From: an uncultured Hyphomicrobiales bacterium
GTDB lineage: Bacteria > Pseudomonadota > Alphaproteobacteria > Rhizobiales > Beijerinckiaceae
DNA length: 64,000 nucleotides
Direction of reading: 5' to 3'
Assembly (NCBI GenBank): GCA_903861645.1
Contig: CAIOVE010000085.1
Span: 1 to 64,000, forward strand
The translations under genes were made by a program, and so were the position numbers. This document shows positions 1 through 64,000 of the stretch, one piece after another. How positions within the stretch are numbered: position 1 is the first letter of the stretch; every line of letters starts with the position of its first letter. Under the pieces are notes generated by a model, which saw nothing but the letters and a program-made list of their open reading frames with translations, ran no database searches and was not told the DNA's origin.

Positions 1-65
1 CCGGTCTCGATCAAAAAAGGTTCGAGGAAAGCCCATTCCACATCCGACATCGATCCACGAATCAA
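1..65 (-). CDS. IS5-family transposase, N-terminal fragment
   Basis: About 21 codons are visible, starting with TTG at 65 or ATG at 50. The residues MSDVEWAFLEPFLIE match the start that I know from IS5-family DDE transposases (usually MSD-x-EWA-F-EPF), which bind the IS ends and catalyse cut-and-paste transposition. The rest of the gene lies outside the window, so whether the copy is intact is unknown. The call rests on this short but characteristic N-terminus. Confidence 0.65.
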   Translation of the reverse strand, partial: MIRGSMSDVEWAFLEPFLIET

Positions 66-110
66 ATCCGCCTCCCTCCAAGAGGCAGCCTTGAATCAAG
101 CAGCGATTCC
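1..110 (-). mobile_element. end of an IS5-family-like insertion sequence (truncated by window edge)
   Basis: The leftmost bases carry the start of a transposase frame reading off the window edge, followed by about 45 non-coding bases. These contain the 11-base palindrome CTTGAATCAAG at 90-100, which probably lies near the terminal repeat. The outer boundary and any target duplication cannot be fixed, because only one end is present. Confidence 0.45.
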
Positions 111-136
111 AGCGTCAATCACTTTGTCAACGGGAC

Positions 137-832
137 CTAGACCAGGCCCGAGGCGATGTTGATCATCAACGCGAGGATCGTCGTGTTGAAGAAGAACGAC
201 ACGAGCGAGTGCACGAGCGAAACCCTGCGCATGGGCGGCGAACAGATTTCAATGTCCGCAGTCTGCGAGGCGACGCCGATGATGAACGAGAAATAGACGA
301 AGTCGAAATAGTCGGGCGCGCCGGCGCCGGGAAAATGCAGGCCTCCCCGGAATTCCTCGGGAAGGCTTTTTTCCGAGGCGCGCTCGATGAAATATTCATG
401 CGCGTAATGCTGCGCGAACATCAGATGCGTGAAGGTCCACGCGCTCAGCACCGTCGCGCCCGCGAGACAGAGATGCGCGGCTTTTTCCCAGCCCTGCATT
501 TCCTTGACGACGACGAGTTCGGCGAAGATGCCGCCAAAGGCCGCCGTCGTCGCCATCAACGCCGCCGCCAGCACGACCCAGCGCCCCTCGTCGCCCATGA
601 CCGCCTGCCGACGGATATTCCCGGTGGTCGAACGCGCGATCATCAGGAAGGCCGACGCCAGATAGGTCCAGGTGCCCAGGTTCCAGGCCAGCAGCAGGCG
701 CGTGGGCAATCGCCAGTCCGGCGGCATGACCAGCAGCGCGATCAGGCCGATGATGATCGACAGCATCAGGCGGGGTCGCGCCACGACGTTGCGGATGACG
801 GGATGATGGCGAAAGGCGTGGGATGGCGTCAT
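137..832 (-). CDS. DUF1345 family inner-membrane protein
   Basis: A 231-residue polytopic membrane protein with about six hydrophobic segments (roughly residues 22-37, 46-65, 85-108, 118-140, 173-192, 205-229). The segment DFVYFSFIIGVASQTAD is the hallmark of the DUF1345 family, whose function is unknown. It stands alone between the IS end and a polyprenyl synthase gene with which it may be co-transcribed (10-base gap). The family assignment is firm; the role is not known. Confidence 0.85.
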   Translation of the reverse strand: MTPSHAFRHHPVIRNVVARPRLMLSIIIGLIALLVMPPDWRLPTRLLLAWNLGTWTYLASAFLMIARSTTGNIRRQAVMGDEGRWVVLAAALMATTAAFGGIFAELVVVKEMQGWEKAAHLCLAGATVLSAWTFTHLMFAQHYAHEYFIERASEKSLPEEFRGGLHFPGAGAPDYFDFVYFSFIIGVASQTADIEICSPPMRRVSLVHSLVSFFFNTTILALMINIASGLV

Positions 833-842
833 GCGGGAGCCT

Positions 843-1769
843 TCAATGGGCGCGCGCCGCGGTGAAGCGCGCGGCCTCGCTCAAAGTATTCGCCCGCGCG
901 CCAAACGGCTTCAACGCGTCGAGCGCGCGGACAACGAGTTCATCGCGCGCGCGCTTGGCGCCGTCGAGGCCCAGCGCGCCGACCAGCGTGCCCTTGTTGC
1001 GACCGGCGTCCTTGCCTGCCTTCTTGCCCAGCGCTTGCGCGTCACCCTCGGCGTCGAGAATATCGTCGGCGATCTGGAAGGCCGCGCCCAGCGCGAGACC
1101 GTAATCAACCAGCGCGGCGCGCTCGCCGGGCGCGGCGCCCGCGAGAATCGCGCCCGCCTCGACCGCGTAGCGCAGCAAGGCGCCGGTCTTCATCGCCTGC
1201 AAACGCTCGATGCCCGCGCGCGGCAGGGCGCCCGCCTCGCGCTCGGCGTCGAGATCGAGCATCTGCCCACCGGCCATGCCGCCAAGGCCCGAGGCGCGGG
1301 CGAGGCCCAGCACGAGGCGGGCGCGAACGCTCGCGTCGGGGTGGGTCGGCTCGTCGGCCATGACGTCAAAGGCGAGCGTCAGCAAGGCGTCGCCCGCCAG
1401 AATCGCGGTCGCTTCGTCGAAGGCCTTGTGGACCGTCGGGCGGCCGCGGCGCAGATCGTCGTCGTCCATGGCCGGCAGGTCGTCGTGAACCAGTGAATAA
1501 CAGTGGACGAATTCGATGGCGCAGGCGGCCCGCTCGGCCTTCGCCTCGGGCCAGCCAAGCATGGCGGCGGTCTCGATGGTCAGGAAGGGTCGCAGGCGCT
1601 TGCCGCCGCCCAGCGCCGCGTGGCGCATCGCGTCCAGCAAGCGCTTCGGTCGGACAATCTCATCGGCCAGCGGCGCGGGCGTCAGCAGGCGGTCCAGCGC
1701 CGATTCAACACGGGCGCCGATGGAGGCCAGACGTTCGGAAAAGGCGGATGGCTGGGGGGCGGCGCTCAC
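843..1769 (-). CDS. ispA: polyprenyl synthetase (farnesyl/geranylgeranyl diphosphate synthase type)
   Basis: The protein has 308 residues and contains both aspartate-rich motifs of trans-prenyltransferases: DDLPAMDDDD near residue 98 and DDILD near residue 236. It condenses isopentenyl diphosphate with an allylic diphosphate to give C15 or C20 prenyl diphosphates for quinones and other isoprenoids in the cytoplasm. The first Asp-rich motif has the DDxxxxD spacing of bacterial FPP/GGPP synthases. The start is a GTG. Chain length cannot be decided from sequence, so the symbol is the usual assignment for this length class. Confidence 0.9.
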   Translation of the reverse strand: MSAAPQPSAFSERLASIGARVESALDRLLTPAPLADEIVRPKRLLDAMRHAALGGGKRLRPFLTIETAAMLGWPEAKAERAACAIEFVHCYSLVHDDLPAMDDDDLRRGRPTVHKAFDEATAILAGDALLTLAFDVMADEPTHPDASVRARLVLGLARASGLGGMAGGQMLDLDAEREAGALPRAGIERLQAMKTGALLRYAVEAGAILAGAAPGERAALVDYGLALGAAFQIADDILDAEGDAQALGKKAGKDAGRNKGTLVGALGLDGAKRARDELVVRALDALKPFGARANTLSEAARFTAARAH

Positions 1770-1947
1770 GCGATGAATCCGAATGATCGAGAGCTTCCGG
1801 CTTGCCCCAGCCCGCGCCCGCGGTCAAGGTTTCCCACATGGGCGATTCGCCTCTGGCCTTCCGCCCCGTTTCGGTGTATTGGCCCGGCTTCGATTTCGCC
1901 GACAGCCCGTTCCGAGGGCCCGTCCGCCCTTGATCCGGAGTAGAGAC

Positions 1948-2136
1948 ATGGCAGTTCCGAGACGCAAAACCTCCCCCAGCCGCCGCGGCATGCGCCGTTC
2001 GGCCGACGCCCTTGCCGCCCCCACCTATGTGGAAGACAAGGATTCCGGCGAACTTCGCCGCCCGCATCACGTCGACCTGAAGACTGGCATGTACAAGGGC
2101 CGTCAGGTTCTCGCGATCAAGTCCAAGGAAGACTGA
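1948..2136 (+). CDS. rpmF: 50S ribosomal protein L32
   Basis: A 62-residue basic protein beginning [17 protein letters not shown], the invariant L32 N-terminus, followed by the typical [16 protein letters not shown]-terminal half of alphaproteobacterial L32. It is a component of the large ribosomal subunit. There is no Cys-rich zinc motif, as in other proteobacterial L32 proteins. The ATG is preceded by GGAGTAGAG. The gene is divergent from the polyprenyl synthase gene and followed by a strong terminator, so it looks monocistronic here. Confidence 0.97.
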
Positions 2137-2159
2137 TTTTCCAGCCAAGGCTGGTTAAC

Positions 2160-2187
2160 AAGGGGTCGGCGCGAGCCGGCCCCTTTT
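2160..2187 (+). terminator. rho-independent terminator of rpmF
   Basis: GGGGTCGGC and GCCGGCCCC pair around the loop GCGA and run directly into TTTT, 24 bases after the rpmF stop. Stem and T-tract are both visible. Confidence 0.85.
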
Positions 2188-2216
2188 GCGTTTGGCCAGG
2201 TTTGCGCCTGGCCAGG

Positions 2217-2891
2217 TCAGTCCGTCGCGCGGTCGGCCGGCGTCGAAAATCGCCACACCTGCGTGCGCTTTATTTCCGCGTCCTCGAGATCGCGCGACAC
2301 GGCGATCCGGTATTCCGCCACGGCCGAGAGGCGGTCGCGCGCCAGATAGCTCCGGCCGGGGTCGCCGATCAGCACCAGCGCGCCGCGGCGCGCGAGCGCT
2401 TCCAGCCAGTCGGTCATCCGGGCCGCCATGTCGCGCTCGTAGGACACGTCGCCGGCGAGCACGACGTCCCAGCCCTCGTCCACGCCCACCAGATCGGCGG
2501 CGCGCGGGGCAATCGTCACCCCGTTTTCCGCCGCGTTCAGGCCGATGGCGGCGAGGGCGAAATCGTCGATCTCGCTCGCCTCGACGATCGTGGCGCCGGC
2601 CCGCGCGGCGGCGATGGCGACCAACCCCGACCCAGTGGCGACGTCCAGCACGCGCCGGCCCCGAACGACGGCGGGGTTATCAAGGATGTAGCGCGCCAAC
2701 GCCTGCCCGCCCGCCCAGGCAAAGGCCCAGAAGGGCGGCGGCAGGCCCATTTCGCCCAGTTCCTCCTCGGTTTTCATCCAGAGGGCGGTGGCCTCGTCGG
2801 CAAGATAGAGGCTGATTTCCGGCGCGTGAGGCACGCGCAGCAACCGCGTGTGCGCGCGAATGAACGCCAGCCGCCGTTCGGCGGCGATCAT
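2217..2891 (-). CDS. class I SAM-dependent (lysine) methyltransferase
   Basis: The protein has 224 residues. The glycine-rich SAM-binding motif VLDVATGSGLVAIAA lies near residue 82 and an acidic motif (ASEIDD) near residue 105. The layout resembles the small family-16 / ETF-beta-lysine methyltransferase group, with a WAFAWAGGQALARYI stretch just before motif I. The chosen ATG at 2891 overlaps the stop of the upstream hydroxypyruvate isomerase gene by four bases (ATGA), which indicates translational coupling; a start 24 bases earlier is possible. The substrate protein is not predictable from this sequence. Confidence 0.8.
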   Translation of the reverse strand: MIAAERRLAFIRAHTRLLRVPHAPEISLYLADEATALWMKTEEELGEMGLPPPFWAFAWAGGQALARYILDNPAVVRGRRVLDVATGSGLVAIAAARAGATIVEASEIDDFALAAIGLNAAENGVTIAPRAADLVGVDEGWDVVLAGDVSYERDMAARMTDWLEALARRGALVLIGDPGRSYLARDRLSAVAEYRIAVSRDLEDAEIKRTQVWRFSTPADRATD

Positions 2892-3676
2892 CGCTTGAGC
2901 CAGGGCGCCGCCCAACCCAGCCCGTCTTCCGTGCGGCCGCGAGGATTGTATTCGGCCCCGACGAAGCGGTCCCAGCCGCGGCGGGCGAGTTCGGCGAGAA
3001 TGGCGGGACAGGCGAGTTCGCCCTCGTCGGGTTCGCGGCGGCTTGGAACGGAGGCGATCTGCACATGGCCAATATGCGGCCAGTGCCGCTCCATCCGCCT
3101 GAAAATATCGCCTTCCATGATTTGCAGGTGATAGACGTCGAACAGCAGCTTGACGTTGGGCTCGCCGAGTTCAGCCAGTAGTTCAACGACATCGTCGGAT
3201 CGCGAGACGAAATAGCCGGGACGATCGCGGCTGTTCAGCGGCTCGATGACGAGTTCGACCCCGGCCGCGCGGGCGAGGGGCGCGGCCCAGCGCAGATTTT
3301 CGAGAAACGTCGCGCGGGCGGCGGGGCGCGCGGCGGGATCGGGGACGCCGGACATGCAATGGATCGTCCCGACGCCGAGGCGCGCGGCATAGGCGAGCGC
3401 CCGTTCGAAACCCTCGCGAAACGCCGATTCGCGGCCCGGCAACGCGGCGAAGCCAAATTCACCGCGGGAAAGATCGCCGAGGGGCGTATTGATGGAGTTC
3501 ATCGGCAGACCCGTCGCCGCGAGGCGAGCGGCGATGTCCCCGGAGGCGACCGCGTAGGGAAACTGGCATTCCACCGCGCGAAAGCCGGCGGCCGCCGCCG
3601 CGTCAATCCGGTCGATGAAGGGATGCTCCGCGAACAGCATGGAGATGTTCGCGGACAGGATGAACGTTCGGGCCAT
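2888..3676 (-). CDS. hyi: hydroxypyruvate isomerase family protein (TIM barrel)
   Basis: The protein has 262 residues and the AP-endonuclease-2-like TIM-barrel fold of Hyi. Its start FILSANISMLFAE and the segments VIEPLNSRDRPGYF and LLFDVYHLQIMEGD contain the metal-binding Glu, Asp and His positions. Family members interconvert hydroxypyruvate and tartronate semialdehyde, or act on related 3-keto acids in C2/sugar metabolism. The gene is the first of a two-gene operon with the methyltransferase. The family is firm; the exact substrate could be a related ketoacid. Confidence 0.85.
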   Translation of the reverse strand: MARTFILSANISMLFAEHPFIDRIDAAAAAGFRAVECQFPYAVASGDIAARLAATGLPMNSINTPLGDLSRGEFGFAALPGRESAFREGFERALAYAARLGVGTIHCMSGVPDPAARPAARATFLENLRWAAPLARAAGVELVIEPLNSRDRPGYFVSRSDDVVELLAELGEPNVKLLFDVYHLQIMEGDIFRRMERHWPHIGHVQIASVPSRREPDEGELACPAILAELARRGWDRFVGAEYNPRGRTEDGLGWAAPWLKR

Positions 3677-3721
3677 GCCGCTTCATAACATGGCGGGGGT
3701 GGCGCGTATTGGCGCCTGGCG

Positions 3722-4120
3722 TCAGGCCGCCCGTTCGGCCTTTTCGGCCGCGGCCATCGCCGCGTCAAGCTTTTCGCGCAGGTCGAAGATGCGCAGGCGC
3801 AGGGCGGCGTTTTCGGCCTCCAATTCAGCGATGCGGCCGTTGGAGTCGGCGCGGCCCGAGGACTCCGTCGTATCGAGCACGAATTCGATGCCCGCACTCT
3901 GTTCGTCGCGCCAGCAAAGCCGGGCGCGATAGGTGCGGCCCCTCTGCGGCACCTCTATGTCGAATTCCTCCGGCAGGGTCACGGTATTGCTGATCGCCAG
4001 CCGCGCGCCGGACTTGGAGATGTTGCGGATCTGGCAGTCGACGGTCGAATTGTGATTATTGAAAATAATGTGCGCGCCGAGAATCGACCGGGCGCGGTCC
4101 AGCTTGCGGGCTTCGCTCAT
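3722..4120 (-). CDS. PilZ domain protein with C-terminal coiled coil
   Basis: The protein has 132 residues. The N-terminal part (about 8-90) is a PilZ-type domain with RARSILGAHIIFNNHNS, CQIRNISKSGARLA and a later SAGIEF, matching the c-di-GMP receptor fold (RxxxR then DxSxxG-like). The second motif reads NISKSG, with N in place of the usual D. The C-terminal 30 residues, rich in Glu, Leu and Ala, look like a coiled coil. It is probably a small cytoplasmic c-di-GMP effector or a degenerate PilZ. It is monocistronic and divergent from rfbF. Confidence 0.8.
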   Translation of the reverse strand: MSEARKLDRARSILGAHIIFNNHNSTVDCQIRNISKSGARLAISNTVTLPEEFDIEVPQRGRTYRARLCWRDEQSAGIEFVLDTTESSGRADSNGRIAELEAENAALRLRIFDLREKLDAAMAAAEKAERAA

Positions 4121-4330
4121 GACGGGCTCCCCAGACGGCGGCGAGGACGCCGCGAATGGAAGCTTTTGAAACGCGAACAGTTTTACGAAATACAAATTTC
4201 TTCGAACTATCGTAAACGAGTCGGTTACCATCGGGCCTCGCCATCGGGCGGCGGCGCTCGCTGCCGTGACCGGCGGCGCCGTCTCGCGCGCGCCACTTTT
4301 TTCGCGTGAATTCGCGGGGGTTTTCACATC

Positions 4331-5104
4331 ATGCAGGCCGTGATTCTCGCAGGCGGAATGGGAACGCGCATTTCCGAGGAATCGCATCTGCGGCCCAAGC
4401 CCATGATCGAGATCGGCGGGCGTCCGATTCTCTGGCACATCATGAAAATATACGCGCACCACGGCATAACCGATTTCATCATCTGCCTTGGCTATCGCGG
4501 CTACATGATCAAGGAATATTTCGCCAATTACTTCCTGCATCATTCGGACGTGACGATCGACGCGCGCGAGAACAAGCTGCACTATCACCAATCGACGGCC
4601 GAGCCGTGGCGCGTGACACTGATTGAAACCGGCGACAAGACACAGACGGGCGGCCGCCTGAAGCGCATCGCCCCCTACATCAATCCCAATGAAAGCTTCT
4701 GCTTCACCTATGGCGACGGCGTGTCGAATGTCGACGTCCGCTCGCTCGTCCGCTTCCACAAGGAGCATGGGCGGCAGGCCACGCTGACCGCGGTGACGCC
4801 GCCCACGCGCTACGGCGCCTTGTCCATTTCCGGCGACGTTGTCGACCGCTTCATGGAGAAGCCGCCGGGCGGCGACGGATTGATCAACGGCGGGTTTTTC
4901 GTGCTCGAACCCGGCGTCATCGATCGCATCGACGGCGACATGACCGCGTGGGAGGGCGCGCCGCTCGAAGGCCTGGCCCGGGAAGGTGAATTGCACGCCT
5001 ATCGCCACGCGGGCTTCTGGCAATCCATGGACACGCTGCGCGACAAGGTATCGCTCGAAGGCTTGTGGGAAACGGGCAAGGCGCCCTGGCGCGTATGGCC
5101 GTGA
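4331..5104 (+). CDS. rfbF: glucose-1-phosphate cytidylyltransferase
   Basis: The protein has 257 residues and the nucleotidyltransferase start MQAVILAGGMGTRISEES. Segments RPKPMIEIGGRPILWHI and FCFTYGDGVSNVDV match RfbF/AscA enzymes, which form CDP-glucose from CTP and glucose 1-phosphate. It overlaps the next gene, CDP-glucose 4,6-dehydratase, so the pair makes CDP-4-dehydro-6-deoxyglucose, the precursor of 3,6-dideoxy and branched sugars of O-antigen or polysaccharide. No later pathway genes are nearby. Confidence 0.95.
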   Translation: MQAVILAGGMGTRISEESHLRPKPMIEIGGRPILWHIMKIYAHHGITDFIICLGYRGYMIKEYFANYFLHHSDVTIDARENKLHYHQSTAEPWRVTLIETGDKTQTGGRLKRIAPYINPNESFCFTYGDGVSNVDVRSLVRFHKEHGRQATLTAVTPPTRYGALSISGDVVDRFMEKPPGGDGLINGGFFVLEPGVIDRIDGDMTAWEGAPLEGLAREGELHAYRHAGFWQSMDTLRDKVSLEGLWETGKAPWRVWP

Positions 5105-6156
5105 GCAGGCCAGACCCGACGTTCTGGCGGGGCAAGCGGGTGCTGCTGACCGGGCACACCGGTTTCAAGGGCGGCTGGCTGGCGTTGTGGCTACACGAGA
5201 TGGGCGCGGAGGTTCACGGCCTCGCCTTGGCGCCCGACACCAACCCCAACCTGCATGATCTCGCGAGCGTTGGCGCGATCGCGCGGGGCGCGATCGGCGA
5301 CATCAGGGATCCCGCCGCGCTCGCCGCGGCCGTCGCGCGGGCGCGACCGCACATCGTTCTGCATCTCGCCGCGCAACCACTCGTGCGCCGCTCGGTGCGC
5401 GAGCCGATCGAGACCTTCGACGTCAACATGATGGGCACGGCGCGCCTGCTGGAGGCGCTGAGAACCGCGCCCGACCTCCGCGCCATTCTCGTGGTGACGA
5501 CCGACAAGGTCTACGAAAACCCCGAACGCGGGCAAGCCTTTCGCGAGGGCGACCCGCTTGGCGGCCACGACCCCTACTCCGCGTCGAAGGCGGCGGCGGA
5601 AATCATCGTCTCTTCCTATGCGCGCACCTTTTTCGAACCAGACGGCGTGCCCGTCGCGACGGCGCGCGGCGGCAACGTCATCGGCGGCGGCGATTTTTCG
5701 CCCGATCGCATCGTGCCTGACATTTATCGCGCCATGCGCGCCGGCGAACCCGTCGTGCTGCGGCATCCGCGGGCCACGCGACCCTGGCAACACGTGCTTG
5801 ATTGCCTGTGCGGCTATCTCATTCACGCCGAGGCGCTCGCGAGCGGTCGCGATCCGCCGCGCGCGCTGAACTTCGGCCCCACGGGCGCGGCTGACATCCC
5901 CGTCGCCGCGCTTGTCGACGCCATGCAGAAGGCGCTGGGCGCGCGCGCCAGCTGGACGCTGGCGGAGGGGCCGCAACCGCGCGAAATGCAACTGCTCTCG
6001 CTCGATTGTTCAGCCGCTACAAAAGCGCTTGGCTTCGCCGACCGGCTGACGGGACGGGCGGCGATCGAAGCCACCGCGCAATGGTATCTCGCGCATGCGC
6101 GGGGCGCGGACATGGGCGACGTCACGCTGCGCGCCATTCGCGAATACATGAACTGA
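5095..6156 (+). CDS. rfbG: CDP-glucose 4,6-dehydratase
   Basis: An extended short-chain dehydrogenase of about 353 residues. The NAD-binding motif TGHTGFKGGWLALWL lies near the N-terminus, and the catalytic YSASKAAAE (YxxxK) near residue 165. VVTTDKVYEN supplies the TTDK signature of CDP-glucose dehydratases. It acts directly after RfbF. The start at 5095 gives a ten-base overlap with rfbF; a GTG at 5101 forming a GTGA overlap is equally credible. Confidence 0.95.
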   Translation: MAVSRPDPTFWRGKRVLLTGHTGFKGGWLALWLHEMGAEVHGLALAPDTNPNLHDLASVGAIARGAIGDIRDPAALAAAVARARPHIVLHLAAQPLVRRSVREPIETFDVNMMGTARLLEALRTAPDLRAILVVTTDKVYENPERGQAFREGDPLGGHDPYSASKAAAEIIVSSYARTFFEPDGVPVATARGGNVIGGGDFSPDRIVPDIYRAMRAGEPVVLRHPRATRPWQHVLDCLCGYLIHAEALASGRDPPRALNFGPTGAADIPVAALVDAMQKALGARASWTLAEGPQPREMQLLSLDCSAATKALGFADRLTGRAAIEATAQWYLAHARGADMGDVTLRAIREYMN

Positions 6157-6229
6157 GCCGACGCCGCCTTGACCCCCGGCGGGCCTTGCCGGATAGTCCG
6201 ACCAAGCCAAGCGCGCCGAGGAAACATCC

Positions 6230-7123
6230 ATGATCATCGAGTCCGAAAACGACGTCACGCCCGCCGTTCTGAAGGCGATGGAAAAGGCGCCAGACGCCCG
6301 AATCCGCGAGATTCAGGAGGCCTTCGTCAAGCATATCCATGCCTTCGCCAAGGAAGTCCGCCTGACCGAGCGCGAATGGGAATACGGCATCGGCATGCTC
6401 AATGGCATCGGCAAGAAGACCACGGACACCCACAACGAGGGCATCCTGTTTTCCGACACGATTGGCCTGTCGACGCTCGTCTGCCTGATGAACAATGGCG
6501 CGAATGGCTCAACCGAAACAGCGGCCGCGCTGCTCGGCCCGTTCTGGCGCATGCACAGCCCGGAAACGAAGTCCGGCGACTCCATCATTCGCTCGCCGAC
6601 CCCCGGCCCGGCGCTGTTCGCCTCGCTGAAGGTTGTGGACGCGAGCGGCAAGCCCGTCGCCAACGCGGAAGTCGACGTGTGGCACGCCTCAACCACAGGC
6701 ATGTATGAAAACCAGGACGAGAATCAGGCCGATCACAACCTGCGCGGCAAGTTCTTCACCGACGCCGAAGGCAGGTTCTCGTTCCGCACGGTGCTGCCCG
6801 CCGGCTATCCAATTCCAACCGACGGCCCCGCCGGCGAGATGGTGCTGTTCCAAAAGCGCGAGCCGTGGCGCCCGGCGCATCTGCATTTCCTGATCCACAA
6901 GCCCGGCTTCAAGACGCTGGTCACGCAGATCTTCGTGGATGGCGCCAAATACATCGATTGCGACGTGGTGTTCGGCGTCACCAAGGCGCTGATCGGCGAC
7001 TATCGCAAGCACGAGAGCGGGACCGCGCCCGCGCCCGACGTGAAAGCCCCGTGGTACACGCTCGATTACACCTTCCATGTCGAGCCCGGCGAATCCGGCC
7101 TGCCGACGCCCCCGATCAAGTAA
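6230..7123 (+). CDS. intradiol ring-cleavage dioxygenase (hydroxyquinol 1,2-dioxygenase-like)
   Basis: The protein has 297 residues. An N-terminal helical dimerisation region (about 20-100) precedes the catalytic beta-sandwich. The Fe(III) ligands are Tyr159 (GMYEN), Tyr193 (AGYPIP), His217 and His219 (AHLHF). Length and N-terminal domain fit the hydroxyquinol/catechol 1,2-dioxygenase group rather than protocatechuate 3,4-dioxygenase. It would cleave an ortho-dihydroxylated ring to a cis,cis-muconate-type acid, or maleylacetate from hydroxyquinol. It heads a run with an oxidoreductase and a cupin, but no maleylacetate reductase is present. Confidence 0.87.
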   Translation: MIIESENDVTPAVLKAMEKAPDARIREIQEAFVKHIHAFAKEVRLTEREWEYGIGMLNGIGKKTTDTHNEGILFSDTIGLSTLVCLMNNGANGSTETAAALLGPFWRMHSPETKSGDSIIRSPTPGPALFASLKVVDASGKPVANAEVDVWHASTTGMYENQDENQADHNLRGKFFTDAEGRFSFRTVLPAGYPIPTDGPAGEMVLFQKREPWRPAHLHFLIHKPGFKTLVTQIFVDGAKYIDCDVVFGVTKALIGDYRKHESGTAPAPDVKAPWYTLDYTFHVEPGESGLPTPPIK

Positions 7124-7132
7124 GAGCCGTTG

Positions 7133-8131
7133 ATGTCGCATTCCCAAAACGTCGAGGCGCGCGTGCTGCGCCTCGCGGAAAAGGCCGCCTCGATCGAGGC
7201 GGTAGCGCCGCGCGTCGAAACACGTGGTCTCGCGCCGCGCGAGGGCGAAATCCTGATCGAGATTCTCGCCGCGGCGATCAACCCGTCCGACGCGAAGGCC
7301 GCCATCGGCATGATGCCGCACGCGGTTTTCCCGCGCACGCCCGGTCGCGATTATTGCGGCGTGGTGCGCGCGGGGCCGGCGCGGTTGATCGGCAGGGAAA
7401 TGTTCGGCTCATCCGGCAAGCTTGGCATCACGCTTGACGGCACGCACGGCACGCATCTCGTCATCGAGGAAACCGCGGCGCTGGAAAAGCCCGCGAATCT
7501 GTCGAGCGCGGAAGCCGCTGGCATTGGCGTGCCCTTCGTCACCGCGGCCGAGGGCTTTCGCCGCGCGGGATTTCCGAAGCCCGGTGAAACCGTTCTGATC
7601 ATGGGGATCAACGGCAAGGTCGGGCAGGCGGCCGCGCAGATCGCCGCCTGGAAGGGCGCGCGCGTGATCGGCGTCGCGCGTCGCGACGAAGCCTTCGCGG
7701 GCGAGGCCTGCGCGCCGGTCGAGGTGCTGAACTCGACGACGATGGACATCCCCGCTTGCGTGCGCGAATTGACGGGCGGCAAGGGCGCCGACATCGTTTA
7801 TAACACCGTCGGCGATCCCTATTACGAGCAGGGCACGAAGTCGCTGGCGATTGGCGGCCGTCAGATATTCATTTCCGCGATCAACAAGATCGTGCAATTC
7901 GACATCTTCGCCTTCTATCGCGGGCGACACGCCTATTTCGGCGTCGATTCGCTGGCGCTGACGACGACGGAAACCAGCAACGCGCTGGCTGAGTTGCTGC
8001 CCGGTTTCGCCAGCGGCCATCTCAAGCCGTTCCCCATCGCGCAACACGCGATCTATCCGCTTGAGCGCGCGCGCGAGGCCTACGCCGCGGTGCTGGGTTC
8101 GGCGCGCGATCGACTTGTTTTCAAGCCCTAG
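7133..8131 (+). CDS. zinc-independent MDR/quinone oxidoreductase family protein
   Basis: About 332 residues of the medium-chain dehydrogenase/reductase superfamily. The N-terminal GroES-like part contains AAINPSDAKAA, and the Rossmann part has VLIMGINGKVGQAAAQIAA for NAD(P)H. No structural-zinc Cys cluster is seen, as in NADPH:quinone reductases. It starts nine bases after the ring-cleavage dioxygenase stop and probably reduces a quinone or unsaturated product of that pathway. The ATG is preferred over a TTG three bases upstream. The substrate is unknown. Confidence 0.82.
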   Translation: MSHSQNVEARVLRLAEKAASIEAVAPRVETRGLAPREGEILIEILAAAINPSDAKAAIGMMPHAVFPRTPGRDYCGVVRAGPARLIGREMFGSSGKLGITLDGTHGTHLVIEETAALEKPANLSSAEAAGIGVPFVTAAEGFRRAGFPKPGETVLIMGINGKVGQAAAQIAAWKGARVIGVARRDEAFAGEACAPVEVLNSTTMDIPACVRELTGGKGADIVYNTVGDPYYEQGTKSLAIGGRQIFISAINKIVQFDIFAFYRGRHAYFGVDSLALTTTETSNALAELLPGFASGHLKPFPIAQHAIYPLERAREAYAAVLGSARDRLVFKP

Positions 8132-8140
8132 GACATCGCC

Positions 8141-8491
8141 ATGCATCTGACGCGCATCGACGAGGCCAAGCCCTACTTTCCGCCAGAGCATCACGACATG
8201 CGCTGCCTGCGGTTGCAGGGACACGAGGCTGGCCCAGCGGACCTGTTGTGGATGGGCATGTCGCAGTTGCTGCCGGGCGGCCATACGTCGCTCGACGCGT
8301 CGCCCATGGAAAAGTTCTATGTCGTGCTCGAGGGCGAGGTGACGATCACCAGCGACAGCGGCGTTGAGACCCTGCGACAGTGGGATTCATGCCGGATCGC
8401 GCCGGGCGAGAAGCGGGCGCTGAAAAACGATACGAACCGGCCGGCGGCGATTCTTCTCGCCATGCCGTTTCCCGGCGTCAAGAAAGATTAG
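8141..8491 (+). CDS. cupin domain protein
   Basis: A 116-residue single-domain cupin. The conserved stretch GGHTSLDASPMEKFYVVLEG is cupin motif 1, with a histidine and the E-x-FYVV-EG pattern. The second motif (SCRIAPGEKRALKN) lacks the usual histidine, so metal binding would be incomplete. Ten bases separate it from the oxidoreductase gene, so it is likely in the same operon. It could be a small isomerase, decarboxylase or a binding protein of the aromatic pathway; I cannot tell which. Confidence 0.75.
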   Translation: MHLTRIDEAKPYFPPEHHDMRCLRLQGHEAGPADLLWMGMSQLLPGGHTSLDASPMEKFYVVLEGEVTITSDSGVETLRQWDSCRIAPGEKRALKNDTNRPAAILLAMPFPGVKKD

Positions 8492-8584
8492 GCGACGGCG
8501 CGCCGCGCGCCGTTGAAAAAAAGAAGAAAACAGCAACGAGGAAAACGCGTCGGCGTGGCCGGAGCGTGAATCGGGAAGGGCCAA

Positions 8585-9571
8585 ATGCACAGACGTTCAT
8601 TCGTTGCGGGCGCCGCGAGCGCCGCCGTCCTGCCTTCCATCGCGCGGGCCGCCGAGCCGTTGAAAATATCCGCCTTCGCGGGCGCCTCCAATCTTCCCAT
8701 CTGGGCGGGCCAGGCCAAGGGATTCTTCGCCGCGCAGGGCGTCGAGCCCACGCTCGCGATCACGCCGAATTCGACCCAGCTCGCGCGCGATCTCGTCGCA
8801 GGCGATATCGATCTCGCGCTGACCTCCATCGACAATGTCGTCGCCTATGACGAGGGACAGGGCGAGGTGGACCTTGGCAAGCCGGCGAATTTCGTCGCGC
8901 TGTTCGGCATCGACAATGGCATGCTGCATCTGATGGTCGACAAATCGATCAACGATTTCGCCGGGCTCAGGGGCAAACTGCTGTCCGTCGACGCGATGAC
9001 GACCGGCTACGCCTTCGTGCTGCGCGAAATGCTGGCGCGCAACGGCGTCAAGGAAGGCGATGTGCAATGGGCCAAGGTGGGCGGCGGCGCGCAACGGCTC
9101 GATGGATTGCTGAAGGGCGAGCAGGCGGCGACGCTGCTCAACACGCCGCTTGACCTCATCGCCGAGGCGCGCGGCTTCAAGCGCCTGCTGCGCGCGCGCG
9201 ACATGCTGGGCGCCTATCAAGGCATTTGCGGCGCGACGACCCGCGACATGCTCGCGCGCAAGGGCAAGGAAATCGGCGCCTTCGCGCGGGGCCTGCGCGC
9301 GTCCATCGCCTGGCTGGCGGACGCCAGTCACCGCGACGAGGCGGTCGCGTTGCTTGTCGAGCGCATGAAGGGCATGGAAAAGCCCGCCGCCGAGCGCGCC
9401 TATGATCGCTTGCTCGACCCCGTCGATGGCATGTATCGCGATCTCAAGATCGACATGAATGGCCTCAAGACGGTGCTTGAATTGCGCTCGCGCTACGCCG
9501 TTCCGCCCCGCCCGCTCACGGATGCCGGCAAATACGTCGATGCCGGCTTTCTCGACGCGGCCTTCAAATAG
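8585..9571 (+). CDS. Tat-exported ABC-type substrate-binding protein (NMT1/SsuA-like)
   Basis: The protein has 328 residues. The leader MHRRSFVAGAASAAVLP contains a twin-arginine motif (RRSFV) and ends at an ARA/AEP cleavage site. The mature part has the SsuA/THI5 pattern (LPIWAGQAKGFFAAQGVE, TLAITPNSTQLARDLVAGDIDLALTS) used for sulfonates, nitrate, pyrimidines or aromatic acids. No permease or ATPase lies nearby. The next gene is a second, cytoplasmic member of the same fold, 15 bases away, which suggests a joint operon. Confidence 0.82.
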   Translation: MHRRSFVAGAASAAVLPSIARAAEPLKISAFAGASNLPIWAGQAKGFFAAQGVEPTLAITPNSTQLARDLVAGDIDLALTSIDNVVAYDEGQGEVDLGKPANFVALFGIDNGMLHLMVDKSINDFAGLRGKLLSVDAMTTGYAFVLREMLARNGVKEGDVQWAKVGGGAQRLDGLLKGEQAATLLNTPLDLIAEARGFKRLLRARDMLGAYQGICGATTRDMLARKGKEIGAFARGLRASIAWLADASHRDEAVALLVERMKGMEKPAAERAYDRLLDPVDGMYRDLKIDMNGLKTVLELRSRYAVPPRPLTDAGKYVDAGFLDAAFK

Positions 9572-9586
9572 AAACGGAACCTGACC

Positions 9587-10588
9587 ATGACCTCGGGACG
9601 AATGGACCTCAGCATCGCGCTCTCGGACAACGCGCGCACGCGACCCATCATCGACGGAGAAATCCTCGTCGAAGGCGCTAACCTGCACACGACCGTCGTG
9701 CATCCCTCCGAAATGTTCTGGCGGCAGTTGAAATACGCCGACTTCGACGTCTCGGAAATGTCGATGTCGTCGCTGCTCATCGCCGCGTCGCGCGGAGACT
9801 ATCGCTGGGTCGCCATCCCCGTTTACACGCAGCGCATGTTCTTTCACACGCGCATCCTCGTGCGCGCGGATCGCGGCATCAACGCGCCGGCCGACCTCAA
9901 GGGCAAGCGCGTCGGCGTGCCGGAATACCAGCAGACGTCCGCCATCTGGTCGCGCGGCATTCTGCAAAACGAATTCGGCGTCAATCAGCGCGATATCGAA
10001 TGGTTCATGGAGCGCACGCCCGACATGAGCCACGGCGGCTCGACCGGCTTCACCCCGCCCGAAGGCGTTCGGCTGAATCGCATTCCGCCGACGACCAACA
10101 TCGGCGAGATGATGGCGAAGGGCGAGCTCGACGCGACGCTGCTCTATCTTACGAACACCAATCTGGTCGACCGCAGCGTGATCGATCTTGAAAACCATCC
10201 CATGGTCCGTCGCATGTTCTCCGACGGCGGCGCGGAGGGGCGACGCTATTACGCCAAGACGGGCATCTACCCGATCAACCACACGATGGTGATCCGGCGC
10301 GAGTTGCACGAAAAACACCCGTGGATCGCGCTGAACATCTATTCGGCCTTCCTCAACGCGAAGGAACACACGCTGAAGAAGGCGAAAAAGGCCCTGCAGC
10401 CGTGGCTCGAGGTCGGCGCGCTTGGCCCCGAGGCGGCGAAGGGCTTTTCCGCCGATCCGCTCGCCTATGGCGTGAAGGCCGCGCGGCCCGTGCTCGAAAT
10501 GATTTCGCAATTCGTCCACGAACAGGGCCTGACCGAGCGCCGCGTGGCGATCGACGAGGTCTTCGCCAAGAGCACGCTCGACGTCTGA
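9587..10588 (+). CDS. 4,5-dihydroxyphthalate decarboxylase-like protein (PBP fold)
   Basis: The protein has 333 residues and no signal peptide. MDLSIALSDNARTRPIIDG at the start and the YTQRMFFHTRILVRAD region resemble 4,5-dihydroxyphthalate decarboxylase (Pht5), an enzyme built on the type-2 periplasmic-binding-protein fold. By family knowledge such proteins can decarboxylate dihydroxylated phthalates; many homologues are uncharacterised. The neighbouring intradiol dioxygenase fits a decarboxylate-then-cleave route. An alternative start is the ATG at 9602. The cytoplasmic location argues for an enzyme rather than a transport receptor. Confidence 0.75.
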   Translation: MTSGRMDLSIALSDNARTRPIIDGEILVEGANLHTTVVHPSEMFWRQLKYADFDVSEMSMSSLLIAASRGDYRWVAIPVYTQRMFFHTRILVRADRGINAPADLKGKRVGVPEYQQTSAIWSRGILQNEFGVNQRDIEWFMERTPDMSHGGSTGFTPPEGVRLNRIPPTTNIGEMMAKGELDATLLYLTNTNLVDRSVIDLENHPMVRRMFSDGGAEGRRYYAKTGIYPINHTMVIRRELHEKHPWIALNIYSAFLNAKEHTLKKAKKALQPWLEVGALGPEAAKGFSADPLAYGVKAARPVLEMISQFVHEQGLTERRVAIDEVFAKSTLDV

Positions 10589-10632
10589 AGAACGCGCGCG
10601 CCCGCAGGGCGACACCGGCGGGCGCGGTCGCG

Positions 10633-11643
10633 TTATTTGTAAAGCTCGTTCGCGAGCTTTGGCAGCTTGTCCTCGGGATCGAGATTGCGCGTTCCCAGAA
10701 GTTTTGGCGACAGGGCGCGAATCTCGGCCGGGATTTTGTCATCGACGCCGTCGGTGACCGGGCCGATCCCCTCGGTCGCGTAGATGGACTGACCTTCCTT
10801 CGACAACATGAAGTCCATCAGCAGACGCCCCGCGTTGGGATGGGGCGAATTGCGGATCAACGACGCGCTGTAGGGCGTGAACGTCAGCCCCTCGGCCAGC
10901 GCCACGGCCTTCAGCGGCAAGCCCTTTAGCGAGGGGAAATTGTTCAGCAGAAACGGCAGGTAGATCGCGAATTCGCCGCGCGCGACGCGACGCTCCGCCT
11001 CGCGCTGGTCGCGCGTGAAGGTGATGGCCTGCGTCGCGAGCTTTTCGTGCCAGGCGCGCCCGAACTTATCGAGTGTCACGGCGAAGAAACTCTGCCCGCC
11101 GCCGGCGGCGCGGAATTCATCGGCGAGGATGCGCCCCTTCCATTTGGGGTCGAGCAGGTCGGCGTAGGTCGCGGGCGGGGGAGAGGCCTGCGCGCTGTTC
11201 ACCAGCAGGCCGTAGCGCAGATTGAAGATCGGCAGGTTGACCTCGCGATCCTCCCAGAAGGGCAGAATGTCCTTCGAGATCGCGGCCAGGTTCGGCAAGG
11301 CGCCAAATTTCTCGATGGTGGAATCGCCCATGGAAATCTCGCGCGTCTGCGTGCCGGATGTGTTCATCACGTCGGCGAGCACGCGACGCGAGGCGCTTTC
11401 CACGCGGATGCGCTCGCGCAATTCGGTGGCGCGGACCTCCAGGATATCCACGCGCACGCCGTATTTCGCCGTGAAGGCGTTGGCTATGTTCTTGGTCGTG
11501 CCGCTGCCGACAAGGCCCGTGTAAAGCGTCACCGAGCCTTCGGTTTTGGCGGCGGCCACCACCTTGTCCCAATCGCCCGACTGCGCGGCGGCCGGCATGA
11601 CGGCGGCGATCAGCGCGGCGAAGGCCCATGTCCATTTATGCAT
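10633..11643 (-). CDS. extracellular solute-binding protein (Fe3+/thiamine-type ABC receptor)
   Basis: The protein has 336 residues. A Sec signal peptide (MHKWTWAFAALIAAVMPAAAQ) precedes the mature domain WDKVVAAAKTEGSVTLYTGL, typical of the family-1 iron/thiamine/putrescine-type receptors. In aromatic-degrading bacteria this group also includes uncharacterised organic-acid receptors. It follows the TfdA-like dioxygenase gene on the same strand with 24 bases between, so the two are probably co-transcribed. There is no cognate permease in the window. Confidence 0.82.
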   Translation of the reverse strand: MHKWTWAFAALIAAVMPAAAQSGDWDKVVAAAKTEGSVTLYTGLVGSGTTKNIANAFTAKYGVRVDILEVRATELRERIRVESASRRVLADVMNTSGTQTREISMGDSTIEKFGALPNLAAISKDILPFWEDREVNLPIFNLRYGLLVNSAQASPPPATYADLLDPKWKGRILADEFRAAGGGQSFFAVTLDKFGRAWHEKLATQAITFTRDQREAERRVARGEFAIYLPFLLNNFPSLKGLPLKAVALAEGLTFTPYSASLIRNSPHPNAGRLLMDFMLSKEGQSIYATEGIGPVTDGVDDKIPAEIRALSPKLLGTRNLDPEDKLPKLANELYK

Positions 11644-11667
11644 CGCGACGTCTCCTCTTGGCCACGA

Positions 11668-12564
11668 TCAGGCGTAGCCGGCGTTCTGCCCCTCGATGAC
11701 ACGCTCGCGGCATGTCGTGCGCCGCATGTCGCGGCGATATTTCGTGTCCTCGAATTCCGTGCCGCGGTGCAAGGTCGTCAAATTGTCCCACATGACGAGA
11801 TCGCCCCGCCGCCATTGATGGCGATAGACGAAGCGCGGCTGGGTCGCGAATTTCGTCAGTTCGGCGAGCAAGCCGCGACCGAGTTCGATGGGCCAGCCGA
11901 CGATGCGCGACGCATGGGACGCCAGATAAAGCGACTTGCGGCTGGTTCCCTCGCGGACATGCGAGAGCGGATGGCGAACCGGCGGCCGCGACTCCAGCTC
12001 CTCGGCGGTCGGTTCGGGAAATCCCGCGAGTTGGCGCGAATGCCAGATGGAATGTTCGGCGACGAGACCATCGACGAGGGTTTTCATCGCGTCCGGCAAG
12101 GCTTCGTAGCCGGCGCGCGCGTCGGCGAATTCGGTGTCGCCGCCCATGGGCGGCACCTCGTGACCAACGAGCATCGAATAGGTCGCGCGGTTTTCCATGA
12201 AGGACATGTCCGCGTGCCATAGGCGGTCGCCCTTGCGGAACAACATGCGACGATGATCTGCGGGAAAGATATTGCCGTCGGGGTCGAGATTGCCGACGTC
12301 GACAAGTTCCAGATAGCGCACGCGGCGCCGGTCGAAGCCGGTGACCTTGATGATCTGGCCAAGCTCGATGGGCCCCAGCATTTTCGAGAAGGCGATATGT
12401 TCCTCGTCGGTCGGCGCCCGTTCGCCGCGAAACACCAGCACGCCATAACGATCGATCGCGGCGCGAATTTCGGCGATGGGCGCGCGCTCCGGCGGCGTGG
12501 CGAAATCGTAGTTGGCGACGATCGCGCCGAACTCGTTCTGGATGGGTTTGATATCGAGCGTCAT
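11668..12564 (-). CDS. TauD/TfdA family Fe(II)/2-oxoglutarate dioxygenase
   Basis: The protein has 298 residues. The facial triad is visible as His117-x-Asp119 (LWHADMSF) and His266 (TTLHRGTEF), with a 2-oxoglutarate-binding Arg in the YRRDMRR stretch near 277. The family hydroxylates alpha to a heteroatom: taurine, 2,4-D and other ether or sulfonate substrates. The sequence looks closer to TfdA-like herbicide/aryl-ether dioxygenases than to TauD, but that is an impression only. It overlaps the upstream binding-protein gene by four bases. Confidence 0.88.
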   Translation of the reverse strand: MTLDIKPIQNEFGAIVANYDFATPPERAPIAEIRAAIDRYGVLVFRGERAPTDEEHIAFSKMLGPIELGQIIKVTGFDRRRVRYLELVDVGNLDPDGNIFPADHRRMLFRKGDRLWHADMSFMENRATYSMLVGHEVPPMGGDTEFADARAGYEALPDAMKTLVDGLVAEHSIWHSRQLAGFPEPTAEELESRPPVRHPLSHVREGTSRKSLYLASHASRIVGWPIELGRGLLAELTKFATQPRFVYRHQWRRGDLVMWDNLTTLHRGTEFEDTKYRRDMRRTTCRERVIEGQNAGYA

Positions 12565-13280
12565 GGCGCCGCGAACCCCGCCCGCGCGAAGGCGCCCGCG
12601 CCGTCGCCTTTTGAAATAAATTGAATGAACGCCGCCGCGATCGCGGGATCGCGCGGCGCCACGCCGGGCGCGACGCCATAGGTCGTCACAAGTTGAATGT
12701 CGGCGGGCAGCCAGGCGCCGATTTCGACGCCCTCGACGGCGGCGATTTCGGTGCCTTGCGTCAGGCCAAAGGCGGCGCGACCCGCGGCCACCTCCGCCAT
12801 GACCTTGTAGCCGCCGACGCGCAGGATCGACTTGTCCTTCACCGCGTCGAGCAGGCCCAGCCTCACCAGCACATCATGCAGATGATTGCCCGCCGTGCCG
12901 CCGCCGGCGGGATCGCCGCGCGCGAAGGCCGGCGCGTCGAGCAGCACGCGCTTGAACTTCTCGACCGTCGAGATGTCGGGCGGCGTCTCGCCCTTGCGCA
13001 CGCCCAGCGCGATGCGCGAGACGCCGATCGCCACGGGCGTTCCGATGAGGCCATGCGCGGCAAGTTCGCGCAGAGGCTCCAGCGCGGACGCGAAAATATC
13101 GCTTTTTTCCCCAGCCGAGACGCGCTTGTGGATGCCGCCCGAGGTATCGAAGCGCAGCGTGGAGCCATGGCCCGTCGCGCGATGGAACAGGTTGGCGCAG
13201 TCGGTGAGCGCCTCGCGCACGGCGCTCGCGCTCAACATGGACAGATCGGCGCCCGAGCCAAATACGATTTCGTCCGACAT
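12561..13280 (-). CDS. ModA-like substrate-binding-fold protein lacking a signal peptide
   Basis: The protein has 239 residues. MSDEIVFGSGADLSMLSASAVREAL opens directly with the mature-type fold, and GDPAGGGTAGNHLHDVLVRLGL matches molybdate-binding ModA homologues. No leader is present: the ATG at 13280 has a strong upstream GGGAGGA, and an extension to 13343 adds only charged residues. It may therefore be cytoplasmic. Coupling by ATGA to the TfdA-like dioxygenase points to a shared pathway. It could be a regulator-like or enzymatic PBP-fold protein, or a receptor with a lost leader. Confidence 0.72.
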   Translation of the reverse strand: MSDEIVFGSGADLSMLSASAVREALTDCANLFHRATGHGSTLRFDTSGGIHKRVSAGEKSDIFASALEPLRELAAHGLIGTPVAIGVSRIALGVRKGETPPDISTVEKFKRVLLDAPAFARGDPAGGGTAGNHLHDVLVRLGLLDAVKDKSILRVGGYKVMAEVAAGRAAFGLTQGTEIAAVEGVEIGAWLPADIQLVTTYGVAPGVAPRDPAIAAAFIQFISKGDGAGAFARAGFAAP

Positions 13281-13452
13281 GAAGTCCTCCCGCCCGGCCA
13301 CGCCGGCTTTTTCAATCGATACCACGCGTTCGCGCCGTCGCAAGGCGACTTCGCGCGCGCCCTGACCGCGTCACCATTTGTTCACGAATTATCGCTAGAA
13401 AAGATTGTCCGCCAGAGCGTGTGTTGTGTACCTCCGCTCGCATGGATGGAAT

Positions 13453-13484
13453 CGCCGGGCCGGATGTACGCCCGGCGTTTTCGT
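13453..13484 (+). terminator. strong hairpin with T-rich tail in an intergenic region
   Basis: CGCCGGGC pairs with GCCCGGCG around a nine-base loop and is followed by TTTTCGTTT. No gene ends immediately upstream on this strand, so it either ends an unrecognised transcript from about 13400 or attenuates transcription towards the cytochrome gene at 13554. Confidence 0.7.
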
Positions 13485-13553
13485 TTCTGGCCCCCTCTGC
13501 TTTCCAGATTTCCCCGCTTCGCCTAGACTGGCGGCAAATCCCGGGAGGAAAGC

Positions 13554-13904
13554 GTGCGGACCCTCATCATTTTGTCGTTCATCGTCGGCGTGCTGGCGCC
13601 CGGCGTCGCCGGCGCCCAGCAAGCGGGCGCGCCCGCCCTCGACGAGCAGCAGACGCAGGGGCGGCGCTTGCTCAACCAGCATTGCGCCATCTGCCATCTC
13701 AAGCCGCAACTGGGCGCGGCGACTTTTGGGCCCGCGCTGAGCAAGGAGACCCTTGGCGGCCAGGAGGCCGTGCTGCGCGAGGTCATCGGCAACGGCCTGC
13801 CGCGGATGCCCGGCTTCAAACACGAGTTCAAGGCCGAGCAGATCGGCGCGATCATCGCCTATCTCAAGACCGTGCCCGCGCCCGTGGCGCCGGCGAAGCC
13901 ATGA
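13554..13904 (+). CDS. small secreted c-type cytochrome
   Basis: The protein has 116 residues, with a signal peptide ending near AGAQQAG. The heme c attachment site CAICH is at 44-48 and the likely axial Met85 is in the RMPGF motif. It is a class I, monoheme periplasmic electron carrier. The GTG start has a good GGGAGGAAA ribosome site. It overlaps or abuts the following heme/propeller protein gene and is likely its electron-transfer partner. Confidence 0.87.
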   Translation: MRTLIILSFIVGVLAPGVAGAQQAGAPALDEQQTQGRRLLNQHCAICHLKPQLGAATFGPALSKETLGGQEAVLREVIGNGLPRMPGFKHEFKAEQIGAIIAYLKTVPAPVAPAKP

Positions 13905-13918
13905 TTGGGGAGGAACGC

Positions 13919-15760
13919 ATGCGCTCGATGAAGCACGTCGCCACGGTCGGCCTCGCCGCCCTGACGCTCGCCGCCGGCCTCGCCACGGCGCGGGCCGACG
14001 CCATCCTGACCGGCGTCATCAAGGACGCCGCCGGCGCGCCGCTCGGCGGCGTCACGGTTTCCGCCAAGGCGCGTGGCGCGACGATCACCACCACGGTCTA
14101 TACGGATGAGTCTGGCGCCTATTATTTTCCGTCGCTGCCCGGCGGCGCCTATGACGTATGGACCAACGCGCTCGGCTTCGAGCAGGCGCGCGGCGCCGCC
14201 GAGGTGCAAGCCGCCACGGCGCGTCGCGATTTCGCGCTGACCGCGATTACCGACAAGGAAGCCCTGTGGAAGCAGTTGCCTGGCGACGCTATGCTCGCGG
14301 CGCTGCCGGAGGCGACGGACGCCGACGCCAACATCAAGCGCATATTCCACAATAACTGCACGGGCTGCCACACGGCGAACTATCTGTTGCAGAACCGCTT
14401 CGACGAGGCGGGCTGGTCGGCGATCATCGACCTGATGAAGAAATTGCCCGGCACGGGCGTCTATTCGGAAAATCTGAAAACCAATGCGCTGATCGAATAT
14501 AACCAGAAGGAACTCGCCGCCTATCTGGCGCGCGTGCGCGGCCCCGGCGAAAGCGAGGCGAAGCCGCGCGAACGCGCGCGACCCAGCGGCGAGGCGGCGC
14601 GCGCGGTGTTTCGCGAATACGACCTGCCACAAAACCCCGACGCGGGCATCGGTCTCGCCGCGATCACCAATAACGGATCGAACTGGTCGGATGGCGCTCC
14701 GTCCAAGCAGGGCGGGCTTGTTCATGACGCGTGGCTCGATCTCGACGGCGATCTCTGGTTCACCTGCAACAATCCGAACCGGCTCGTCTCGATCGGCCAT
14801 GTGAACGGCAAGACCGGCGAGGTGAAATTCCTGAAAGTCACCGCGCAGAATGGCTTGGCGGCCAACTCGCACGGCCTGTCGCGCGACAAGAATGGCGTGT
14901 TCTGGTTCGACATCAATCCAGGTCGTCGCAGCCTTGGTCGCCTTGATCCCAAGACAGGCGAAATCAAGATTTTCGCGACGCCGGCGAGCATGTCGCCGCT
15001 CGGTGGCGCGGTGACGGTCGACGTCGACGGCAAGGGCAAGATATGGGCGTCGGCGCCCGACGGCGCGTTGCGCTTCGACCCGGAGACGGAGAAGTTCACC
15101 GAGTTCAAATCGCCGAACTACAAAACGCCCGGCGGCGACGGCATGACCTATGGCGCGGCGGGCGACCGCGACGGCAACGGCTGGTGGGCGCAAATGCCCA
15201 TCGACGTCATCGGCAAGGCCGACATGGCCACCATGAAGGCGAGCGAGGTGCCCCTGCCGGAAGTCGCCGGCGTGCGCGCGCGCCAGACGCCCGAGGCGAT
15301 GAAGGTTTACGCTGCCTACGATCAATTGAGCTTCAATCATCCGCTGCCGTGGCAGGAAGGTCCGCGCCGCATGGGCGCCGACAAGAACGACGACGTGCTC
15401 TGGGTCGGCAATTCGTGGGGCGGCAGTCTCGCGCGCATCAACACGAAGACGAACGAGACGACGATCGTGCCAATGCCCGATCCGTTCAGTCAGCAGCCCT
15501 ACCACATCGCGGTCGACTCCCGGCACAATGCCTGGGGCAATATGTGGAGCGCGGACCAGATCTATCGCTACGATCCGGCCGCGGGAAAATGGACCATGTT
15601 CGATCTGCCGCGTCGCGGCACCGAGGTGCGCTACATCTCGCTCGACGAGACCGGCGGCCAGTTGAAGGTCGTCACGCCGCTCTATCGCACCAGCCAGATC
15701 TCGGTGATGACAATCCGCTCGGAAGCGGACATGGAGGCCGCGAAAAAAGCGGCCCAATAG
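13919..15760 (+). CDS. secreted multidomain protein: carboxypeptidase-regulatory-like domain, c-type heme motif, Vgb-like beta-propeller
   Basis: The protein has 613 residues. A signal peptide (to about 27) is followed by a beta-sandwich domain (about 28-108: TGVIKDAAGAPLGGVTV), a heme site CTGCH at 147-151, and from about 210 a repeat-rich domain with DLDGDLWFTCNNPNRL and SLGRLDPKTGEIKIF. The last resembles the streptogramin lyase (Vgb) propeller. Such proteins are usually labelled virginiamycin B lyase or carboxypeptidase-regulatory-like; an antibiotic-lyase role is unlikely with an attached heme. The start at 13919 follows GGGGAGG. A paralogue lies at 22043. Confidence 0.8.
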   Translation: MRSMKHVATVGLAALTLAAGLATARADAILTGVIKDAAGAPLGGVTVSAKARGATITTTVYTDESGAYYFPSLPGGAYDVWTNALGFEQARGAAEVQAATARRDFALTAITDKEALWKQLPGDAMLAALPEATDADANIKRIFHNNCTGCHTANYLLQNRFDEAGWSAIIDLMKKLPGTGVYSENLKTNALIEYNQKELAAYLARVRGPGESEAKPRERARPSGEAARAVFREYDLPQNPDAGIGLAAITNNGSNWSDGAPSKQGGLVHDAWLDLDGDLWFTCNNPNRLVSIGHVNGKTGEVKFLKVTAQNGLAANSHGLSRDKNGVFWFDINPGRRSLGRLDPKTGEIKIFATPASMSPLGGAVTVDVDGKGKIWASAPDGALRFDPETEKFTEFKSPNYKTPGGDGMTYGAAGDRDGNGWWAQMPIDVIGKADMATMKASEVPLPEVAGVRARQTPEAMKVYAAYDQLSFNHPLPWQEGPRRMGADKNDDVLWVGNSWGGSLARINTKTNETTIVPMPDPFSQQPYHIAVDSRHNAWGNMWSADQIYRYDPAAGKWTMFDLPRRGTEVRYISLDETGGQLKVVTPLYRTSQISVMTIRSEADMEAAKKAAQ

Positions 15761-15770
15761 GCCGCTTTTC
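15742..15770. terminator. bidirectional hairpin terminator
   Basis: GCGGCC and GGCCGC pair around CAATA, with AAAA before and TTTT after the stem. The stop codon of the propeller gene sits in the loop. The A and T tracts allow use in both directions between convergent genes. Confidence 0.8.
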
Positions 15771-15782
15771 GTTCGCGCGAAC

Positions 15783-15809
15783 AACGCTCCGGCCATCGGC
15801 CGGGGCGTT
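15783..15809 (-). terminator. hairpin following mmsA
   Basis: AACGCTCCGGCC pairs with GGCCGGGGCGTT (one wobble) around a three-base loop and begins at the mmsA stop codon. There is no long T-tract, so termination strength is uncertain. Confidence 0.5.
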
Positions 15810-17305
15810 TATTTCATGGTGGGAATGCTGAACTCGGCGCCTTCCTTGATGCCCGAGGGCCAGCGCGAGGTCACCGTCTTGGTGCGCGTATAGAAGCGGA
15901 TCGAATCGGGCCCGTGCTGGTTGAGATCGCCGAACACGGACCGCTTCCAGCCGCCAAACGTATAGTAGGCGATCGGCACGGGGATCGGCACGTTGACGCC
16001 GATCATGCCGACCTTGACGCGCGCGGCGAAATCGCGCGCCGCGTCGCCGTCGCGGGTGAAGATCGCGACGCCATTGCCGTATTCATGATCGTTGCAAAGC
16101 GCCAGCGCCTCCTCGTAGGTCTTGGCGCGCGCGACCGAGAGCACCGGTCCGAAAATTTCCTCCTTGTAGATGCGCATGTCCTTCGTCACGTGATCGAACA
16201 GACAGCCGCCAAGGTAGAAACCGTTTTCGTAGCCCTGCATCTTGAAGCCGCGACCATCGACGACGAGTTTCGCGCCCTCATTCACGCCGATGTCGACATA
16301 GCCGCGCACGCGATCCAGCGCCTGCTTCGTCACCAGCGGACCGAAATCCGCGCTTGAATCGGTGGAGGGGCCGATTTTCAATGCCTCGACCCGCGGGATC
16401 AGACGGCGGACGAGTTCGTCGGCGGTCTTTTCGCCCACGGGCACCGCGACCGAAATCGCCATGCAGCGCTCGCCCGCCGAGCCGTAGCCCGCGCCAATCA
16501 GCGCGTCGACCGTCTGGTCCATGTCGGCGTCGGGCATGACGACCATGTGGTTCTTGGCGCCGCCGAAGCACTGCACGCGCTTGCCGCTCGCCGTGCCGCG
16601 CGAATAGACATATTCGGCGATGGCCGTGGAGCCAACGAATCCGATGGCCTGAATGTCGGGGTCGTCGAGCAGCGCATCGACCGCTTCCTTGTCGCCGTTG
16701 ACGACATTGAGAATGCCCGGCGGCAGGCCCGCCTCGATCATCAACTCGGCGAACATCAGCGGCGCCGTCACGTCGCGCTCGCTCGGCTTGAGGATGAAGG
16801 CGTTGCCGCAGGCGATGGCCGGCCCGAATTTCCACATCGGGATCATCGCGGGGAAATTGAACGGCGTGATGCCAGCGACCACGCCGAGCGGCTGACGAAT
16901 GGAATAGATGTCGATGCCGGGACCGGCGCCCTCTGTGTATTCGCCCTTCATCAGGTGCGGCGCGCCAAGACAGAACTCGATGACCTCGACGCCGCGCTGG
17001 ATGTCGCCCTTCGCGTCGGGAATGGTCTTGCCATGCTCGCGCGCGATGACGTCGGCGAGCTTGTCGTTGTCGCGCGCGACGAGATCGAGAAACTTCATCA
17101 GCACGCGGGCGCGACGCTGCGGGTTGGTGGCGGCCCAGGCGGGTTGCGCGGCCAGCGCGTTTTCCACGACGGCGCGGACCTCCGCCTTCGACGCCAGCGG
17201 CACCTTGGTGATGACCTCGCCCGTCATCGGCTGATAGCCATCGGTGAAGCGCCCCGAGACGCCCTTGACGTGCTTGCCGCCGATGAAATGAGTGAGTTCG
17301 CGCAT
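15809..17305 (-). CDS. mmsA: CoA-acylating methylmalonate-semialdehyde dehydrogenase
   Basis: The protein has 498 residues of the aldehyde dehydrogenase superfamily. ITPFNFPAMIPMWKF and the catalytic Cys281 in GERCMAISVAVPVG are diagnostic for MmsA, which converts methylmalonate semialdehyde (valine, inositol and pyrimidine catabolism) to propionyl-CoA with NAD and CoA. The ATG at 17305 is preceded by GAGGAAA; an upstream extension to 17341 is not supported. It is monocistronic, convergent to the propeller protein gene. Confidence 0.94.
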   Translation of the reverse strand: MRELTHFIGGKHVKGVSGRFTDGYQPMTGEVITKVPLASKAEVRAVVENALAAQPAWAATNPQRRARVLMKFLDLVARDNDKLADVIAREHGKTIPDAKGDIQRGVEVIEFCLGAPHLMKGEYTEGAGPGIDIYSIRQPLGVVAGITPFNFPAMIPMWKFGPAIACGNAFILKPSERDVTAPLMFAELMIEAGLPPGILNVVNGDKEAVDALLDDPDIQAIGFVGSTAIAEYVYSRGTASGKRVQCFGGAKNHMVVMPDADMDQTVDALIGAGYGSAGERCMAISVAVPVGEKTADELVRRLIPRVEALKIGPSTDSSADFGPLVTKQALDRVRGYVDIGVNEGAKLVVDGRGFKMQGYENGFYLGGCLFDHVTKDMRIYKEEIFGPVLSVARAKTYEEALALCNDHEYGNGVAIFTRDGDAARDFAARVKVGMIGVNVPIPVPIAYYTFGGWKRSVFGDLNQHGPDSIRFYTRTKTVTSRWPSGIKEGAEFSIPTMK

Positions 17306-17393
17306 GGGGTTTCCTCGTGGTTGACCGGTTGGCGACAGCATACAGCCGGGCGCGCGCGTTGACAGCCCGTCTATGGTCGCAAGGCCGCGTCGG

Positions 17394-18527
17394 TCAGTCG
17401 GAAACGCCGCCCGCCGACGAGGGGTCGTCCGCCTCGGCGATATCGATCAGATGGCCGGCGCGGTCGCGCTTGGCGGCGAGATAGCGGATGTTCTGCTCCG
17501 TCCTGCGCCCGATGACGCGCTGGTCGGACACAACCTCAAGTCCAGCTTCCTCCAGCGCGGCGATTTTCAGCGGGTTATTGGTCATCACGCGCACCCGCGC
17601 CACGCCCAGCATCTTCAGCATGACGGCGGCGTAATCAAAGCCGCGCTGATCGTGGTCGAAACCGAGCACTTCGTCGGCGTCGTAGGTATCGAAACCCTGC
17701 GCCTGCAATTTGTAGGCGCGGATCTTGTTGGAAAGCCCGTTGCCGCGACCTTCCTGATCCAGATACAGCAGCACGCCGCCGCCATTCTCCGCCATGAAAC
17801 GCGCGGTGTGGCGCAACTGGTCGCCGCAATCGCATTTGAGGCTGCCGAACAGATCGCCGGTCAGGCAGGCAGAATGAAGCCGCACGGAGACGACGCCGCC
17901 GAAATCCGGCTTGCCGACGACGACGGCGACCTGATCGCGCAGCCCCTCGCCGCCGCGGAACACAACGAACTCGGTATCGGGCGCGCCTTCGAGCGGCACG
18001 GGCGCCCGCCCGACGATCCGCAAATCCTGAACGCCCGCGGCGCGGTAACCCTCGATCGCGCCGGCGTCGACGCGAATGAGCCCCTCCCCCTCGATGGCGC
18101 GGGCGGGAACCTGCGCCGCGACGACGGCGGGGAGAATGAGCGCGAGGCGCGCGAGTTCGAGGGCCGCATGATCGAGCTTGCCCAGGGCCGCGACCGGCGC
18201 GTCGACGCGCGCGCCAACCTCAAGCGCAAGGGCGGTGATGCGCCTGAGGTCGATCACCGGCAGGGCGATGGCCCCCGCGCGGGCGCGGTCAAGGCCAAGG
18301 CGACGCAGACGCGGGGCTGGCAACAGAAGCCGGGCGCGACGATTAGACAGGCGGGCGATCATTCCGGCCCGCGCCTCGTCCAGCGCCTCGACGCCGATCA
18401 CGATAACGTGCGAACGGCCCGAACGGATCACGACCGGGCGACCGGCGCGCAGCTCGGACAGCGCGCGATCGACCGTTACCCGAGCGACGCCGCCGTCGGC
18501 CTCCAGAATATGCTTGATATCTGCCAC
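17394..18527 (-). CDS. ribA: GTP cyclohydrolase II with N-terminal extension
   Basis: The protein has 377 residues. The C-terminal 200 hold the GTP cyclohydrolase II core: zinc ligands Cys221, Cys232 and Cys234 (HSACLTGDLFGSLKCDCG) and DQEGRGNGLSNKIRAY for GTP binding and catalysis. It makes the first riboflavin intermediate from GTP. The N-terminal about 180 residues are longer than E. coli RibA and resemble a degenerate DHBP-synthase-like domain, common in alphaproteobacterial proteins. It is divergent from the RibD-C gene, with 99 bases between. Confidence 0.92.
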   Translation of the reverse strand: MADIKHILEADGGVARVTVDRALSELRAGRPVVIRSGRSHVIVIGVEALDEARAGMIARLSNRRARLLLPAPRLRRLGLDRARAGAIALPVIDLRRITALALEVGARVDAPVAALGKLDHAALELARLALILPAVVAAQVPARAIEGEGLIRVDAGAIEGYRAAGVQDLRIVGRAPVPLEGAPDTEFVVFRGGEGLRDQVAVVVGKPDFGGVVSVRLHSACLTGDLFGSLKCDCGDQLRHTARFMAENGGGVLLYLDQEGRGNGLSNKIRAYKLQAQGFDTYDADEVLGFDHDQRGFDYAAVMLKMLGVARVRVMTNNPLKIAALEEAGLEVVSDQRVIGRRTEQNIRYLAAKRDRAGHLIDIAEADDPSSAGGVSD

Positions 18528-18626
18528 GCAACCCTCGACGCAGGCAACGCGTCACCATGGTCGGGCGTCGCGGTTTGCCTGTATACGCTCGATAGCGCAA
18601 ATCGGATTAACAGACTAGGAGCGGTC

Positions 18627-19340
18627 ATGATCGAGGCGGGGCGCGAGCGGGCGAATGGGCGGGATCCCCTCGCGCCGATTCGCGCGGCGAACCCGGCGCG
18701 GCCGTTTGTCGTCGCGCAACTGGGCCAGTCGCTCGATGGCCGCATCGCCACCATCACGGGCGAGTCACGCTACATCAATCGCGCCGCGGCGCTCGATCAT
18801 CTGCATCGGATGCGCGCCAGCGTCGACGCCGTGGTCGTGGGCGCCGGCACCATCGCCGCCGACGACCCACTGCTTACGGTGCGTCGCGTTGGCGGGCGCT
18901 CGCCGGCGCGGGTGGTCATCGACCCCTCCGGACGCCTCGGCGCGGACAAGCGCTGGCTCGCGCGCGACGGGGTCGCCCGCTACCTCGTCAGCACGTCGGA
19001 GAAGGCGCCCGCGGGCGCGGAGCTCATTCGCCTGCCCGCGACCGACGGCGCCCTGGCGCCCGCTGACATCGTCGCGGCTTTGTTCGCGCGCGGGCTGCGG
19101 CGGCTATTGATCGAGGGCGGCGCCCAGACGATCTCGCGGTTCATCGACGCAGGGCAAATCGACCGGCTGCATCTCATGGTCGCGCCGGTCATCATCGGCT
19201 CGGGAAAGACCGGGCTCGATCTCGCGCCGATCGCGGCGCTGTCGAGCGCGCTGCGGCCGCGCGTTGAAACGTTTTCGCTGGGCGACGGGGAAATCCTGTT
19301 CGATTGCGATTTGCGCGAACGGCTCGAACCCGACCAATAG
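18627..19340 (+). CDS. RibD C-terminal domain / dihydrofolate-reductase-fold reductase
   Basis: The protein has 237 residues. RPFVVAQLGQSLDGRIATITGES, VDAVVVGAGTIAADDPLLTVR and LLIEGGAQTISRF are the NADPH and substrate motifs of the RibD reductase domain. No deaminase domain is attached, so it would reduce the deaminated pyrimidine of riboflavin synthesis or act as a related stand-alone reductase. The position opposite ribA supports a flavin role. The ATG follows AGGAGCG. A separate full-length RibD elsewhere in the genome cannot be excluded. Confidence 0.85.
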   Translation: MIEAGRERANGRDPLAPIRAANPARPFVVAQLGQSLDGRIATITGESRYINRAAALDHLHRMRASVDAVVVGAGTIAADDPLLTVRRVGGRSPARVVIDPSGRLGADKRWLARDGVARYLVSTSEKAPAGAELIRLPATDGALAPADIVAALFARGLRRLLIEGGAQTISRFIDAGQIDRLHLMVAPVIIGSGKTGLDLAPIAALSSALRPRVETFSLGDGEILFDCDLRERLEPDQ

Positions 19341-19343
19341 ACT

Positions 19344-20330
19344 TCAATCGAGTTCGAGAACCTCGCCCGGCCTGCAAACGCGGAAGCGTTCCTCGGCGAT
19401 ATCAGCCGCGCGCAAGGCCTCGCGCAGGGCGCGGGGCGGCTCGTCGATGGCCTCGTCCGTCAGTTGAAACGTGCCCCAGTGATGAGCCATCGCCATGCGG
19501 GCGCCGCACATCTGGAAAATGCGGACGGACTCCTCCGGGTCGACGTGCTGGTCGCGCATGAACCAGCGCGGTTCGTAGGCGCCGATCGGCAGGATCGCCA
19601 AGCGGATGTCGCCGTGTTTCTGGCGCGCCGCGGAGAAGATCGCGCCGTCGCCCCAGCCCGTGTCGGCGATGTGATAGATCGCGCCATCCGGCGTCTCGAT
19701 GACGAAGGCGCACCATAACGCCATGCGGCGGTCGCTCAGGGATCGCGCCGACCAGTGATAGGCCTTCTCGAAATGCACGGCGACGGCGCCATTGAGCGGC
19801 GCGCGCGCCCCCCAGTCGTAGGCCTCCGCGTCGATGCGCCGGTCGTGGCGGCGCATGATGACGTCGTTGCCGAGCGGCGTCAGCACGCGCGGCGCGTGGG
19901 TTTTCGCCAGCCGCGAAAGCGTCGCGAGATCGAGATGGTCGTAATGATTATGGCTGACGAGCACCGCGTCGAGCGGCGGCAGGTTCTCCAGCGCGACGCC
20001 CGGCGCGTTGACGCGCCGCGGCCCCGCCCATTGAACCGGACTGGCGCGGTCGGCCCAGACCGGATCGATCAAAATGTTGAGCCCCCGCGTCTGGATAAGC
20101 ACGCTGGCGTGGCCGATGTAGCTCACCCGCAGGCGCGCGCCCTCCACGCGGGCGGGCGGATGATCATGGAACGGGCTTGGCGCAAGTTTCGGCCAGGCGT
20201 GACGACGCCCGCCAAAGCGCCCGCGCCAGAGATCGCCGGGCGACTTGTCGCGCGTGACGCCGCGAATGAAAAAGCGCTCACCATCGAAATGATCCGAGCG
20301 CGGACCGTTGTAGTAGGGATTGCGGGGCAT
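19344..20330 (-). CDS. MBL-fold metallo-hydrolase (NAPE-PLD/UlaG-like)
   Basis: About 328 residues. The metal-binding motif SHNHYDHLD (His, His, Asp, His) lies near residue 130, and further ligands in the HIADTGWGDG and MAHHWGTF stretches. IGHASVLIQTRGLNILIDPVWADRASP is characteristic of the N-acylphosphatidylethanolamine phospholipase D-like subgroup found widely in bacteria. The start MPRNPYYNGPRSDHFDGERF at 20330 is the usual family N-terminus; an upstream ATG at 20360 is possible. It ends three bases from the convergent RibD-C gene. The substrate is unknown. Confidence 0.85.
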   Translation of the reverse strand: MPRNPYYNGPRSDHFDGERFFIRGVTRDKSPGDLWRGRFGGRRHAWPKLAPSPFHDHPPARVEGARLRVSYIGHASVLIQTRGLNILIDPVWADRASPVQWAGPRRVNAPGVALENLPPLDAVLVSHNHYDHLDLATLSRLAKTHAPRVLTPLGNDVIMRRHDRRIDAEAYDWGARAPLNGAVAVHFEKAYHWSARSLSDRRMALWCAFVIETPDGAIYHIADTGWGDGAIFSAARQKHGDIRLAILPIGAYEPRWFMRDQHVDPEESVRIFQMCGARMAMAHHWGTFQLTDEAIDEPPRALREALRAADIAEERFRVCRPGEVLELD

Positions 20331-20383
20331 GTTGACCGGGCGGGCGGGCGCGGCCACCATGCCGCGAGTCAGGGGAGACTAAC

Positions 20384-21412
20384 ATGGGTTTCATTCGCGG
20401 ACTTTTCCAGACGCTGGCGGTCGTCGCGTTGACGAGCGGCGGCGCGCGCGCGCAGGCGCCCGCCCGTCCCTGGATGACGCGGGAAATTCTCGATGCCGCG
20501 AAGGCCGAGGGTCAGGTCACCGTCTACTCGTCAACGAATGAGCAGGAAGGCTTGCCCCTATGGAAAATCTTCGAGGACGCGACGGGCATCAAGATCAATT
20601 ACGTGCGCGCGGCCGACGCGGCGTTGATGGGCAAGATCGCGCTCGAGGCGCGCAGCGGCCAGCAAAGCTGGGATCTCATCAACACGCCCACCGCGAACCA
20701 GTTGCCCTCGGCCGTCATGGCGCAATTCGATCCGCCTGAAGCGCGCAACATCATGGAGAGCGCGCGCGCGCCGGACCGCCGCTGGTATGGCGTCTACGCC
20801 AACTACAATTCGCCCGCCTACAACACCAATCTGGTGAAGAAGGAGGATCTGCCGAAGACCTACGAGGGCTTTCTGGAAAAGAAGGAATGGGTGGGCCGCG
20901 TCGCCATCGAGGGCACCGACAACGAATGGATGAACGCCATTTTCGCGCAATATGGCGCGGACAAGGGCCGCAAGCTCATCGAGGATCTCGTCTCGACGCT
21001 CAAGATCGTGGTGCTCGACGGCCACCTCGCCGCGGCGCGCCAGATAGCCTCAGGCGAATACGCGGTGGCGCTCAACAACTATACGATGCTGACCAACAAC
21101 ATGAAGCTGTCGGGCGCGCCGACGGATTTCTGGGCGATGGACCCGGTGGCCCTGTTCTTCGGACAGGTCGCCATCAACGCCAAGGCGCCGCATCCCAAGG
21201 CGTCGCTGCTTGCCGCGAATTTCATGTTGAGCGCGGAAGCGCAGGCCTTCGCCGCCAAGACCGGTCGTATTCCAACGCGGCCGGACACGCCGGCCAATCC
21301 GCCCGACGTCGTGGCGCGCCTGACAGCGGCGAAGGTGATCCCCTATTCGCTGTCTGGCGACCAGATCAAGGCATCGCAACGCCTTTTCGACGAACTTTTC
21401 AAGAAGCGATAG
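20384..21412 (+). CDS. extracellular solute-binding protein (Fe3+-type ABC receptor)
   Basis: The protein has 342 residues. The signal peptide ends near GGARAQA; the mature start EILDAAKAEGQVTVYSSTNEQEG and YVRAADAALMGKI match the family-1 receptors for ferric ion, thiamine or organic substrates. No permease or ATPase gene is adjacent. It is a second orphan receptor of this kind in the window (compare the gene at 10633). It is divergent from the metallo-hydrolase and followed by a PilZ gene about 108 bases on. The ligand cannot be predicted. Confidence 0.82.
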   Translation: MGFIRGLFQTLAVVALTSGGARAQAPARPWMTREILDAAKAEGQVTVYSSTNEQEGLPLWKIFEDATGIKINYVRAADAALMGKIALEARSGQQSWDLINTPTANQLPSAVMAQFDPPEARNIMESARAPDRRWYGVYANYNSPAYNTNLVKKEDLPKTYEGFLEKKEWVGRVAIEGTDNEWMNAIFAQYGADKGRKLIEDLVSTLKIVVLDGHLAAARQIASGEYAVALNNYTMLTNNMKLSGAPTDFWAMDPVALFFGQVAINAKAPHPKASLLAANFMLSAEAQAFAAKTGRIPTRPDTPANPPDVVARLTAAKVIPYSLSGDQIKASQRLFDELFKKR

Positions 21413-21520
21413 GCGGTTCGCTCATCGTCGAAATGGTTGTTTTACCAAAATTTCCCTCATGGGTTGTAATTCGACGTCGCTACAAGCAAGCTCCCGTCGC
21501 GTATCAGGCGGGAGAGTTCA

Positions 21521-21955
21521 GTGTCAGTCACGCTCAACGGCATGCGCGGGCCGGCATGGATTCTACGCGCCGGAATCGCGCGGATTCTTGAAAAGCCGCT
21601 CGCGCGGCGGGGTTTCGTCGCGTTTCACGGCGCCTTCCCGTCCGCGGGCAAGCCGCCCGACGATCAGCCAGCGATCGAGAACCGCCGCGTGGACCGCCAG
21701 CGGGTTCGGCTGCGATCGGGCCGAATCCTTGATCACGAAGGCCGCTTTATTTGCGATTGCATGATCCACGACCGGTCGAGCACCGGCTTGCGGCTCAAGC
21801 TGCACGAACGGCTGACCTTGCCACGACGCGGCGTCATCCGCCTCGATGAAACGGGCGTCGCCCATTCCATGGAAATCGCCTGGCAGCGCGACACGCTCGC
21901 CGGCGTGCGCCTACTGGGTCAGACGCGACGCGACGCGGGCGCCTTCCGACCCTGA
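21521..21955 (+). CDS. PilZ domain-containing protein
   Basis: The protein has 144 residues with a GTG start after GGGAGAG. A basic N-terminal half of about 55 residues precedes a PilZ-like domain: RRVDRQRVRLRSGRI, CMIHDRSSTGLRLKL and LAGVRLLG. These show the two c-di-GMP-binding elements (RxxxR and D-x-S-x-x-G) nearly intact (DRSSTG). The role is probably a c-di-GMP-responsive adaptor. It stands between an orphan receptor and the second heme/propeller gene. Confidence 0.75.
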   Translation: MSVTLNGMRGPAWILRAGIARILEKPLARRGFVAFHGAFPSAGKPPDDQPAIENRRVDRQRVRLRSGRILDHEGRFICDCMIHDRSSTGLRLKLHERLTLPRRGVIRLDETGVAHSMEIAWQRDTLAGVRLLGQTRRDAGAFRP

Positions 21956-22042
21956 CGGGCCGTGGCGCGCTTGCGCCAGCCCGGCGAAGGGTCCACACTT
22001 CCGGCAAAAGCGCGCGACAACGCGACGCACCGGGAGGAAGCC

Positions 22043-23722
22043 ATGCAAAACCTCATTGGCCGCCGACTGTCCCTTGCCCTGTTGCTATCGTTCGCCCCGC
22101 CCGCGCTGGCGCAACAGGCGACGCTGCATGGAGAAGCGCGCTCCGACCGCGAAGGACCGATGGAAGGCGTCGTTGTCACGGCGACGCCCGAGAATTCAAC
22201 GATTTCCTACAGCGTCGTGACCGACGAGCACGGGCGATTCGCCTTTCCGGCCGGGCGCCTGAAAGCGGGCGCTTACGCGCTGACGATGCGCGCGACGGGC
22301 TACGATCTCGCGGCGCCCGCGAACGCCACCGTGGGACCGGACGGCGAGGGCAGCGCCAGCCTCAGACTCACGCCAACGAGCGACATCGCAAAACAGCTCA
22401 CCAGCGCCGAATGGCTGGCCAGCATGCCAGGCACGGACGCGCAAAAGCAGATGCTGCTGAATTGCACCGACTGCCACACGGTCGAACGCATCGTTCAATC
22501 ATCGCATACAGCCGAGGAATTCACGCAGGTTTTCGAACGGATGGCGGGGTACTATCCGGGCGCGTGGCCCGAACAACCGCAACGCCTTGTCGGCGATGGC
22601 CGCCGACCACCCGTCGCGCCCAACCGCGTGAAGGAATTTTCCGAATATCTCGCCAGCGTGAACCTGAGCGCTCACGCCACGCACCCTTATGAATTGAAGC
22701 CCTTCCCGCGGCCCAGCGGCAGGGCGACAAGGGTTTTCATCACCGAATACGCCCTGCCGCGGAAAATCATCCAGCCGCACGACGTCATTCTCGACAGGGA
22801 TGGAATGGTCTGGTTCTCGCACTTCGGCGAGCAGTTTCTCTCCCGGCTGGATCCCAGGACCGGCAAGACAACCGACTTCGCCATCGCCGAGCAAAAGAAA
22901 GGCTATCCAACCGGCACGCTCGACCTCGAGACGGACGAGGATGGCAATCTATGGATTGGCCTGATGTATCAGACCGGCGTCGCCAGGTTTGATCGAAAGA
23001 CGGAAACGTTCACGTATTTCCCGCTGCCGGCCGACTGGCAAACGAACATGACCCAGCAAGCCCACCTCTCGGCCGCGGCAAGCAAGGTCGACGGCAAGAT
23101 ATGGGTCAAGAATTCGGATCGGGCGCAGGTCATGCGGCTCGATCCGTCGACGGGAAAATACGAGAATCTCGGAACGATGATCGACCCGGCGGTCAAGCGT
23201 CCAATCGGCATCTACGGCATTTCCGCCGACCAGAACAACAACGCCTATATTCTCGATTACGGCGGCGGCAACATCGGCAAGATCGACGCGAAAACCAAGG
23301 CATTCTCGATCTACCCGACGCCAACGCCCAACGCGCGGGCGCGGCGCGGTCGCGTCGACGTGGAAAACCGCCTGTGGTTCGCCGAATATGGCGGCAACGC
23401 CATCGGGATGTTCGATCCACGCACCGAGCGCATGTCGGAATGGTCGCTAAAGACGCCGTGGAGTCAGCCCTACGACGTCATGCTCGACAGAAGCGGCGCG
23501 GCGTGGACGGGCTCCGTCATGTCGGACCGGGTCACCCGGCTCGACACGAAGACCGGCGAGTTCATCGACTATCTCATGCCGCGGCCCACCAACATTCGGC
23601 GGGTCTACGTCGACGACACCGCCAGGCCGGTCGCGTTCTGGACGGGCAGCGACCACGGGGCCTCCATCGTGAAGGTCGAGCCGCTCGATATCCCCGGCGA
23701 ACCACTGTCGCCGACACCGTAG
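22043..23722 (+). CDS. second secreted heme/propeller multidomain protein (paralogue of the 13919 protein)
   Basis: The protein has 559 residues: signal peptide ending at ALAQQ, carboxypeptidase-regulatory-like domain (about 26-110, EGPMEGVVVTATPEN), heme motif CTDCH at 141-145 with Met167 as possible axial ligand, then a Vgb-like propeller from about 240 (PHDVILDRDGMVWFSHFG). Domain order equals that of the 13919 protein but identity looks modest. No cytochrome gene is attached. The role is unknown; a periplasmic redox or sensing function is inferred from the heme. The ATG is preceded by GGGAGGAAG. Confidence 0.8.
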   Translation: MQNLIGRRLSLALLLSFAPPALAQQATLHGEARSDREGPMEGVVVTATPENSTISYSVVTDEHGRFAFPAGRLKAGAYALTMRATGYDLAAPANATVGPDGEGSASLRLTPTSDIAKQLTSAEWLASMPGTDAQKQMLLNCTDCHTVERIVQSSHTAEEFTQVFERMAGYYPGAWPEQPQRLVGDGRRPPVAPNRVKEFSEYLASVNLSAHATHPYELKPFPRPSGRATRVFITEYALPRKIIQPHDVILDRDGMVWFSHFGEQFLSRLDPRTGKTTDFAIAEQKKGYPTGTLDLETDEDGNLWIGLMYQTGVARFDRKTETFTYFPLPADWQTNMTQQAHLSAAASKVDGKIWVKNSDRAQVMRLDPSTGKYENLGTMIDPAVKRPIGIYGISADQNNNAYILDYGGGNIGKIDAKTKAFSIYPTPTPNARARRGRVDVENRLWFAEYGGNAIGMFDPRTERMSEWSLKTPWSQPYDVMLDRSGAAWTGSVMSDRVTRLDTKTGEFIDYLMPRPTNIRRVYVDDTARPVAFWTGSDHGASIVKVEPLDIPGEPLSPTP

Positions 23723-23724
23723 CC

Positions 23725-23746
23725 GCATCGCCCGCGCGGGCGATGC
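23725..23746. repeat. 22-base perfect palindrome between convergent genes
   Basis: GCATCGCCCGC and its exact complement GCGGGCGATGC form one uninterrupted palindrome just after the propeller gene stop. It could act as a terminator stem for either convergent gene, but no T-tract follows. Confidence 0.45.
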
Positions 23747-23782
23747 GCGGGCGCGAACACGTCGAGCCCGTAGAATGGCCGC

Positions 23783-24658
23783 CTATTTTTTCGGGGCGAT
23801 CTTGTCCTGCGTTTTCGTGTCGAAATCGCTGGCGTCATGCCGCTCGTGCAACTGGTCCGACAATTCGCCGTTGACGCGGTTGACCTTGCGGCCGCGCCGG
23901 ACGGCGGGACGCTCCAGAATGGCGTCGGCCCAACGCATAACGTTCTTGTATTCATGCACCTGCAGGAACTCGGCCGCGCCATAGAGCCAGCCCTTCACGA
24001 GGCCGCCGTACCAGGGGAAAACGGCGATATCCGCGATCGTGTATTCGTCGCCCGCGAGATAGGCGCTTTCGGCGAGGCGGCGATCCAGCACGTCGAGCTG
24101 GCGCTTGGTCTCCATCGAGAACCGATCGATGGCGTATTCAAACTTCATCGGCGCATAGGCGTAGAAATGTCCGAATCCGCCGCCGACGTAAGGCGCGCTG
24201 CCCATCTGCCAGAACAGCCACGAGAAACACTCCGCGCGCGCGCGGGGCTCGGTCGTCAGAAAGGCGCCGAATTTTTCCGCCAGATGCACGAGAATGGCGC
24301 CGGATTCAAAAACGCGGATCGGCTTCGGTCCACTCCTGTCCAGAAGCGCGGGGATTTTCGAATTGGGATTGACCCCGACGAAGCCGCTGCCGAACTGATC
24401 GCCCTCGCCAATCTTGATCAGCCAGGCGTCGTATTCCGCGCCGGCGTGGCCAAGCGCGAGAAGCTCCTCGAGCATGATCGTGACTTTCTGGCCGTTCGGC
24501 GTCGCCAGCGAATAGAGCTGCAACGGATGACGGCCAACGGGCAATTCCTTGTCGTGGGTCGGACCGGCGATCGGGCGATTGATGTTGGCGAAGCGACCGC
24601 CGTTGCCCTTGTTCCAGGTCCAGACCTTCGGCGGCGTGTATTCGGGCGTGTCCGTCAT
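23783..24658 (-). CDS. yghU: glutathione S-transferase family, YghU-type disulfide reductase
   Basis: The protein has 291 residues, longer than typical GSTs as in the YghU group. YSLATPNGQKVTIMLEEL contains the TPNGQKV motif of YghU, which binds two glutathiones and reduces disulfides. GVNPNSKIPALLD supplies the thioredoxin-domain cis-Pro, and the C-terminal half is the all-helical GST domain. Cytoplasmic. It stands alone on its strand. Confidence 0.9.
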   Translation of the reverse strand: MTDTPEYTPPKVWTWNKGNGGRFANINRPIAGPTHDKELPVGRHPLQLYSLATPNGQKVTIMLEELLALGHAGAEYDAWLIKIGEGDQFGSGFVGVNPNSKIPALLDRSGPKPIRVFESGAILVHLAEKFGAFLTTEPRARAECFSWLFWQMGSAPYVGGGFGHFYAYAPMKFEYAIDRFSMETKRQLDVLDRRLAESAYLAGDEYTIADIAVFPWYGGLVKGWLYGAAEFLQVHEYKNVMRWADAILERPAVRRGRKVNRVNGELSDQLHERHDASDFDTKTQDKIAPKK

Positions 24659-24869
24659 GATGAATCTCCAGATATCCGCGACAGGCGCGCGGCTCGTGAT
24701 GCCTCATGTTACACGAAGGCCGGCGCCACGGACTAGGCCGCTTCAACGGCGCGCCATCACCAACGCGTCATCCGGGCCCGGCGTCGGACGGCCCGCGACG
24801 CCATGGCGTCGCCACTTTCCGGCAAGAAATTGTGCTATCATTCGTTCGTGTCGAAACATCCGGTCCACG

Positions 24870-25415
24870 ATGTCGAAAAGAATTCTCGCTCTCATTCCCG
24901 CCCTTGCCTGCCTGTCGTCCACGGCGTGGGCATGGGAAGTCGTCGGCGGTTCCCTGCCGACATTCGCGCAGGAGGGATCGGCGGCGTCCGCGTCCCTGAT
25001 CCGCCCATGGTCGGCGATGACTGGCGATCCGTTCCGCGCGACAGCCCTGCCCGCCGGCTATGACGTCAGTCTCGGCAAGGGCTTGCTTCTCGGCGTGCGC
25101 AACTGGTCCGATACAGCGCCGGGTTTCTCGATGGGCGCGTTGGCGCCCATGGGATTCTCCGGCAGCCAGGTCAAGCTCGGGTTCAACATGGGGGGCGCGC
25201 TCACCCCTTATGTTTCCGTCGCGCAGGGCATGGCGCGCTCGCCTTTTTCGGGCATGTCGTCCCTGACGGGCGGCTATATGGCGGCACCGGGCAATCCTTT
25301 CACGACGACCGCGACGACGACGACGGTGGGCGCCGGATTCGATTACGCGCTCACCAACAACATAACGCTCGGCGTTGGCGTGTCGGCGACGCAGATTCGC
25401 TCCAACTGGCCCTGA
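24870..25415 (+). CDS. secreted protein of unknown function
   Basis: The protein has 181 residues. A signal peptide ending at AWAWE is followed by a Gly- and aromatic-rich sequence with alternating hydrophobic residues (GFDYALTNNITLGVGVSATQI) that suggests beta strands, perhaps a small outer-membrane or surface protein. There is a run of threonines (TTTATTTTVG). I do not recognise a family. It is convergent with an L,D-transpeptidase gene. Confidence 0.65.
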   Translation: MSKRILALIPALACLSSTAWAWEVVGGSLPTFAQEGSAASASLIRPWSAMTGDPFRATALPAGYDVSLGKGLLLGVRNWSDTAPGFSMGALAPMGFSGSQVKLGFNMGGALTPYVSVAQGMARSPFSGMSSLTGGYMAAPGNPFTTTATTTTVGAGFDYALTNNITLGVGVSATQIRSNWP

Positions 25416-25438
25416 GCCGTCCGCGAGGGCGCGCAAAC

Positions 25439-25479
25439 GGAGAAAGCCGCCCCGCCTCGCGGCGAAACGGCTTCCTCCT
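25439..25479. terminator. possible terminator between convergent genes
   Basis: GGAGAAAGCCG and CGGCTTCCTCC can pair across a 19-base G/C-rich loop that itself can fold. Weak, since no clean T-tract is present. Confidence 0.35.
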
Positions 25480-25547
25480 GTCCGCTCGTTCGAACGGCCC
25501 CGGTCGCGAATGCTCCCAAACGACCAGGGTATTCCGGTTGCGCGCGC

Positions 25548-26387
25548 CTAGATGACCTGCACGCGGGTTCCGACCTTCACGCGCTCGTAAAGGTCCGTGA
25601 CATCCTCGTTCATCAGGCGAATGCAGCCCGACGAAACGTTCTGCCCGATTGTCCATGGCTCGTTGGTGCCGTGGATGCGGTAGAGCGAGGAACCCAGATA
25701 CATGGCGCGGGCGCCAAGGGGGTTTTCCGGCCCGCCCGCCATATGGCGCGGCAATTCGGGGCGGCGCAGCAGCATTTCGGGCGGCGGCGTCCAGTCCGGC
25801 CACTCCGCCTTGCGGCTGACGGTTTTCATCCCAGCCCATTCAAAGCCCGGGCGACCAACGCCGATGCCATAGCGCATGGCCCGACCATTGCCGAGCACGT
25901 AATAGAGATATCGATTGGGCGTATCGACGATGATCGAGCCGGCCGGTTGCGTGCTGGCGTAGTCCACTTCCTGCCGCAGATATTTCGGGTCGATGGCGCG
26001 ATGCACGCCGACCATGGCCGAAGGATCAACGGAAGCCCGCTGGATCGGCGCGGGGGCCGGCGGCGGCGCGCGCGACGGCTCGTTCGTATAGGCGCGCTGC
26101 TGGACGGGCATGCCGGGCGCGGCCTGCTCGTATTGCGGGGCCATGCGCTGACCGCGCGGCGCGTAGACGTCCGGCGTCGGATCGCGCCCGGTCGCCAGCA
26201 GTTCGAGGAACCCGCCGCCAAGGCCGCTGGCGGCGACGCGCGTTGGCCGGGGCTGCGCCGCCGGGGCGACATCGGGCCCGACGCCCTGAATGACGAGGGG
26301 ATCGCGCGACCCCGCCGCCGCGGGCGTCACGAAAGACAAACCGCCCGCAACGAGGGCGACGATTGTTGCGATACTTGAACCACGCAT
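25548..26387 (-). CDS. L,D-transpeptidase (YkuD domain)
   Basis: The protein has 279 residues. A signal peptide and a Pro-rich linker (about 25-130) lead to the YkuD catalytic domain with the signature HGTNEPWTIGQNVSSGCIR and nucleophile Cys255. It forms 3-3 cross-links in peptidoglycan or attaches proteins to it in the periplasm. The proline/alanine linker, including PPPAPAPI, probably spans the wall. It is divergent from a second, larger L,D-transpeptidase across a 386-base control region. Confidence 0.9.
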   Translation of the reverse strand: MRGSSIATIVALVAGGLSFVTPAAAGSRDPLVIQGVGPDVAPAAQPRPTRVAASGLGGGFLELLATGRDPTPDVYAPRGQRMAPQYEQAAPGMPVQQRAYTNEPSRAPPPAPAPIQRASVDPSAMVGVHRAIDPKYLRQEVDYASTQPAGSIIVDTPNRYLYYVLGNGRAMRYGIGVGRPGFEWAGMKTVSRKAEWPDWTPPPEMLLRRPELPRHMAGGPENPLGARAMYLGSSLYRIHGTNEPWTIGQNVSSGCIRLMNEDVTDLYERVKVGTRVQVI

Positions 26388-26773
26388 GGCGCACGCTCCA
26401 CCAAGAACGATGGCCCGGCCATCGCTCGCCCCGACCGAGGCGGGGGTATTTTGATCGTCGAATGATAACGTGGAAGCGCGTTTTCCCGAGCGGGAACATC
26501 CCGAATGGTTAGTTGATTATTACGGGCGCATTCGCTGTTTATTTTTATCCAAAGGGTAAGGTTAAGCCAACGTTACCGCCGATATTTCAATATGTTGAAA
26601 GCATTTCGCGGGTCGATGTCACGGAGAATTGAGCGTTTCACGCTTGTTCTCTCCGGTCGCCGATCAGGCATTCGGCCTTTCCGGTATCGAATTGGTATGA
26701 TTTTCATGTACCATGCTTAACCGATTGCAATTGTCGTGGGCGACCGCCGTCCCGCGCTCCGTGGATATTGTTC
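26388..26773. other. long AT-richer intergenic region between two L,D-transpeptidase genes
   Basis: This stretch is visibly less GC-rich than the genes. It should carry two divergent promoters. I see an imperfect hairpin at 26623-26654 with the core AGCGT-TTC-ACGCT and outer GGAGAA/TTCTC arms. Also present is an imperfect dyad TGGTA...TACCA at 26693-26713. No clear sigma-70 pair could be assigned. Confidence 0.4.
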
Positions 26774-28114
26774 ATGAGTCGCCTTGTTCCCGCTTTCTCG
26801 CTCGCCACGCTCCTCTCGGCGACGCTTGTTCCGTTCGCGTTCGCGCAGGCTCCGGCCTTCGATCCGCTCTCGGCCGCGCCGATGGGCGGCGGATCGCTTG
26901 AGTCCGCCTTGCCGGCGTCCGCCCCGCCCGTCCCCGGAGCCGCTCCGTCCGCGACGCCCGCGCCAGTCAAGGCGAAGCCCAAGCCAAAGCCCATTCCCAT
27001 CCGCGAGACGGCGCTGCCGACCAATCCGGAGCCGACCTTCACGCAGGAGGTCTTTTTCTCAACGGCGAAGGCCGCCGAGCATTACGCCGCGATCGCCGAC
27101 GCGGGCGGCTGGCCGACCGTGCCGGGCGGCCTCGCGCCGGGCGCGAAGGGGAAGGGTGTTGCGGCGTTGCGGAAGCGTCTGGCGATCGAGGGCGATCTCG
27201 ACGCCATGGGCGCGGACAGCGAAAGCTGGGGCCCGGACCTGACGGTCGCGATCAAGCATTTTCAGGATCGCATGGGATTGCGTCAGTCCGGACTGATCAC
27301 GCCCGGAACGTTGAAGGCGCTCAACATTCCAGCGGCCACGCGCTTCAAGCAACTGGCGTCGAGCGCGCAGCGGGTCGCCGGCATCAATTTCCAGTATGAC
27401 AGCCGGTATGTCGTGGTGAACATTCCGTCGGCGACGGTCGAGGCGATCGATCACGGCACGGTTGCGCGGCGCTATGTCGCCGTCGTCGGCGATCCCGATC
27501 ACCGTTCGCCAGAAGTCGCCACGAAGATTCAGGCGGTGAACCTCAATCCCTACTGGACGCTGCCGACCTCGATCATCAAGAACGAGATCATCCCGAAAAT
27601 GCGCCGGGATCCGGGTTATCTGACGCGCGCCAAGATTCGCATCCTCGATAATCACGGCGCGGAAGTCGATCCGCGCCAGGTCGACTGGAATGGCGAACGC
27701 GCCGTCAATTACACCTTGCGACAGGACGCCGGCGCCGCCAACGCGCTCGGCAACATTCGCATCAACATGCCCAACAAGGACGCCGTGTACATGCACGACA
27801 CGCCGTCGAAGAAATACTTCGGCGGCGACTATCGCTTCCTGTCGCATGGCTGCGTGCGCGTCGAAGGGGTGTACGATCTTGCCTCCTGGTTGCTGGAAGG
27901 CGCGGGCGGCGCGCCGAATGGCCGCTGGGACAAGCAGGCCCTGCTGGCGAAGGTGGCCACGACGGAACATGTCGACATCAAATTGCCGGCGCCCGTGCCG
28001 GTGATCTGGGTCTACATGACCGGATGGGCGAACGGCGATGGCGTGGCCCATTTCCGCGACGACATCTACGAATACGACCGGATTGGCGGCCGCGCGCGCG
28101 CCGCGGCGCTGTAG
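26774..28114 (+). CDS. murein L,D-transpeptidase with peptidoglycan-binding domain
   Basis: The protein has 446 residues. Signal peptide to about 26, low-complexity Ala/Pro/Lys linker, a PG_binding_1-type domain (about 115-190, DLTVAIKHFQDRMGLRQSG), then a YkuD-like catalytic domain with MHDTPSKKYFGGDYRFLSHGCVRVEG whose Cys is the nucleophile. The layout matches the YcbB group. It is periplasmic and remodels peptidoglycan. The ATG is used in preference to a TTG six bases upstream. Confidence 0.9.
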   Translation: MSRLVPAFSLATLLSATLVPFAFAQAPAFDPLSAAPMGGGSLESALPASAPPVPGAAPSATPAPVKAKPKPKPIPIRETALPTNPEPTFTQEVFFSTAKAAEHYAAIADAGGWPTVPGGLAPGAKGKGVAALRKRLAIEGDLDAMGADSESWGPDLTVAIKHFQDRMGLRQSGLITPGTLKALNIPAATRFKQLASSAQRVAGINFQYDSRYVVVNIPSATVEAIDHGTVARRYVAVVGDPDHRSPEVATKIQAVNLNPYWTLPTSIIKNEIIPKMRRDPGYLTRAKIRILDNHGAEVDPRQVDWNGERAVNYTLRQDAGAANALGNIRINMPNKDAVYMHDTPSKKYFGGDYRFLSHGCVRVEGVYDLASWLLEGAGGAPNGRWDKQALLAKVATTEHVDIKLPAPVPVIWVYMTGWANGDGVAHFRDDIYEYDRIGGRARAAAL

Positions 28115-28120
28115 CGCCGC

Positions 28121-28735
28121 TTGCCGCGGGCGCCGCTGCAAAACCGGGTCGACCCCTTCGGCGAACTTCACGCAACGCCCGCGCGCGGAACCCTGATGGG
28201 CAACCGCGGCGGGCGTTTCCATGATGACGAGCGGCGGCTCGGCTCGCGGCGCTTTGTTTCGCGGCGATGGATCGCGTGCCTGTGCGACTTCAAGGGCCGC
28301 CATCGCGAGGTCTGGGGCGCGGGCTATACGGAGCTTTTCTTTCTCGACGACGTCACGGCGCTTGCTGCGGGGCATCGACCCTGCTTCGAGTGCCGACACG
28401 CGGACGCGCGCGCCTTCGCGCGGGCGCTGGGCGATGCAATCGACGCGGACGCGATTGATCGCCAGCTCGACGCGGAGCGCCGCGATGGAAGACTCAAGCG
28501 CCGGCATCGCGCGCGACTCGACGATTTGCCCGACGCCGCCATGATTGTCTGGAACAACAAGCCCCATGCCGTTCGCGGCGACTGGCTTCTGCCATGGCGG
28601 TTCGAAGGCTATGAAGCGCCCATCCCTCGACCACGCGACGTTGGCGTCGACCTGCTCACGCCGCCAACCATCATCGAGGCGCTTGCGCGCGGCTATGAGC
28701 CCCGAAACTGGTTCGACAACGCGCCGACGCGCTGA
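28121..28735 (+). CDS. conserved protein of unknown function with Ada-like Cys motif
   Basis: About 204 residues if the TTG at 28121 starts it; the first ATG is at 28196. The stretch NRVDPFGELHATPARGTLMGNRGGR before that ATG is, from memory of homologues, conserved, so the TTG start is favoured. YTELFFLDDVTALAAGHRPCFECR resembles the zinc-binding end of the Ada N-terminal domain (RPCxxC) but other zinc ligands are not evident. No signal peptide or membrane segment is seen. I assign no function. It follows the L,D-transpeptidase by six bases. Confidence 0.65.
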   Translation: MPRAPLQNRVDPFGELHATPARGTLMGNRGGRFHDDERRLGSRRFVSRRWIACLCDFKGRHREVWGAGYTELFFLDDVTALAAGHRPCFECRHADARAFARALGDAIDADAIDRQLDAERRDGRLKRRHRARLDDLPDAAMIVWNNKPHAVRGDWLLPWRFEGYEAPIPRPRDVGVDLLTPPTIIEALARGYEPRNWFDNAPTR

Positions 28736-28744
28736 GGGTTGCCG

Positions 28745-31421
28745 TCAGTCGCCCTTCGTCAAATCCAGACTCACCATTTTCACACCGGGATCGTCGGGTT
28801 CGTCGACGATGCGGAAGCCAAGCTTGCCGCACATGGCGAGCATGTTGGTGTTCTCGCCGAGCACCTGACCCTCGACGCGCTTCAACCCGCGCGACCGCGC
28901 GTAATCGATCATCATCTTCATCAGGCTCCAGCCGAGCCCGCGCCCCTTCTGATCCGAGCGCATGAGGATGGCGTATTCGCCACTGTCGAAATTGGCGTCC
29001 ATCATCAGGCGCACGGCGCCGAGCATGTCGCCACTGCCTTCCTCGATGGCGCAAAGCACGAAGGAGCGCGCGTAATCAACCTGCGTCAGTCGCGCGATGA
29101 AGGCGTGCGAGAATTCGCGCACCGGCGCGAAAAATCGAAGACGCAAATCCTCGATGGTGACGCGCTGGAAAAAGCGTCGGTACATGTCCTCGTCGTCGGG
29201 CCGCACGGGCCGGCACAAAACGCGGGTGCCGTCGGTGCGCGTGATCCAGCGCTCCCAATCCTTCGGGTAGGGCGCGATGGCGAACCGCGGATTGACGGGC
29301 GAACGCTTGCCGACGACCGGCGCGATCAACACGCGCGAATCGACCGCGATGACGCCGGTCTCGTCGGCGATCAGGGGATTGATGTCGATCTCGCGGATTT
29401 CCTCGATATCGGCGGAGAGCTGCGCGAGCTTGACGAGCGTCAGCGCGACGGCGTCGATATCGGCGGCGGGCACGTCGCGGTATTTCGCCAGTTGGCGCGA
29501 GGCGCGCGTGCGCCAGCGCGAGATCGAGTGGCGGAAGCGCCAGCGCGCGGTCGCCGATGGCCTCGACCGCCTTGCCGCCACGGCCGAACATGATGACCGG
29601 ACCGAACGTCGGATCATCGGCGACGCCGACAATCAGCTCGCGCCCATTTGCGCGCCGCACCATCGGCTGGATCAACACGCCATCAATGTGGGCGCCGGGC
29701 GACAGTCGCGCGGCGCGATCAAGCACGCCATGCGCCGCGGCGGAGGCGGTGACGGGCGTCATGACGTTCAAGACCACGCCGCCGATATCGGACTTGTGCG
29801 TGATGTCGCGCGAATGAATCTTGATGGCGCAGGCGCCGTATTCGGCGATGATTTTTTCCGCGATGGCGGCGGCTTCGCGCGGGTCCGTCGCGAGCTTTAC
29901 CGGCGCGACGGGAATGCCGTAGGCGGCGAGCAGGTCCGACGCCTCCACGGGATCGAGCCATTGCGCGCCACGCGCCAGCGCGCCGGCGATGATCGCGCGC
30001 GCGCCGGCGACATCGGGCGCGAAGGTTTCGGGCAGGCTGGGCGGCGTCGCCATCAACGCGTCGCGCGCCTGACGCCAATGCACCAGATGCATGAAGCCGC
30101 GCACGGCGCCGGTCTGGTAATGGGGGATGCGCGCTTCCTCGAATATGCGATCGCTCGCGGCGCTGGCGCCGAGCCAGACGGCGAAAATGGGCTTGGGCGT
30201 CAGCACGGCCGCGTTATGCGCGCGCGCCGCAGCGGCGACGGCCGCGGCGACCTCGGCGCCATCCGACATCGCGGTCGGACAATGCATGACCATGACGGCG
30301 TCGTTGGCCGGGTCCGCTAGCAACGCTTCAAGCGCGACGCGGTAGCGTTCAGGATTGGCGTCGCCAACGATATCGGCGGGATTGGCGCGCGACCACGTTG
30401 GGGGCATCGCAGCGTCAAGCGCCTCGCGCGTCGCTGGCGAAAGCTCGGCGAGCTTGCCGCCAAGATCAAGCAAATCGTCCACCGCCAGAACACCGATGCC
30501 ACCGCCATTGGTTAGAATGGCGAGCCGGTCGCCCGGAAATGGCCTGACGCGGCCAAGCGCTTCGGCGGCGTCGAAAAGTTCATTGACGTCGCGCACGCGC
30601 AACAGGCCAGAGCGGCGGAACGCCGCCTCGTAGACGGCGTCGGAGCCGGCCATGGCGCCAGTGTGCGTCGCCGCGGCGCTCGCCGCCCGCGGATGCCGGC
30701 CGGACTTTATGACGATGACCGGCTTGACGCGGGCCGCGGCCCGCGCGGCGGACATGAACTTGCGCGCGTCGCCGATGGCCTCGACGTAAAGCAGGATGGC
30801 GCGGGTGGCCGAATCGAGCGCGAACCAATCGAGCAGATCGCCGAAATCCACATCCGCCATGTCGCCGACCGAAACAAGCGCGGAAAAGCCGATGCGACGC
30901 TCATGCGCGAAGGCGATCAACGCGGCGGCGATGGCGCCCGATTGCGAAATCACCGCGAGATCGCCGGCCTTCGTGGGCATGGAGGCGAAGGACGCGTCGA
31001 GACCGACGCGGGGCGCGACAACGCCAAGGCAATTCGGACCAACAACGCGAATGCCGGTCGCGCGCGAAATGTCGCGCAGGCGCGCCGACAGCGAGTTCGC
31101 CCCGTGATCGGGGTCGGCGGTGATGACGAGCGCGCTCGCCACGCCGCGCGCCGCGGCCTGCGCGACGAGATCGGCGGCTGACTCTTTTGGCGCGACAACA
31201 ATCGCGAGGTCCGGGATGAAGGGCAAGTCCGCCACGCTCGGCGAACAGGGCAAGCCATCAATCACCTGATGCCGCGGGTTGACCAGCCCAATTTGTCCCT
31301 TGAATCCGCCCTTGCGCAGGTTCTCGAGCACGGCGCGCCCTAGCGAATCGGGCCGCGCGCTGGCGCCCATCAACGCGACGCTCGCTGGTCGAAACAACTT
31401 GTCGAAATTTCGCGTCGTCAT
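28745..31421 (-). pseudogene. NDP-forming acyl-CoA synthetase / GNAT acetyltransferase fusion, frameshifted
   Basis: Two frames join into one family-typical protein of about 890 residues. From 31421 (MTTRNFDKLFRPASVALMGAS) the acyl-CoA synthetase-type CoA-binding, ligase and ATP-grasp domains run to about 29510, and the frame ends in Arg-rich nonsense. The continuation (QLAKYRDVPAADIDA and the GNAT domain GRGLGWSLMKMM) lies in another frame. Such Pat-like enzymes acetylate lysines, for example on acetyl-CoA synthetase. The break falls at 29505-29513 in a GCGCACGCG sequence. It may be a true mutation or a sequencing/assembly error. Confidence 0.85.
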
Positions 31422-31538
31422 GAGGTGCCGCTCCGCCGCCCGGAAAACCGACCGCGTGACCTTATCAAACAACGCGACGCGAAGCGACTTGATCTGGCGC
31501 ATGAACCGCCCTCGTTTCGATGGAGAATCGAGGGCGCG

Positions 31539-31949
31539 TCAGGGACGGAGAGTTTCAGCCCCCGTCCGCTTCAAATAACGGCACGCCCAGGCTCCCACCA
31601 GCATCGCGACAACGAAAACCATTGCGCGCGGTTCGAGGAAAGCCACATCCGCGAGCGCGGGCCCGGGACAAAGACCGCCAATGCCCCAGCCAATTCCGAA
31701 TATCATCGCGCCCACCACCAACGGCGCGTCGATGCGCCGGCTCGCGGCGCCAGCCCGCAACGCCGCCGGCGCGAAACGGAACGCGATCAAGCCAACCGAG
31801 ACGGCGCCGCCCATCACGAGGGCGAGCGACGGGTTCCAGGCGCCCGCGAGATCGAGAAAGCCAAGCACTCGGGATGGCTCGATCATGCCGGCGACACAAA
31901 GGCCCAGCCCGAACAGCAGACCGCACAAAAAGGGAATCGCCAGAGCCAT
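31539..31949 (-). CDS. YeeE/YedE family membrane protein, second half (DUF6691 type)
   Basis: The protein has 136 residues with about four membrane segments. GAMIFGIGWGIGGLCPGPALADV is the conserved motif of the second partner of split YeeE/YedE transporters. By family knowledge these carry thiosulfate or other sulfur compounds across the inner membrane. The start at 31949 overlaps the upstream partner's stop (TAATG). Ends at 31539. Confidence 0.87.
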   Translation of the reverse strand: MALAIPFLCGLLFGLGLCVAGMIEPSRVLGFLDLAGAWNPSLALVMGGAVSVGLIAFRFAPAALRAGAASRRIDAPLVVGAMIFGIGWGIGGLCPGPALADVAFLEPRAMVFVVAMLVGAWACRYLKRTGAETLRP

Positions 31950-32386
31950 TACGACCACCCGAGGACGTGACGCGCGAGGAACACCGTCGCGAACCCGGCC
32001 AGCATGAACGTCAAGGTCGCGACAAGGGAGCGCAATGACAGGCGCGACAATCCGCAAACGCCGTGACCACTGGTGCATCCAGAGCCAAGGCGCGCGCCGA
32101 AACCGACCAACAAACCGGCGAGTGTGATCGTGAACCAGCTCGCATCCATGCGGGGCGGCGCGATGGAAAGCGCCAGGCGAGCGAGTGGCGGCGCCATCAG
32201 CAGGCCCGCGAGAAACGCCACGCGCCAGGCGCGTTCGCCGCGCGCGCCATCGAGCAGGCCAAACAGAATGCCGCTCGCGCCGAGAACGCGACCTTGCGCG
32301 ATCGCGAGCAGGCCCGCGGCGGCGCCAATCATCAGGCCGCCGACAAGCGCCGACCAGGGCGTGAAATGAATCCAGTCAATTTGCAT
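31949..32386 (-). CDS. YeeE/YedE family membrane protein, first half
   Basis: The protein has 145 residues and about four membrane segments. LVGFGARLGSGCTSGHGVCG contains the GSGCTSGHG motif whose cysteine is thought to relay thiosulfate in TsuA/YeeE proteins. It is encoded directly before its partner with a one-base overlap, so the pair forms one transporter. No sulfur dioxygenase or sulfurtransferase gene lies beside it. The upstream ATG extension to 32446 is not supported. Confidence 0.87.
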   Translation of the reverse strand: MQIDWIHFTPWSALVGGLMIGAAAGLLAIAQGRVLGASGILFGLLDGARGERAWRVAFLAGLLMAPPLARLALSIAPPRMDASWFTITLAGLLVGFGARLGSGCTSGHGVCGLSRLSLRSLVATLTFMLAGFATVFLARHVLGWS

Positions 32387-32490
32387 GCAAGCTCCGATGG
32401 CGAACGCGATTGTTGAACGGTATAGTCGCCCCGCGCGCGGTGGCAAACATGCGTCGTCGCGTCTACCCGTCGACCAGCAACGGAGTTCGC

Positions 32491-33396
32491 ATGCATTATC
32501 CGTTTGTTCCCATGCCTCATCGCAAACCGCTCAAATGGCCCAACGGCGCGCGACTTGCGTTGATGATCACCACCAATCTCGAATATTGGGACGAGGTGCG
32601 CGAGAGCGAAAAGCCCTTCTATCCCGGCGGTCCCGGCATCGTCGGCGACACGCTCGCCGGCAATGTCTACGACAACCCGAACTGGACATGGCGCGAATAT
32701 GGCCAGCGCGTCGGCGTCTGGCGCATGTTCGACATATTCGAAAAGGCGGGCGTGCCGACGACGTGCACGATGAACGCCAAGATGGGCCTGAAACGTCGCG
32801 AAATCATCGATTTCGTCAATGCCAAGGGCTGGGAACTGGTCGCGCACAACTTCGTGCAGACGGACCTGTTGACCAATTACGCGTTCGATCCGGAGGGCGA
32901 GCGCAAGATCATCCGCGAGACGCTCGATGTGTACAAACAGGTCGTCGGGCGGCAGGCGAAGGGCTGGCTTTCAAGTTCGTTGCGCAGCACGCTCAACACC
33001 ATCGATCTGATCGCCGAGGAGGGCCTGACCTTCATCACCGACCTACTGAACGATGACCAACCCTATCTCGTGCAGACCAAGTGCGGAAAGCCCATCGTGT
33101 CCGTGCCCTACACATCGGAGGTCAACGACTTCACCGTCTTCATGCGGCAGGGCAAGGATGTGAATGGCGGGTTCGCCGTGTTCAAGGAACAGTTCGACGA
33201 GCTTTATCGCGAGGGCGCGACGAGCGGGCGCATGATGAATATCGGCCTGCATCCGCATGTCATCGGACAACCCTTCCGCATACGCGCGCTGCGCGAATTC
33301 GTCGACTACGCCAAGGGTTTTCCCGACGTCTGGTGGGCGACGCGCGAGGAAATCGCGGAGTTCTACCTCGCCAATCACGCAAGCCACATTGGCTGA
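32491..33396 (+). CDS. polysaccharide deacetylase family protein (PuuE/allantoinase-like)
   Basis: The protein has 301 residues. MPHRKPLKWPNGARLAL at the N-terminus and GLHPHVIGQPFRIRALREFVDYA near the C-terminus place it in the carbohydrate-esterase-4-like family that includes metal-independent allantoinase PuuE and uncharacterised hydrolases. The usual metal-binding His-x4-His pattern is not evident (AHNFVQTD). It is probably a C-N hydrolase of a small molecule rather than a chitin deacetylase. It lies convergent to the ABC transporter operon; linkage to the catabolic cluster is only by position. The ATG follows CGGAG. Confidence 0.78.
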   Translation: MHYPFVPMPHRKPLKWPNGARLALMITTNLEYWDEVRESEKPFYPGGPGIVGDTLAGNVYDNPNWTWREYGQRVGVWRMFDIFEKAGVPTTCTMNAKMGLKRREIIDFVNAKGWELVAHNFVQTDLLTNYAFDPEGERKIIRETLDVYKQVVGRQAKGWLSSSLRSTLNTIDLIAEEGLTFITDLLNDDQPYLVQTKCGKPIVSVPYTSEVNDFTVFMRQGKDVNGGFAVFKEQFDELYREGATSGRMMNIGLHPHVIGQPFRIRALREFVDYAKGFPDVWWATREEIAEFYLANHASHIG

Positions 33397-33403
33397 AACG
33401 AAA

Positions 33404-33430
33404 ATCGGTCGCGGCGACGCCGCGACCGAT
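33404..33430. terminator. hairpin terminator between convergent genes
   Basis: ATCGGTCGCGGC and GCCGCGACCGAT form a perfect 12-base stem with loop GAC, directly after the deacetylase gene and before the end of the ABC receptor gene. AAAA precedes it, which gives a T-tract for the leftward transcript. Confidence 0.75.
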
Positions 33431-33458
33431 CAATTACGTGATCAAGCGCCAGCGGCCA

Positions 33459-34664
33459 TCAGCCGTCGGTGCAAGCGTCGGCGGGATGCTGGTCGAACAG
33501 ATTCCACTTGAGATCCTTGATCTCGATGATGAAGCCCGGCAGGCGCGCGTCGCGGGCGGCGTTGAAGCAGATGTTGTCGCCGGAAACGCCCGTGAAGCGG
33601 ATGCCCTTGAGGGCGTCGCGAATGGCGGTGCGCTCGGCGGCGACCTTGGACGGATCGGCCGTGACCTTCGCCTTTTCCATCGCCTGCTTCAGCAGGTAAA
33701 CAATGTCATAGGCCCAGGCGTCGGTGTGATGCGGGCTCTTTTTGGAGGTCAGGCCGCGCTTGGCGTTTTCCTCCTCGTATTTTTTCGCGAAGGCGCGGGT
33801 CTGGTCCGTGCGATCGGCCCAGAATCCCGCGACGATCAACAGCCCGTCCGCGTCGCGACCAAACAACTCAAGCGCGTTGGGATCGGCGAAAATCTGCGAT
33901 CCGATCACGCGCCCCGTGAAGCCTTGACGGCGTAGTTCCTTGATGACCTTGCCCGCGCTATCGGGCGTGGCCGCGAGCGCGACAACGTCCGGCTTGCGCT
34001 CGAGAACCTGCGAGACTTGCGGCGAGACGTCGAAGCTCTTCATCTGGAACGCGACGGGTTCGCCGATCTTCACGCCCGCCGCCTTGAGAATGCCCGGATA
34101 GAACTGCGTGCCGGAAATGTTGGCCACGCGTTCGTCCGACAGATACATGATCTCGGCGGTGTTGATCGGAATGTTTTTCTTCTTGAGCGTGTTGAGCAGG
34201 CGCGTGAATTGCGTGCCCTCGTCCGCCGTCAGGCGCCATGCATAGGTGTAGTTTCCCGTCAGATTGGGCGCGGACGCCGCGTTCGGAATCTGCACGATGC
34301 CGAGGCGTTCGCCGACGGGAAAGGCGACCGCCGCCTCGCCCGAGGAGAATGGTCCGATCACCGCGAGCGCGCCGTCGTCCTGCGCGAATTTCTGCGTCGC
34401 GGTCGCCGCCTGCTTCGGGTCGCTGCCCGTGTCGTATTTGATGACCTTGAGCTTGTGGCCGTTGATGCCGCCCTTGGCGTTGATCTCGTCGACGGCGATG
34501 TCGACGGATGTTTCCGTCGCCTCGCCAAGGTTTTTCAGCGCTCCCGACTTCACCATGTTCAGGCCGATGGTGATGTCTTGCGCGCGCGCCGCCGACATGC
34601 CCGCCACGGCCAGCGCGATAACGCCAGCCGCGGCGAAAAGCGGTCCATTCAGATGCTTCGACAT
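33459..34664 (-). CDS. branched-chain amino acid-type ABC transporter substrate-binding protein
   Basis: The protein has 401 residues. A signal peptide (cleavage near AARAQD) precedes a type-1 periplasmic-binding domain beginning ITIGLNMVKSGALKNLGEATE. LivJ/K-like receptors bind amino acids but many bind aromatic acids, amides, urea or other catabolic substrates. It is the last gene of a livHMGF-type operon, 22 bases after the ATPase. The start at 34664 follows GGAGGG. Ligand undetermined; the neighbouring catabolic genes suggest a small aromatic or carboxylic acid. Confidence 0.9.
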   Translation of the reverse strand: MSKHLNGPLFAAAGVIALAVAGMSAARAQDITIGLNMVKSGALKNLGEATETSVDIAVDEINAKGGINGHKLKVIKYDTGSDPKQAATATQKFAQDDGALAVIGPFSSGEAAVAFPVGERLGIVQIPNAASAPNLTGNYTYAWRLTADEGTQFTRLLNTLKKKNIPINTAEIMYLSDERVANISGTQFYPGILKAAGVKIGEPVAFQMKSFDVSPQVSQVLERKPDVVALAATPDSAGKVIKELRRQGFTGRVIGSQIFADPNALELFGRDADGLLIVAGFWADRTDQTRAFAKKYEEENAKRGLTSKKSPHHTDAWAYDIVYLLKQAMEKAKVTADPSKVAAERTAIRDALKGIRFTGVSGDNICFNAARDARLPGFIIEIKDLKWNLFDQHPADACTDG

Positions 34665-34686
34665 ATGCGTAACCCTCCGACCTGCC

Positions 34687-35389
34687 TCAAGAATGACCAT
34701 CGCCCAGATAAGCCGCCGCGAGGCGCTCGTCGTCGCGCAAATCGGCGGCCGCGCCTTCAAGCGCCGCGCGTCCGAGTTCCATCACGATGCCCCGTCCGGC
34801 GATTTCAAGCGCCATCTGCGTGTTTTGCTCGACCAGCAGAATGGCGAGACCGTCGCGATGAATTTCAACGATCAGATCGAACAATCGCTCGACCAGCAAG
34901 GGCGAAAGACCCAGGGATGGCTCGTCAAGCATCATCAACCGCGGTCGCGCGAGCAGGGCGCGGCCAATGGCCAGCATCTGCTGTTCGCCACCCGACAGCA
35001 CCGAGGCGGACATGTCGCGTCGCGCCCCAAGGTTCGGGAAACGATCGTAGATACGCTTGATGTCGCGCGCGATATCGCCATCGTCGCGGCAATAAACGCC
35101 CATCAACAGGTTTTCGTGGACGGTCAGGCTGATGGCGATTTGCCGGCCCTCGGGCACGAGCGCGAGACCGCGCCGCAAACGCTGGGGCGGCGAAAGTTTC
35201 GTGATATCCTCGCCAGCGAAGACGACGCGACCGCCCGAGGTCGGCGTCAAGCCCTGCAACGCGCGCAGAAGCGATGTCTTGCCGGCGCCATTGCTGCCAA
35301 GCACCGTGACGATTTCGTCCGCGCCCACGCCGAATGAAAGCGCCTTGACCGCGTGCGTGCGTCCGTGACGCACATCGAGATTTTCGACC

Positions 35390-35400
<11 letters not shown>
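34687..35400 (-). CDS. livF: LIV-type ABC transporter ATPase (LivF-like)
   Basis: The protein has 237 residues. Walker A GSNGAGKTSLL, signature LSGGEQQ, Walker B LMMLDEPSLGL and the switch His region are intact. One of two ATPases that drive uptake through the LivH/LivM channel. The GTG start at 35400 gives the usual LivF length and an 11-base overlap with the upstream ATPase gene; an ATG at 35436 is possible but gives a 47-base overlap. Confidence 0.93.
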
Positions 35401-36170
<770 letters not shown>

Positions 36171-36181
<11 letters not shown>

Positions 36182-37046
36182 GGGGCTCTCCCACGGTGAT
36201 CGCGACGGGTTTCACGGCGGCGGGGCGACGGCGAAAACGCGCGACCAGCGTTCGCGTGATCATGCCCTCCGGCCGCACGACCATCATCAACACGATGGCC
36301 GCGCCGAAAATCACGAAGCGCCAGGAACCGCCGATGCGCAGGGTCTCGGGCACGAGCGTGAAAAAGAGACTGCCGGCGAGCGGACCCCAAGCCGTCTGCG
36401 TGCCGCCGATCAACACGAACAGCAGCACGAAAATGGAGAGCGTGGAATTGAAATACTGCGCCTCGACGAAGCTGAAATGATGCGCGTAAAGCGCGCCCGA
36501 GAGACCCGCCAGCGCCCCGCCAATGGTGAACACCGCGACCTGCATCGCCCGCACGTTGACGCCCATGACCGTCGCGACAAGATCGTCGTCGTGAATGGCG
36601 CGCAAGGCGAGACCGAAACGGGTCGCCATGAGGAAGAACACCAGCAGCGTGGCGAAAACAGCGCCGGCGACCAGCGACGACAAAGGCAAATAATCAGGCA
36701 CGACCATGCCCATCGCGCCGCCGAACAGCGAGGTTTGCAACAGTATGCCGGACACAACCTCGCCAAAGGCGAAGGTGGCGAGCACCATGTAGACGCCCTT
36801 CGTGCGCAGGACAGGAAACGCGAGCAAGAACCCGGTCAGCCCCGAAACCGCCATGGCCGCGGGAATGGTCGCCCAACCCGGCGTCCAGCCCAGATTGGAA
36901 AACGAGGCCGCCGCGTAGGCACCGACGGCCTGAAAGCCCGCGGCGCCAAGGTTCAATTGACCCGCCGCCGCCGTGATGAACACAGCATAGGCGAATATCA
37001 GGTTGATGCAGAGAATGGCGACGATGCCGGAAGCGTATCCACTCAT
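36171..37046 (-). CDS. livM: LIV-type ABC transporter permease (LivM-like)
   Basis: The protein has 291 residues with about eight membrane segments. GQLNLGAAGFQAVGAYAAA near residue 28 is the LivM family pattern; the later AIHDDDLVATVMGVNV is the cytoplasmic coupling loop. It pairs with LivH as the membrane channel. It overlaps livG by 11 bases and follows livH by 25. Confidence 0.93.
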
Positions 37047-37071
37047 GGGGCTATAACTCCGCGGTCGCGCA

Positions 37072-38091
37072 TCACAGCTTCCCCTTGCCCACGGCGACGG
37101 CGCCGAACAGACCTCGCGGTCGCACGATGATGACGATCAGCAACAAGCCCCAGATGATCATCTCGACGGAGTCGCCACCGAAGAAATGGATGGACAATGT
37201 CTCGGTCAGGCCGACGACAAGTCCGCCAAGAATGGCGCCCCAGATGGAGCCGATGCCGCCAAGAACCATCGCGGCGATGGCCTTTGAACCGACATGGTCG
37301 CCCATGAAGGGCGATACGTCGCCGTAATTGACGGTGAACAAGGCCGCCGCGAGACCACACAACAATCCCGTCAACAGGAACAGCACGGGCACGACGCGCG
37401 TCACCTCGACGCCAAGCAGGGAGGCGATCTCGGGGTTCTCGGCGATCGTGCGCAATGCGCGGCCCATGCGCGTGTGCTTCAGCACGAAGGTCAGCGCCGC
37501 GACCACGAGAAGGGCGCAGCCGAGGCTGACGAGTTGCGGCGCGCCGATCACGAGACCGAACAGATGAATGTCGGCCTTGAAAGGCACCGAGAATCGTTGC
37601 GATTCCGAACCAAGCGTCAGGATGACGAGGTGTTCGAATATGAGGAGGAAGCCAAGCGACGAGACGAGGGGAATGGCATGCTCCGTCGCGTCGCCGTGGC
37701 GCGTCTTGAGATAGCGAAACGTAAAACGCTCGACGACCAGCGACGCCGCCGTGGCGACGACAACGCCAGCGATCAACGCGACAAGCCAAGCCCAACCGCC
37801 GGCGAACCCAAGCAAACCTTTTTCACGCAAGCCCCAGGCTATCATGCCCGTCAGCATGAACAGGGATGGAATGGTGAAATTAAGAAAATTGAGCACGCCA
37901 ATCGTCAGCGTGAACGCAACCGCGACGGTGAGATAAATCGCGCCGAGCATGAGGCCGGAAACAATCTGTTGCGCGATCACGCGACCGCCCAGCGCGATCG
38001 CGAGAGCGAAGACCGCCGCGATGACAACCACGACGAGGGCCTTCGTCGTAATGGATTTCATCGGCGCGCCAATCGCCGTTGCGTTTGTCAT
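37072..38091 (-). CDS. livH: LIV-type ABC transporter permease (LivH-like)
   Basis: The protein has 339 residues, with a longer N-terminus than usual and about eight membrane segments. GLMLGAIYLTVAVAFTLTIGVLNF is the conserved LivH entry. It is the first gene of a five-gene operon ordered permease, permease, ATPase, ATPase, receptor. The start at 38091 follows GAGGAAA; the region upstream is shared with the divergent flavin monooxygenase gene. Confidence 0.93.
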   Translation of the reverse strand: MTNATAIGAPMKSITTKALVVVVIAAVFALAIALGGRVIAQQIVSGLMLGAIYLTVAVAFTLTIGVLNFLNFTIPSLFMLTGMIAWGLREKGLLGFAGGWAWLVALIAGVVVATAASLVVERFTFRYLKTRHGDATEHAIPLVSSLGFLLIFEHLVILTLGSESQRFSVPFKADIHLFGLVIGAPQLVSLGCALLVVAALTFVLKHTRMGRALRTIAENPEIASLLGVEVTRVVPVLFLLTGLLCGLAAALFTVNYGDVSPFMGDHVGSKAIAAMVLGGIGSIWGAILGGLVVGLTETLSIHFFGGDSVEMIIWGLLLIVIIVRPRGLFGAVAVGKGKL

Positions 38092-38250
38092 GCCAATGAT
38101 TTCCTCGCGCGCGCGGCGATCCCGGGGGAATGCGAAACCAACGCGGCTGCTGTGTCGATTTGGCAAGGAGCATGCCAGCCAACATCAGCCGGACGACCGC
38201 TCTCGAGAAACGCCGCGACCTTCTGCGACATAAAGCCCTCTCAACACGGC

Positions 38251-38270
38251 GTGGATCTCATTCGATCCAC
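38251..38270. promoter_or_regulatory. inverted repeat in the livH / monooxygenase divergent region
   Basis: GTGGATC and GATCCAC are perfect 7-base arms separated by six bases (TCATTC). The site lies between the transporter operon and the monooxygenase gene and could bind a dimeric regulator. No second copy was noticed. Confidence 0.5.
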
Positions 38271-38297
38271 TTGCGAAGCGCCGGAAAGTCCGTCATG

Positions 38298-38311
38298 TTG
38301 TCCGGACAAAT
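38298..38311. promoter_or_regulatory. candidate GntR operator, copy 1
   Basis: TTGTCCGGACAA is a perfect 12-base palindrome, extended by AT. The 13 bases TGTCCGGACAAAT recur exactly at 41019-41031. This copy lies 47 bases before the flavin monooxygenase start codon. A weak promoter (TTGCGA, 17 bases, CATGTT) ends against it, so binding there would block transcription. Assignment to the nearby GntR regulator is inferred. Confidence 0.65.
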
Positions 38312-38357
38312 GCATTGTGGCGCCTCGGCGCGGACTGTCAAGCGGGATGCTTTCTCC

Positions 38358-39551
38358 ATGCGCAAGAATGTGGTGATCGTTGGCGCCGGCCCTGTCGGGC
38401 TTGTATCGGCATGTCTGTTGGTTGATGAAGGAATTCCCGTCACCATTGTTGAATCCTGCGCCGACCTTCCACGCGATCTGCGCGCATCGACCTTTCATCC
38501 GCCAACGCTCGACATGCTTGGCCGTTTCAACGTCGTGCCCCGAATGGTCGAGCAGGGCCTTGTTTGTCCGACCTGGCAGTTTCGCGACCGAACGGATGGC
38601 GTCGTGGCCACGTTCGAGCTCGACCGATTGAAGGATGAAACGGCGCACCCGTATCGCTTGCAGTGCGAGCAGTGGCGACTGGGCGAAATGCTGCTGGAAA
38701 GGCTCAAGGGCAATCCGCTGGCCGATATCCGCTTTGGCATGAAGGCCACGGAGGTCACTCAAACCGCGGATGAAATCGCGCTTGTCGCCGTCGACGAAAA
38801 GGGCGCTTCCGAGACGTTCACCGGGGCCTTCTGCATCGGCGCCGACGGCATCGGCAGCGTCGCGCGCAAGACGATCGGCGCGGCGTTCGATGGCATCACG
38901 ATTCCCGAGCTTTATCTGACGCTGTCGACGACGTATGACTTCAGCGAGGCCATGCCGGACATTTCCAACATCGCGTATCTCTCGGACCCCGAGGAATGGT
39001 TCGTGTTGATCCGCACGGTCAATGTCTGGCGCGCGCTGTTCCCCGTGAACGCGGAACTGACCGACGAGCACGTGACCTCCCCGCAACTCGCCGAAAAACT
39101 GTTGCAGGGCGCGGCCAAGCGGGATGTTCCCTACGAAGTCCTGCACCGCACCGCCTATCGCGTGCACGAACGGGTCGCCTCGACCTACGTCAGCGGTCGC
39201 CTCGCGATCGCGGGCGACGCCGCGCATGTAAACAATCCGCTCGGCGGCATGGGCCTCAACGGTGGCATTCACGACGCGTATAATCTCGCCTCGACGCTGG
39301 TCGAGATATTCCGGGGCGCGCCACTGGACCTGCTGGGCCGCTACGAGCGGCAACGTCGCAAGGTTGCGCTCGATGTCGTGCAACAAACGACCTTGCGCAA
39401 CCGCGCCATTCTCAACACGCGCGATCCGGCCGCGCGCGCGGCCTACTACGACGAACTTCGCCGCACGGTGGCCAATCCCGTCACCCACAAGGATTATCTC
39501 ATGCGCACGTCGATGATTTCATCGTTGCGCGACGTGGCGAAGATCGCCTGA
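38358..39551 (+). CDS. FAD-dependent aromatic-type monooxygenase (class A)
   Basis: The protein has 397 residues. Dinucleotide-binding GAGPVGLVSACLLVDEG at the N-terminus and the second FAD motif RLAIAGDAAHVNNPLGGMGLNGG place it with PHBH-like hydroxylases, related to 3-hydroxyphenylpropionate and 6-hydroxynicotinate monooxygenases. It uses NAD(P)H and O2 to hydroxylate, or in some members to open, aromatic rings. The start at 38358 matches the FAD motif position. It is followed by a terminator and lies under a candidate GntR operator. The substrate is unknown. Confidence 0.87.
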   Translation: MRKNVVIVGAGPVGLVSACLLVDEGIPVTIVESCADLPRDLRASTFHPPTLDMLGRFNVVPRMVEQGLVCPTWQFRDRTDGVVATFELDRLKDETAHPYRLQCEQWRLGEMLLERLKGNPLADIRFGMKATEVTQTADEIALVAVDEKGASETFTGAFCIGADGIGSVARKTIGAAFDGITIPELYLTLSTTYDFSEAMPDISNIAYLSDPEEWFVLIRTVNVWRALFPVNAELTDEHVTSPQLAEKLLQGAAKRDVPYEVLHRTAYRVHERVASTYVSGRLAIAGDAAHVNNPLGGMGLNGGIHDAYNLASTLVEIFRGAPLDLLGRYERQRRKVALDVVQQTTLRNRAILNTRDPAARAAYYDELRRTVANPVTHKDYLMRTSMISSLRDVAKIA

Positions 39552-39556
39552 TGGAC

Positions 39557-39580
39557 GCGCGCCCAAAAGGGCGCGCTCTT
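39557..39580. terminator. hairpin terminator between convergent genes
   Basis: GCGCGCCC and GGGCGCGC pair around AAAA, followed by TCTTCTCC. It lies just after the monooxygenase stop and before the end of the isomerase-like gene. Confidence 0.7.
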
Positions 39581-39583
39581 CTC

Positions 39584-40330
39584 CTAGAATTCCTCGAGAA
39601 GGCGGCCAAAGCCCTCGATCTTGTCCTGAATGCCGTTGGCGCGCAGCGCGTGCCAGTAAGTGGCCGTATTGATGGCGATAACCGGCTTGCCGAGCCACAT
39701 CTCCGCGGCCGCCGCCAGCTTCACCATCGAGAGATTGGTGCCAACCTGCACGATGGCGTCGACATCGTCGCCGTCGAGCTTGCGGAGCGCGTCGCGCAGG
39801 GTCGCGGTCGTCTGTTCCGCGATGTTCGTCCACGAGCGGCATTGCAGGGGAATATCACGCGCGATGCTGAAACCCATGTCGGAGAAGTAGCGCCCGACCT
39901 CGGTGTTCATGACGGGCCAGTAGGGCGACAGGATGGAGATGCGCTTGACGCCGCCATAAGCGCGCAAGGCCGCGGCGCAGGCGTGACTGCCGATGCTGAT
40001 CTTGACGCCCGAGACATCCTCGACCTTGGCCTGAAAGGCGTCGGCGCCGCGGCCGCCCTCGAAGAACGTCACCGCCGACATGCCCATGACGAGATAGTCT
40101 GGCTTGCAGGTCATGACGCTTTTGACGGCGTCGACCACGTTCTCCGCGATGGTGTTGGCGCCCGCGCGGAAACTCTCGTTGCTGACCGCCTGCGCGTCCG
40201 GCGTGAAGATGCGACTGTAGTGATTGGTCACGCCGACGGGGCGCATCGCCTCGAAATCGGGCTGAACGATGGTGTTCGTCGAAGGGCCGAGGACACCGAA
40301 TTTCCTGCGCCAGCCTTGCACGTCTCGCAT
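39584..40330 (-). CDS. maleate isomerase / Asp-Glu racemase superfamily protein
   Basis: The protein has 248 residues. FGVLGPSTNTIVQPDFEAM is the maleate cis-trans isomerase family start. Catalytic cysteines of that superfamily are expected near MGMS (82-85) and VGTN (196-199), but neither has a cysteine; the only Cys are 75, 118 and 164. It therefore may not follow the classical two-Cys mechanism. It lies downstream of the isochorismatase-like gene in the same operon, recalling the maleamate to maleate to fumarate steps of nicotinate breakdown. Confidence 0.78.
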   Translation of the reverse strand: MRDVQGWRRKFGVLGPSTNTIVQPDFEAMRPVGVTNHYSRIFTPDAQAVSNESFRAGANTIAENVVDAVKSVMTCKPDYLVMGMSAVTFFEGGRGADAFQAKVEDVSGVKISIGSHACAAALRAYGGVKRISILSPYWPVMNTEVGRYFSDMGFSIARDIPLQCRSWTNIAEQTTATLRDALRKLDGDDVDAIVQVGTNLSMVKLAAAAEMWLGKPVIAINTATYWHALRANGIQDKIEGFGRLLEEF

Positions 40331-40351
40331 GTTGATCTCCTTGTCCAGTGT

Positions 40352-40966
40352 TCAGGCGGTCGCCGCGACGACCTCGTCCGAGGTCATCAGGTCGGCGTAT
40401 TTCTGGCCCATGTCGAAAAGGTTCGCCTCGTGCGGACCCATGGCGCGATCGCCCACGCAGTCGGTGACGACAATCGTTCGCAAATTGTACGCCACGGCGT
40501 CGACAACGGTCGCGCGCACGCAACCGGACGTGGTGCAACCCGTCACGAGCAGGGTATCGACCTGGTTCCACAGCAACCAGGAAGCGAACTCGGTGCCGAA
40601 GAACGCCGAGGCCTGCCGCTTGCGGATGATGAGTTCGCCCTCCGCGGGTCGCAATTCCTCGACGATCTGGCTCAGCGGGCTGGTTTCGGTGAGCTTGCGC
40701 AAGCCCGGCGCCTTGCGGGTGAAGGCGCCCGCGTCCGAGCCGTCGTCGGCGTAGACAACGCGCGTATGGGCGATGGGCCAGCGACGGGCGCGGGCGACAG
40801 TCAGCAGGCCAACCGTGCGATCGATGGCGGGCTTGATGTTGCCGCCGCCAAAGTGCTCCGGATCGGTGAAGCCAAGAACGAAATCGACCATGACCAGCGC
40901 CGGCTTCCGGCCAAGGCCAATGGACTGCGCGAAGCCCTGTCGGGCGTAGATATCGAGTTCACTCAT
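40352..40966 (-). CDS. isochorismatase-like cysteine hydrolase (maleamate/carbamoylsarcosine amidase type)
   Basis: The protein has 204 residues. The triad can be placed as Asp28 (MVDFVLGF), Lys116 (IIRKRQ) and Cys149 (GCTTSGCVRAT). The family hydrolyses amides such as maleamate (NicF), N-carbamoylsarcosine, nicotinamide or ureidoacrylate. It has the early helix IYARQGF seen in N-carbamoylsarcosine amidase relatives. First gene of a leftward operon whose start is 52 bases from the second candidate operator. Confidence 0.87.
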   Translation of the reverse strand: MSELDIYARQGFAQSIGLGRKPALVMVDFVLGFTDPEHFGGGNIKPAIDRTVGLLTVARARRWPIAHTRVVYADDGSDAGAFTRKAPGLRKLTETSPLSQIVEELRPAEGELIIRKRQASAFFGTEFASWLLWNQVDTLLVTGCTTSGCVRATVVDAVAYNLRTIVVTDCVGDRAMGPHEANLFDMGQKYADLMTSDEVVAATA

Positions 40967-41017
40967 GCGTGTTCCATCGGCTCGATCCAGGACGCCGGTC
41001 ATGTTGGCATATAAAAT

Positions 41018-41031
41018 ATGTCCGGACAAAT
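41018..41031. promoter_or_regulatory. candidate GntR operator, copy 2
   Basis: ATGTCCGGACAAAT contains the 10-base palindrome TGTCCGGACA and is identical over 13 bases to copy 1. It sits in the divergent region between the hydrolase and the lyase genes, next to an AT-rich stretch ATATAAAATAT that may hold a -10 box. It can control both directions. The regulator is inferred, not shown. Confidence 0.65.
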
Positions 41032-41133
41032 CTTTCCGTTTGCCGAATATCGCGCCATAATGGCTGTTGACCCCGCCGACGATATCGGGGAAATGCGATC
41101 CAGCATCGCGAACCAGCGACATAAGGCAGGAAA

Positions 41134-41997
41134 ATGGCCAACCCCATCTTGCGTCAACACATCGAGGCACGCACCTTCGTCGCCGCTCCCGGCGTTTACG
41201 ACATGATCTCGGCGTTGATCGCCGACCGGATGGGCTTCAAGGCGCTTTATGTCACGGGCTATGGCACGGTCGCCTCGGCGCTTGGCCTGCCGGACGCCGG
41301 CCTCGCAAGTTATTCGGAAATGATCGAGCATATCGGGCGCATCGCCGAGATGACACGCACGCCGGTGATCGCCGACGCCGACACTGGCTACGGCGGACTG
41401 CTGAATGTCCGGCACACCGTGCGGGGTTACGAGAAGGCGGGCGTCTCCGCCATGCAGCTCGAGGATCAGGAATTCCCCAAGAAGTGCGGCCACACGCCCA
41501 ACCGGCGCGTCATCGCCACCGCCGACATGGCCCGCAAGATCCGCGTCGCCGTCGACAGCCGCTCCAGCGCCGACTTCCTGATCATCGCCCGCACGGACGC
41601 GCGCACGTCGCTTGGCCTCGACGAGGCGCTACGGCGCGGCGAGGCCTACGCCGAAGCGGGCGCCGACATCATCTTCATCGAATCGCCCGAGAGCGAGGAA
41701 GAGATCGCGGCCATCGCCAAACGCATCGGAAAGCCGCTGATCGCCAACATGGTCAATGGCGGTCGCACGCCGATGCTGCCAGCCGCCCGGCTGGCGGAGC
41801 TCGGTTTCGCGGCGGCTATTTTCCCGGCCGTGGGTTTCCTCGCGACCGCGCAAGCCTTGACCACCGCCTACGCCGATCTGCGCGACACCGGCACGACCTC
41901 GCCGGAAACGCCGATGTATTCATTCGCGGAATTCAACGAACTCATCGGCTTCAAGGATGTGTGGGAGTTCGAAAAGCGCTACGCGGAAACAGAATAG
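41134..41997 (+). CDS. isocitrate lyase / PEP mutase superfamily lyase (2,3-dimethylmalate lyase-like)
   Basis: The protein has 287 residues. The Mg-binding region ADADTGYGG (from 80) and the KKCGH loop (116-120, catalytic Cys118) mark the C-C-cleaving lyases of this superfamily, such as 2-methylisocitrate, 2,3-dimethylmalate and oxaloacetate lyases, rather than C-P mutases. It would cut a hydroxy-dicarboxylate to two small acids. Divergent from the hydrolase operon and 33 bases ahead of the GntR gene. Confidence 0.87.
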   Translation: MANPILRQHIEARTFVAAPGVYDMISALIADRMGFKALYVTGYGTVASALGLPDAGLASYSEMIEHIGRIAEMTRTPVIADADTGYGGLLNVRHTVRGYEKAGVSAMQLEDQEFPKKCGHTPNRRVIATADMARKIRVAVDSRSSADFLIIARTDARTSLGLDEALRRGEAYAEAGADIIFIESPESEEEIAAIAKRIGKPLIANMVNGGRTPMLPAARLAELGFAAAIFPAVGFLATAQALTTAYADLRDTGTTSPETPMYSFAEFNELIGFKDVWEFEKRYAETE

Positions 41998-42030
41998 TCC
42001 ATTCCCGTCCCGATCATCCAGACGGCGGCC

Positions 42031-42771
42031 ATGAACAAGGTTGAACCCATCGGGCACATGCCCCGCTACCTGCAAATCCTCGCGACGCTCCGCGCCCGCG
42101 TGGAGGATGGCGTTTACCCGCTCGAAACCAGCCTGCCGCCCGAAAGCGAGCTTTGCGAGGAATTTGGCGCCAGTCGCTACACCATCCGCGAGGCGATGCG
42201 CCGTCTGGTCGAGCAAGGCATGGTGCATCGGCGACAGGGATCGGGCAGCGTGGTCGTGGCCGCCCAGCCACAGGCGCGCTACGTTCATTCCCTGTCGTCA
42301 CTCGCCGATCTCTTCCAGTTCGCCCTGTCGACGCATTATGAAATCGTCGGCGTCGAATCAGTCGCGTTGTCGGAAGACCGGGCGGCGCTGGTCGGCGGCG
42401 AGGCGGGGTCGACGTGGAACCTCATCAAGGGCGTGCGGCGGATGCACGCCGGCGGCGAGGTCGTCTGTTACATTCATTCCTACATCCCCAAGCGCCTGTC
42501 GCGACTGGTCGGCGAACTGCCGGGCTGCGTCGGGCCGTTCTATGCGTTGCTGTCCAAGCGGGCGCGCGAGGATATCATCGAGGCGGATCAGGAAATTCGC
42601 GGCGAGCCCATGACGCGGGAAATGGCCCGCGCGCTCGGCCGCAAGCCGGGCGATCCGTCCATCTGCGCGCTCAGGCGCTACACATCGGCGAAGGGAACGC
42701 TGATTACGTCCTTCAACTGGCACATCGCGGAAAATTTCCTGTTCCAGATGAAGCTTCAAAAAAACCTGTAG
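42031..42771 (+). CDS. GntR family regulator with UTRA effector domain (HutC type)
   Basis: The protein has 246 residues. The N-terminal winged helix (about 11-78) includes LPPESELCEEFGASRYTIREAMRRLVEQGMVHRRQGSGSVV. The C-terminal half (about 90-240) is a UTRA-type ligand domain with RRMHAGGEVVCYIHSYIP. It is a probable repressor relieved by a pathway intermediate. It sits at the end of the rightward lyase operon and is the likely reader of the TGTCCGGACAAAT sites. Confidence 0.9.
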   Translation: MNKVEPIGHMPRYLQILATLRARVEDGVYPLETSLPPESELCEEFGASRYTIREAMRRLVEQGMVHRRQGSGSVVVAAQPQARYVHSLSSLADLFQFALSTHYEIVGVESVALSEDRAALVGGEAGSTWNLIKGVRRMHAGGEVVCYIHSYIPKRLSRLVGELPGCVGPFYALLSKRAREDIIEADQEIRGEPMTREMARALGRKPGDPSICALRRYTSAKGTLITSFNWHIAENFLFQMKLQKNL

Positions 42772-42783
42772 CGCGCCGCGCGG

Positions 42784-43242
42784 CTACGCGCGCCACTTTT
42801 CAAGCGCGCGATCGTCTTCGTCCCTGGCGGCGACCCATTCGGTCGCGGGCCCGTCGATCGGATGCTCCTTCTTCCAGAAGGGCGCGCTGGTTTTCAGATA
42901 ATCCATGAGGAACTCCGCGCCGGCGAACGCCGCGGCGCGGTGCGACGACGCGGCGATCACCAGCACGATCTGGGCGCCTGGCGCGATTTTACCGACGCGG
43001 TGGATGACCGTGACCGCGTCGAGCGGCCAGCGCGCGGCGGCGCGGGCGACCATGCGCGCGATCTCCTCCTCGGCCATGCCGGGATAGTGCTCGAGCTCAA
43101 GCGCCGCCAGACGGCCGCCTTCGTCGCGACACAGGCCGGTGAATGTCACGACGGCCCCGATATCGCGCCGGTCGCGCGTCATCGCCGCGACCTCGGCCGC
43201 CGCGTCGAAATCCGCGGTCTGGATGAGAATGCGCGGCGTCAA
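42784..43242 (-). CDS. moaE: molybdopterin synthase catalytic subunit
   Basis: The protein has 152 residues. VTFTGLCRDEGGRLAALELEHYPGMAE and the HRVGKIAPGAQIVLV and KTSAPFWKKE motifs, with the active-site lysines, are diagnostic. It transfers sulfur from thiocarboxylated MoaD to precursor Z. Downstream of moaD by five bases. Confidence 0.96.
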   Translation of the reverse strand: MTPRILIQTADFDAAAEVAAMTRDRRDIGAVVTFTGLCRDEGGRLAALELEHYPGMAEEEIARMVARAAARWPLDAVTVIHRVGKIAPGAQIVLVIAASSHRAAAFAGAEFLMDYLKTSAPFWKKEHPIDGPATEWVAARDEDDRALEKWRA

Positions 43243-43247
43243 AGCGT

Positions 43248-43499
43248 TCAGCCCCCGGTCATCGGCGGAAAAAAGGCGATCTCGCGCGCGCCGGAGATGG
43301 GCGCGTCATGCTTGCCATGGGCGCGATCGATGGCGACCCGAATTACGTCCGGATTCTCGAAGGCGTGGGCGTATTCCTCGCCGCGCGCCGACAGCCAGCC
43401 GATGAGGCCGCGGACGTCGACAATTTCGGCGGGCGGGGAAATCTCTTCCTCGTTCCGCCCGATGCGCTCGCGCACCCAGGCGAAATACACGGCTTTCAT
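43248..43499 (-). CDS. moaD: molybdopterin synthase sulfur carrier subunit
   Basis: The protein has 83 residues of ubiquitin-like fold starting MKAVYFAWVRERIG and ending with the required Gly-Gly (FFPPMTGG), the site of adenylation and thiocarboxylation. It lies between pgsA and moaE in a common alphaproteobacterial order. The start follows the pgsA stop by two bases. Confidence 0.95.
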   Translation of the reverse strand: MKAVYFAWVRERIGRNEEEISPPAEIVDVRGLIGWLSARGEEYAHAFENPDVIRVAIDRAHGKHDAPISGAREIAFFPPMTGG

Positions 43500-43501
43500 G
43501 C

Positions 43502-44089
43502 TCAATCCTCGACGTGTTTGAGACCGGCCTTCATATAGTCCCAGCCCGTGTAAAGCGTGAGGAGCGCGGCGAGCCAAAGCAGGGCCAATCCAATCGCGCC
43601 CGTGCCGGGCAGAACCTTTTCGCCCGCCCTGCCCGCGATCAGAAAGCCGAGCGCCAGCAATTGCAGCGTGGTTTTCCACTTGGCGACCGCCGAGACCGGC
43701 AGGCCCACCCGCAACTCGGCGAGGAATTCGCGCATGCCGGACACCAGTATTTCCCGACACAGGATGACGATCGCCGCCCAGCGCGACCAGCCGGCGATAT
43801 CGCCGCTGGCGACCAGCATCAGCAGGCAAGCCGCCACCAGCAGCTTGTCGGCGATGGGGTCGAGCATGCGCCCCAAGGCCGATTGTTGCGACCAAGCGCG
43901 GGCCAGATACCCATCGAAGAAATCGGTGATGGCGGCCGCGGCGAAAACGCCCAGCGCCGTCCAGCGCAAGGCGTCGACCTCGGGCCAGAAAAGAAGCGCC
44001 GCCACCACGGGCGCCGCCGCCACCCGCCCATAAGTGAGCAGGTTCGGCAGGCTCCAGCGCCGGCTGGTCGTAGTCGAAGTCATCGCCAT
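43502..44089 (-). CDS. pgsA: CDP-diacylglycerol-glycerol-3-phosphate 3-phosphatidyltransferase
   Basis: The protein has 195 residues with about four to five membrane segments. The CDP-alcohol phosphatidyltransferase motif is visible as DFFDGYLARAWSQQSALGRMLDPIAD (D-x2-DG-x2-AR-x8-G-x3-D-x3-D). It makes phosphatidylglycerophosphate. The start MAM at 44089 or 44083; an upstream start at 44146 lacks support. Confidence 0.94.
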   Translation of the reverse strand: MAMTSTTTSRRWSLPNLLTYGRVAAAPVVAALLFWPEVDALRWTALGVFAAAAITDFFDGYLARAWSQQSALGRMLDPIADKLLVAACLLMLVASGDIAGWSRWAAIVILCREILVSGMREFLAELRVGLPVSAVAKWKTTLQLLALGFLIAGRAGEKVLPGTGAIGLALLWLAALLTLYTGWDYMKAGLKHVED

Positions 44090-44208
44090 TGATGGCAAAG
44101 AACTATCTGGCGGCGCCCGCGTCAATAGGGCCGCCGCGGCAATCATCGCGGATCGTGCTTTCCGAGGGTCGATGGCCTATAGAGGGTCTCAACAGATGGA
44201 TCTCCGAC

Positions 44209-44376
44209 ATGAGCGTCGCCCAGGATGAAAGCGAAATTCCCTTCGACCGTCGCCGATTCTGGTTGATGGTCGGCGCGGGCGTGGCGCTTTTGACCGCGGC
44301 CGGTGCCCTCATGTGGTTGCGATTCGGATCGGGCATATTTTTCGACATGCTCGCCGCGGTCCAGAGCTGTTTCTGA
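44209..44376 (+). CDS. small single-pass membrane protein, function unknown
   Basis: The protein has 55 residues: a charged N-terminus (SVAQDESEIPFDRRR), one hydrophobic helix FWLMVGAGVALLTAAGALMW, and a short tail ending in Cys-Phe. It ends 21 bases before the SCO1 gene, so it may be co-expressed and could assist oxidase assembly. I do not recognise a named family. Other alphaproteobacteria may have similar small proteins here. Confidence 0.55.
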   Translation: MSVAQDESEIPFDRRRFWLMVGAGVALLTAAGALMWLRFGSGIFFDMLAAVQSCF

Positions 44377-44397
44377 CTCACCAGACCGGATGCCACG

Positions 44398-44991
44398 ATG
44401 GCCGTTGCCCCCTCCCGACGCAATCTTCTGCCGTTCATCGTCTTCGGCGTGGGCGCGGCGCTCGTCGCGGGCGCGGCGGTGCTGACCTTCGTCGACACCG
44501 GCCCCGGCGCGCCGGCGCCCTCGGCGATCGGCGGCCCCTTCAAGCTCGTCGGCCCGGACGGACAGGCCGTGACGCAGGACGATCTGAAGGGCCAGCCGAC
44601 GCTGATTTTCTTCGGCTATACCCATTGCCCCGACGTCTGCCCGACGACTCTGTTCGAGATTTCCGAAATCCTGCGCAAGCTCAAGCCCGGCGCGAAGGCG
44701 CGGGGCGTTTTCGTCAGCGTCGATCCAGAGCGCGACACGCCAAGCGTGATGAAGGACTATCTGTCGAGCTTCGACAGCCGAATCATCGGTTTGACCGGCG
44801 ATCGCGCGGCCGTCGAGCCGATGCTCAGGGAATATCGCGTGTATTCAAAGAAGGTTCCTGGAACCGGCGACGATTACACGATGGATCACAGCGCCATCGT
44901 CTATCTGATGGACAAGCAGATGCGCTTCGTGAACGCGCTCAATCTCGCCGACCCCGAAAAGGCCGCGCGCGAGATCGAGCGCTGGATGTGA
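44398..44991 (+). CDS. SCO1/SenC family copper-delivery protein
   Basis: The protein has 197 residues. One N-terminal membrane anchor (about 10-32) leads to a thioredoxin-like periplasmic domain with CPDVC (Cys77, Cys81) and His164 (MDHSAIVYL), the copper ligands. It metallates the CuA centre of cytochrome c oxidase subunit II, whose genes follow about 3 kb downstream. Confidence 0.93.
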   Translation: MAVAPSRRNLLPFIVFGVGAALVAGAAVLTFVDTGPGAPAPSAIGGPFKLVGPDGQAVTQDDLKGQPTLIFFGYTHCPDVCPTTLFEISEILRKLKPGAKARGVFVSVDPERDTPSVMKDYLSSFDSRIIGLTGDRAAVEPMLREYRVYSKKVPGTGDDYTMDHSAIVYLMDKQMRFVNALNLADPEKAAREIERWM

Positions 44992-45049
44992 ACGCGCCCC
45001 CTTTTCTTAATGCGGTCTGGCGCCCGACGCCGGCCGCGGAGAAAAACCC

Positions 45050-45718
45050 TTGAACGATCGCGCCGACGATATCGCCGATTTCACCGAAGCCGGGCGCAAG
45101 CTGTTCGCGGGCCCCTGTGAGTTCATCTGGGGAGCCGCTCAAATCGACGGGCTGCCGCCCATGGGCCCACCCGAGATCGCCTTCGCCGGCCGCTCCAACG
45201 TCGGCAAGTCCTCGCTGGTGAACGCGCTGACCGGGCGAACCACGCTGGCGCGCGTGTCGCACACGCCGGGCCGCACCCAGCAACTCAACTTTTTCGCGCT
45301 GGGCGGTCCGCCGGGCGCCGAACGCATGCGGCTGGTCGACATGCCCGGCTATGGCTACGCCGCCGTCAGCAAGGAAAAAACCAACGGCTGGATGCGCCTG
45401 ATGCAATCGTTTCTCGCCGGGCGCGCCAGCCTGCTGCGCGTGTTCGTGCTGGTCGACGGGCGGCATGGCCTCAAACCGCCGGATATCGAGACGATGACCG
45501 CCTTTGACCGCGCCGCGGTTTCCTACCAGCTCGTCCTGACGAAACTCGACGAGGTGAAGGTTGGCGAGCGGGACGCGCGGCTCGCGGGCGTGGTGGCGGC
45601 GCTGGCGAAACGACCCGCCGCCCACCCGGACGTTCTGTGGACGTCGTCGCGCACGGGCGAGGGCGTGCCGGAACTGCGCGCGACCGTCGCCCGGTTGCTC
45701 GCCGAACGCGGGGCGTGA
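45050..45718 (+). CDS. engB: ribosome biogenesis GTPase EngB (YihA/YsxC)
   Basis: The protein has 222 residues. G1 GRSNVGKSSLVNAL, G3 DMPGYGYA and G4 TKLDEV are all present. It helps assembly of the 50S subunit. The start is TTG, preceded by GGAGAAAA at a suitable distance; no ATG is available at the right place. Confidence 0.94.
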   Translation: MNDRADDIADFTEAGRKLFAGPCEFIWGAAQIDGLPPMGPPEIAFAGRSNVGKSSLVNALTGRTTLARVSHTPGRTQQLNFFALGGPPGAERMRLVDMPGYGYAAVSKEKTNGWMRLMQSFLAGRASLLRVFVLVDGRHGLKPPDIETMTAFDRAAVSYQLVLTKLDEVKVGERDARLAGVVAALAKRPAAHPDVLWTSSRTGEGVPELRATVARLLAERGA

Positions 45719-45801
45719 GGCGCTTAACCGCGATCGGCCGATCGCATTGAGATTGACATCGCGACGGGCTAAAAGCCGCCGTCATTCGTTTGGAACCGCC
45801 C

Positions 45802-46698
45802 ATGACCGACGTCGCCCCCGATAGCCCGCAACGGCAGGCCGAAATTCTGATGCAGGCGTTGCCGCACATGCTGCGCTACGACGACGCCGTCATCGTGGTG
45901 AAATACGGCGGTCACGCCATGGGCGGCGAGGAGGTCGCCAAGAGCTTCGCCCGCGACATGGTGCTGCTCGAACAGTCGGGCGTGAACCCGGTTGTCGTGC
46001 ACGGCGGCGGGCCCCAGATCGGCGCGATGCTCGCCAAGCTCGGCATCAAGTCCGAATTCAGGGCCGGCCTGCGCGTCACCGACAAGGCGACGGTCGAGAT
46101 CGTGGAGATGGTGCTCGCCGGCCTTATCAACAAGCAGATCGTCGGCTTCATCAACAACGAGGGCGGGCGCGCCATCGGCCTGTGCGGCAAGGATGGCCGC
46201 ATGGTGACCGCCACGAAGGCGACGCGCACCATGGTCGATCCCAATTCCCACGAGGAAGTGGTGCTGGATCTCGGTTTCGTGGGCGAGCCCTCGAAGGTCG
46301 ACACGACCGTGCTCGATCAGGTGCTTGGCCGCGAGTTGATTCCCGTGCTGGCGCCGGTCTGTCAGGGCGCGGATGGCGAGACCTACAATGTCAACGCGGA
46401 CACGTTCGCCGGCGCCATCGCCGGCGCGCTCGGCGCGAAGCGTCTGTTGTTCCTGACCGACGTGCCCGGCGTGCTCGACAAAAACAAGCAGCTCATCAAG
46501 GAGCTCAATATCGCGCGTATTCGCGAATTGATCGCCGATGGCACGATCACGGGCGGCATGATTCCGAAGGTGGAGACCTGCATCTACGCCATCGAGCAGG
46601 GCGTCGAGGGCGTCGTTATTCTCGACGGGCAGACGCCACACGCGGTGCTCGTCGAGCTTCTGACGGATGGCGGCGCGGGCACGTTGATCACGCGATGA
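45802..46698 (+). CDS. argB: acetylglutamate kinase
   Basis: The protein has 298 residues. [13 protein letters not shown] at the N-terminus and [15 protein letters not shown] carry the substrate- and ATP-binding glycines; [10 protein letters not shown] is the C-terminal family signature. It phosphorylates N-acetylglutamate in arginine synthesis and is the arginine-regulated type by its length. It overlaps the next gene by four bases. Confidence 0.97.
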
Positions 46699-47414
46699 AC
46701 GAGACGGCGGGACGGCTGGATCTCGCCACGCGGTTCGCGGCGGTCGACACGTGGGTGTTCGACCTCGACAACACGCTGTACCCGTCGAACGCGGACCTTT
46801 GGCCGCGCATCGACGACCGCATCACGCTTTTCATTGGCGATTTCTTTGGCCTCGACGCGCAATCCTCGCGCGCCTTGCAGAAATATTATTACCGGCGTCA
46901 CGGCACTACGCTGAACGGGCTGATCGAGGAACACGCCATCGATCCGCACGAGTTTCTCGCCTTCGTCCACGATATCGACCGTTCCAGCCTGAAGCCAAAT
47001 CAGGCGCTGGCCGCGGGCATTCTTGAACTGCCCGGCCGCAAATTGATCCTGACGAATGGATCGCGCGAGCATGCGATTCGCACCGTCGAGCAATTGGGCA
47101 TCCGGCATCTGTTCGAGGACATCTTCGACATTGTCTCGGCCGATCTGTTGCCGAAACCCGTCGAGGCCACCTATCTCAAGTTCTTCCGGACGCACGGCGT
47201 CGATCCATCCCGCGCGGCCATGTTCGAGGACATCGTTCACAACCTCGAGGCGCCGCACAAGCACGGCATGGTCACGACGCTGGTGAAGCCGCCCGAGGGT
47301 CAGGTCGATCATCGCGAGCCTTGGGAAATCCCCGGCGATATTCCCGGCCATGTCGACTTCGTCACGCACGATCTCGGCGCGTTTCTGCAATCCATTCTCG
47401 CCGCCATCCGCTGA
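46695..47414 (+). CDS. HAD-family pyrimidine 5'-nucleotidase
   Basis: The protein has 239 residues. The HAD catalytic motif FDLDNTLYP has the nucleophile Asp23 and acid Asp25; motif II is LILTNGS. Resembles the SDT1/YjjG-like pyrimidine 5'-nucleotidases. The start codon overlaps the argB stop (ATGA), so the two are coupled, a common alphaproteobacterial arrangement. Actual substrates could be other phosphoesters. Confidence 0.88.
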
Positions 47415-47440
47415 GACGGCGGCGTTCGGGCAAAGAAAAA

Positions 47441-47460
47441 GGGCCGCGCGAACGCGGCCC
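47441..47460. terminator. terminator between nucleotidase and ctaE
   Basis: GGGCCGCG and CGCGGCCC pair around CGAA, preceded by AAAGAAAAA and followed by CGATTT. The A-run gives a good T-tract for the leftward oxidase transcript. Confidence 0.75.
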
Positions 47461-47486
47461 CGATTTCGTCAGGCGTTGAGCGCGGT

Positions 47487-48344
47487 CTATTCGACCGCGG
47501 CGCCCCATGAACCCCAGACGTAGATGCAGCAGAAAAGGAACAGCCAGACCACGTCGACGAAATGCCAGTACCAGGCGGCGAACTCGAAGCCGAGGTGCTG
47601 CTTGGGCGTGAAGTGGCCCGCATAGGCGCGCATCAGGCAAACGAACAGGAAGATCGTGCCGATGAGCACATGGAAACCGTGGAAGCCGGTCGCCATGAAG
47701 AAGGTCGCGCCATAGATCGAATCTTTGAAGCCAAAGGGCGCGTGCGCGTATTCGTAGGCCTGAACGCAGCTGAAGATCGCGCCGAGCAGGATGGTCAGGA
47801 TGAGGCCATTCTTGAGCGCCGAGCGATCATTGTGCAGCAGAGCATGATGCGCCCAGGTCACCGTGGTGCCCGAGGTCAACAGGATCAGCGTGTTCAACAA
47901 AGGCAGATGGAAGGGGTTGAGGACTTCCGTGCCCTTCGGCGGCCAGTGGCCGCCGGTGAACTCGACGCGGGCCGCCTGAATCGCCTCGTTCGAGAACAGG
48001 CTGGCGTCGAAGAACGCCCAGAACCACGCGACAAAGAACATGACTTCGGATGCGATGAACAGGATCATGCCGTAGCGATGGCTGATCTGCACGACACGCG
48101 TGTGGTCGCCCTGCTGGGCTTCCTTGATGACGTCGGCCCACCAGGAGGCCATGACGTAGAGAATGCCGAGGAAGCCGGCGCCGAAGACATAGCCGCCCAT
48201 GTGAAGACCGAAGAGCGAAAGGGTCTTCATCCACATGATCGCGCCAACGGCGGTCAAGAAGGCGAAGAATGACCCAACGATCGGCCACGGGCTCGGATCG
48301 ACGAGATGATAATCGTGGTTCGGTTTCGCGTGGCCATCCGCCAT
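47487..48344 (-). CDS. ctaE: cytochrome c oxidase subunit III
   Basis: The protein has 285 residues and seven membrane helices; motifs HDYHLVDPSPWPIVGSF, SEVMFFVAWFWAFF and GFHGFHVLIGTIFLFVC are standard for aa3 oxidase subunit III. Last gene of the oxidase cluster. ATG 48344 is chosen over an extension to 48404. Confidence 0.97.
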   Translation of the reverse strand: MADGHAKPNHDYHLVDPSPWPIVGSFFAFLTAVGAIMWMKTLSLFGLHMGGYVFGAGFLGILYVMASWWADVIKEAQQGDHTRVVQISHRYGMILFIASEVMFFVAWFWAFFDASLFSNEAIQAARVEFTGGHWPPKGTEVLNPFHLPLLNTLILLTSGTTVTWAHHALLHNDRSALKNGLILTILLGAIFSCVQAYEYAHAPFGFKDSIYGATFFMATGFHGFHVLIGTIFLFVCLMRAYAGHFTPKQHLGFEFAAWYWHFVDVVWLFLFCCIYVWGSWGAAVE

Positions 48345-48420
48345 GTTGGTCCCCTTCGCCTCGGCCCTTTTGGCCGTTTGCCTCAAGTGTGCGTCGCCGG
48401 TCAAGGCGGCGCGTGAATCC

Positions 48421-49014
48421 CTAGAACCCGCGCCCGCCCGCCGGCTGGGCCGGCTGCTGACGCGAGGCGTAAAGCGTGTAGGACAGCGTCACGCTGTCCA
48501 CGTGCTTCATGGTTTCATCCTTTTCGAGCGCGGGGTCGAGATAGAACACGACCGGCCATTCGGCCGTCTCTCCCGGTCCGAGACGCTGCTCGGTGAAACA
48601 GAAACACGAAATCTTGGTGAAATAGGCGCCCGACTGATCCGGCGCCACGTTGTAGCCCGCGACCGCCGCGATCGTCTTGTCCGAGCGGTTGTGGACCTTG
48701 AAGAACACGGTCCTTGTTTCGCCCGTGGGAACCTCGACGGACGCCACTTCAGGCGTCAGGGTCCACGGCAACTCGGACGCGATATTCGTGTCGAAGCGAA
48801 CCGTCAGCGCGCGCAGGCCACGCGTCTGGGGCCCCGACGTCGCCACCTGCGTCGTGCCGCCGTAGCCGGTCGCCCGGCAGAACATCTGATAGAGCGGCAC
48901 CGCCGCATAGGCGAGCGCGCCCATCGCCACGACCACGCCAACAACCGACAACGCCACCGCGCGATGGCGGGATGACTGTTGCCGCGTTGGTGACGGGATG
49001 GGCGCGATGGTCAT
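48421..49014 (-). CDS. ctaG: cytochrome c oxidase assembly protein CtaG/Cox11
   Basis: The protein has 197 residues. An N-terminal membrane helix (about 22-43) and the copper-binding motif CFCFTEQRL followed by GETAEWPVVFYLDP are diagnostic. It delivers copper to the CuB centre of subunit I. The start overlaps the upstream small gene's stop (TCAT on the plus strand). Confidence 0.96.
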   Translation of the reverse strand: MTIAPIPSPTRQQSSRHRAVALSVVGVVVAMGALAYAAVPLYQMFCRATGYGGTTQVATSGPQTRGLRALTVRFDTNIASELPWTLTPEVASVEVPTGETRTVFFKVHNRSDKTIAAVAGYNVAPDQSGAYFTKISCFCFTEQRLGPGETAEWPVVFYLDPALEKDETMKHVDSVTLSYTLYASRQQPAQPAGGRGF

Positions 49015-49181
49015 AGGGGCTGCCGCAACACGCCGGGTCCGAGCTTGATGATCGTGACCGCATAAAACAGAATAACCAGCGCCGCTATGCCGAGGCCAAT
49101 CGCGCGGTTGCGCGCGCGACGGCTGCGCAGTTCCTGATCGGTGAGGACGCGACCGGCGATCCCTTTTTGCGATTCATTCAT
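49011..49181 (-). CDS. small single-pass oxidase-cluster protein (CoxF-like)
   Basis: The protein has 56 residues (MNESQKGIAGRVLTDQELRS at the start), with a basic stretch RSRRARNRA and one membrane helix (about 27-45, IGLGIAALVILFYAVTII). The stop overlaps the ctaG start by four bases, and ctaB ends 9 bases upstream of its ATG, so it is clearly part of the oxidase operon. Small proteins at this place are common in Alphaproteobacteria and thought to help oxidase assembly. Confidence 0.8.
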   Translation of the reverse strand: MNESQKGIAGRVLTDQELRSRRARNRAIGLGIAALVILFYAVTIIKLGPGVLRQPL

Positions 49182-49190
49182 CGGGCGATC

Positions 49191-50135
49191 CTACTTCCAG
49201 CCGGCGAGGAGAATCGCCAGGCCATTTTCGGCGACCAGCACGGCGAACAACAGGAACAGATAAAGGATGGAGATCCCGAACAGCTTCATCGCCGCCTTGT
49301 TGAGGGCCTCGCCCGCCGCCGCGCGATACACGCGAACGGCGTAGAACAACATGACGAGACCGGCGATCGCCGACACCGCGCCATAAACAGGCGAGGCGAA
49401 ACCCATGAACCACGGCGACATCCCGGTCGGCGCCAGCAGCACCGTGTAAACGAGAATTTCCAGCCGGGTACGCGCCTCGCCCTTGGCGTTGGGCATCATG
49501 GGGACGCCCGCGCGCGCGTATTCCGCGCTCTTGACGATGGCGAGAGCCCAGAAGTGCGGCGGCGTCCAGATGAAGATGATGGCGAACAAAGCCAGGCTTT
49601 CGACGCCGATGGTTCCGGTCGCGGCGGCCCAGGCGACAACGGGCGGCAAGGCGCCGGCGGCGCCGCCAATCACGATGTTCTGCGGCGTCCAGCGCTTCAG
49701 CCACATCGTGTAGATGACGGCGTAGAAGAAGATGGTGAAGGCCAGAAGCGCGGCGGCGAAGAAATTCGCCACGACGCCCAGCGTGATCACCGAAAGGATC
49801 GACAGGACGAGGCCGAACGCCAGCGCCTCGCGGCCGGTTACCCGACCCGACGGGACCGGGCGCGTGCTGGTGCGCGTCATCAGCGCGTCGATATCCGCGT
49901 CATACCACATGTTCAACGCGCCGGACGCGCCCGCGCCCACGGCGATCGCCGCCAAAGCGCCAATGGCGAGCACCGGATGCATGTGGCCCGGCGCGATCAA
50001 CAGGCCCGCGAGCGCCGTGAAGACGACGAGCGACATGACGCGCGGCTTGAGCAGCGCGAAAAAGTCCTTCGGCTCGGCGACCGAGATGGTCGCGGAGGCC
50101 GGCAGGGCGCCATTTCCGTCGCTGACAAAACTCAT
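49191..50135 (-). CDS. ctaB: protoheme IX farnesyltransferase (heme O synthase)
   Basis: The protein has 314 residues and about nine membrane helices. The prenyl-diphosphate-binding motif [19 protein letters not shown] is intact. It farnesylates heme b to heme o for the oxidase. It lies between ctaD and the small CoxF-like gene. Confidence 0.96.
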
Positions 50136-50180
50136 AATACAATCCCGAAGCGTTCAGGCCGCGCCGTGCGCGACCACCCG

Positions 50181-50209
50181 GAGGCGAAGCGCCGGAAGCG
50201 CTCCGCCTC
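50181..50209. repeat. strong intercistronic hairpin between ctaD and ctaB
   Basis: GAGGCGAAGCGC and GCGCTCCGCCTC pair with one mismatch around the five-base loop CGGAA. There is no T-tract. In the leftward mRNA it may stop 3' exonucleases and set the ratio of ctaD to assembly-gene transcripts. Confidence 0.55.
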
Positions 50210-50217
50210 GCGATGGA

Positions 50218-51906
<1,689 letters not shown>

Positions 51907-51935
51907 CTAGGTTTAATGCCGGATTATCAACCCGC

Positions 51936-52802
51936 TCAGCGGGCGACGGGATATTCGTTCGCCGCGAACTCGTTGGACGAGGGAACGCTGGCGTATTTCT
52001 TCTTGGCCTCGACGAGCCAGGCCTTGTAGGCCTCCTCGCTCACGACGCGGATGGCGATCGGCATGAAGGCGTGATCCTTGCCGCAAATCTTTGAGCACTG
52101 GCCGTAATAGATGCCTTCGCGCTCGGCCATGAACCAGCTCTGGTTAAGGCGGCCGGGCACCGCGTCGATGCGGACGCCGAAGGACGGCACGGTGAAGGAG
52201 TGGATGACGCCGGTCGGGTCGGCGCTGACTTGCAACTCGATGACCTTGTTGACCGGCACGACGGCCTCGTTGTCCACCGCGAGCAGGCGGATATCGCCGG
52301 GCTTCAGATCCTTGTCGCTCTTGATCGAGGAGATGAAGTCGAACTCGCCCTGATCCTTGGGATATTCGTACGACCAGGCCCACTGCTTGCCAACGACCTT
52401 AAGCGTCATGTCCGACTTGGGAATGGTGAGCTGGTGGGTCAACAGGCGGAACGAGGGAATGGCGATGACCACCAGGATGAGCACCGGGATGATCGTCCAT
52501 GCCACTTCAAGGCCGGTGTGATGGGTGGTGCGCGAGGGGTTCGGATTCGACTTCTCGTTGAAGCGGAACATCACGTAGATGAGCAAGCCCAGCACGAAGA
52601 TCGAGATCAGCGTGATGATCACGAGGATGAGCGAATGCAGCGAGTGAATCTCGTGCGCGATGGGCGTCACGGCTTCCTGAAAGGTCATCTGACCCGGCTC
52701 GGCGTGACCGAAGGAATCAGCGCGAGCCGCGACGCTGCCCGCGATGAGCGCCAAGGCGCCCGCGAGGGCCGATAGCCGTTGTCCTGATGTGCGCAAGTTC
52801 AT
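51936..52802 (-). CDS. ctaC: cytochrome c oxidase subunit II
   Basis: The protein has 288 residues. A signal peptide (cleavage near ARADS), two membrane helices, and the CuA cupredoxin domain with GQCSKICGKDHAFMPI. It accepts electrons from cytochrome c. First gene of the oxidase operon; a 384-base region lies upstream. Confidence 0.97.
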   Translation of the reverse strand: MNLRTSGQRLSALAGALALIAGSVAARADSFGHAEPGQMTFQEAVTPIAHEIHSLHSLILVIITLISIFVLGLLIYVMFRFNEKSNPNPSRTTHHTGLEVAWTIIPVLILVVIAIPSFRLLTHQLTIPKSDMTLKVVGKQWAWSYEYPKDQGEFDFISSIKSDKDLKPGDIRLLAVDNEAVVPVNKVIELQVSADPTGVIHSFTVPSFGVRIDAVPGRLNQSWFMAEREGIYYGQCSKICGKDHAFMPIAIRVVSEEAYKAWLVEAKKKYASVPSSNEFAANEYPVAR

Positions 52803-53186
52803 GTTACGTCACCGCTCCTGGCGCGCCGGCGAACCGGTCTGAGTTTCCGTCGCGGTGTGCGCGACCCTCCCGGGGTCGCGGGGACCACCAAGCGCGATCC
52901 TCTCCCGCATGGACTGGAAAACCACAATCGCGCCTTGATGGCAACTCGCGCGCGCCCTGAAAGCGCCGCGACATTTGGGCGCGCGAAAAAAGCGGCGGCA
53001 TCGCGGGGCGACCAGCCAGCGGCTTGACAGGCGGAGGCCGTATGTTAGGCGCGGAACGCGGCCAGCAGCCGGGTCGCGACTGGACGGCTTGCCCTCATTT
53101 CGCTGAAATCGGGGTTCACGCGGGGCGAACGCGGCCAGGAAACGCATTCTGGCGTATTCTTGGCCGCGACGAATCAGGAGTTGTTC
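52803..53186. other. intergenic region between divergent ctaC and ialB-like genes
   Basis: It should contain both divergent promoters. I see a GC-rich sequence with no hairpin or repeat I would trust. A TTGACA at 53024 is followed by TATGTT after only 11 bases, so it is not a normal promoter pair. Confidence 0.4.
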
Positions 53187-53726
53187 ATGGGCGACGCGCA
53201 TTTCACCTTCCGCTGGTCGCGGGGTCCGGTCCTCGTGGCCCTCGGTTTGCTCGCGCTCGCCACCCTGGCTGGCGCGGCGACCTCGCCCGCCGCCGCGCAG
53301 GGCGCGGTCAAGGGCAAGTTCGGCGACTGGGAAATGCGCTGCGAAATACCGCCCGGCGCGAGCCGCGAGCAGTGCGCCCTGCTGCAATCCATCGCCGCCG
53401 AGGACAAGCCAAACGTCAGCCTCGTCGTCATCGTGCTCAAGACCGCCGACGGCAAGTCGCGCCTGCTGCGCGTCATCACCCAGCTCGGCGTGCTACTTCC
53501 CGCCGGTCTCGGCCTCAAGATCGACCAGACGGACGTCGGTCGGGCCGGCTTCGTGCGCTGTCTCGCCTCGGGCTGCGTGGCGGAAGTCGTCATGGAGGAC
53601 AAGCTCATCGAGCAACTGAGCACGGGCGCGACCGCCACCTTCATCGTTTTCAACACGCCGGAGGAAGGCGTCGGCATCCCCATGACGCTCAACGGTTTCA
53701 AGGACGGATTCGCCAAGCTGCCCTGA
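53187..53726 (+). CDS. invasion-associated locus B family protein
   Basis: The protein has 179 residues. A signal peptide with cleavage near AAAQGA is followed by KGKFGDWEMRCE, the IalB-family start, and two conserved cysteines (CLASGC). It is a periplasmic or envelope protein named from Bartonella; in free-living alphaproteobacteria the role is unknown. ATG at 53187 has CAGGAG six bases upstream. Confidence 0.88.
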   Translation: MGDAHFTFRWSRGPVLVALGLLALATLAGAATSPAAAQGAVKGKFGDWEMRCEIPPGASREQCALLQSIAAEDKPNVSLVVIVLKTADGKSRLLRVITQLGVLLPAGLGLKIDQTDVGRAGFVRCLASGCVAEVVMEDKLIEQLSTGATATFIVFNTPEEGVGIPMTLNGFKDGFAKLP

Positions 53727-53807
53727 TCCGCCGCTCTGGCGGGTCGGAGGCAACATCCCTATAAGATCGGGATCGAGATTGTTTCGGGGTGCGTGGAAGG
53801 GGTGCGT

Positions 53808-54437
53808 ATGCGCGGAAATGGTTCACATCGTGGGGCGCTGGCCCTCGCGGGGCTCGCCATGCTGGGTCTGGCGGGCTGCGGCTCGAAGGGCGAGGACGCC
53901 GGCAACACGCTTGGCAATCTGTTCGCGTATCAGTCTCCCAAGGCGCCGGCGGTCGCGAGCACCGCGAATAGCCCTCGCGATATCGGTTGCCCCGCCATCG
54001 CCGTCGCCGAGGGGCAGGCCGCCTATCGCGTTTACGCCGGATCGGATCGCTCCAACGCCGGCGTCAAGCAGCAATATTCCCTCGGCGATCTGTCGCGCGA
54101 ATGTTCGGCGCTGGATTCCCAGCTCACCATGCGCGTCGGCGTCGCCGGTTACGTGCAGTCCGGCCCGGTCGGCGGTCCTGGCTCCTTCTCCGTGCCGGTG
54201 CGCATCGTCGTGCGGCGCGAGAGCGACCAACAGATCGTGGCGACAAAGTCCTACCGCGTCGCGGCCACCATTCCGCAGGGCGACACGCAGGCGCCGTTCA
54301 CGCTCGTCACCGAACCCATGAGCGTGCCCGCTCTCAGCAACGCGTCCGAGGACGACTACACGATCTACGTCGGCTTTGATTCCGGCGCGCCGGACAAGCC
54401 GCAAAAGCCGAAGCCGCGCCGCCGCGCGCGCGGATAA
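53808..54437 (+). CDS. predicted lipoprotein, function unknown
   Basis: The protein has 209 residues. The signal peptide ends in the lipobox LAGC (LAMLGLAGCGSKG), so it is likely anchored to a membrane. The body has GCPAIAVAEGQAAYRVYAG and a later beta-rich part (SVPVRIVVRRESD), plus a Lys/Pro/Arg-rich C-terminus. It resembles conserved alphaproteobacterial lipoproteins without known role. It stands alone, 80 bases after the ialB-like gene. Confidence 0.75.
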   Translation: MRGNGSHRGALALAGLAMLGLAGCGSKGEDAGNTLGNLFAYQSPKAPAVASTANSPRDIGCPAIAVAEGQAAYRVYAGSDRSNAGVKQQYSLGDLSRECSALDSQLTMRVGVAGYVQSGPVGGPGSFSVPVRIVVRRESDQQIVATKSYRVAATIPQGDTQAPFTLVTEPMSVPALSNASEDDYTIYVGFDSGAPDKPQKPKPRRRARG

Positions 54438-54514
54438 GCCGGGTTTTCCGGGGTTTCCCGCGACGGCGTTGACTTCGTCGTCGCGACGCGTATCTCTTGC
54501 CTCGTCAATTTACC

Positions 54515-54722
54515 CCCGCGGGAGAGTCCGGCTGCTCGCGCAGCCGGCGCCGAAGGCGCAACCGCCCCGGAAACGCTCAGGCCCACGGACCGCGGCGGGG
54601 ATGACACTCTGGAAAGCGACGGCGCTTCGCGCGACCGTCCACCGAAGGGCGTAACCGCGACGCGTTCAGACCAGTCTGGGCGCGAAACGGGAAATCTCTC
54701 AGGTCACCGGACAGAGGGGGCG
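54515..54722 (+). ncRNA. tandem glycine riboswitch
   Basis: Two aptamers are recognisable upstream of gcvT. The first (about 54519-54602) has GGGAGAG, GCCGAAGGCGCAA and CTCAGG. The second (about 54605-54722) has CTGGAAAGCG, ACCGAAGGGCGTAA and CTCTCAGG with a closing GACAGAGGGGGC. This is the two-aptamer arrangement that turns on glycine cleavage genes when glycine is abundant. The expression platform (antiterminator or ribosome-site sequestration) could not be resolved. Confidence 0.93.
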
Positions 54723-54782
54723 ACGAACGAATGGCTGGCTCGCGCCGGCGATTCGCCTGTGTCGCTCCAGCGCCGGTTGGTC

Positions 54783-55928
54783 ATGACGGATATTGCCTCG
54801 CCCCCTTCCGCGCCGCTGGCGCGCACACCCCTCCACGCCCTCCATCTGACCCTCGGCGGCAAGATGGTCCCTTTCGCGGGCCATGACATGCCCGTGCATT
54901 ATTCGCCCGGCGTGCTGGCCGAGCACCTGCACACCCGGTCGGAAGCCGGACTGTTCGATGTTTCGCACATGGGGCAGGCTTTCCTGATCGGCCCGTCCCA
55001 CGAGGCGACGGCCCGCGCGCTGGAATGCCTTTGCCCGGCGGACATCCTCGACCTCGCGCCCGGCCGGCAGCGCTATACGCAATTCACCACCGCGGACGGT
55101 GGAATCATCGACGATCTGATGGTCACGCGCTCCGCCGACCCCGCCGAGGACGGCGTGCTCATGCTGATCGTCAACGCCGCGCGCAAGGAGGTGGATTTCG
55201 CCCATCTTGAGGCCGCCTTGGCCCCGAACATCAGGCTCGCGCGCGCGCCGCATCGCGCCCTGCTGGCGCTGCAGGGGCCGAAAGCGGCCGAGGTTCTGGC
55301 CCGCCATAGCGACCCCTCCGCCGCGCTCGGATTCATGGCGGCGGCGTCCATGAAGGTCGCCGGGCTCGATTGCCACGTGTCGCGGTCCGGCTACACGGGC
55401 GAGGACGGGTTCGAGATTTCGATCCGCGCGGATCGCGTCGAGAGACTGGCCCGAACGCTGCTGGCCGAACCGGAAGTCTGGCCGATCGGCCTTGGGGCGC
55501 GCGATTCGCTGCGCCTGGAAGCCGGCCTTTGCCTTTATGGCCACGATATCGACGAGACGACATCGCCGGTCGAGGCCGGCCTCGTCTGGTCCATGGGCAA
55601 GCGCCGCCGGACCGAGGGCGGCTTCCCCGGCGCCACGCGAATCCAGCGCGAGCTCGCCGAAGGCCCGGCCCGCAAGCGCGTCGGTCTTTTGCCCGAGGGA
55701 CGGGCTCCAGCGCGCGAGGGCACGGAAATCACCGATGGCGAGGGGCGCAAGATTGGCGTCGTCACGTCCGGCGGCTTTGGCCCCACGCTGAATGGCCCGC
55801 TGGCCATGGGCTATGTCGACCCCGCGCACGCCGCGGTCGGCGTTTCGGTCATGCTCGTCGTGCGCGGCAAGCCCCTGCCCGCCACCGTCGCGCCCATGCC
55901 CTTCGTTCCCCACCGCTATCGCCGCTGA
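54783..55928 (+). CDS. gcvT: glycine cleavage system T protein (aminomethyltransferase)
   Basis: The protein has 381 residues. LHLTLGGKMVPFAGHDMPVHY at the start, the SRSGYTGEDGFEI motif and GLGARDSLRLEAGLCLYGHDI are diagnostic of GcvT. It releases ammonia and methylene-THF from the aminomethyl-lipoyl H protein. The ATG is at 54783; a GTG at 54759 is too near the riboswitch. It heads the gcv operon. Confidence 0.96.
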   Translation: MTDIASPPSAPLARTPLHALHLTLGGKMVPFAGHDMPVHYSPGVLAEHLHTRSEAGLFDVSHMGQAFLIGPSHEATARALECLCPADILDLAPGRQRYTQFTTADGGIIDDLMVTRSADPAEDGVLMLIVNAARKEVDFAHLEAALAPNIRLARAPHRALLALQGPKAAEVLARHSDPSAALGFMAAASMKVAGLDCHVSRSGYTGEDGFEISIRADRVERLARTLLAEPEVWPIGLGARDSLRLEAGLCLYGHDIDETTSPVEAGLVWSMGKRRRTEGGFPGATRIQRELAEGPARKRVGLLPEGRAPAREGTEITDGEGRKIGVVTSGGFGPTLNGPLAMGYVDPAHAAVGVSVMLVVRGKPLPATVAPMPFVPHRYRR

Positions 55929-55946
55929 TCGAGCCCCGGAGCCCCC

Positions 55947-56324
55947 ATGTCGAACACGTATTACACCAGGGACCACGAATATATCCGCGTTGACGGCGAC
56001 ACGGGCGTCGTCGGCGTCACCGACCACGCCCAGCACGCGCTGGGCGATATCGTCTATGTCGAGCTTCCAGAGGTGGGCGCGTCGTTCAAGCGCGGCGATC
56101 AGGTCGCCGTCGTCGAAAGCGTGAAGGCGGCGAGCGAGGTATTCGCGCCCGTGACCGGCGAGGTCGTCGCCATCAACGGCGCGCTGGAAAAGGAACCCGG
56201 CGCGGTGAACGAGGCGCCGCTCGACAAGGGCTGGTTCTACAAGGTCCGCGTCGCCGATCGCGCCGAGCTCGACGGCCTGATGGACGAGGCGGCCTACGCC
56301 GCCTTCCTCAAAACCCTCGCCTGA
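55947..56324 (+). CDS. gcvH: glycine cleavage system H protein
   Basis: The protein has 125 residues. The lipoylated Lys60 is in ESVKAASEV, and [13 protein letters not shown] opens the protein. It shuttles the aminomethyl group among the P, T and L proteins. Located between gcvT and gcvPA. Confidence 0.97.
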
Positions 56325-56359
56325 ACCAACACGCCGCCCCGCGCGCGAACGGAGCTCCC

Positions 56360-57700
56360 ATGCGCTTTCTGCCGCATACGAACATCGAACGTCAGGACAT
56401 GCTGGCCGCCATCGGCGTCGGTTCCATCGACGATCTCTTCGCCGATATTCCGGCCGCCAAACGGCTGACGGCGCCGCTCGATCTGCCGCGCGGCAAATCG
56501 GAGGCCGCGGTCGCCCGCGCGCTGTCGGCCATGGCCGGGAAGAACGTCGCCGCCGCATCCGTGCCCTTTTTCGTTGGCTGCGGCGCCTACAAGCACCATG
56601 TGCCCGCGACCGTCGATCATCTGATCCAACGCTCCGAGTTTCTGACGAGCTACACGCCCTATCAGCCGGAAATCGCACAGGGCACGCTGCAAATGCTGTT
56701 CGAGTTCCAGACGCAGGTCGCGATGCTGACCGGCATGGAGGTCGCCAACGCCTCCATGTACGACGGCTCGACCGGGACCGCCGAAGCCGTGCTGATGGCG
56801 CACCGGATCACCCGGCGACGCAAGGCGGTGCTGTCGGGCGGTCTGCATCCCCATTACGCCGAGGTTGTTCGCACGCTGTCGCGCATGGCGCGCGACGAGG
56901 TCGTCTCGCTGCCGCCCGACGTTTTCGCGCGCGAAGCCCTCGTCGACGCCATCGACGCGGACACCTCCTGCATCGTGGTGCAGACGCCCGACGTGTTCGG
57001 AAATCCGCGCGACCTGCGCGCCATCGCGCGGGCCTGCCACGCGAAAGGCGCCCTGCTGATCGCCGTTTTCACCGAGGCGGTTTCGCTTGGCTTGCTGGAA
57101 TCGCCGGGCGCGATGGACGCCGACATCGTCGTCGGCGAGGGGCAATCCATCGGCAACGCGCTGAATTTCGGCGGGCCCTATCTCGGCCTGTTCGCCACGC
57201 GGCAGAAATATGTCCGGCAGATGCCGGGGCGGCTCGCGGGCGAGACCGTCGACGCGGCCGGGCGGCGCGGCTTTGTGTTGACGCTCTCCACGCGCGAGCA
57301 ACATATCCGGCGCGAGAAGGCGACCTCGAACATCTGCACCAACTCGGGCCTTTGCGCGCTCGCCTTCTCGATACACCTGAGCCTGCTCGGCGAAACGGGC
57401 TTGCGGCGTCTCGCGCGGATCAACCACGCCAACGCCGTCAAGCTGGCTGACATGCTGGCCCGCGCGCCGAACGTCGAGGTGATGAACGAAACATTCTTCA
57501 ATGAATTTACCATCCGCGTGAAGGGCGACGCCGCGACGGTCATCGAGCGGCTGGCGGATCGCGACATTCTGGGCGGCGTGCCCGTGTCGCGGCTCCTGCC
57601 CAACGCCGGACTCGACGACCTCATCATCGTCGCCAACACGGAAGTGAACACGGACGAGGATCGCGAGGCCTTTGTCGCCGCGCTGGAAGGAGTCGCCTGA
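56360..57700 (+). CDS. gcvPA: glycine dehydrogenase (decarboxylating) subunit 1
   Basis: The protein has 446 residues. Starts with [19 protein letters not shown], and contains [22 protein letters not shown] of the GcvPA half. With GcvPB it forms the pyridoxal-phosphate P protein that decarboxylates glycine. This is the split-subunit form rather than a single-chain GcvP. The stop overlaps the next start codon. Confidence 0.97.
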
Positions 57701-59265
57701 TGCTCAACAACCAGGGCCGCCCCACCGCCCCCGCCGCCAGCGCCGAAGCCCCGCAGCGCACGTTCACCACCAATCGCGCGCTGCAACTGGAGGAAGGGCT
57801 GATCTTCGAACATGGCCGCGTCGATGTCACCGGCGTCGACATGGACGAGCCAGAGACTTTCGCGCTTCGACTGGGCGGGCTTGAACGAATGGCGCCCATC
57901 GGCCTGCCGGGCCTCAGCGAGCCCGAGGCCATGCGTCATTACGTGCGGCTGTCGCAGAAAAACTATTCCATTGATTCGGGCCTCTATCCACTGGGATCGT
58001 GCACCATGAAGCACAACCCGCGCATCAACGAGGCCATGGCGCGGCTGCCGGGTTTCGCCGACGTCCATCCGTTGCAGCCCGTGTCCACCGCGCAGGGCGC
58101 GCTAGAGTTGATGGACGAACTATCGCGCTGGCTGATGGAAATGACCGGCGCCCACGCGGTCGCCCTGTCGCCCAAGGCCGGCGCGCATGGCGAACTCTGC
58201 GGCATGATGGCGATTCGCGCCGCCATCGAGGCGCGCGGCGAATCGGCCACGCGCAACGTCGTGCTCGTGCCAGACAGCGCCCACGGCACCAACCCGGCCA
58301 CCGCCGCGTTGATCGGCTTTGCCGTCCGCTCCGTGCCCGCCAACGCCGACGGAACCGTGTCGGCGCAAGCCGTGCGCGCGGCGCTGGGGCCGGATGTCGC
58401 GGCGATCATGCTGACCAATCCCAACACCTGCGGCCTGTTTGAACGCGAAATCGTCGAGATCGCAGAGGCCATTCACGAGGCCGGCGCGTATTTCTATTGC
58501 GACGGGGCGAATTTCAACGCGCTCATGGGCAAGGCGCGGCCCGTCGATCTCGGCGTCGACGCCATGCACATAAACCTGCACAAGACCTTCTCGACGCCGC
58601 ATGGCGGCGGCGGGCCGGGCGCGGGCCCGGTCGTGCTGTCGGAGCGGCTCGCGCCCTACGCGCCGCTGCCCTTCACGACTCGCGACACGACGGGGCGCGC
58701 GCTGGTCGAGCACGGCCACGCGACGGCCTTTGGCCGCATGACCGCCTTCCATGGCCAGATGGGCATGTTCACGCGCGCCATGTCCTTCATGCTGTCGCAT
58801 GGCTCCGACGGCCTGCGGCAGGCGTCGGAGGACGCGGTGCTCAACGCGAACTATGTGCGCGCCGGCCTCGCCGACCTGTTCTCGCAACCCTTCGGCGACC
58901 GGCCCTGCATGCACGAGGTTCTGTTCGACGACAAATGGCTCGAGGGCACGGGCGTGACCACGCTCGATTTCGCCAAGGCGATGATCGACGAGGGCTACCA
59001 CCCGATGACCATGTATTTTCCGCTCGTCGTCCACGGCGCCATGCTGATCGAGCCGACCGAATCGGAACCGAAGGTCGCGCTCGATCTGTTCATCGCGACG
59101 CTGCGGGATCTGGCCTTTCGCGTGGCGCGCGGCGAGACCGGGTCGTTTCATGCCGCGCCCGTTCACGCGCCGCGGCGACGTCTCGATGAGACCCGCGCCG
59201 CGCGCCAGCCCGTGCTGCGCTGGACGCCGCCGCGCCCGATCGAAGACACGATGGCGGCCGAATAA
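57700..59265 (+). CDS. gcvPB: glycine dehydrogenase (decarboxylating) subunit 2
   Basis: The protein has 521 residues. The pyridoxal-phosphate lysine is Lys295 in INLHKTFSTPHGG. It pairs with GcvPA. It ends in the base before the convergent DUF2461 gene's stop codon. No lipoamide dehydrogenase (L protein) is present in the operon. Confidence 0.97.
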   Translation: MLNNQGRPTAPAASAEAPQRTFTTNRALQLEEGLIFEHGRVDVTGVDMDEPETFALRLGGLERMAPIGLPGLSEPEAMRHYVRLSQKNYSIDSGLYPLGSCTMKHNPRINEAMARLPGFADVHPLQPVSTAQGALELMDELSRWLMEMTGAHAVALSPKAGAHGELCGMMAIRAAIEARGESATRNVVLVPDSAHGTNPATAALIGFAVRSVPANADGTVSAQAVRAALGPDVAAIMLTNPNTCGLFEREIVEIAEAIHEAGAYFYCDGANFNALMGKARPVDLGVDAMHINLHKTFSTPHGGGGPGAGPVVLSERLAPYAPLPFTTRDTTGRALVEHGHATAFGRMTAFHGQMGMFTRAMSFMLSHGSDGLRQASEDAVLNANYVRAGLADLFSQPFGDRPCMHEVLFDDKWLEGTGVTTLDFAKAMIDEGYHPMTMYFPLVVHGAMLIEPTESEPKVALDLFIATLRDLAFRVARGETGSFHAAPVHAPRRRLDETRAARQPVLRWTPPRPIEDTMAAE

Positions 59266-59961
59266 TCAGTCGATCGCCTTCCAGCCGAATTCGAGCAGCG
59301 GCAAGGCGTCGCGCGCGAAATCAGCCGCGACGCGCACGAGCGCCGCGCCGTCGAAAATCAATTCGTCCGCGATGGGCTTGCGGACGATATGGTTCTTCAT
59401 CCGGATGGCCTCGACCACGCGCTCGTCGACCTCGGGAAAATCGCGGGGATTGCGCGTCAGGGACTCATCGTCAGACAGGTCGAGACCGGCGGCGGCGAGC
59501 TTTTTGCGGACCGCGACGAAGGCCGCCGGCCTGGCCGCGATCTTCCGGCGCATCGCGAGCAATTGCTCGGGCTCGGGATGATAGAAGCCGGCGGCGAGAA
59601 AGCAGCCATCGGGCGACACATGCGTGTAGAGGATGCCCGGCGATCCCTTGAGCCCGGTGCGCGAGAGAACGCAGCCGCTGTTGGTCTTGTAGGGTTTCTT
59701 GTCCTTCGAGAACCGGACGTCGCGATTGAGGCGGAACATGGCGCGGGCGGGATCGCCCCACAATGGCAGCTTGCGCGCGGCGCAGGCGGCGGAAAGCGCC
59801 TCGACATAGATGGCCATGGGCTCCTTGAGCGCCGAAACGTAGAGATCGCGATTCTCGTCGAACCATTGCTTGTTCTGATGGAAGCCGAGCGCCTTGAGAA
59901 ACTTCAATGTCTCCGGCACGAAACCGGGGAAGACGGGCGCCGGGTCGGGCTTCTTGGCCAT
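59266..59961 (-). CDS. DUF2461 family protein
   Basis: The protein has 231 residues. FLKALGFHQNKQWFDENRDLYV and RFSKDKKPYKTNSG are the conserved motifs of DUF2461 (TIGR02453), a widespread family with unknown function. No signal peptide or membrane segment. It starts 124 bases from the end of the ATP synthase genes and is monocistronic. Confidence 0.88.
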   Translation of the reverse strand: MAKKPDPAPVFPGFVPETLKFLKALGFHQNKQWFDENRDLYVSALKEPMAIYVEALSAACAARKLPLWGDPARAMFRLNRDVRFSKDKKPYKTNSGCVLSRTGLKGSPGILYTHVSPDGCFLAAGFYHPEPEQLLAMRRKIAARPAAFVAVRKKLAAAGLDLSDDESLTRNPRDFPEVDERVVEAIRMKNHIVRKPIADELIFDGAALVRVAADFARDALPLLEFGWKAID

Positions 59962-60038
59962 GAGGTCTCCACGCGCGGCGGCAGGCGCGCCGCGATCCGC
60001 TCGATATTGTCAGGCCTATGTCGTCGCGCCAAACAAAA

Positions 60039-60058
60039 ACCCGGCGCGAGGCCGGGGT
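60039..60058 (-). terminator. rho-independent terminator after atpF
   Basis: On the minus strand ACCCCGGC and GCCGGGT form a stem around CTCGC, followed by TTTTGTTTGG. It lies 28 bases after the atpF stop. Confidence 0.85.
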
Positions 60059-60085
60059 TGAAGCATTCGGATAAAGGCGTCCCGA

Positions 60086-60568
60086 TCAGTTCATCAGGCG
60101 CTTGAGGTCGGCGATGCCCTGCTCGACCAGATTGCTGGCGCCCGACTGGCCCTTGAGCACGATCTCGGCGGCGCGCGTGGCGGCGTCGGCCGCCGCGGAG
60201 CGCACCAGCGCTGTCGCCTGCGATTCGGCGAGCGCGATCTTGGCGTCGGCCTGCTTGCGGCGACGCTCGATGTAATCGGCCATGCGCTCGGCGTTTTCCT
60301 TGGCCATGGCCTCGGCTTCCGCCCGCGCGTGGGCGACCAGCGCGGCGGCCTCGACCTCGGCGTCGGCGGCTTTCTTCTTGAACGAGGCGAGCAAGGCCTC
60401 GGCCTCCTCGCACAGGCGACGAGCCTCGGCGAGCTCGCCCTCGATCTTCTTGCCGCGACCGTCGAGGGCCTCGGCGACCTTCTTGCCAGCGCCCAGGGCG
60501 AGCGCGAGCAGGACGAAGCAGACGAAACCCAGGGCGACGAAAAATTCGGCGTCGAATTCGATATGCAT
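60086..60568 (-). CDS. atpF: F0F1 ATP synthase subunit b
   Basis: The protein has 160 residues. An N-terminal membrane helix (about 6-28, FFVALGFVCFVLLALALG) is followed by a long charged Ala/Glu/Lys helix that forms the peripheral stalk. It is the b partner of the b' gene immediately upstream, 12 bases away, and the final gene of the F0 operon. Confidence 0.93.
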   Translation of the reverse strand: MHIEFDAEFFVALGFVCFVLLALALGAGKKVAEALDGRGKKIEGELAEARRLCEEAEALLASFKKKAADAEVEAAALVAHARAEAEAMAKENAERMADYIERRRKQADAKIALAESQATALVRSAAADAATRAAEIVLKGQSGASNLVEQGIADLKRLMN

Positions 60569-60580
60569 CGGCGCTCTCCG

Positions 60581-61126
60581 TCAGGCCTGTTTCGCGGCGG
60601 CGATCGCGCTGGCGATCACGTCCGGCGTGGTCGCCTTGCCCGTCAGCCGCTCGACGATCGCGCCAGCGGCGTCGCTGGCGATCGCGTCGACATTGGCCAT
60701 GGCGCGCGCGGTCGTCTCGGCGATTTGCGCCTCGGCTGTCGCGAGCTTGGCGCCCAGTTCGGACTCCAGGCTCTTGCGGCTGGCGTCGGACTGCGCGGCG
60801 AGCTGGTCGCGCGCCGACTGGGCGAGCGCCTGCGCCTTGGATTTCGCCTCGGCGATGGACTTGTCGTGGGCGTCGCTCGCGTCCCTCGCCTTGGCCTGCA
60901 TGGCCGCGGCGGCGTCGAGCTGCTGCCCGATCGAATCCTTGCGTTCCGCCAGAATGGCGGCGACGCGTGGCAGGGCGACACGCGACATGAGGAAGTACAA
61001 CGCGCCGAAGGTCAGCGCGAGCCACACGATCTGCGAGGCGAAAGCGTCGGGCTGAAATGGCGGAAACGCGCCATGACCACCGCCGCCGTGCCCGGTTTCC
61101 GTGTGGGTCGAATGTTCATCGGCCAT
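60581..61126 (-). CDS. atpG: F0F1 ATP synthase subunit b'
   Basis: The protein has 181 residues. After a His/Gly-rich N-terminus, IVWLALTFGALYFLMSRVALPRVAAILAERKDSI is the b' membrane helix and start of the stalk helix. The b/b' pair replaces the b2 homodimer, as in photosynthetic and other alphaproteobacteria. The symbol for b' varies (atpG, atpX, atpF2). Confidence 0.92.
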   Translation of the reverse strand: MADEHSTHTETGHGGGGHGAFPPFQPDAFASQIVWLALTFGALYFLMSRVALPRVAAILAERKDSIGQQLDAAAAMQAKARDASDAHDKSIAEAKSKAQALAQSARDQLAAQSDASRKSLESELGAKLATAEAQIAETTARAMANVDAIASDAAGAIVERLTGKATTPDVIASAIAAAKQA

Positions 61127-61188
61127 CGGAAAATCCCCAGCGGAGACGCCGGATGGCGTCCCCGTCCAAGCCAGTTAAACGCCGGATA

Positions 61189-61416
61189 TCAGACGGCGAA
61201 CAGGAGCAGCAGCGCGATCAGCAGCGCGAAGATGCCCAGCGCTTCCGTCACGGCGAAGCCGAGAATGAGGCGACCGAACTGGCCATCGGCGGCGGCCGGG
61301 TTGCGCAGCGCGCCACCGAGGAACTGACCGAAGAGGTTGCCAACGCCGACGGCGGCGGCGCCAATTCCGAGAGCGGCAATGCCAGCGCCGATGAGCTTGG
61401 CGGCAGAAGCGTCCAT
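61189..61416 (-). CDS. atpE: F0F1 ATP synthase subunit c
   Basis: The protein has 75 residues in two membrane helices joined by the polar RNP loop (38-40). The proton-carrying carboxylate is Glu58 in [10 protein letters not shown]. Very short, proteolipid type, no sodium-binding pattern seen. Between atpB and the b' gene. Confidence 0.96.
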
Positions 61417-61474
61417 GATGTGTTCCTTCGTTCTCTTGAGTTGGTGAAAGGCGTGCGGTGAATGAACCGGCCGA

Positions 61475-62215
61475 TCAGTGGCCGGGGTGAAGGGCGTCGT
61501 TGAGATACATGCAGGTGAGAATCGCGAAGACATAGGCCTGCAGGAAGGCGACGAGCATTTCCAGCGCCATCAGGCAGACCGTCATCAGGAACGGCAGCGG
61601 CGAGATCGCCGCCCAGCCGCCGGCGCCGAGCAGCATGACGACGAAGCCGCCAAACACCTTCAGCGTGATGTGGCCCGCCAGCATGTTGGCGAACAAACGG
61701 ATGGATTGGCTGACCGGGCGCGACAGGAACGAGATGATCTCGATCGCCACGACGACGGGCAGCACCGCCTTCGGCACGCCCGACGGCACGAACAGATGCA
61801 GGAAATGCAGGCCGTTGGTCGCGAAGCCCGCGATGATGACGGTCGCGAACACGATCAGCGCCAGCGTGATGGTGATGATGATGTGGCTGGTGACCGTGAA
61901 GGTGTAGGGAATCAACCCGACGAAGTTGCAGATCAGGATGAACATGAAGAGCGAGAACACCAGCGGGAAGAACTTCATCCCGCTTTCGCCGGCCGCCTCG
62001 CGGACCATGTTGGCGATGAATTCATAGATGATCTCGGCCAGCGACTGCAGGCGGCCGGGGACCATCGCCCTGGGATTGACGAAAACAATCATCAGCAAGG
62101 CGACGATCAGCACCGCGACCACCATGTAGGCGGACGAGTTGGTGAACGAGATGTCGCGCCCGAAGACCTGCAACGGGATCAGCTTGGAGATGTTAAACTG
62201 ATGGATGGGATCCAT
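61475..62215 (-). CDS. atpB: F0F1 ATP synthase subunit a
   Basis: The protein has 246 residues and about five or six membrane helices. The essential Arg of the proton path is in [13 protein letters not shown], and [21 protein letters not shown] is the early family motif. Follows atpI and precedes atpE. Confidence 0.96.
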
Positions 62216-62319
62216 TCCCGTTCCGCCTTCCGTCTTCCTTCAAAGCATTCGCGCGCCGCGTGTCGCCCACGGAGCGCCTGATTGTCAAGGTCTCGTATCG
62301 CGGGACCTAACGTCGCGGC

Positions 62320-62694
62320 CTATTTTCCCTTCGTCAGAAGCGCCGTCCGGATCAGATTCCAGAAGGCGCCGGCGACGCCGAGCCCGAAAAACAGAATCAA
62401 CAGCCATGGCCGGGTGCCCAGCCATTTGTCGAGTTGCCAGCCGATGAACCCGCCCACGAGCACGCCCGCGACAAGCTCAGAAGCCGCCCGCATGCCCGCC
62501 GCCAGGGCGCCGCCGGATTCCTTGCGGTCTCCGCCCGAGGGCCCCGACTCCGCCGGCGGCGGAGGCCGCCGGGCGTCGAGCGCGCTGGACAACCCCTCAA
62601 GGCGAGCGCGCAGGGCGTCCGCCTCGGATTCGTCCGGCGCTTTATCGCTCTCGTTGCCGGCCACGCCATTCTCCTTGATCGCGCTCGAGGGCAT
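62320..62694 (-). CDS. atpI: AtpI/AtpZ family F0 assembly protein
   Basis: The protein has 124 residues. The first half is low-complexity and charged; the second has two membrane helices with AGVLVGGFIGWQLDKWLGTRPWLLILFF, a family motif. It helps c-ring assembly or carries Mg2+ in related systems. First gene of the F0 operon, about 104 bases before atpB. Confidence 0.9.
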   Translation of the reverse strand: MPSSAIKENGVAGNESDKAPDESEADALRARLEGLSSALDARRPPPPAESGPSGGDRKESGGALAAGMRAASELVAGVLVGGFIGWQLDKWLGTRPWLLILFFGLGVAGAFWNLIRTALLTKGK

Positions 62695-62823
62695 GACCCT
62701 GACGGGCCAAACCCCGCCACGCGCGGTTCAGTGTCGAAAGACGCCGAATATCGAAAACAAGGGCGCATCCACGGCCTGAGAAGCCGGCGAACAATCCGGC
62801 CGTCAACCCCGCGGAACGGCGGG

Positions 62824-62852
62824 ACCATATGGACGGAGGCCCCACGTGTCAA
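62824..62852 (-). promoter_or_regulatory. sigma-70-type promoter of the F0 ATP synthase operon
   Basis: On the minus strand TTGACA (complement of 62847-62852), a 17-base spacer and TATGGT (complement of 62824-62829) form a good promoter about 120 bases before atpI. An AT-rich tract upstream (to about 62930) may act as an UP element. Confidence 0.7.
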
Positions 62853-62943
62853 GAAACGGCGAATATTTCATATCATATTGATATTTCGTTATTTTTATAT
62901 CTTTTCAAGTCCCTTTGACGAAGGTAGCAGAGCGGGCGCGCGG

Positions 62944-63870
62944 CTAGAACTGCACCGCGAGCTTGAGGCGACCGACCGATCGTTCGAAATTGTCGAGGTC
63001 AAGGCCAAGTCCGGGCGTCGCGCTGGCGCGCCCCCAAAGCTGCGGCTGCCATGTGACGTTGACGGCCACCCTGTCGTTGATTTTCCACAGCAGCGTCGGG
63101 CCCACGAACAGGGATTGGCCCATGAGCTTGTCGGGCGCGATGCGCGCGTATTGGGCGAAATAGCGGGCCTCGGCCCCGAGGAACCAGCCGGGCGAGAACT
63201 GCCACGACAGGGCGGTCGAGGCGAGAATCGACGAATTGATGAGCCGATTGCCGGGCGTCAGGGGATCATCGGCCCATTGCGGGCTCCAGATCAGGTTGGC
63301 CGCCCAAAAAAGCTGTTCCGGCACGACAACCCTGTCGACGAAGAGCTTGGCGGCGAAGCCGAAGTTTTGTGACCGAAATCCCGACTCCGGGTCGATGCGC
63401 CCCCAGCGCGGCTCGATGGTGGCGGTGACGGCGAAGGGGTTGGTCTCGGACCGGGTCAGCAGCTTGTGCGCGATTTCAGTTGAAAACCCGTCGAACTCGA
63501 AGGCGTTCCTGTTGGGCAGGATCGCGACATCGCGAATCCGGTTGACCGCGAGGAATGGAGAGGCGGCGATCCACCAGTCCTCGTTGATGGTGTAGCTGAA
63601 CTCGTATTTCGAATTCAGCGCGCCATAGGCGCCGACGCGCTTGCCAAGCCGGAAGTCGTTTTCATTGACGAACATCCGGTCGCCCGGCTTGCCGAGATCG
63701 GTGGGCGAGGTGAAGCCAAAGATATCGTCGCCCGGCACATCCGGCACGGATACTTCTCGCGACGGCGCGTTCTTCGCGGCGGGATCGGCGGCGCGGGCCG
63801 CGCCACCCGCGAGGACAAGCGCGAGCGCCAGCGGGCCAAGCCGAAATGGATTCGCAATTCTAGCCATCAT
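62944..63870 (-). CDS. predicted outer-membrane beta-barrel protein
   Basis: The protein has 308 residues. A signal peptide (cleavage near AARAADP) is followed by alternating aromatic/hydrophobic strands and a C-terminal aromatic residue (LKLAVQF), the signature recognised by the outer-membrane insertion machinery. I do not recognise a substrate family. It lies upstream of the F0 operon on the same strand, separated by the promoter region. Confidence 0.75.
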   Translation of the reverse strand: MMARIANPFRLGPLALALVLAGGAARAADPAAKNAPSREVSVPDVPGDDIFGFTSPTDLGKPGDRMFVNENDFRLGKRVGAYGALNSKYEFSYTINEDWWIAASPFLAVNRIRDVAILPNRNAFEFDGFSTEIAHKLLTRSETNPFAVTATIEPRWGRIDPESGFRSQNFGFAAKLFVDRVVVPEQLFWAANLIWSPQWADDPLTPGNRLINSSILASTALSWQFSPGWFLGAEARYFAQYARIAPDKLMGQSLFVGPTLLWKINDRVAVNVTWQPQLWGRASATPGLGLDLDNFERSVGRLKLAVQF

Positions 63871-63895
63871 GCCTCCGGGACTCTCGCGGCCCCTC

Positions 63896-64000
63896 TCAAA
63901 TAACCCAGTTATCGCGCGCCTCCGCCGCCTCGGCGGTGATCGCCTCCTTGATCGCCCCGGCCACTTCCTGAATGGCGAGCGATCCGCGCGCGCGCGGGCG
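63896..64000 (-). CDS. C-terminal fragment of an unidentified protein (runs off window)
   Basis: The last 34 codons of a frame are visible, ending IKEAITAEAAEARDNWVI and a TGA, 26 bases before the outer-membrane protein gene. The Ala/Glu pattern looks like a helix. Too little remains to name it. Confidence 0.45.
   Translation of the reverse strand, partial: RPRARGSLAIQEVAGAIKEAITAEAAEARDNWVI

Follow-up and report, generated by a model that had tools for sequence, protein, structure and literature searches.

Two palindromes between divergent genes as putative operators of a HutC-type GntR/UTRA regulator

Two palindromes sharing a 13-mer, found in a 64,000-nucleotide stretch of DNA from an uncultured Hyphomicrobiales bacterium (the window), are read here as operators bound by a HutC-type GntR/UTRA protein whose gene lies beside them (42031–42771, plus strand), a sequence-based assignment to which we give a probability of about 0.9. 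They were read as sites of this regulator because many relatives carry the same sites at the corresponding junctions between genes. The sites themselves, their standing as the sole exact cores that precede genes in the genome, their conservation at junctions and their co-occurrence with the regulator clade were computed directly, and the resulting gene-control circuit is solid and fairly ordinary.

The palindromes, their neighbouring genes and the proposed circuit

The 13-mer TGTCCGGACAAAT had been placed by the first-pass annotation at 38299–38311 and 41019–41031 and described as palindromic, and its sequence and coordinates both proved exact. Putative operator 1, TTGTCCGGACAA (38298–38309), is perfect over 12 bp, and putative operator 2, ATGTCCGGACAA (41018–41029), is perfect over a 10-bp core with one mismatch at the outer position; neither carries a strand assignment. 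Both sites read GT-CCGG-AC, in which four bases separate GT from AC, and both lie between divergent genes, none at gene ends. The distances given to the start codons were also right, at 47 bases for the monooxygenase (ATG 38358), 52 for the minus-strand hydrolase (ATG 40966) and 103 for the lyase (ATG 41134).

Over site 1, an FAD monooxygenase (38358–39551, plus strand; Pfam FAD_binding_3; PDB matches to PnpA, 9.6e-56, and HspB, 4.1e-43), the putative target of operator 1, diverges from the open frames of a branched-chain-amino-acid-type ABC transporter (33459–38091, minus strand). These comprise LivH (37072–38091) and LivK (33459–34760, start uncertain), assigned by Pfam family, and LivM (36171–37046), LivG (35390–36181) and LivF (34687–35436), named by eye, all on the minus strand. 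The putative targets of operator 2 are an isochorismatase-fold, N-carbamoylsarcosine amidase-like amidohydrolase (40352–40966, minus strand; Pfam Isochorismatase, 5.9e-35; PDB 3ot4, 5.4e-68) and a lyase of the PEP mutase/isocitrate lyase superfamily (41134–41997, plus strand; Pfam PEP_mutase, 2.2e-48), whose PDB matches were petal death protein (8.5e-59) and 2,3-dimethylmalate lyase (2.3e-48). The gene for an arylmalonate decarboxylase/maleate isomerase-like protein (39584–40330, minus strand; Pfam Amdase, 2.4e-14; AMDase and maleate isomerases matched weakly in the PDB, at 3e-8 to 6e-8) begins 21 bp after the amidohydrolase gene, and the two probably form one operon. On the plus strand, gntR follows the lyase gene at a distance of 33 bp and is probably co-transcribed with it; autoregulation from site 2 is therefore expected.

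The first-pass annotation had predicted one small regulon with at least three promoters, which agrees with the presence of the palindrome, or of a near variant, at the corresponding junctions around GntR homologs. A count of four transcription units and promoters is probable, since site 1 is shared by the monooxygenase and the divergently oriented Liv-type transporter operon. We infer that the regulator physically binds, that it represses and does not activate, and that it has an inducer, as follows. A dimer would place one winged helix on each half-site (TTGTCC/GGACAA), and the inducer-free regulator would repress the four units, with operator 1 governing the Liv-type transporter and the monooxygenase, and operator 2 governing the amidohydrolase-isomerase and lyase-gntR operons, hence itself. 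A small pathway acid or amide in the UTRA domain would release the regulator from DNA.

The regulator might instead bind as an activator or in a dual role, and not simply repress until released by an inducer, since sites about 50–110 bp before start codons are by position alone compatible with either sign. We consider this unlikely: effector-free NagR, the closest solved relative, blocks transcription according to passages of PMC4333415, and a promoter-like match (TTGACA-16-CACAAT, 38341–38314, minus strand, in the LivH direction) adjoins the palindrome at site 1, which it would set at the LivH transcription start, a position that is itself inferred. Repression by promoter occlusion is hypothetical, because the search for sigma-70-like hexamers gave matches at site 1 on the LivH strand alone and none at site 2.

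Distribution of the sites in the genome and among relatives

A genome-wide search for copies away from promoters, proposed in the first-pass annotation, was run on the 4.18-Mb genome. The exact 10-mer core TGTCCGGACA occurred at five places in 4,182,615 bases (reversed control, 1). Two of these are the window pair, 2.7 kb apart, which alone stands before genes. The three others lie within a long open frame that is porin-like by eye (L001), at the midpoint of a long and perfect inverted repeat flanked by two convergent open frames (L002), and within another long open frame (L003). The pattern WTGTCNNGACAW matched ten genomic places (reversed control, 3); the CG-centred matches were the window pair only, and one further match was CA-centred. 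The distribution in the genome itself is thus modest evidence, and support beyond chance comes from the relatives. Scanning just the window loosely, at up to two mismatches, was rejected as evidence because the two matches did not exceed shuffled sequences (mean 1.79).

Relatives were collected by means of the GntR protein, with the motif playing no part in selection, and the best 80 of the 519 loci fetched with this protein were analysed. In these 80 loci, TGTCCGGACA had 58 copies against 1.57 expected, spread over 29 loci, and the runner-up among 30 palindromes of the same composition had 17; against this, three AT-rich palindromes (2–6 copies) exceeded it in the ratio of observed to expected, and GATCGCGATC had 30 copies. 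Cores of the form TGTC(CG/CA/TG/TA/CT/AG)GACA, with the six centres picked for this count and for the junction test after the operator consensus had been seen, numbered 95 (reversed control, 1) and occurred in 47 of the best 80 loci, although the remaining 33 had none within the DNA examined; for this count, 300 bp of upstream sequence were present for 27 of 29 monooxygenase genes. The CG, CA and TG centres were all enriched in the same set. The TA-centred TGTCTAGACA had no copy there, but chance expectation was just 0.5, and G at −5 was not enriched.

Among the best 80 of 519 loci, a site was present at 11 of 11 divergent lyase/isomerase junctions and at 8 of 14 divergent LivH/monooxygenase junctions, whereas all 11 permuted half-sites scored 0. 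When the divergent region of the window was aligned with those of L054–L057 (five sequences), the clearest conserved block was TGTCCGGACAAA, corresponding to operator 2, with the variant TGTCCGTACAAA in L057. In relatives, the ortholog of the monooxygenase gene has an equivalent site on its 5′ side. Examples of cultivable relatives that have both the cluster and sites are Rhodosalinus halophilus (L085) and Microvirga lupini (L072). Against this, 7 of 28 monooxygenase upstream regions (28 of 30 rows, L057 and L067 being left out for lack of upstream sequence) showed nothing convincing where a site would usually lie, and in the close cluster L037 none was seen at the two places where a one-mismatch site was looked for.

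The two copies could also be a chance repeat, or have another role such as an RNA hairpin or terminator, as the loose window scan and the hairpin-centred copy L002 would allow. The conserved placing of the sites in relatives, for which the permuted controls scored zero, and the location of both copies between divergent genes rather than at gene ends make this exceedingly improbable. It was set aside on the conserved aligned block and the junction test.

Across 297 genomes of the order, the 16-mer ATTTGTCCGGACAWAT was found in five, the genome under study counted; all five belong to the 28 that gave a GntR hit, and in each the 16-mer lay on the regulator's contig. The bare 12-mer TTGTCCGGACAA was found in 6 of these 28 genomes and in 26 of the 269 without a GntR hit, and its reversed control also turned up in many of the 297, so that a single 12-mer copy means little. 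Because the bare 12-mer discriminates so weakly, the junction tests were preferred.

Real operators might nevertheless belong to another regulator sensing the same pathway, with gntR merely a neighbour. The cluster L071 has a second regulator, of the FCD-type GntR group (at least one relative), and the 33 coreless loci among the best 80 of 519 would fit such a case. This is improbable, however, given that the core accompanies the GntR clade amid different enzymes (in L088, a TRAP transporter, MmgE/PrpD and a CoA-transferase), that in G252 and G170 no more than 80 bp separate it from the regulator match, and that geometry and recognition residues fit the HutC subfamily as far as the cited passages describe it.

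Regulator family and recognition residues

The first-pass identification of a GntR/UTRA regulator beside the sites was borne out by an N-terminal GntR winged helix-turn-helix (PF00392, E 1.2e-19, residues 13–75) and a C-terminal UTRA domain of chorismate-lyase fold (PF07702, E 2.4e-10, residues 101–226). The protein fell under the cut-off of all 23 NCBIfam equivalog models listed (HutC, TreR, PhnF, Rv0792c-type and others), the top model being TIGR02018 (HutC; 75.1 bits, cut-off 220), and the closest solved structure by sequence was YvoA/NagR (E 8e-16). Passages of PMC4494728 give the generic operator of the HutC subfamily as NyGTMTAKACNy, with GT-N4-AC. The system agrees with that description in joining a GntR winged helix to a UTRA domain, in a palindrome whose GT and AC have four bases between them and C/G as neighbours, and in the placing of sites in divergent regions; it differs in its centre, which is usually (not strictly) TA in the subfamily, whereas it is CG here and also CA/TG in relatives.

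In NagR (YvoA of Bacillus subtilis, acting at dre-sites), Arg48 reads G−4 and Arg38 reads G−5 (passages of PMC4333415). Arg48 is kept as Arg49, as is G at −4, and the wing glycine Gly69 is kept as Gly70. In contrast, Arg38 is replaced by Ser39 and the operator has T at −5; the regulator thus lacks the NagR/DasR pair of arginines that read the successive G−5 and G−4, and it has no amino-sugar genes as neighbours. Arg at the Arg38 position was found in none of 81 aligned proteins. The operator differences from NagR, as far as these passages describe it, concern bases that are read by residues differing in this protein, or that correlate with such residues. The match of two base changes to two residue changes offers a simple test case for the GntR recognition code.

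At the position of NagR Met49, CG-centred loci had Tyr/His in 23 cases and Phe in 4, and CA-centred or asymmetric loci had Phe in 18 and Tyr/His in 3 (best 80 of 519, fetched with a pattern that permits only Y, H or F at this residue). In a tree built without that column, three supported independent pairs remained, and the residue followed the centre in 0 or 1 of them; residue-centre coupling was dropped on this ground.

Exact-string literature searches with TGTCCGGACA and four 12-mers, covering listings and the beginnings of abstracts, where a figure logo would escape, returned nothing recognised as a bacterial operator, and the available passages of the Rv0792c and MoyR papers contained no operator sequence. 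The analysis yields a regulon open to testing and, from the best 80 of 519 loci, a consensus operator of roughly AATTTGTCCGGACAAATT, both for a widespread HutC branch to which the searches made gave no name. Target genes in many alphaproteobacterial clusters thereby become readable from sequence.

The wider clade and the candidate pathway

Tentatively, and at somewhat less than even odds, we propose a large HutC-type clade (Alphaproteobacteria, with Mycobacterium outliers) that combines a shifted recognition code with a new pathway in the branch of the window. The code may pair the absence of a NagR-type Arg38 with T at −5, and a CG/CA centre with Tyr/His or Phe where NagR has Met49. The pathway, previously undescribed, may act by opening the ring of a cyclic imide or N-heterocycle, with an alkylmalate-type lyase as its last enzyme, and its steps may involve the monooxygenase, a PuuE-like imidase, a maleamate-type amidase and a maleate-type isomerase. 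Tying transporter, monooxygenase, amidase, isomerase and lyase into one pathway narrows the choice of candidate inducers.

Maleamate/nicotinate-type catabolic enzymes go by names such as NicF, NicE and NicC. The cluster resembles theirs in grouping a flavin monooxygenase, an isochorismatase-fold amidohydrolase and a maleate isomerase-like protein. A ring-cleaving dioxygenase and a deformylase were absent among the eight proteins scanned with Pfam, and the cluster instead has a PuuE-like hydrolase and the petal-death-protein-like lyase. A literature search combining maleamate, maleate isomerase, GntR and monooxygenase gave no match. The PuuE allantoinase-like hydrolase (32410–33396, plus strand) matched NCBIfam TIGR03212 under its cut-off (6.2e-49) and PDB PuuE (6e-37), with no Pfam family matched; no operator was found in front of it, the two matches of the window scan at up to two mismatches both lying elsewhere. 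This hydrolase belongs to the cluster in many relatives.

The palindromes and the genes facing them

Direct sequence look-up placed two plus-strand copies of the 13-mer TGTCCGGACAAAT at 38299-38311 (site 1) and 41019-41031 (site 2), confirming the observation made in the first-pass annotation; its distances to three start codons were likewise correct. When extended, copy 1 is a perfect 12-bp palindrome, TTGTCCGGACAA, and copy 2 reads ATGTCCGGACAA. Site 1 is flanked by LivH (ATG 38091, minus strand) and an FAD monooxygenase gene (ATG 38358, plus), and site 2 by genes for an isochorismatase-fold amidohydrolase (ATG 40966, minus) and a lyase (ATG 41134, plus). An arylmalonate decarboxylase/maleate isomerase-like gene begins 21 bp after the amidohydrolase gene, and the GntR/UTRA regulator gene 33 bp after the lyase gene. 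Together, sites 1 and 2 thus lie in front of four transcription units, and the earlier interpretation of the palindromes as operators of a small regulon with at least three promoters is supported as a prediction and somewhat enlarged. The protein families matched were FAD_binding_3, Isochorismatase, Amdase, PEP_mutase, GntR and UTRA, as well as Liv-type binding protein and permease; the regulator reached the cut-off of none of the 23 listed NCBIfam models.

The proposed genome-wide search, run on 4,182,615 bases in 108 contigs (the window's being C85), found the core TGTCCGGACA in five places, two of which were sites 1 and 2. One of the other cores lay within a long open frame, porin-like by eye, and another within a different long open frame. 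None of the three further cores preceded a gene, so that both gene-preceding copies are those in the window. At contig C66 near 4069 (L002:1489-1522), the remaining core occupies the middle of a long, perfect inverted repeat, like a terminator hairpin, with convergent open frames on either side. A CA-centred site, TTGTCCAGACAA, is located on contig C79 at 58441-58452 (L140:1501-1512). By eye, the open frames on its two sides resemble genes for a TetR-type regulator and for a Nudix hydrolase, and the site could be a further target or have arisen by chance.

Conservation of the site among relatives of the regulator

Relatives were gathered via the regulator protein. The first search returned them in 28 of 297 genomes of the order, own genome included, and 3 of the 18 regions fetched afterwards carried the same kind of cluster, sharing transporter, monooxygenase, isomerase-like, amidohydrolase and PuuE-like genes (two also had the lyase gene). 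Of these three, L036 and L038 had one-mismatch sites preceding the monooxygenase, with an additional one before the isomerase-lyase pair in L038; the same search of L037 revealed none at these places.

The second set was a named collection, the best 80 of 519 loci (1.39 Mb), with the nearest regulator locus in a Beijerinckiaceae MAG (73% identity). This match makes the order Hyphomicrobiales the probable source of the window. In these best 80 loci, TGTCCGGACA was present in 58 copies against 1.57 expected from base composition, distributed over 29 loci. The runner-up among 30 palindromes built from these half-site letters had 17 copies; a higher observed/expected ratio was reached by three AT-rich palindromes of 2-6 copies, and GATCGCGATC occurred 30 times. 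The flanks of the core are T/A-rich, for a consensus of about AATTTGTCCGGACAAATT. The centres CG (52), CA (21) and TG (10) predominated in WTGTCnnGACAW.

The site was found at all 11 divergent lyase|isomerase-like junctions of the best 80 loci and at 8 of the 14 divergent LivH|monooxygenase junctions, the latter coming from 29 loci having the monooxygenase, while all 11 permuted half-site controls scored 0 at both junction types. In three of the six LivH junctions without the core (L060, L065, L071), 9-10 of the 12 positions matched at the usual distance. The 320 bp upstream of the monooxygenase were scanned in 28 regions, including the window (two invalid rows were dropped). At -60 to -120, 10 or more of the 12 positions matched in 19 of them and 9 in two more; nothing convincing was seen there in seven (L054, L056, L062, L069, L080, L082, L097), L062 having a 10 of 12 match but at -249. 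When the divergent regions of the window and L054-L057 were aligned, the clearest conserved block was TGTCCGGACAAA (in L057, for which no lyase gene was found, TGTCCGTACAAA), which on comparative sequence grounds is a phylogenetic footprint.

The extended pattern ATTTGTCCGGACAWAT was present in 5 of 297 genomes, own genome included, all belonging to the 28 with a regulator match. It shared a contig with the regulator in all five and lay within 80 bp of the match in two. G181, one of the five, is seemingly the genome from which locus L101 comes, and to that extent the set overlaps with the one that showed the flanks. The bare 12-mer was less telling (6 of 28 genomes with a regulator match versus 26 of 269 without). 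Locus L088, a cluster with different enzymes, combines the regulator with seven core copies among TRAP transporter, MmgE/PrpD, amidase and CoA-transferase genes, which points to the regulator as the predicted binder rather than a pathway-specific neighbour.

Site pairs at most 150 bp apart, in L077, L085, L088, L093, L094, L099 and L117, fell into two spacing classes, 44-51 bp with five pairs and 95-101 bp with four, suggestive of a preferred phasing or of cooperative pairing. In the Mycobacterium/Mycolicibacterium homologs L117, L128, L129 and L133, a CG- or TG-centred site precedes the regulator match by about 1.7-1.85 kb; the operator type is therefore not confined to Proteobacteria.

Regulator residues and bases of the predicted operator

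According to PMC4494728, HutC operators take the form NyGTMTAKACNy, most of them with GT and AC four bases apart, and the central pair of bases is correlated with HTH position 39. The window site, GT-CCGG-AC, keeps this four-base gap. In the best 80 loci the centre is shifted from the TA of HutC to CG, CA or TG; TA-centred cores numbered 0 there, weak evidence given that just 0.5 were expected. From the Pfam match we infer that Tyr50 of the regulator corresponds to position 39 in the numbering of that paper.

In the NagR-DNA complex, as described in PMC4333415, Arg48 and Arg38 contact G-4 and G-5, respectively, and the wing is anchored by Gly69. In our alignment with NagR, Arg49, Ser39, Tyr50 and Gly70 of the regulator match Arg48, Arg38, Met49 and Gly69. 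None of the 81 aligned proteins (best 80 of 519 loci) has Arg at the Arg38 position, while Arg49 is kept; correspondingly, the operators have T at -5 and keep G-4. T-flanked cores with a CG, CA or TG centre were 12- to 37-fold enriched in the best 80 loci, and G-flanked cores were not enriched. At residue 50 of the regulator (42031-42768), the Met49 equivalent, Tyr or His tends in raw counts to pair with CG-centred sites and Phe with CA-centred ones, a coupling to the centre that was unsupported on the tree.

Predicted regulation and pathway lead

Most likely, a regulator dimer would occupy both sites as a repressor and be freed by a pathway compound, a reading based on the protein family and on a promoter-like match beside site 1 (TTGACA-16-CACAAT, 38341-38314, LivH strand; one found versus 0.1 in shuffles). 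Since site 2 yielded no such match, the sign of regulation is one we infer. HutC-type GntR control is known already; what is predicted here is a further member, and the operator and regulon for this HutC branch are a well-founded prediction from sequence. Literature and family searches returned no name for the branch.

The nearest matches were PnpA and HspB for the monooxygenase, 3ot4/3uao (which we take to be maleamate amidase) for the amidase, allantoinase for the PuuE-like protein, and petal death protein and methylisocitrate/dimethylmalate lyases for the lyase; the isomerase-like protein weakly matched AMDase and maleate isomerases. In the window, the PuuE-like gene has no operator ahead of it. 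As a lead only, the substrate could reasonably be guessed to be a cyclic imide or an N-heterocycle. In a fungal nicotinate pathway, a PuuE-related cyclic imidase is followed by an amide hydrolase, as PMC9304392 describes. The gene set at 32410-42771 (Liv-type transporter, monooxygenase, PuuE-like hydrolase, isochorismatase-fold amidase, isomerase-like protein and lyase) recurs, partly or wholly, in many Alphaproteobacteria.
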